A DNA stretch of 11,028 nucleotides from Chloroflexota bacterium (lineage in GTDB: Bacteria; Chloroflexota; Dehalococcoidia; UBA2979), in NCBI GenBank assembly GCA_027592975.1, contig JAQCJS010000014.1, positions 1 to 11,028 on the forward strand, in the 5' to 3' direction. Each line of letters starts with the position of its first letter. Positions within the stretch are counted from its first letter, which is position 1. Positions 1-11,028 of the stretch are shown here, one piece after another. The notes beneath the pieces are model-generated. The model saw only the letters and a program-made list of their open reading frames with translations, was not told where the DNA came from and searched no databases. A program made the translations under genes and the position numbers.

Positions 1-1074
1 TCGACGGTCGCACTCTGCGACACCAACGGCGGCTCGCTGCCGGAGGCGGTGGTGCGCGGAGTGACCGAGGCGGGGCGCAGCGTGGACTGCGCGATCGGCA
101 TCCACGTCCACAACGACGCCGACCTCGCGGTTGCGAACACGCTGCTGGCGGTGCAGGCCGGGGCGACGCAGGTGCAGGCCTGCCTCAATGGCTGGGGCGA
201 GCGCTGCGGCAACGCGAACATCATCTCGGTGATCGCGAACCTCCAGCTCAAGCTCGGCATCGCGGTGATCAGCGCGCAGCAACTGGCGCGGCTCACGGAG
301 CTGGCGCACTTCGCCTCGGAGCTGGCGAACCTCGCGCCCAACGCGCAGCAGCCCTACGTGGGGACGAGCGCGTTCGCGCACAAGGCGGGGCTGCACGTCG
401 CTGCGATCACGAAGTCGGCGGGCTCCTACACCCACGTCGACCCGGCGCTGGTCGGCAACGCGGAGCGCGTGCTCGTCTCCGAGCTGTCGGGGCGGCGCAA
501 CATCCTGGCCAAGCTGAGCGAGCAGGCGGCCGACATCGCGCTCACGGACGCCGAGGCGAGCGCGCTCGCCGACCGCGTGAAGGAGCAGGAGGCGAAGGGC
601 TTCCAGTACGAGGGCGCGGAGGCCTCGTTCGAGCTGCTGGTCCGTCGATCGCTGGACGGCTACGTGGCGCCGTTCGAGATGGAGGACTTCCTGATCGTGC
701 AGCGCCGCCGCAACCTGCGCGGCGCCGAGGAGAACGAGATGCAGGCCGAGGCGATGGTCAAGGTGCGCGTCGGCGCGACGCTGACGCAGACCGCGGCCGA
801 CGGCAACGGACCGGTCTCCGCGCTGGACGGTGCGGTGCGGCGCGGGCTGCTGGAGTCCTTCCCGGAGCTGGAGCACGTACACCTGGTGGACTACAAGGTA
901 CGCATCATCAACCCCGCGGGCGGCTCCGACGCGGCGGTGCGCGTGCTCATCGAGTCCTCGGACGGCGCGCACCTCTGGCGGACCGTCGGCGCCTCGACGG
1001 ACGTGGTCGAGGCGTCGTGGCTGGCGCTGCAGGACTCCTATGAATACTGGATTCAGCGCTGGGCCAGCGCCTGA
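1..1074 (+). CDS. cimA: (R)-citramalate synthase, 5'-truncated by the window edge
   Basis: CimA condenses acetyl-CoA with pyruvate to give (R)-citramalate, the entry to the threonine-independent isoleucine pathway. The frame is open from base 1, so the gene starts outside the window; 357 residues are visible out of a usual 520-540. Visible residues 6-11 (CDTNGG) and the HVHND metal-binding motif (His35, His37) belong to the C-terminal part of the DRE-TIM (HMGL-like) barrel. NGWGERCGNAN, SAFAHKAGLHV and LVSELSGRRN are typical of CimA rather than of 2-isopropylmalate synthase. Roughly the last 130 residues match the LeuA-type allosteric domain, which in this family binds the end-product amino acid. 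It ends with TGA and converges on the zinc-ribbon gene. The alternative, LeuA, is less likely because of the SGRRN linker region and the C-terminal style. The family is sure; the exact product is fairly sure. Confidence 0.93.
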   Translation, partial: STVALCDTNGGSLPEAVVRGVTEAGRSVDCAIGIHVHNDADLAVANTLLAVQAGATQVQACLNGWGERCGNANIISVIANLQLKLGIAVISAQQLARLTELAHFASELANLAPNAQQPYVGTSAFAHKAGLHVAAITKSAGSYTHVDPALVGNAERVLVSELSGRRNILAKLSEQAADIALTDAEASALADRVKEQEAKGFQYEGAEASFELLVRRSLDGYVAPFEMEDFLIVQRRRNLRGAEENEMQAEAMVKVRVGATLTQTAADGNGPVSALDGAVRRGLLESFPELEHVHLVDYKVRIINPAGGSDAAVRVLIESSDGAHLWRTVGASTDVVEASWLALQDSYEYWIQRWASA

Positions 1075-1103
1075 CGGACGCCCGCGCTAGCTGCTGCTCG
1101 GCA

Positions 1104-1126
1104 GCGAGGGCAGCTGCGAGGGCAGC
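1104..1126. repeat. Two tandem copies of an 11-base unit between convergent genes
   Basis: GCGAGGGCAGC occurs at 1104-1114 and again at 1116-1126, a 12-base period. Just upstream, GCTGC-TCG-GCAGC (about 1093-1105) could form a short hairpin. Neither strand has a T-run, so this is not a convincing intrinsic terminator. It lies in the 84-base gap between the ends of cimA and the zinc-ribbon gene. It may simply be low-complexity GC-rich DNA. Confidence 0.35.
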
Positions 1127-1158
1127 GGAGGGGCGGGGGGCCTGGAGGGCGGAAGCGC

Positions 1159-1371
1159 CTAGAGGCGGAGCTTGCCGTGCGAGGGCTGGCGGCGGCGCTG
1201 CTTGCCGGCGGCCAGGCGCTCTTCCTCCTCGAGGTCCTTCGGGTCACAGCGCTGGGCCTCGTGCACGTAGCCACAGGCCACACACGTCCCAAACTGGCCG
1301 TACCAGTCGTCCTCGATGATCATCAGCCCGCGACAACGCGGGCACTTCTTTGGCGGCGCGCTTACGATCAT
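1159..1371 (-). CDS. Small zinc-ribbon protein with basic tail, under a c-di-AMP riboswitch
   Basis: This is a 70-residue protein of unknown function. Two cysteine pairs, CPRC (residues 10-13) and CVAC (residues 30-33), lie 16 residues apart and form a zinc ribbon of the kind seen in many tiny bacterial proteins. The spacer holds a WYGQF segment. After the ribbon, an acidic stretch (DLEEEE) is followed by a strongly basic tail ending near KLRL, which could contact nucleic acid; that is inference. The ATG at 1371 is chosen because a consensus AAGGAGGG lies 5 bases upstream. The frame stays open further upstream, but that extension would translate the riboswitch and lacks family-like sequence. 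It is monocistronic as far as visible: cimA converges from the other side. The long regulated leader argues that its level matters to the cell. It is the only gene visible downstream of the riboswitch. Confidence 0.82.
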   Translation of the reverse strand: MIVSAPPKKCPRCRGLMIIEDDWYGQFGTCVACGYVHEAQRCDPKDLEEEERLAAGKQRRRQPSHGKLRL

Positions 1372-1376
1372 TGCCG

Positions 1377-1384
1377 CCCTCCTT
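1377..1384 (-). promoter_or_regulatory. Shine-Dalgarno of the zinc-ribbon gene
   Basis: AAGGAGGG on the minus strand sits 5 bases before the ATG at 1371 and fixes that start against longer in-frame options. It directly follows a possible stem (1425-1429 with 1385-1389), so its access could depend on leader folding. Confidence 0.85.
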
Positions 1385-1429
1385 CTGGAATCGTCCGCAT
1401 CCGGCATCCCGCCGGCCGGGCTGATCCAG
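1385..1429 (-). promoter_or_regulatory. Possible expression platform between riboswitch and start codon
   Basis: In RNA sense, CUGGA (1429-1425) can pair with UCCAG (1389-1385), enclosing a second hairpin CCGGC (1415-1411), loop 1410-1406, GCCGG (1405-1401). The 5' arm of the outer stem abuts the 3' arm of riboswitch helix P1, and its 3' arm abuts the Shine-Dalgarno. There is no U-run, so translational control is more likely than an intrinsic terminator. The pairing is read by eye; no folding energy was computed. Confidence 0.4.
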
Positions 1430-1430
1430 G

Positions 1431-1543
1431 CAGCCTCCGAGGTTAGCTGTCGGGTTCGGGCTGGTTCAGTATGCCCGTCCTTCCCACTGGAAGGATTCAC
1501 CCCATCAAATTGGGTCCCCCGGTCTCGACCCGAGATTCGGCTG
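1431..1543 (-). promoter_or_regulatory. Cyclic di-AMP riboswitch (ydaO/yuaA class)
   Basis: On the minus strand the leader carries the conserved blocks of the ydaO/yuaA aptamer in the right order: CCGAAUC (1540-1534), GGGGGACCCAA (1520-1510), GGGGUGAAUC (1503-1494) and CCGAACCCGACAGCUAACCU ending in CGG (about 1459-1437). Helices visible by eye are P1 (CAGCC 1543-1539 with GGCUG 1435-1431), a hairpin UCUCG/CGAGA (1535-1531 with 1527-1523), and CCUUCC/GGAAGG with an AGUG loop (1494-1479). Known members sense c-di-AMP and usually switch expression off when it is abundant; classical targets are cell-wall hydrolases and potassium or osmolyte transport. Here the first and only gene downstream on this strand is the 70-aa zinc-ribbon protein. 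Recognition rests on remembered consensus and helix complementarity, not on a covariance-model score. Confidence 0.9.
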
Positions 1544-1552
1544 GCCACGCAT

Positions 1553-1573
1553 CACGAGCGTGAACGGCTCGTG
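1553..1573 (-). other. Hairpin at the 5' end of the riboswitch transcript
   Basis: CACGAGC (1573-1567) and GCUCGUG (1559-1553) form a perfect 7-bp stem with a 7-base loop. It lies between the predicted transcription start (about 1581) and the aptamer. It could protect the 5' end of the leader or help the aptamer fold; no function is established. Confidence 0.5.
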
Positions 1574-1587
1574 CTTGTGACAACAAG

Positions 1588-1615
1588 AGCATAGTCACCG
1601 CCCCCACCTTGTCAA
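1588..1615 (-). promoter_or_regulatory. Sigma-70-type promoter for the riboswitch/zinc-ribbon transcript
   Basis: On the minus strand a perfect -35 TTGACA (1615-1610) is followed after 16 bases by -10 TATGCT (1593-1588). Transcription would start near 1581, giving a leader of about 210 nt that contains the whole aptamer. It is the strongest promoter match I see in the window. Confidence 0.75.
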
Positions 1616-1795
1616 CCCGGGCGTTCACGAAATCACAAACTTATTACCCCAACGCATTGCAGAGACGGGACAGCCGGTGTCGCGGGCCCTCCCGGAGCTG
1701 AGGCAGGCTGTTGACAGCCGCGCCGCGTACACTGCCCCTGAGCCGCCAACCGGCGCCGCGCGCCCTCCGGATCCGGCAGCGAGGACCACAACCGC
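1616..1795 (+). other. Upstream region of the cob operon
   Basis: The gene-free stretch 1372-1795 is filled on its left by the minus-strand leader and promoter described separately. On the right, 1616-1795 should hold the cobT promoter. I see a weak -10-like TACACT (1728-1733) without a good -35 at the proper distance, and a TTGACA (1711-1716) only 11 bases before it. A 6-bp inverted repeat GGCTGT-TG-ACAGCC (1706-1719) overlaps that TTGACA and could be an operator. I find no cobalamin riboswitch B12-box. GAGGA (1781-1785) is the likely cobT ribosome-binding site. Confidence 0.3.
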
Positions 1796-2893
1796 ATGCA
1801 CGTCTCCCAAGCGAACGAGCTGATCCGGGCCACTGCCGCGGCGATCGGCCCGCTGGACGCCAGGGCCTCCCACGCCGCAGCCGAGCGGCAGCAATCGCTC
1901 ACCAAGCCCCCGGGGTCGCTGGGACGGCTGGAGGATCTGGCGCTCCGGATCGCCGGCATCCGTGGGCTGGCCCGCCCGCGTCTCGATCACCGGCTGGTCG
2001 TGATCGCGGCCGGTGACCACGGCGTCGCGGCGCAGGGGGTCTCTGCCTATCCACCGGAGGTCACCGGGCAGATGGTGCAGAACTTCCTGGCCGGGGGTGC
2101 CGCCATCAACGTGCTGGCCGCCCATGCCGGGGCCCGCGTCCTCGTGGTGGACGCGGGGGTCGCATCGGAGACGCCCGAGGACCCGCGCCTCGTCCGCCTG
2201 CGACTCGGGCCGGGGACGGCGGACATCACCCGCGGGCCGGCGATGTCCCGTGACCACGCGAGCCTTGCGGTCGCCGCGGGCATCAACCTCGTCGCCGAGG
2301 AGACCCGGCGCGCGGGGCTGGAGATCGTGGGCGCAGGCGAGATGGGGATCGGGAACAGCACTGCCGCGGCTGCGATCATCGCAGCCGCCACCGGTCACCC
2401 CGCCCGCGCCGTGACCGGGCGTGGGACCGGCATCGACGACGACCGCTTCGAGACGAAGGTGCGTGCCGTGGAGGCCGCGCTGGCGGTGAACCGGCCCGAC
2501 GCGCAGGACGGCCTGGACCTGTTGATGAAGGTGGGCGGGTACGAGATCGGCATGCTGGCGGGGGTCTACCTGGGAGCGGCATCCCTCCGCGTTCCGGCGG
2601 TAATCGACGGGATCATCTCCGGCGCCGCCGCCCTGATCGCGGAGGCGGTCGCCCCGGAGGTCCGGCCGTACCTGCTGGCATCGCACCGCTCCGCGGAGCC
2701 CGGCCACGCGGCCACGCTGGAGCACCTCCGACTCGAGCCGCTTCTGGACCTGGGGATGCGGCTGGGCGAGGGCAGCGGGGCAGCGCTCGGCATCTCGCTG
2801 TGCGTCGCCGCCTGCCGGGTACTCGACGAGATGTCCACGTTCGCCGAGGCTGGTGTCTCGGGGTCGGAGGACGTTGTGGAACCGGAGTCCTGA
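1796..2893 (+). CDS. cobT: Nicotinate-nucleotide--dimethylbenzimidazole phosphoribosyltransferase
   Basis: CobT transfers phosphoribose from nicotinate mononucleotide to the lower-ligand base (classically 5,6-dimethylbenzimidazole), giving alpha-ribazole phosphate for cobalamin assembly in the cytoplasm. The 365 residues match the usual 340-360. Visible family motifs are KPPGSLGRLE (37-46), GDHGV (73-77), GEMGIGNSTAA (181-191), TGRGTGIDDD (207-216), the ASHRSAEPGH segment (295-304) and RLGEGSGA (322-329), whose Glu325 corresponds to the catalytic base region of characterised CobT enzymes. The ATG is preceded by GAGGA with a 10-base gap. It is the first gene of cobT-cobS-cobU; its stop is followed after one base by the cobS start, so translation is probably coupled. 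Which base it activates in this organism cannot be read from the sequence. Confidence 0.96.
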   Translation: MHVSQANELIRATAAAIGPLDARASHAAAERQQSLTKPPGSLGRLEDLALRIAGIRGLARPRLDHRLVVIAAGDHGVAAQGVSAYPPEVTGQMVQNFLAGGAAINVLAAHAGARVLVVDAGVASETPEDPRLVRLRLGPGTADITRGPAMSRDHASLAVAAGINLVAEETRRAGLEIVGAGEMGIGNSTAAAAIIAAATGHPARAVTGRGTGIDDDRFETKVRAVEAALAVNRPDAQDGLDLLMKVGGYEIGMLAGVYLGAASLRVPAVIDGIISGAAALIAEAVAPEVRPYLLASHRSAEPGHAATLEHLRLEPLLDLGMRLGEGSGAALGISLCVAACRVLDEMSTFAEAGVSGSEDVVEPES

Positions 2894-2894
2894 C

Positions 2895-3671
2895 GTGCCG
2901 GTCCTGAACGGCGCGCTCATCGCCATCGAGTTCCTGACTCCGCTCCGACTCCGGAAGGTGCAGACGTACGACGACCGCGTCTTCGCGCAGGCGCTCGGCT
3001 GGTATCCGTTCGCCGGGCTGCTGATCGGCGTGATGCTGGTGCTCGTGGAGCGAGGCCTGAGCGAGCTGCTCCCCGCCGCCCCCACCGCCGCCCTCCTGGT
3101 CGCCGCGCTCGCGCTCTTCTCGGGCGGGCTCCACCTGGACGGGGTGGCAGACACGGCGGACGGCATGGCGGTGCAGGGTGACCGCGCCGAGCGGCTCGGC
3201 GTGATGAGCGAGGGGAACACCGGCCCCGCCGGGGTCATGGCACTGGTGCTGGTACTGCTCGCGCAGTGGTCAGCGCTGGCCAGCCTCCCGGAGGAGGCGA
3301 AGACCGCAGCGCTCCTGGTCGCTCCGGTCCTTGCACGCTGGACGGTGGTGCCGGTCGCGCTCCTCTTCCGGCCGGCACGCCCCCGTGGCCTGGGCCATGC
3401 GATCCACGCCGGACTCTGGCCGATCGCCGCACCGCTCGCCACCGCCATCGGCGTGTCCGTCGCACTCCTCGCGTTCGGCGTCGCGGGGCTCGTGCTCGTG
3501 CTGGTCGCGGCGCTCACGGCGATCCTGATCGCCGGAGCCGCCGCGCGGATGCTGGATGGGGTGACCGGCGACGTCTACGGCGCGGGGATCGAGGTCGCGC
3601 AGGTGGCGCTCTGGCTCGCGGTCGTTGCCTCCGTGAACCACGGCTGGGCAGAACCCCTCCTGGAGCTCTAG
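2895..3671 (+). CDS. cobS: Adenosylcobinamide-GDP ribazoletransferase (cobalamin synthase)
   Basis: CobS is the membrane enzyme that joins adenosylcobinamide-GDP to alpha-ribazole or its phosphate, finishing the nucleotide loop of cobalamin. The 258 residues have several hydrophobic helices and the family signature GGLHLDGVADTADG (77-90), whose aspartates bind Mg2+. The next conserved segment reads MSEGNTGPAG (104-113) where many homologues have a MKDSRIG-like sequence, a noticeable but probably harmless variant. The GTG at 2895 is preferred: GGAG (2884-2887) lies 7 bases upstream and it begins one base after the cobT stop. A longer in-frame start at 2853 would overlap cobT and add a non-hydrophobic, non-family N-terminus. 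The next gene, cobU, starts 2 bases after the stop. Confidence 0.94.
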   Translation: MPVLNGALIAIEFLTPLRLRKVQTYDDRVFAQALGWYPFAGLLIGVMLVLVERGLSELLPAAPTAALLVAALALFSGGLHLDGVADTADGMAVQGDRAERLGVMSEGNTGPAGVMALVLVLLAQWSALASLPEEAKTAALLVAPVLARWTVVPVALLFRPARPRGLGHAIHAGLWPIAAPLATAIGVSVALLAFGVAGLVLVLVAALTAILIAGAAARMLDGVTGDVYGAGIEVAQVALWLAVVASVNHGWAEPLLEL

Positions 3672-3673
3672 CC

Positions 3674-4264
3674 GTGGGCCGGCTCCTCCTGGTCACGGGT
3701 GGCGCACGCAGCGGCAAGTCGGCCTTCGCCGAACACCTCGCCGGCGAATCGCGGCGCCCGGTCTACTACCTCGCCACGATGGAGCCCGGCGACGAAGAGC
3801 TCCGGGACCGTGTCGCCCGGCACCGAGCGCGCCGGCCCGCCGACTGGATGACCGTGGAGGAGCCCCGCGCGATCGCGGAGGCGGTCGCGGACGCGCCCGG
3901 GGACGCGTGCGTCCTGCTGGACTGCCTCTCGCTGTGGGTGACGAACCGACTGCTCGAACTGGACGACGAGGAGCCGACGCTGGACGCGCTCGACGCGCTG
4001 GAAACAGCGCTCGACGGGGAGGTCGACCGGCTGATCGAGGCGGGGCGCCGTCGCCCGGGGCCCACGATCGTCGTCACGAACGAAGTCGGCTCCGGACTCG
4101 TCCCCCCATACCCGCTGGGCCGCGCGTACCGGGACGTGCTGGGCCGCGCAAACCAGCGTGTCTCGCGGGCAGCGGACGGGGCATGGTTGCTTGTCGCCGG
4201 GCGGGCGCTGGAGCTACCGTCCCCGGCCCAGCCGCCGGGGACGGGCGAGACGCTGGACGCCTGA
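3674..4264 (+). CDS. cobU: Adenosylcobinamide kinase / adenosylcobinamide-phosphate guanylyltransferase
   Basis: This bifunctional enzyme phosphorylates adenosylcobinamide and then transfers GMP to it, giving the adenosylcobinamide-GDP used by CobS. Its 196 residues fit the family (about 180-200). A Walker A motif GGARSGKS (9-16) stands at the N-terminus, followed by ATMEPGDEE (34-42) and the RVARHRARRPADW segment. His50 there matches the histidine that is guanylylated in CobU. LLDCLSLWVTN and VTNEVGSGLVPPYPLGRAYRD, followed by GRANQ, are further family hallmarks. The GTG start at 3674 puts the P-loop at the usual distance from the N-terminus and has GGAG (3662-3665) 8 bases upstream. The frame is open far upstream inside cobS, but that part is out-of-frame noise. 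It is the last gene of the operon and converges on the DUF2269-like gene 14 bases away. Confidence 0.95.
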   Translation: MGRLLLVTGGARSGKSAFAEHLAGESRRPVYYLATMEPGDEELRDRVARHRARRPADWMTVEEPRAIAEAVADAPGDACVLLDCLSLWVTNRLLELDDEEPTLDALDALETALDGEVDRLIEAGRRRPGPTIVVTNEVGSGLVPPYPLGRAYRDVLGRANQRVSRAADGAWLLVAGRALELPSPAQPPGTGETLDA

Positions 4265-4278
4265 GGGCTGACAGAGGG

Positions 4279-4758
4279 CTACAGTCCGGGCTTCGCCACC
4301 ATCAGCCAGATCAGCACCACGTACATCAGGCCGAGGAGCGTGCCGCCGATCTTGGCGATCGGAGCGTTGAACTGCGCCACCAGACGGTCACTGTGCGTCT
4401 CCCCGCGAGCGAGCGCCGCTCGGGCCTCGGTCAGCACCCGCCGGCCGTGGCGGCCCATCACGATGCCGCCGATCGCCATCGCCACGAACCATGCGGCGTA
4501 GGAGGCGGAGATCCACGCCTGTGAGAAGTCGTACACGTCGCTCTCGATGACGAGCCAGGTGCCGAGCAGCAGCACGACCACCGCGGCGACCGAGGTGACA
4601 CGCCCGCCGAGCTGTTCCAACTCCACCGTGCGCACGATCTCGCGGACATCGGGGTTCCGGCCGGCCGTCAGGCTGGACAGCATCGCCGTCCCGCTCCCGA
4701 ACCCCATCACCACGACGCCCAGGATGTGCCCGACCAGCAGGATCTCGCGCAGGTCCAA
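4279..4758 (-). CDS. Four-helix membrane protein, DUF2269-like
   Basis: This is a 159-residue integral membrane protein of unknown function. Hydrophobic segments lie near residues 5-23, 53-72, 84-103 and 135-155, with a charged loop (about 104-130) between helices 3 and 4. The conserved-looking first helix LLVGHILGVVVMGFGSG with an early His resembles DUF2269 and related haem/redox-associated small membrane families; this assignment is by pattern and moderately sure. The start is TTG at 4758, chosen because AAGGGGG (4771-4765) lies 6 bases upstream and because it keeps the whole first helix; the next in-frame ATG (residue 18) would cut it. It is transcribed against the cob operon, with ends 14 bases apart and no clear terminator between them. 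Confidence 0.78.
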   Translation of the reverse strand: MDLREILLVGHILGVVVMGFGSGTAMLSSLTAGRNPDVREIVRTVELEQLGGRVTSVAAVVVLLLGTWLVIESDVYDFSQAWISASYAAWFVAMAIGGIVMGRHGRRVLTEARAALARGETHSDRLVAQFNAPIAKIGGTLLGLMYVVLIWLMVAKPGL

Positions 4759-4784
4759 CAGCCGCCCCCTTCAAGACCGTTGGC

Positions 4785-4790
4785 AGGATA
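4785..4790 (-). promoter_or_regulatory. Candidate -10 box for the DUF2269-like gene
   Basis: TATCCT on the minus strand would start transcription near 4778, about 20 bases before the TTG start. No good -35 hexamer is visible at the usual distance, so the call is weak. Confidence 0.25.
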
Positions 4791-4812
4791 GCGCGCAGCG
4801 CGGGGGAATGTG

Positions 4813-4834
4813 TGGGCCATCTTCATCGGGCCCA
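4813..4834 (-). terminator. Weak hairpin after the M23 peptidase gene
   Basis: TGGGCC and GGCCCA (6 bp) flank a 10-base loop, 29 bases downstream of the peptidase stop. No T-run follows, so it may only slow the polymerase or be chance. The peptidase and the DUF2269-like gene are on the same strand and could be cotranscribed. Confidence 0.25.
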
Positions 4835-4862
4835 ACTCAGGACCAGAAGCCACGCTGAACCG

Positions 4863-6041
4863 CTAGACGCAACGCACGATGAGCGGGGTCATCTCCGGGA
4901 TCGCCCCGGGGAACAGCGCGAACCATTCCGCGTTCACAAACGCAGGGGTCGGAGGCGGCGCGAACCGGATGAGGCCTCCCTCAGGCGGTGATGCCCAGAG
5001 CGTGAGGGTCGGCTGGTCACAGCCGATCGCCGTGATGAGCTCCTCCTGCGTGCCTCCGCCGAAGATGACCAGGTTGACTCCGGGCACCACCTCGCCCGTG
5101 AGGAGCGTGCCGCGGATCGCCTGCGGCTGTGACTGGGGCGCCGGCTCGGCTGACGGGGCCGGTTGCACGACAGGCTGCGCGACGGTGATCCGGACCGTAT
5201 CCGTGGCGGATCCCCCGGGACCGCTGGCCGTGACCCGGAAGTCCAGGGAGCTACCGATATTCGCCGGTGTGTGGAATGTCAGCGCCTCACCGGTGGCGGT
5301 ACCCACGATCACCGGTGGCCCTGCTGTCTGAACCCACGCCAGCGAGGTGGCGTGGGCCGCCGCCGCGGAGAGCGTGACGACGATCCCCGGCGCAGCGAGG
5401 CGATCCGGCCACGCGTCGACCGACGGCGCCTGTGCTCCAGCGACCGGTACCCCTCCGGCCGAGCCGTTCGTGGAGACGATCCGCCGCCCGAAGTGAGCAT
5501 TGTGGGTGGTTGCCGCCTCGAAATCCTGGCCTTCGATAGCGTACGGACCGGCGAAGGGGAGCGGAGCCCCGCTGGAGCCCCAGTCACCGTTGCGGACATT
5601 GAGCTGCAGGTGGATGTGTGCGATCCCGTTGTTGTTCGCCATGCCGTCCGGGGCCACGGTCCCCAGGGGCTGCCCGGCGCTGACGGGGTCGCCGCGCTCC
5701 AGGCCGGCGAGCGGCAGGACGTGGCAGAGGAGCAGGTTGACCGCGCTCGTACGCACGGAGATGCAGTCACTGGAGACGTAGCCGACCTCGCCATCGATCG
5801 GTGAGAGCAGCGGTGTCCCGCCGGTCTCCGCATCCACCCGCCAGAGGTCGAGCGCATACGGGTCAATGCCGTTGTGCGTGGCGGTGTTGTAACCGGCCAG
5901 CACTCCCCACTCGCTACCGGCGGGGGCGGGGAACAGGATCCCGGAGTTTTGAGCCTCCGTGGAGCTGGTGACGAAGAGCGTCAGCACGGTGCCAACGAGA
6001 ACGGCGGCGACAACGCGCGCCCATGCGGTCGCAGAAGGCAT
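4863..6041 (-). CDS. Secreted M23-family (LytM-type) metallopeptidase with Ig/PKD-like domain
   Basis: This is probably a zinc endopeptidase acting on peptidoglycan cross-bridges or another peptide outside the membrane. Of 392 residues, 1-30 form a Sec signal peptide (basic N-end, hydrophobic core, cleavage near TEA-QN). The M23 domain spans about 45-150: HNGID gives zinc ligands His56 and Asp60, HIH gives His142 and His144, and His107 fits the other active-site histidine, so the site looks intact. Residues 210-288 resemble a PKD/Ig-like beta domain with a terminal TDTVRITVA strand. A Pro/Gln/Ala-rich linker (290-308) leads to an unrecognised domain (309-392). Cys93/Cys106 and Cys341/Cys391 could form disulphides. 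The ATG has GGAGG 4 bases upstream. It lies downstream of htrA, separated by a strong terminator, so it needs its own promoter, which I could not identify with confidence. The substrate is not known. Confidence 0.87.
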   Translation of the reverse strand: MPSATAWARVVAAVLVGTVLTLFVTSSTEAQNSGILFPAPAGSEWGVLAGYNTATHNGIDPYALDLWRVDAETGGTPLLSPIDGEVGYVSSDCISVRTSAVNLLLCHVLPLAGLERGDPVSAGQPLGTVAPDGMANNNGIAHIHLQLNVRNGDWGSSGAPLPFAGPYAIEGQDFEAATTHNAHFGRRIVSTNGSAGGVPVAGAQAPSVDAWPDRLAAPGIVVTLSAAAAHATSLAWVQTAGPPVIVGTATGEALTFHTPANIGSSLDFRVTASGPGGSATDTVRITVAQPVVQPAPSAEPAPQSQPQAIRGTLLTGEVVPGVNLVIFGGGTQEELITAIGCDQPTLTLWASPPEGGLIRFAPPPTPAFVNAEWFALFPGAIPEMTPLIVRCV

Positions 6042-6139
6042 CCCACCTCCGGTGCGTGACTCCCCGCCCCACCCGGACAGTAACGATTCTCCCCCGCGAG
6101 CGTTCGGTCACGCCACCGGGGAGACGTCAGCGTTGCACA

Positions 6140-6177
6140 AGAAAACGCAAGAAGAAGCCCCGGTCTCCCGGGGCTTC
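6140..6177 (-). terminator. Intrinsic terminator of the htrA transcript
   Basis: A perfect 10-bp stem (GAAGCCCCGG / CCGGGGCTTC, 6154-6163 with 6168-6177) with a 4-base loop lies 28 bases beyond the htrA stop. On the minus strand it is followed by a T-rich tail (TTCTTGCGTTTTCTTG). This separates htrA from the M23 peptidase gene. The opposite strand has no T-run and no gene needing it. Confidence 0.85.
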
Positions 6178-6205
6178 GTGTGCGATGGTCAGCACCGCCC
6201 CGCGG

Positions 6206-7342
6206 TCAGCTGACGGTCCATGGCTGCAGCGTCACGGGCAATCGCAGTTCCTGCCCCTCCCGGAGCAGGACAACCTCCACCTCGTCACCCACCTCTGCAC
6301 TCTCAATGGCGCGCGCGAGATCCTCGAACGAATGCGTCGGGAACCCATTCACCTGAATCAACACGTCGCCCGGCTGCATCCCGGCGCGCTCCGCGGCCCC
6401 CTGCGGGGCGATCGTGGTGATGTAGAGCCCTCGGGTGGTGGAGATGCCGAGTTCAGCCGCGGAAACCTCGTCCAGCTTGACCGGCCCCGCGACGCCAAGC
6501 TGCGGGTGGAGGATCTCCTCGCCGGCGAGCAGCTGGGGCATGTATCGGACCGCCGTGTTTGACGGGACGGCGAAGCCGAGGCCCGCGAACGACTGCCCCT
6601 GCGGATTGCGGATCGAAGTGTTGATGCCGATGACCTCCCCGGCGAGGGTGAAGAGCGGACCACCGGAGTTCCCGGGGTTGAGCGCCGCGTCCGTCTGGAT
6701 CACGCCCTGGATGGAGCGCCCGCCGAACGAGGGTGAACTCCGGTTGAGCGCGGAAATGATGCCTTGCGTGACGGTGAAGTGCTCGTCGAACGGGTTGCCG
6801 ATGGCGAACACTGCCTGGCCGACCCGCACGGCAGAGGAGTCACCCAGAACGACCGGCTGCAACTGCCCCGGGTCGAATCCGTCTGCCCGGACCACGGCCA
6901 GGTCGCTGCTGGGGTCGGTCCCCACCACCGTCGCCAGGGAGGCGCTCCCGTCATACAGCGTCACCTTGATCGTCGAAAGCTGCTCGATGACGTGGTAGTT
7001 GGTGAGGATGTGCCCCTCGGTGTCCAACACCATCCCCGAGCCGCTACCGGGCCCCGAGCCGTTCTCAATGAGGACAACGGAGTTGATGACCTGCGCCACG
7101 ACGTCCGAGAGGTCCGTGACGGACTGGACCACCCCGGGCTGCTCTGAAGCGGCCGCACCGCCCGCCTCAGAGCTGTTCGCGATCGGCTGAGGGGCGGTCG
7201 CGGTCGGCGCAGCCGCCTCATCGGCCTCATCGCCGCCAATGCACCCTCCCGTGAGCAGGGCTCCCAGGCTGGCCAGCAGGAACACCGCCCCGAGCATGGT
7301 CCGCCGGGGTGCGAGTGATCGAGAGCGTTGCGTGCCAGTCAT
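6206..7342 (-). CDS. HtrA/DegP-like serine protease with one PDZ domain, lipoprotein
   Basis: This is an envelope quality-control protease that would cleave misfolded or specific exported proteins. Of 378 residues, 1-33 form a lipoprotein-type signal (twin basic start, hydrophobic core, LLTGGC with Cys34), followed by an Ala/Glu-rich spacer to about 70. The trypsin-like domain spans about 75-270 with an intact triad: His117 in TNYHV, Asp147 in SSDLAVV and Ser226 in NPGNSGGP. One PDZ domain fills about 280-375 (GLYITTIAPQGAAERAGMQPGDVLIQVNG). The lipobox is slightly unusual (Thr at -3), so simple membrane anchoring or release is possible. The ATG at 7342 is preferred over an upstream in-frame start at 7426 because GGAGG (7352-7348) lies 5 bases before it and the signal peptide then begins properly. 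A terminator follows. It is 111 bases downstream of the crotonase-family gene; I see no clear promoter in that gap. Confidence 0.93.
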   Translation of the reverse strand: MTGTQRSRSLAPRRTMLGAVFLLASLGALLTGGCIGGDEADEAAAPTATAPQPIANSSEAGGAAASEQPGVVQSVTDLSDVVAQVINSVVLIENGSGPGSGSGMVLDTEGHILTNYHVIEQLSTIKVTLYDGSASLATVVGTDPSSDLAVVRADGFDPGQLQPVVLGDSSAVRVGQAVFAIGNPFDEHFTVTQGIISALNRSSPSFGGRSIQGVIQTDAALNPGNSGGPLFTLAGEVIGINTSIRNPQGQSFAGLGFAVPSNTAVRYMPQLLAGEEILHPQLGVAGPVKLDEVSAAELGISTTRGLYITTIAPQGAAERAGMQPGDVLIQVNGFPTHSFEDLARAIESAEVGDEVEVVLLREGQELRLPVTLQPWTVS

Positions 7343-7347
7343 GGATT

Positions 7348-7352
7348 CCTCC
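7348..7352 (-). promoter_or_regulatory. Shine-Dalgarno fixing the htrA start
   Basis: GGAGG on the minus strand lies 5 bases before the ATG at 7342 and supports that start over the longer in-frame option, which has no such motif and would bury the signal peptide behind 28 extra residues. Confidence 0.75.
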
Positions 7353-7453
7353 AGCGCTTGCGCACATGGTGGAGAACGGCGGTCATCGTCGCGTTGCAGA
7401 AACGTGAACGGCAGACTAATCGGCACGGACGGCGATCGAGCATCCAGCGCGGA

Positions 7454-8260
7454 TTAGCGCCCCTGGAAGTTGGGCTGACGCTTCTCCCGGAACGCCGCGG
7501 TTCCCTCGTGGAAGTCCTCGGTCGACTGGGCGATGGTAAACGCGGCCTGCGCCGCCTCCAGTGCCTCCGGGAACGACAGGTCCAGGCTCCGGTAGGTGAG
7601 CCGCTTCGCCATCTGAATGGCCACCGGTGGCCCATCGGCGACGCGCTCCGCGTACTCGCGCGCCTCGTCCATGAAGGAGTCGTGCGGCGCGACCTTCAGC
7701 ACGTAGCCCAGCTCCAGCGCCTGCTGGGCGCCGAAGATCTCGCCGCTCCAGATCAGGTCCAGCGCCTTCTGGAGGCCGACCAGCCGAGGCAGCAGCCACG
7801 CGCCGCCGTCCCCCGGCACCAGCCCGACCTTCACATACGACATCCCGAATCGAGCCTGCTCCGAGGCGATCCGGATATCGGCCATCGACGCCATGTCCAT
7901 GCCCGCGCCCACGGCCGCGCCGTTGACCGCTGCAATGTACGGCTTGTCCAGATACTGCAGCGCCAGCGGGATGCGGTGGACGCTCAACCGCAGCGAGTTG
8001 CGGCGCTCTCCAGCGCTCCGTTCCGCCATGAGCACCGTGTCATCATTCCCGGAAGCCTGGAGGTCCGCGCCAGCACAGAAGGCACGTCCGGCACCGGTGA
8101 GGATGACCGCCCGCACGCCATCGTCATCTGCGGAGCGGCGGATCGCATCCTCCCACTCGTTCAGCATCGCATCGCTCATCGCGTTCATGCGCTCCGGGCG
8201 ATTCAGCGTGATCGTCGCCACGCGATTCTGGACGTCGTACTCGATCGCTTCGTAGGACAT
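7454..8260 (-). CDS. Enoyl-CoA hydratase/isomerase (crotonase) family protein
   Basis: This is a cytoplasmic acyl-CoA enzyme of the crotonase superfamily, 268 residues, full length. The oxyanion-hole segments are present: FCAGADL (61-67) and NGAAVGAGMDMASMADIRIAS (113-133, glycines 118-120). The two glutamates that add water in classical crotonase (Glu144 and Glu164 of the rat enzyme) appear replaced, by Asp122 and Tyr142 in my alignment by eye, while PGDGG contributes Asp151. That pattern is closer to isomerases such as PaaG or to other crotonase subfamilies than to a standard beta-oxidation hydratase, so the reaction is open. The ATG at 8260 has GGAGGT 5 bases upstream. The frame stays open far upstream into the opposite-strand lipoprotein gene, but that extension is not real. 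It is divergent from the lipoprotein gene across a 123-base gap, with no partner beta-oxidation genes in view. Confidence 0.92.
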   Translation of the reverse strand: MSYEAIEYDVQNRVATITLNRPERMNAMSDAMLNEWEDAIRRSADDDGVRAVILTGAGRAFCAGADLQASGNDDTVLMAERSAGERRNSLRLSVHRIPLALQYLDKPYIAAVNGAAVGAGMDMASMADIRIASEQARFGMSYVKVGLVPGDGGAWLLPRLVGLQKALDLIWSGEIFGAQQALELGYVLKVAPHDSFMDEAREYAERVADGPPVAIQMAKRLTYRSLDLSFPEALEAAQAAFTIAQSTEDFHEGTAAFREKRQPNFQGR

Positions 8261-8383
8261 GGCGGACCTCCGGTTCTTGTTCGTACGCTGGAGTCTAACG
8301 CGGTGTTCGCGTGAGATGAGTCCCGTCAGACTTGTCTTCCACAGGTCGCCTTCGGCTGCAGAGCGGGGTACGGTTACACGCTG
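8261..8383. other. Divergent intergenic region
   Basis: This 123-base gap must hold promoters for both the crotonase-family gene (minus) and the lipoprotein gene (plus). On the minus strand TAGACT is a possible -10 box; on the plus strand TTGTCT (8332-8337) is a possible -35. Neither has a convincing partner hexamer. GGAGGT (8271-8266) serves the crotonase gene. The plus-strand gene has only a GC-rich, distant GAGCGGGG, a poor ribosome-binding site. Confidence 0.35.
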
Positions 8384-10033
8384 ATGCGGAAGCGATCGCC
8401 CAACCGACGCGTCGCGCTCACGGCCGCCCTCGTCCTGGGGGCGTTCTTCCTGATCGCGTGCGAACGCACCGCCGAGCTGATCCCGGGTGAGGGCACTCCC
8501 AAGCCGACGGCCACCGCGGCCGCGACCCAGGAGCCGCAGGCGACGCCGATCGTGGTGAACCCCGGAGCTGACGGGCCGACGGGGGCGAGCACCGGTGGTC
8601 AGGTGCTGGACGACCACACGCTTGCGCTCTCGGTCGTTCAGGTACTGGCTGCTGACCGCTCGGGCGGCTTCGAGCAGATTGTCCGGTACGGATCTGGCGT
8701 CGTCCTCGACAGCGAGGCTGGCCTGATCGCCACGGCGTACCCGGTCGTACGCCCGTACGGGCCGGACGGCACCGACGCCTACACCCACATCATCATCGCG
8801 ACCAACCGGGTGCCCGGGACAGAGCCGGTGCGCGAGTTCCTCGCCGAGCTCGTCGCTGCCGATCCAGGCATCGACCTGGCGGTACTCCGCGTGGTCAGCG
8901 ACCTCGACGGGCAACCACTCGCGGATGGCGGGCTGGACGTGCCAGCAGCGATCCTGGGCTATGCAACCACCGCGAGCACCGGCTTCGCCCTCCGCCTCTT
9001 CGGGCATCCGGGGATGAGCGCCCCGGAATCGTCCCTCGGCCCTCAAGTCGTGGAGACGGCGCAGGCGACGATCACCGGGCAACGGGGTAGCGCTCTGCGC
9101 ACCGGACGTACCTGGTTCAAGATGGACGGCCGCATGCCGTACGGCGCCGCCGGCGGGCCGGCATTCGACCGGTTCGGCGCGCTCGTTGGATTCCTCGCAC
9201 AGGACGAGTACGTCCCCTCCGGCACCGTCGGACAGGTGCGCCCCCTGGACTTCGTCACCCCGCTGCTGGACGAGGCACGCGAGGCCCGAAGCTTCCAGGC
9301 ACCACTCCATCGGACTGCCACGCTCCCCGGCTCGCTCGCCACCCCTCCCCCGTCCGCGGCGTACGTCTCCCGCCCGGCGTTCGCCGAGAACGCGATCGAG
9401 AGCGCGCAGGGCCGCGATCTGTTCGACTACGAGACGCGCTTCGCGGCTGGCCTGGGCACCCTCTACTACGAATACGAGGTCAGCGGCGTCGCTGACGGCA
9501 CCGTCGTCGAGGAGCGCTGGTTCCTGGACGGCGTCCGCCAAGAGTCGCTCTCCTCGTCGTTCGTCTGGTCCGCCGGGCTGTTCGGTCACGTTACCGACCG
9601 CATCACAGCACCCGGGACGGCAGGCATCCCGAGCGGAGAGTGGCGGCTGGACCTCTACGTGGCCGACATCCGCATGGCCACCGCGACGGCGGTCGTGGGA
9701 GTGCCGCTCGGGACGCCGTCCGCCGTCTACCAGGCCGCAGCGTCCGGCGTCACACTGGACGGGAGCGTCTCCGTCGGCGCGTTCTCCGGCAGCGACCAGC
9801 TCCTCATGCTCTTCGACGTCGCCGGGATGTCTGGCGCAGCGCACGTCGAGTGGAGCGTGTTCCACGACAACTGGCCGGTGTTTGCCTCCGCGACCATCTC
9901 GTGGACGTCCGGGGAGAGCGGCCGGTTCTGGGTCGGCTACGCTCCGCCGGAGGGGATCGCGGCGGGAGTGTGGGAGATCGAGCTGCGCGTGGACGGCAAC
10001 ATCGTCGGCGTGGGCTCCGTGACGCTCTTCTGA
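8384..10033 (+). CDS. HtrA-like pseudoprotease lipoprotein with two C-terminal beta domains
   Basis: This exported lipoprotein has a trypsin/HtrA-like fold but is probably not a protease. Of 549 residues, 1-26 form a lipoprotein signal with a good lipobox LIAC (Cys26), then a Thr/Pro/Ala-rich spacer to about 75. Residues 78-295 follow the HtrA pattern. GLIATAYPVV (113-122) aligns with the His loop of HtrA but has Pro120 in place of His; DPGIDLAVLRV keeps the Asp (164); GAAGGPAF (254-261) has Ala256 where the nucleophilic Ser belongs. No PDZ domain follows. Instead, two beta-rich segments (about 358-440 and 470-549) look like copies of one module, each ending in a W-x-[LI]-[DE]-L-x-V strand (SGEWRLDLYV and AGVWEIELRV). 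A role as scaffold, binding protein or regulator is inference. The start has only a weak ribosome-binding site, but the signal peptide supports it. It converges on the ABC binding-protein gene. Confidence 0.85.
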   Translation: MRKRSPNRRVALTAALVLGAFFLIACERTAELIPGEGTPKPTATAAATQEPQATPIVVNPGADGPTGASTGGQVLDDHTLALSVVQVLAADRSGGFEQIVRYGSGVVLDSEAGLIATAYPVVRPYGPDGTDAYTHIIIATNRVPGTEPVREFLAELVAADPGIDLAVLRVVSDLDGQPLADGGLDVPAAILGYATTASTGFALRLFGHPGMSAPESSLGPQVVETAQATITGQRGSALRTGRTWFKMDGRMPYGAAGGPAFDRFGALVGFLAQDEYVPSGTVGQVRPLDFVTPLLDEAREARSFQAPLHRTATLPGSLATPPPSAAYVSRPAFAENAIESAQGRDLFDYETRFAAGLGTLYYEYEVSGVADGTVVEERWFLDGVRQESLSSSFVWSAGLFGHVTDRITAPGTAGIPSGEWRLDLYVADIRMATATAVVGVPLGTPSAVYQAAASGVTLDGSVSVGAFSGSDQLLMLFDVAGMSGAAHVEWSVFHDNWPVFASATISWTSGESGRFWVGYAPPEGIAAGVWEIELRVDGNIVGVGSVTLF

Positions 10034-10067
10034 CGCGCCTCGACCACCCGCGCCTAGACCACCGGGG

Positions 10068-11028
10068 CTACTGGATCTCGCCCCGTTCGTAGAGCCGTTC
10101 CAGGATCGCCTGTCCCATGACAGCCTCCACGTCCACCGGCGAATCGATCACACCGTAGGTGAGCAGCACCTGGTGGAGCGCTCCCCACTGCGTGACCGTC
10201 GAGAGGCCCGTCAACCCGTCCTCGCGCTGCGCCGCGGCGAGGTCCGTGTCCAGCAGGTACCGCTGGTGCTCGCCGTCCGCGCCCTCTGCGTGGCGGAGCG
10301 TGACCTCCACCGCCTCCTCGCGGTGCTCCTCGATCCAGTGGGCGGCACGCATGGTGGCGCGCAGGAACCGCTCCGCCAGGTCGGGGTCGACATCGGACCG
10401 CGCGAGGTAGGTCAGGCCCAGCGTTGGCACGCCGAACTCGTGGGGGTCGATGACGTTGATGGCGACGCCAGCGCGGCGAATCGTGTCCGGCTCGTTGTTC
10501 AGGAATACTGGGTAGACATCCACCCCGCCCTCGATGAACACGCGCGGGTCGAAGCCGACCCCCACGAGCTCCACGTCGTCCACGGTCAGCTCGGCCGTCG
10601 CCAGCAGCGCGTGGAGCTCCGCCGGGACCACGCCCGCCTTGAACCCGACCGTCCGCCCTCGGAAGTCGGCTGGGCCGGCGATCCCTGAGTCGGCGTGCGC
10701 TACGTATCCCTGGTCGCCGCGCTGCCCGAAGAGCGCGATCGCCTGGACCGGGAGCCCCTCGTGCACCCGGCGGAGCGCCTGGGCGGCGGTTCCGGTGGTG
10801 AAGTCGACCGCCCCGTCCAGCAGCAGCTTCAGGTGCTCGTCCTGCCCGGAGGAGTGCTGGATCGTGACCTGCAGCCCCTCCTCCGCGAAGTAGCCGTTCG
10901 CCTCCGCGACATAGGCGGCGACGAACGGCAGGTTCGCCTGCGCCCGGAAGCCGGCCATGAACGTGACCTCCCGGACCGCCTCCGGCTCAGCCGCGGGCGT
11001 CTCCTCCCCGCCGCTGGCGCAGCCGGCG
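10068..11028 (-). CDS. NMT1/THI5-like ABC transporter substrate-binding lipoprotein, 5'-truncated by the window edge
   Basis: This is the solute-binding component of an ABC importer of the ThiY/SsuA/RibY group, anchored outside the membrane by lipid. The frame is open to the right edge: upstream of an internal Met (10958) it reads AGC-ASGGEETPAAEP and so on, and Cys (codon 11019-11021) with the preceding Ala-Gly looks like a lipobox. The true start therefore lies outside the window. About 319 residues are visible. The mature start REVTFMAGFRAQANLPFVAAYVAEANGYFAEEGL is typical, as are VDFTTGTAAQ, FRGRTVGFKAG, and a NNEPDTIRRAG segment reminiscent of binding proteins for thiamine-pyrimidine precursors or riboflavin. 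The ligand cannot be decided from sequence alone. Its permease and ATPase genes would lie upstream, outside the window, since nothing related follows its stop. Confidence 0.88.
   Translation of the reverse strand, partial: AGCASGGEETPAAEPEAVREVTFMAGFRAQANLPFVAAYVAEANGYFAEEGLQVTIQHSSGQDEHLKLLLDGAVDFTTGTAAQALRRVHEGLPVQAIALFGQRGDQGYVAHADSGIAGPADFRGRTVGFKAGVVPAELHALLATAELTVDDVELVGVGFDPRVFIEGGVDVYPVFLNNEPDTIRRAGVAINVIDPHEFGVPTLGLTYLARSDVDPDLAERFLRATMRAAHWIEEHREEAVEVTLRHAEGADGEHQRYLLDTDLAAAQREDGLTGLSTVTQWGALHQVLLTYGVIDSPVDVEAVMGQAILERLYERGEIQ

Follow-up and report, generated by a model that had tools for sequence, protein, structure and literature searches.

The 11,028-nt stretch of DNA analyzed here (hereafter, the window) comes from a Chloroflexota genome and carries on its minus strand a 70-codon gene encoding the zinc-knuckle motif CPRC...CVACG, preceded by a 5′ leader with an aptamer of the c-di-AMP riboswitch class (Table 1). 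The preliminary description of this DNA had stated that nothing further lies downstream on the strand of this gene, which is true inside the window, as the convergent LeuA/homocitrate-synthase-like neighbor beyond the gene end is encoded on the opposite strand. The divergent neighbor is the first of several cobalamin genes, and two trypsin-like serine proteases are also encoded in the window. Of 14 related loci scanned, three (L020, 3346–3416; L022, 4481–4627; L025, 4518–4680 (minus)) have a cobalamin riboswitch (RF00174) on the opposite strand, close to the zinc-ribbon leader.

Table 1 Features of the zinc-ribbon locus and neighboring genes in the window
Feature	Position	Strand	Basis or remark
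LeuA/homocitrate-synthase-like gene	1–1074	+	convergent neighbor
70-aa zinc-ribbon gene, conserved tail QRRRQPSHGKLRL	1159–1371	−	ATG at 1371, stop ends at 1159
Shine-Dalgarno (SD) AAGGAGGG	1377–1384	−	
TCCAG, candidate competing-helix partner of the pseudoknot strand	1385–1389	−	adjoins SD
Hairpin CCGGC-GGGAT-GCCGG	1401–1415	−	3′ of aptamer
Pseudoknot 3′ strand CTGGATCAG	1421–1429	−	its CTGGA (1429–1425) can also pair with TCCAG 5′ of SD
c-di-AMP riboswitch aptamer, RF00379	1417–1552	−	90.8 bits
Pseudoknot loop strand CTGAACCAG	1461–1469	−	intra-aptamer; final letters touch the hairpin's own stem
Leader 5′ hairpin CACGAGC/GCTCGTG	1553–1573	−	MFE structure
Conserved element TTGTTGTCACAAGCAC	1571–1586	−	pattern search; right after −10, around the likely transcription start
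Promoter TTGACA-16-TATGCT	1588–1615	−	consensus match
−10 TATGCT	1588–1593	−	
−35 TTGACA	1610–1615	−	
Operator-like TTTGTGA...TCGTGAA	1623–1640	−	sequence inspection; 5′ of −35; putative function
CobT-type phosphoribosyltransferase gene	1796–2893	+	divergent neighbor; cobalamin genes span 1796–4264
CobS gene	2853–3671		
CobU	3266–4264		domain in ORF
Trypsin-like serine protease with PDZ domain (HtrA-like)	6206–7426		
Trypsin-like serine protease	8384–10033		

The assignment of the leader to the c-di-AMP riboswitches, made in the preliminary description from the letters of the sequence, was borne out by the covariance search: the RF00379 match covers model positions 1–134 without truncation (E 9.4e-21; gathering cut-off 38 bits), and it is the only above-cut-off Rfam match in the window. 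The Shine-Dalgarno sequence and the small zinc-ribbon gene were found as described. The aptamer is placed in the 5′ leader of the gene, 3′ of a promoter recognized by consensus matches only; this promoter had been called near-perfect, a wording that is slightly generous for 10 of 12 consensus bases with a −10 of 4/6, although the TTGACA-16-TATGCT pair itself is present and was found once, compared with an average of 0.0 over 50 shuffled versions of positions 1300–1720. The folding energy of the leader gave no signal against shuffled sequences (z −0.31). Under a lenient rule (TTGACN plus at least 3/6 in the −10), 77 of the 79 zinc-ribbon leaders have a promoter-like pair, the one in L050 being probably misplaced, and a strong hairpin near the post-aptamer position was present in 64/77 zinc-ribbon leaders versus 58/139 other leaders.

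Scanning of GTDB genome contigs by protein alignment resulted in 127 loci encoding relatives of the zinc-ribbon protein; the analysis was continued with the best 80, chosen for the gene irrespective of the riboswitch. RF00379 was located just upstream in 14/14 loci scanned directly and was present in 79 of the 80 genomes (best 80 of 127 loci). The preliminary description had asked whether homologues of the protein recur downstream of RF00379 in Chloroflexota, and they do: an aptamer lies 21–118 nt upstream, on the same strand, in 78 of these 80 genes, the match between aptamer and gene being made by position and strand (contig identity was additionally checked for the class sample described below). 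No RF00379 was found in the two remaining leaders, L055 and L061, in a permissive Rfam scan. In all 15 genomes among the 80 with a single RF00379 match, that match is the zinc-ribbon leader.

The class sample consisted of 294 genomes from the class of Tepidiforma flava (locus L059), which we take to be Dehalococcoidia. When no more than 20 candidates were scored in each genome, the protein family was represented by 111 genes in 110 of these genomes at no less than 105 bits, the next match reaching 52.9 bits, and RF00379 was present in 127 genomes. Gene and riboswitch occurred together in 109 genomes, the gene alone in one and the riboswitch alone in 18. Directly upstream of the gene, at 27–115 nt, the aptamer was found for 88 of the 111 genes, which belong to 88 of the 127 genomes with the riboswitch; for the genomes of the genes counted as lacking it, the matches listed equaled the full stated number. 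The diadenylate cyclase domain PF02457 was detected in 126/294 genomes of the class sample, including 106 of the 110 protein-encoding genomes and 121 of the 127 riboswitch-holding ones. In a phylum sample of 400 genomes, with up to 15 candidates scored per genome, the family was found in 13, all within the class sample. The proposal that the zinc-ribbon gene is a target of the c-di-AMP riboswitch thus gains from a pairing that is conserved across the whole class.

The preliminary description had named two observations that would speak against its reading, an insignificant covariance match and relatives that lack the aptamer and keep the gene. The match is significant, but leaders of the second kind do exist as a minority (2/80 loci; 23/111 class-sample genes). 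For these 23 genes, no RF00379 was recognized in the leader by the Rfam scan at E up to 0.5 (up to 1 for L061), and the same scan recovered 5/5 aptamer-bearing leaders used as positive controls; so, the gene can do without the aptamer. The leader of L288 contains scattered aptamer-like blocks. On a tree of 101 family members, the 17 aptamer-less ones need four state changes, 14 forming one long-branch clade and three standing singly among riboswitch-bearing relatives, and the absence of the aptamer reads as loss on this tree, which is built from 70 residues, has poor resolution (17 of its 68 inner branches are starred) and leaves out seven further aptamer-less leaders. The loci L277–L287, L294–L296 and L306–L308 have short leaders with no aptamer and with TTCACAA-like promoter repeats; those placed on the tree lie on the long branch.

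The zinc-ribbon gene is the commonest c-di-AMP riboswitch target seen in the class. Among the 245 RF00379 matches listed in the 80 gene-holding genomes, two of which are below the cut-off, 78 belong to the zinc-ribbon gene and 167 lie away from it, the next target cluster having 39 members. For 166 of the other matches the first downstream ORFs were taken, and 20 of these were scanned with Pfam, seven remaining unmatched; note that the longest ORF served as the target, a crude rule under which several assignments may be wrong. Judged by their representatives, the clusters correspond to glycosyltransferase family 2 (39), radical SAM (15), MFS (13), two clusters with no Pfam match (9 and 7), sulfate permease (6), DnaX-like (6), glycosyltransferase 1 (5), trehalose-6-phosphate synthase/phosphatase (5), cytidylate-kinase-like (5) and nucleotidyltransferase with CDP-alcohol transferase (4), plus smaller ones. 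The trehalose and transport targets fit the known osmotic role. The largest of these clusters (L141 and 38 further loci) is represented by a glycosyltransferase of family 2, in which a cupin match falls slightly short of the cut-off.

The homologue search with the zinc-ribbon protein yielded 91 homologues; a few have source names that include an organism, and these are Chloroflexi, Chloroflexota or Dehalococcoidia, plus one "bacterium HR24". Across 37 aligned members, residues E20, D22, G25, C30, C33, G34, V36, R59, Q62, P63, S64, H65, G66 and L70 are invariant, and C10, C13 and the remainder of the tail QRRRQPSHGKLRL are at least 90% conserved, three rows beginning late, without C10 and C13. 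The two-knuckle pattern CP[RK]C..CxxCG was present in 100 of the 101 family members collected. None of the Pfam or NCBIfam models reached its cut-off with the window protein; PF08271 gave 22.7 bits against a gathering value of 29, and it matched 29 of the 37 family members at E < 0.01. The top profile and PDB matches were TFIIB, RPC10/RPB9 and similar ribbons, all of them weak. In the AlphaFold2 model (mean pLDDT 76, pTM 0.46), residues 16–22 and 25–30 form a hairpin whose turn lies close to the invariant acidic residues; the model also has a third strand and a helix (44–55), and the tail is its least certain region. Acidic residues near the tip of the ribbon hairpin may resemble TFIIS. The likeness to the TFIIB/RPB9/TFIIS-type ribbons (PF08271, PF02150) consists of two CxxC knuckles 16 residues apart and of the three-stranded ribbon of the model; in contrast to them, the present protein is a 70-aa stand-alone ribbon with a conserved basic tail, below every cut-off. 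The top-ranked fold match of both aligners, weak by both, was ZifS (TTHA0897) of Thermus thermophilus (PDB 8yoz), by its title a small bacterial zinc protein. The regulator role, nucleic-acid- or protein-binding, put forward in the preliminary description is a guess, because the profile and fold matches are all weak and point to generic zinc ribbons; a small factor associated with nucleic acid or with RNA polymerase is our tentative suggestion, somewhat short of an even bet.

The promoter region of the gene may provide a second regulatory input. The 16-mer TTGTYGTCACAATCAC follows the −10 in the group of leaders to which the window belongs, and, with at most one mismatch, it was found exactly once in each of 16 genomes (chosen from the 40 window-group loci L001–L040), always at the zinc-ribbon promoter, while the reversed pattern gave no matches in the same genomes. 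The relatives of the second group carry TAAATTTGTGANNNAANNCSCAA at the place matching the operator-like element, and a 23-mer TTTGTGA pattern, drawn from the region 5′ of their −35 and searched with one mismatch allowed, gave a single match in 13 of 16 genomes, always at the zinc-ribbon promoter, and no match in the other three. Both patterns were drawn from these very promoters, and weaker sites may exist elsewhere. In the clade without the aptamer, the leaders still have TCACAA at the matching place. These elements are likely a dedicated operator, and the single-site character of such an operator suggests that the gene may be autoregulated.

The aptamer has a long-range pseudoknot, in which the loop of the hairpin 5′ of CCCGAA faces a complementary stretch located after P1, with seven of eight pairs possible in the window (CTGAACCA/TGGATCAG). 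For the 70 leaders parsed out of 79, the complementarity of each leader's own strands scored 14.5 compared with 11.5 for permuted ones (sd 0.33, maximum 12.5, 200 permutations). The window's group reached 13.6 against 11.7 (sd 0.36), and the second group, in which the pseudoknot letters hardly vary, 15.6 against 14.95 (sd 0.25, maximum 15.74), that is, not above every permutation. After dereplication of the window's group to 29 leaders, the values were 13.48 and 11.01 (sd 0.48), and none of 1000 permutations was as good. These permutation tests retain the effect of shared ancestry. In the ydaO construct that was crystallized, CUCCUUCG stands in the matching loop and CGAAGGAG at the end, and the pseudoknot is described as stable in the part of that paper available to us (PMC5393176); from our own reading of the printed sequence, we take this pairing to be the same pseudoknot as in the zinc-ribbon leaders. 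The ydaO/yuaA riboswitches (RF00379), such as the Bacillus kimA (ydaO) and kdpFABC leaders, share with the present leader the full model match and the long-range loop–tail pairing, and they differ from it in the target, which is here a lone zinc-ribbon gene.

The 3′ strand of the pseudoknot has a second potential partner, since its CTGGA can pair with the TCCAG that adjoins the SD in the window. With the 3′ strand fixed at 13 nt, its match to the bases of the SD region in the 29 dereplicated leaders was 12.31 versus 10.93 (sd 0.40), a value reached by 0/1000 permutations; a narrower test of the competing helix, in which the strand was restricted to the matched letters (39 leaders), was weak, 16 of 500 permutations being as good. 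In other lineages, the same strand is involved in a terminator. Terminator analysis parsed 77 of the 79 leaders, and a run of at least five U was present in 16/79; in 15 of 15 terminator-bearing zinc-ribbon leaders, the 5′ strand of the terminator overlaps the pseudoknot strand by 4–7 nt. On the protein tree, the leaders with this overlap fall in two distinct places, one being the large second group and the other L072 together with L078. The controls were six Bacillota plasmid leaders retrieved by aptamer similarity, all RF00379; by the same rule, five of them have a terminator (three are closely related and precede APC-family permease genes, and the other two precede unannotated DNA), but in none of the five is the strand shared, the terminators starting 6–35 nt further on. 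The other Chloroflexota leaders had a terminator in three of 90 parsed cases, without overlap in any of the three (76 of the 166 were unparsed). Additional structures were observed in the leaders of L042–L063, where a second hairpin, UUCGAGG...CCUCGAA, follows the first one, with or without a U-tract, and its 5′ strand is shared with the 3′ strand of the terminator. In a megaplasmid of Niallia taxi, a series of tRNA genes is followed by two c-di-AMP aptamers in tandem (L298, 1140–1285 and 1365–1506).

As to the direction of the switch, the sharing of the terminator strand favors activation by the ligand, whereas the tested members of the class and the folds of the window favor repression. Repression would proceed if the ligand-bound pseudoknot freed the UUCC before the SD, which could then fold onto GGAG and block translation; for the leaders in general, we put this at just under an even chance. 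In the energy model, the unpaired probability of the window SD was 0.70–0.71 in the free leader and dropped to 0.12–0.20 when the pseudoknot strands were withheld, and the tested RF00379-class members are switched off by the ligand according to the accessible parts of the published studies (PMC6488665, PMC9960051, PMC9337991). At the same time, UUCC is absent from the closest relatives, L001–L003, despite a 99% identical protein, the SD access of these three hardly changes in the constrained folds, and the terminator-bearing leaders point the other way. For the window leader itself, we regard repression by the ligand as an even chance.

Activation would require that the ligand-bound pseudoknot take up the strand that otherwise builds the terminator or the SD helix. 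Strand sharing points to this direction because the overlap is what an ON switch would need, and the consistency of the sharing in the zinc-ribbon leaders, its absence from both sets of other leaders and the stable pseudoknot of the crystallized ydaO RNA, with its matching loop and tail, all argue for it. Against it stand the polarity of the published members, the lack of a terminator in the window and in most other leaders, and the energy model, in which SD access with the pseudoknot strands withheld shifted by more than 0.2 in 15 of 77 leaders, 14 of them toward lower and one toward higher access; moreover, the controls are few and compared at the sequence level, and many leaders outside the zinc-ribbon group were unparsed. 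Overall, we regard an ON switch as a possibility of less than even weight, and we give it a similar, tentative standing for the window leader. For the terminator-bearing relatives, the shared strand makes activation by the ligand somewhat probable. The extension of an ON direction from strand sharing to all leaders was considered and rejected, as the constrained folds fail to support it for the window.

Whichever the direction, the reading that we prefer, with a probability of roughly 0.8, is that the c-di-AMP riboswitch in the leader controls the lone 70-aa zinc-ribbon gene and sets the amount of its product by strand competition. It is built on the computed aptamer and gene, their conserved linkage, the covariation of the pseudoknot and the strand sharing. 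The RNA transcribed from 1552–1417 would bind c-di-AMP, and this binding would stabilize the aptamer together with the long-range pseudoknot; the 3′ strand of the pseudoknot, once engaged, would be unavailable for the competing helix, which lies against the SD in the window or, in other lineages, forms the base of an intrinsic terminator, and c-di-AMP would thereby determine how much zinc-ribbon protein is made. Alternatively, a real aptamer might act elsewhere, as an RNA in trans or within a longer transcript, with the small ORF being incidental; the solitary position of the gene in the window and the neighbors that vary between loci (by crude gene calls, some of them antisense ORFs) would fit this, but the protein is strongly conserved in its cysteines and tail and the gene stays beside the aptamer while its neighbors change, so that we consider such action very improbable. 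Retention by chance of a decayed riboswitch, to which the empty or degenerate-looking leaders of L055, L061 and L288 could be ascribed, is even harder to credit, given the high scores and the co-varying pseudoknot across diverse lineages.

The preliminary description considered the zinc-ribbon protein an unusual target for the class, and this agrees with the accessible portions of the literature, in which the described targets are K+ and amino-acid transporters and wall-remodeling or osmotic-shock proteins (PMC7266159) or a wall peptidase and transporters (PMC9960051). In the part of the c-di-AMP/ydaO riboswitch literature accessible to us, which includes few subscription papers, we found neither a description of the zinc-ribbon pairing, an earlier mention of which is possible, for example in the founding gene list of 2013, nor a description of a c-di-AMP ON riboswitch. 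The riboswitch class is known, the target is new and the expression platform is perhaps new. A more far-reaching and rather unlikely proposal sees in the zinc-ribbon leaders natural ON switches for c-di-AMP, in which the pseudoknot is merged with the terminator or with the SD-flanking helix, and in the protein an output factor of c-di-AMP that is specific to the class, regulates itself and acts on transcription or translation; it would be the single riboswitch target retained by genomes that have only one.

In the available sources, most of the targets described for these riboswitches are transporters or wall enzymes, from Bacillota and Actinomycetota. A poorly cultured class that most often puts the riboswitch on an uncharacterized 70-aa protein offers a testable candidate for a core c-di-AMP output, and the pairing is present in Tepidiforma flava YIM 72310 (L059), a named strain with a complete genome, in which it can be tested. 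If the terminator-sharing leaders are indeed ON switches, the view of this riboswitch class as purely repressing would be overturned.
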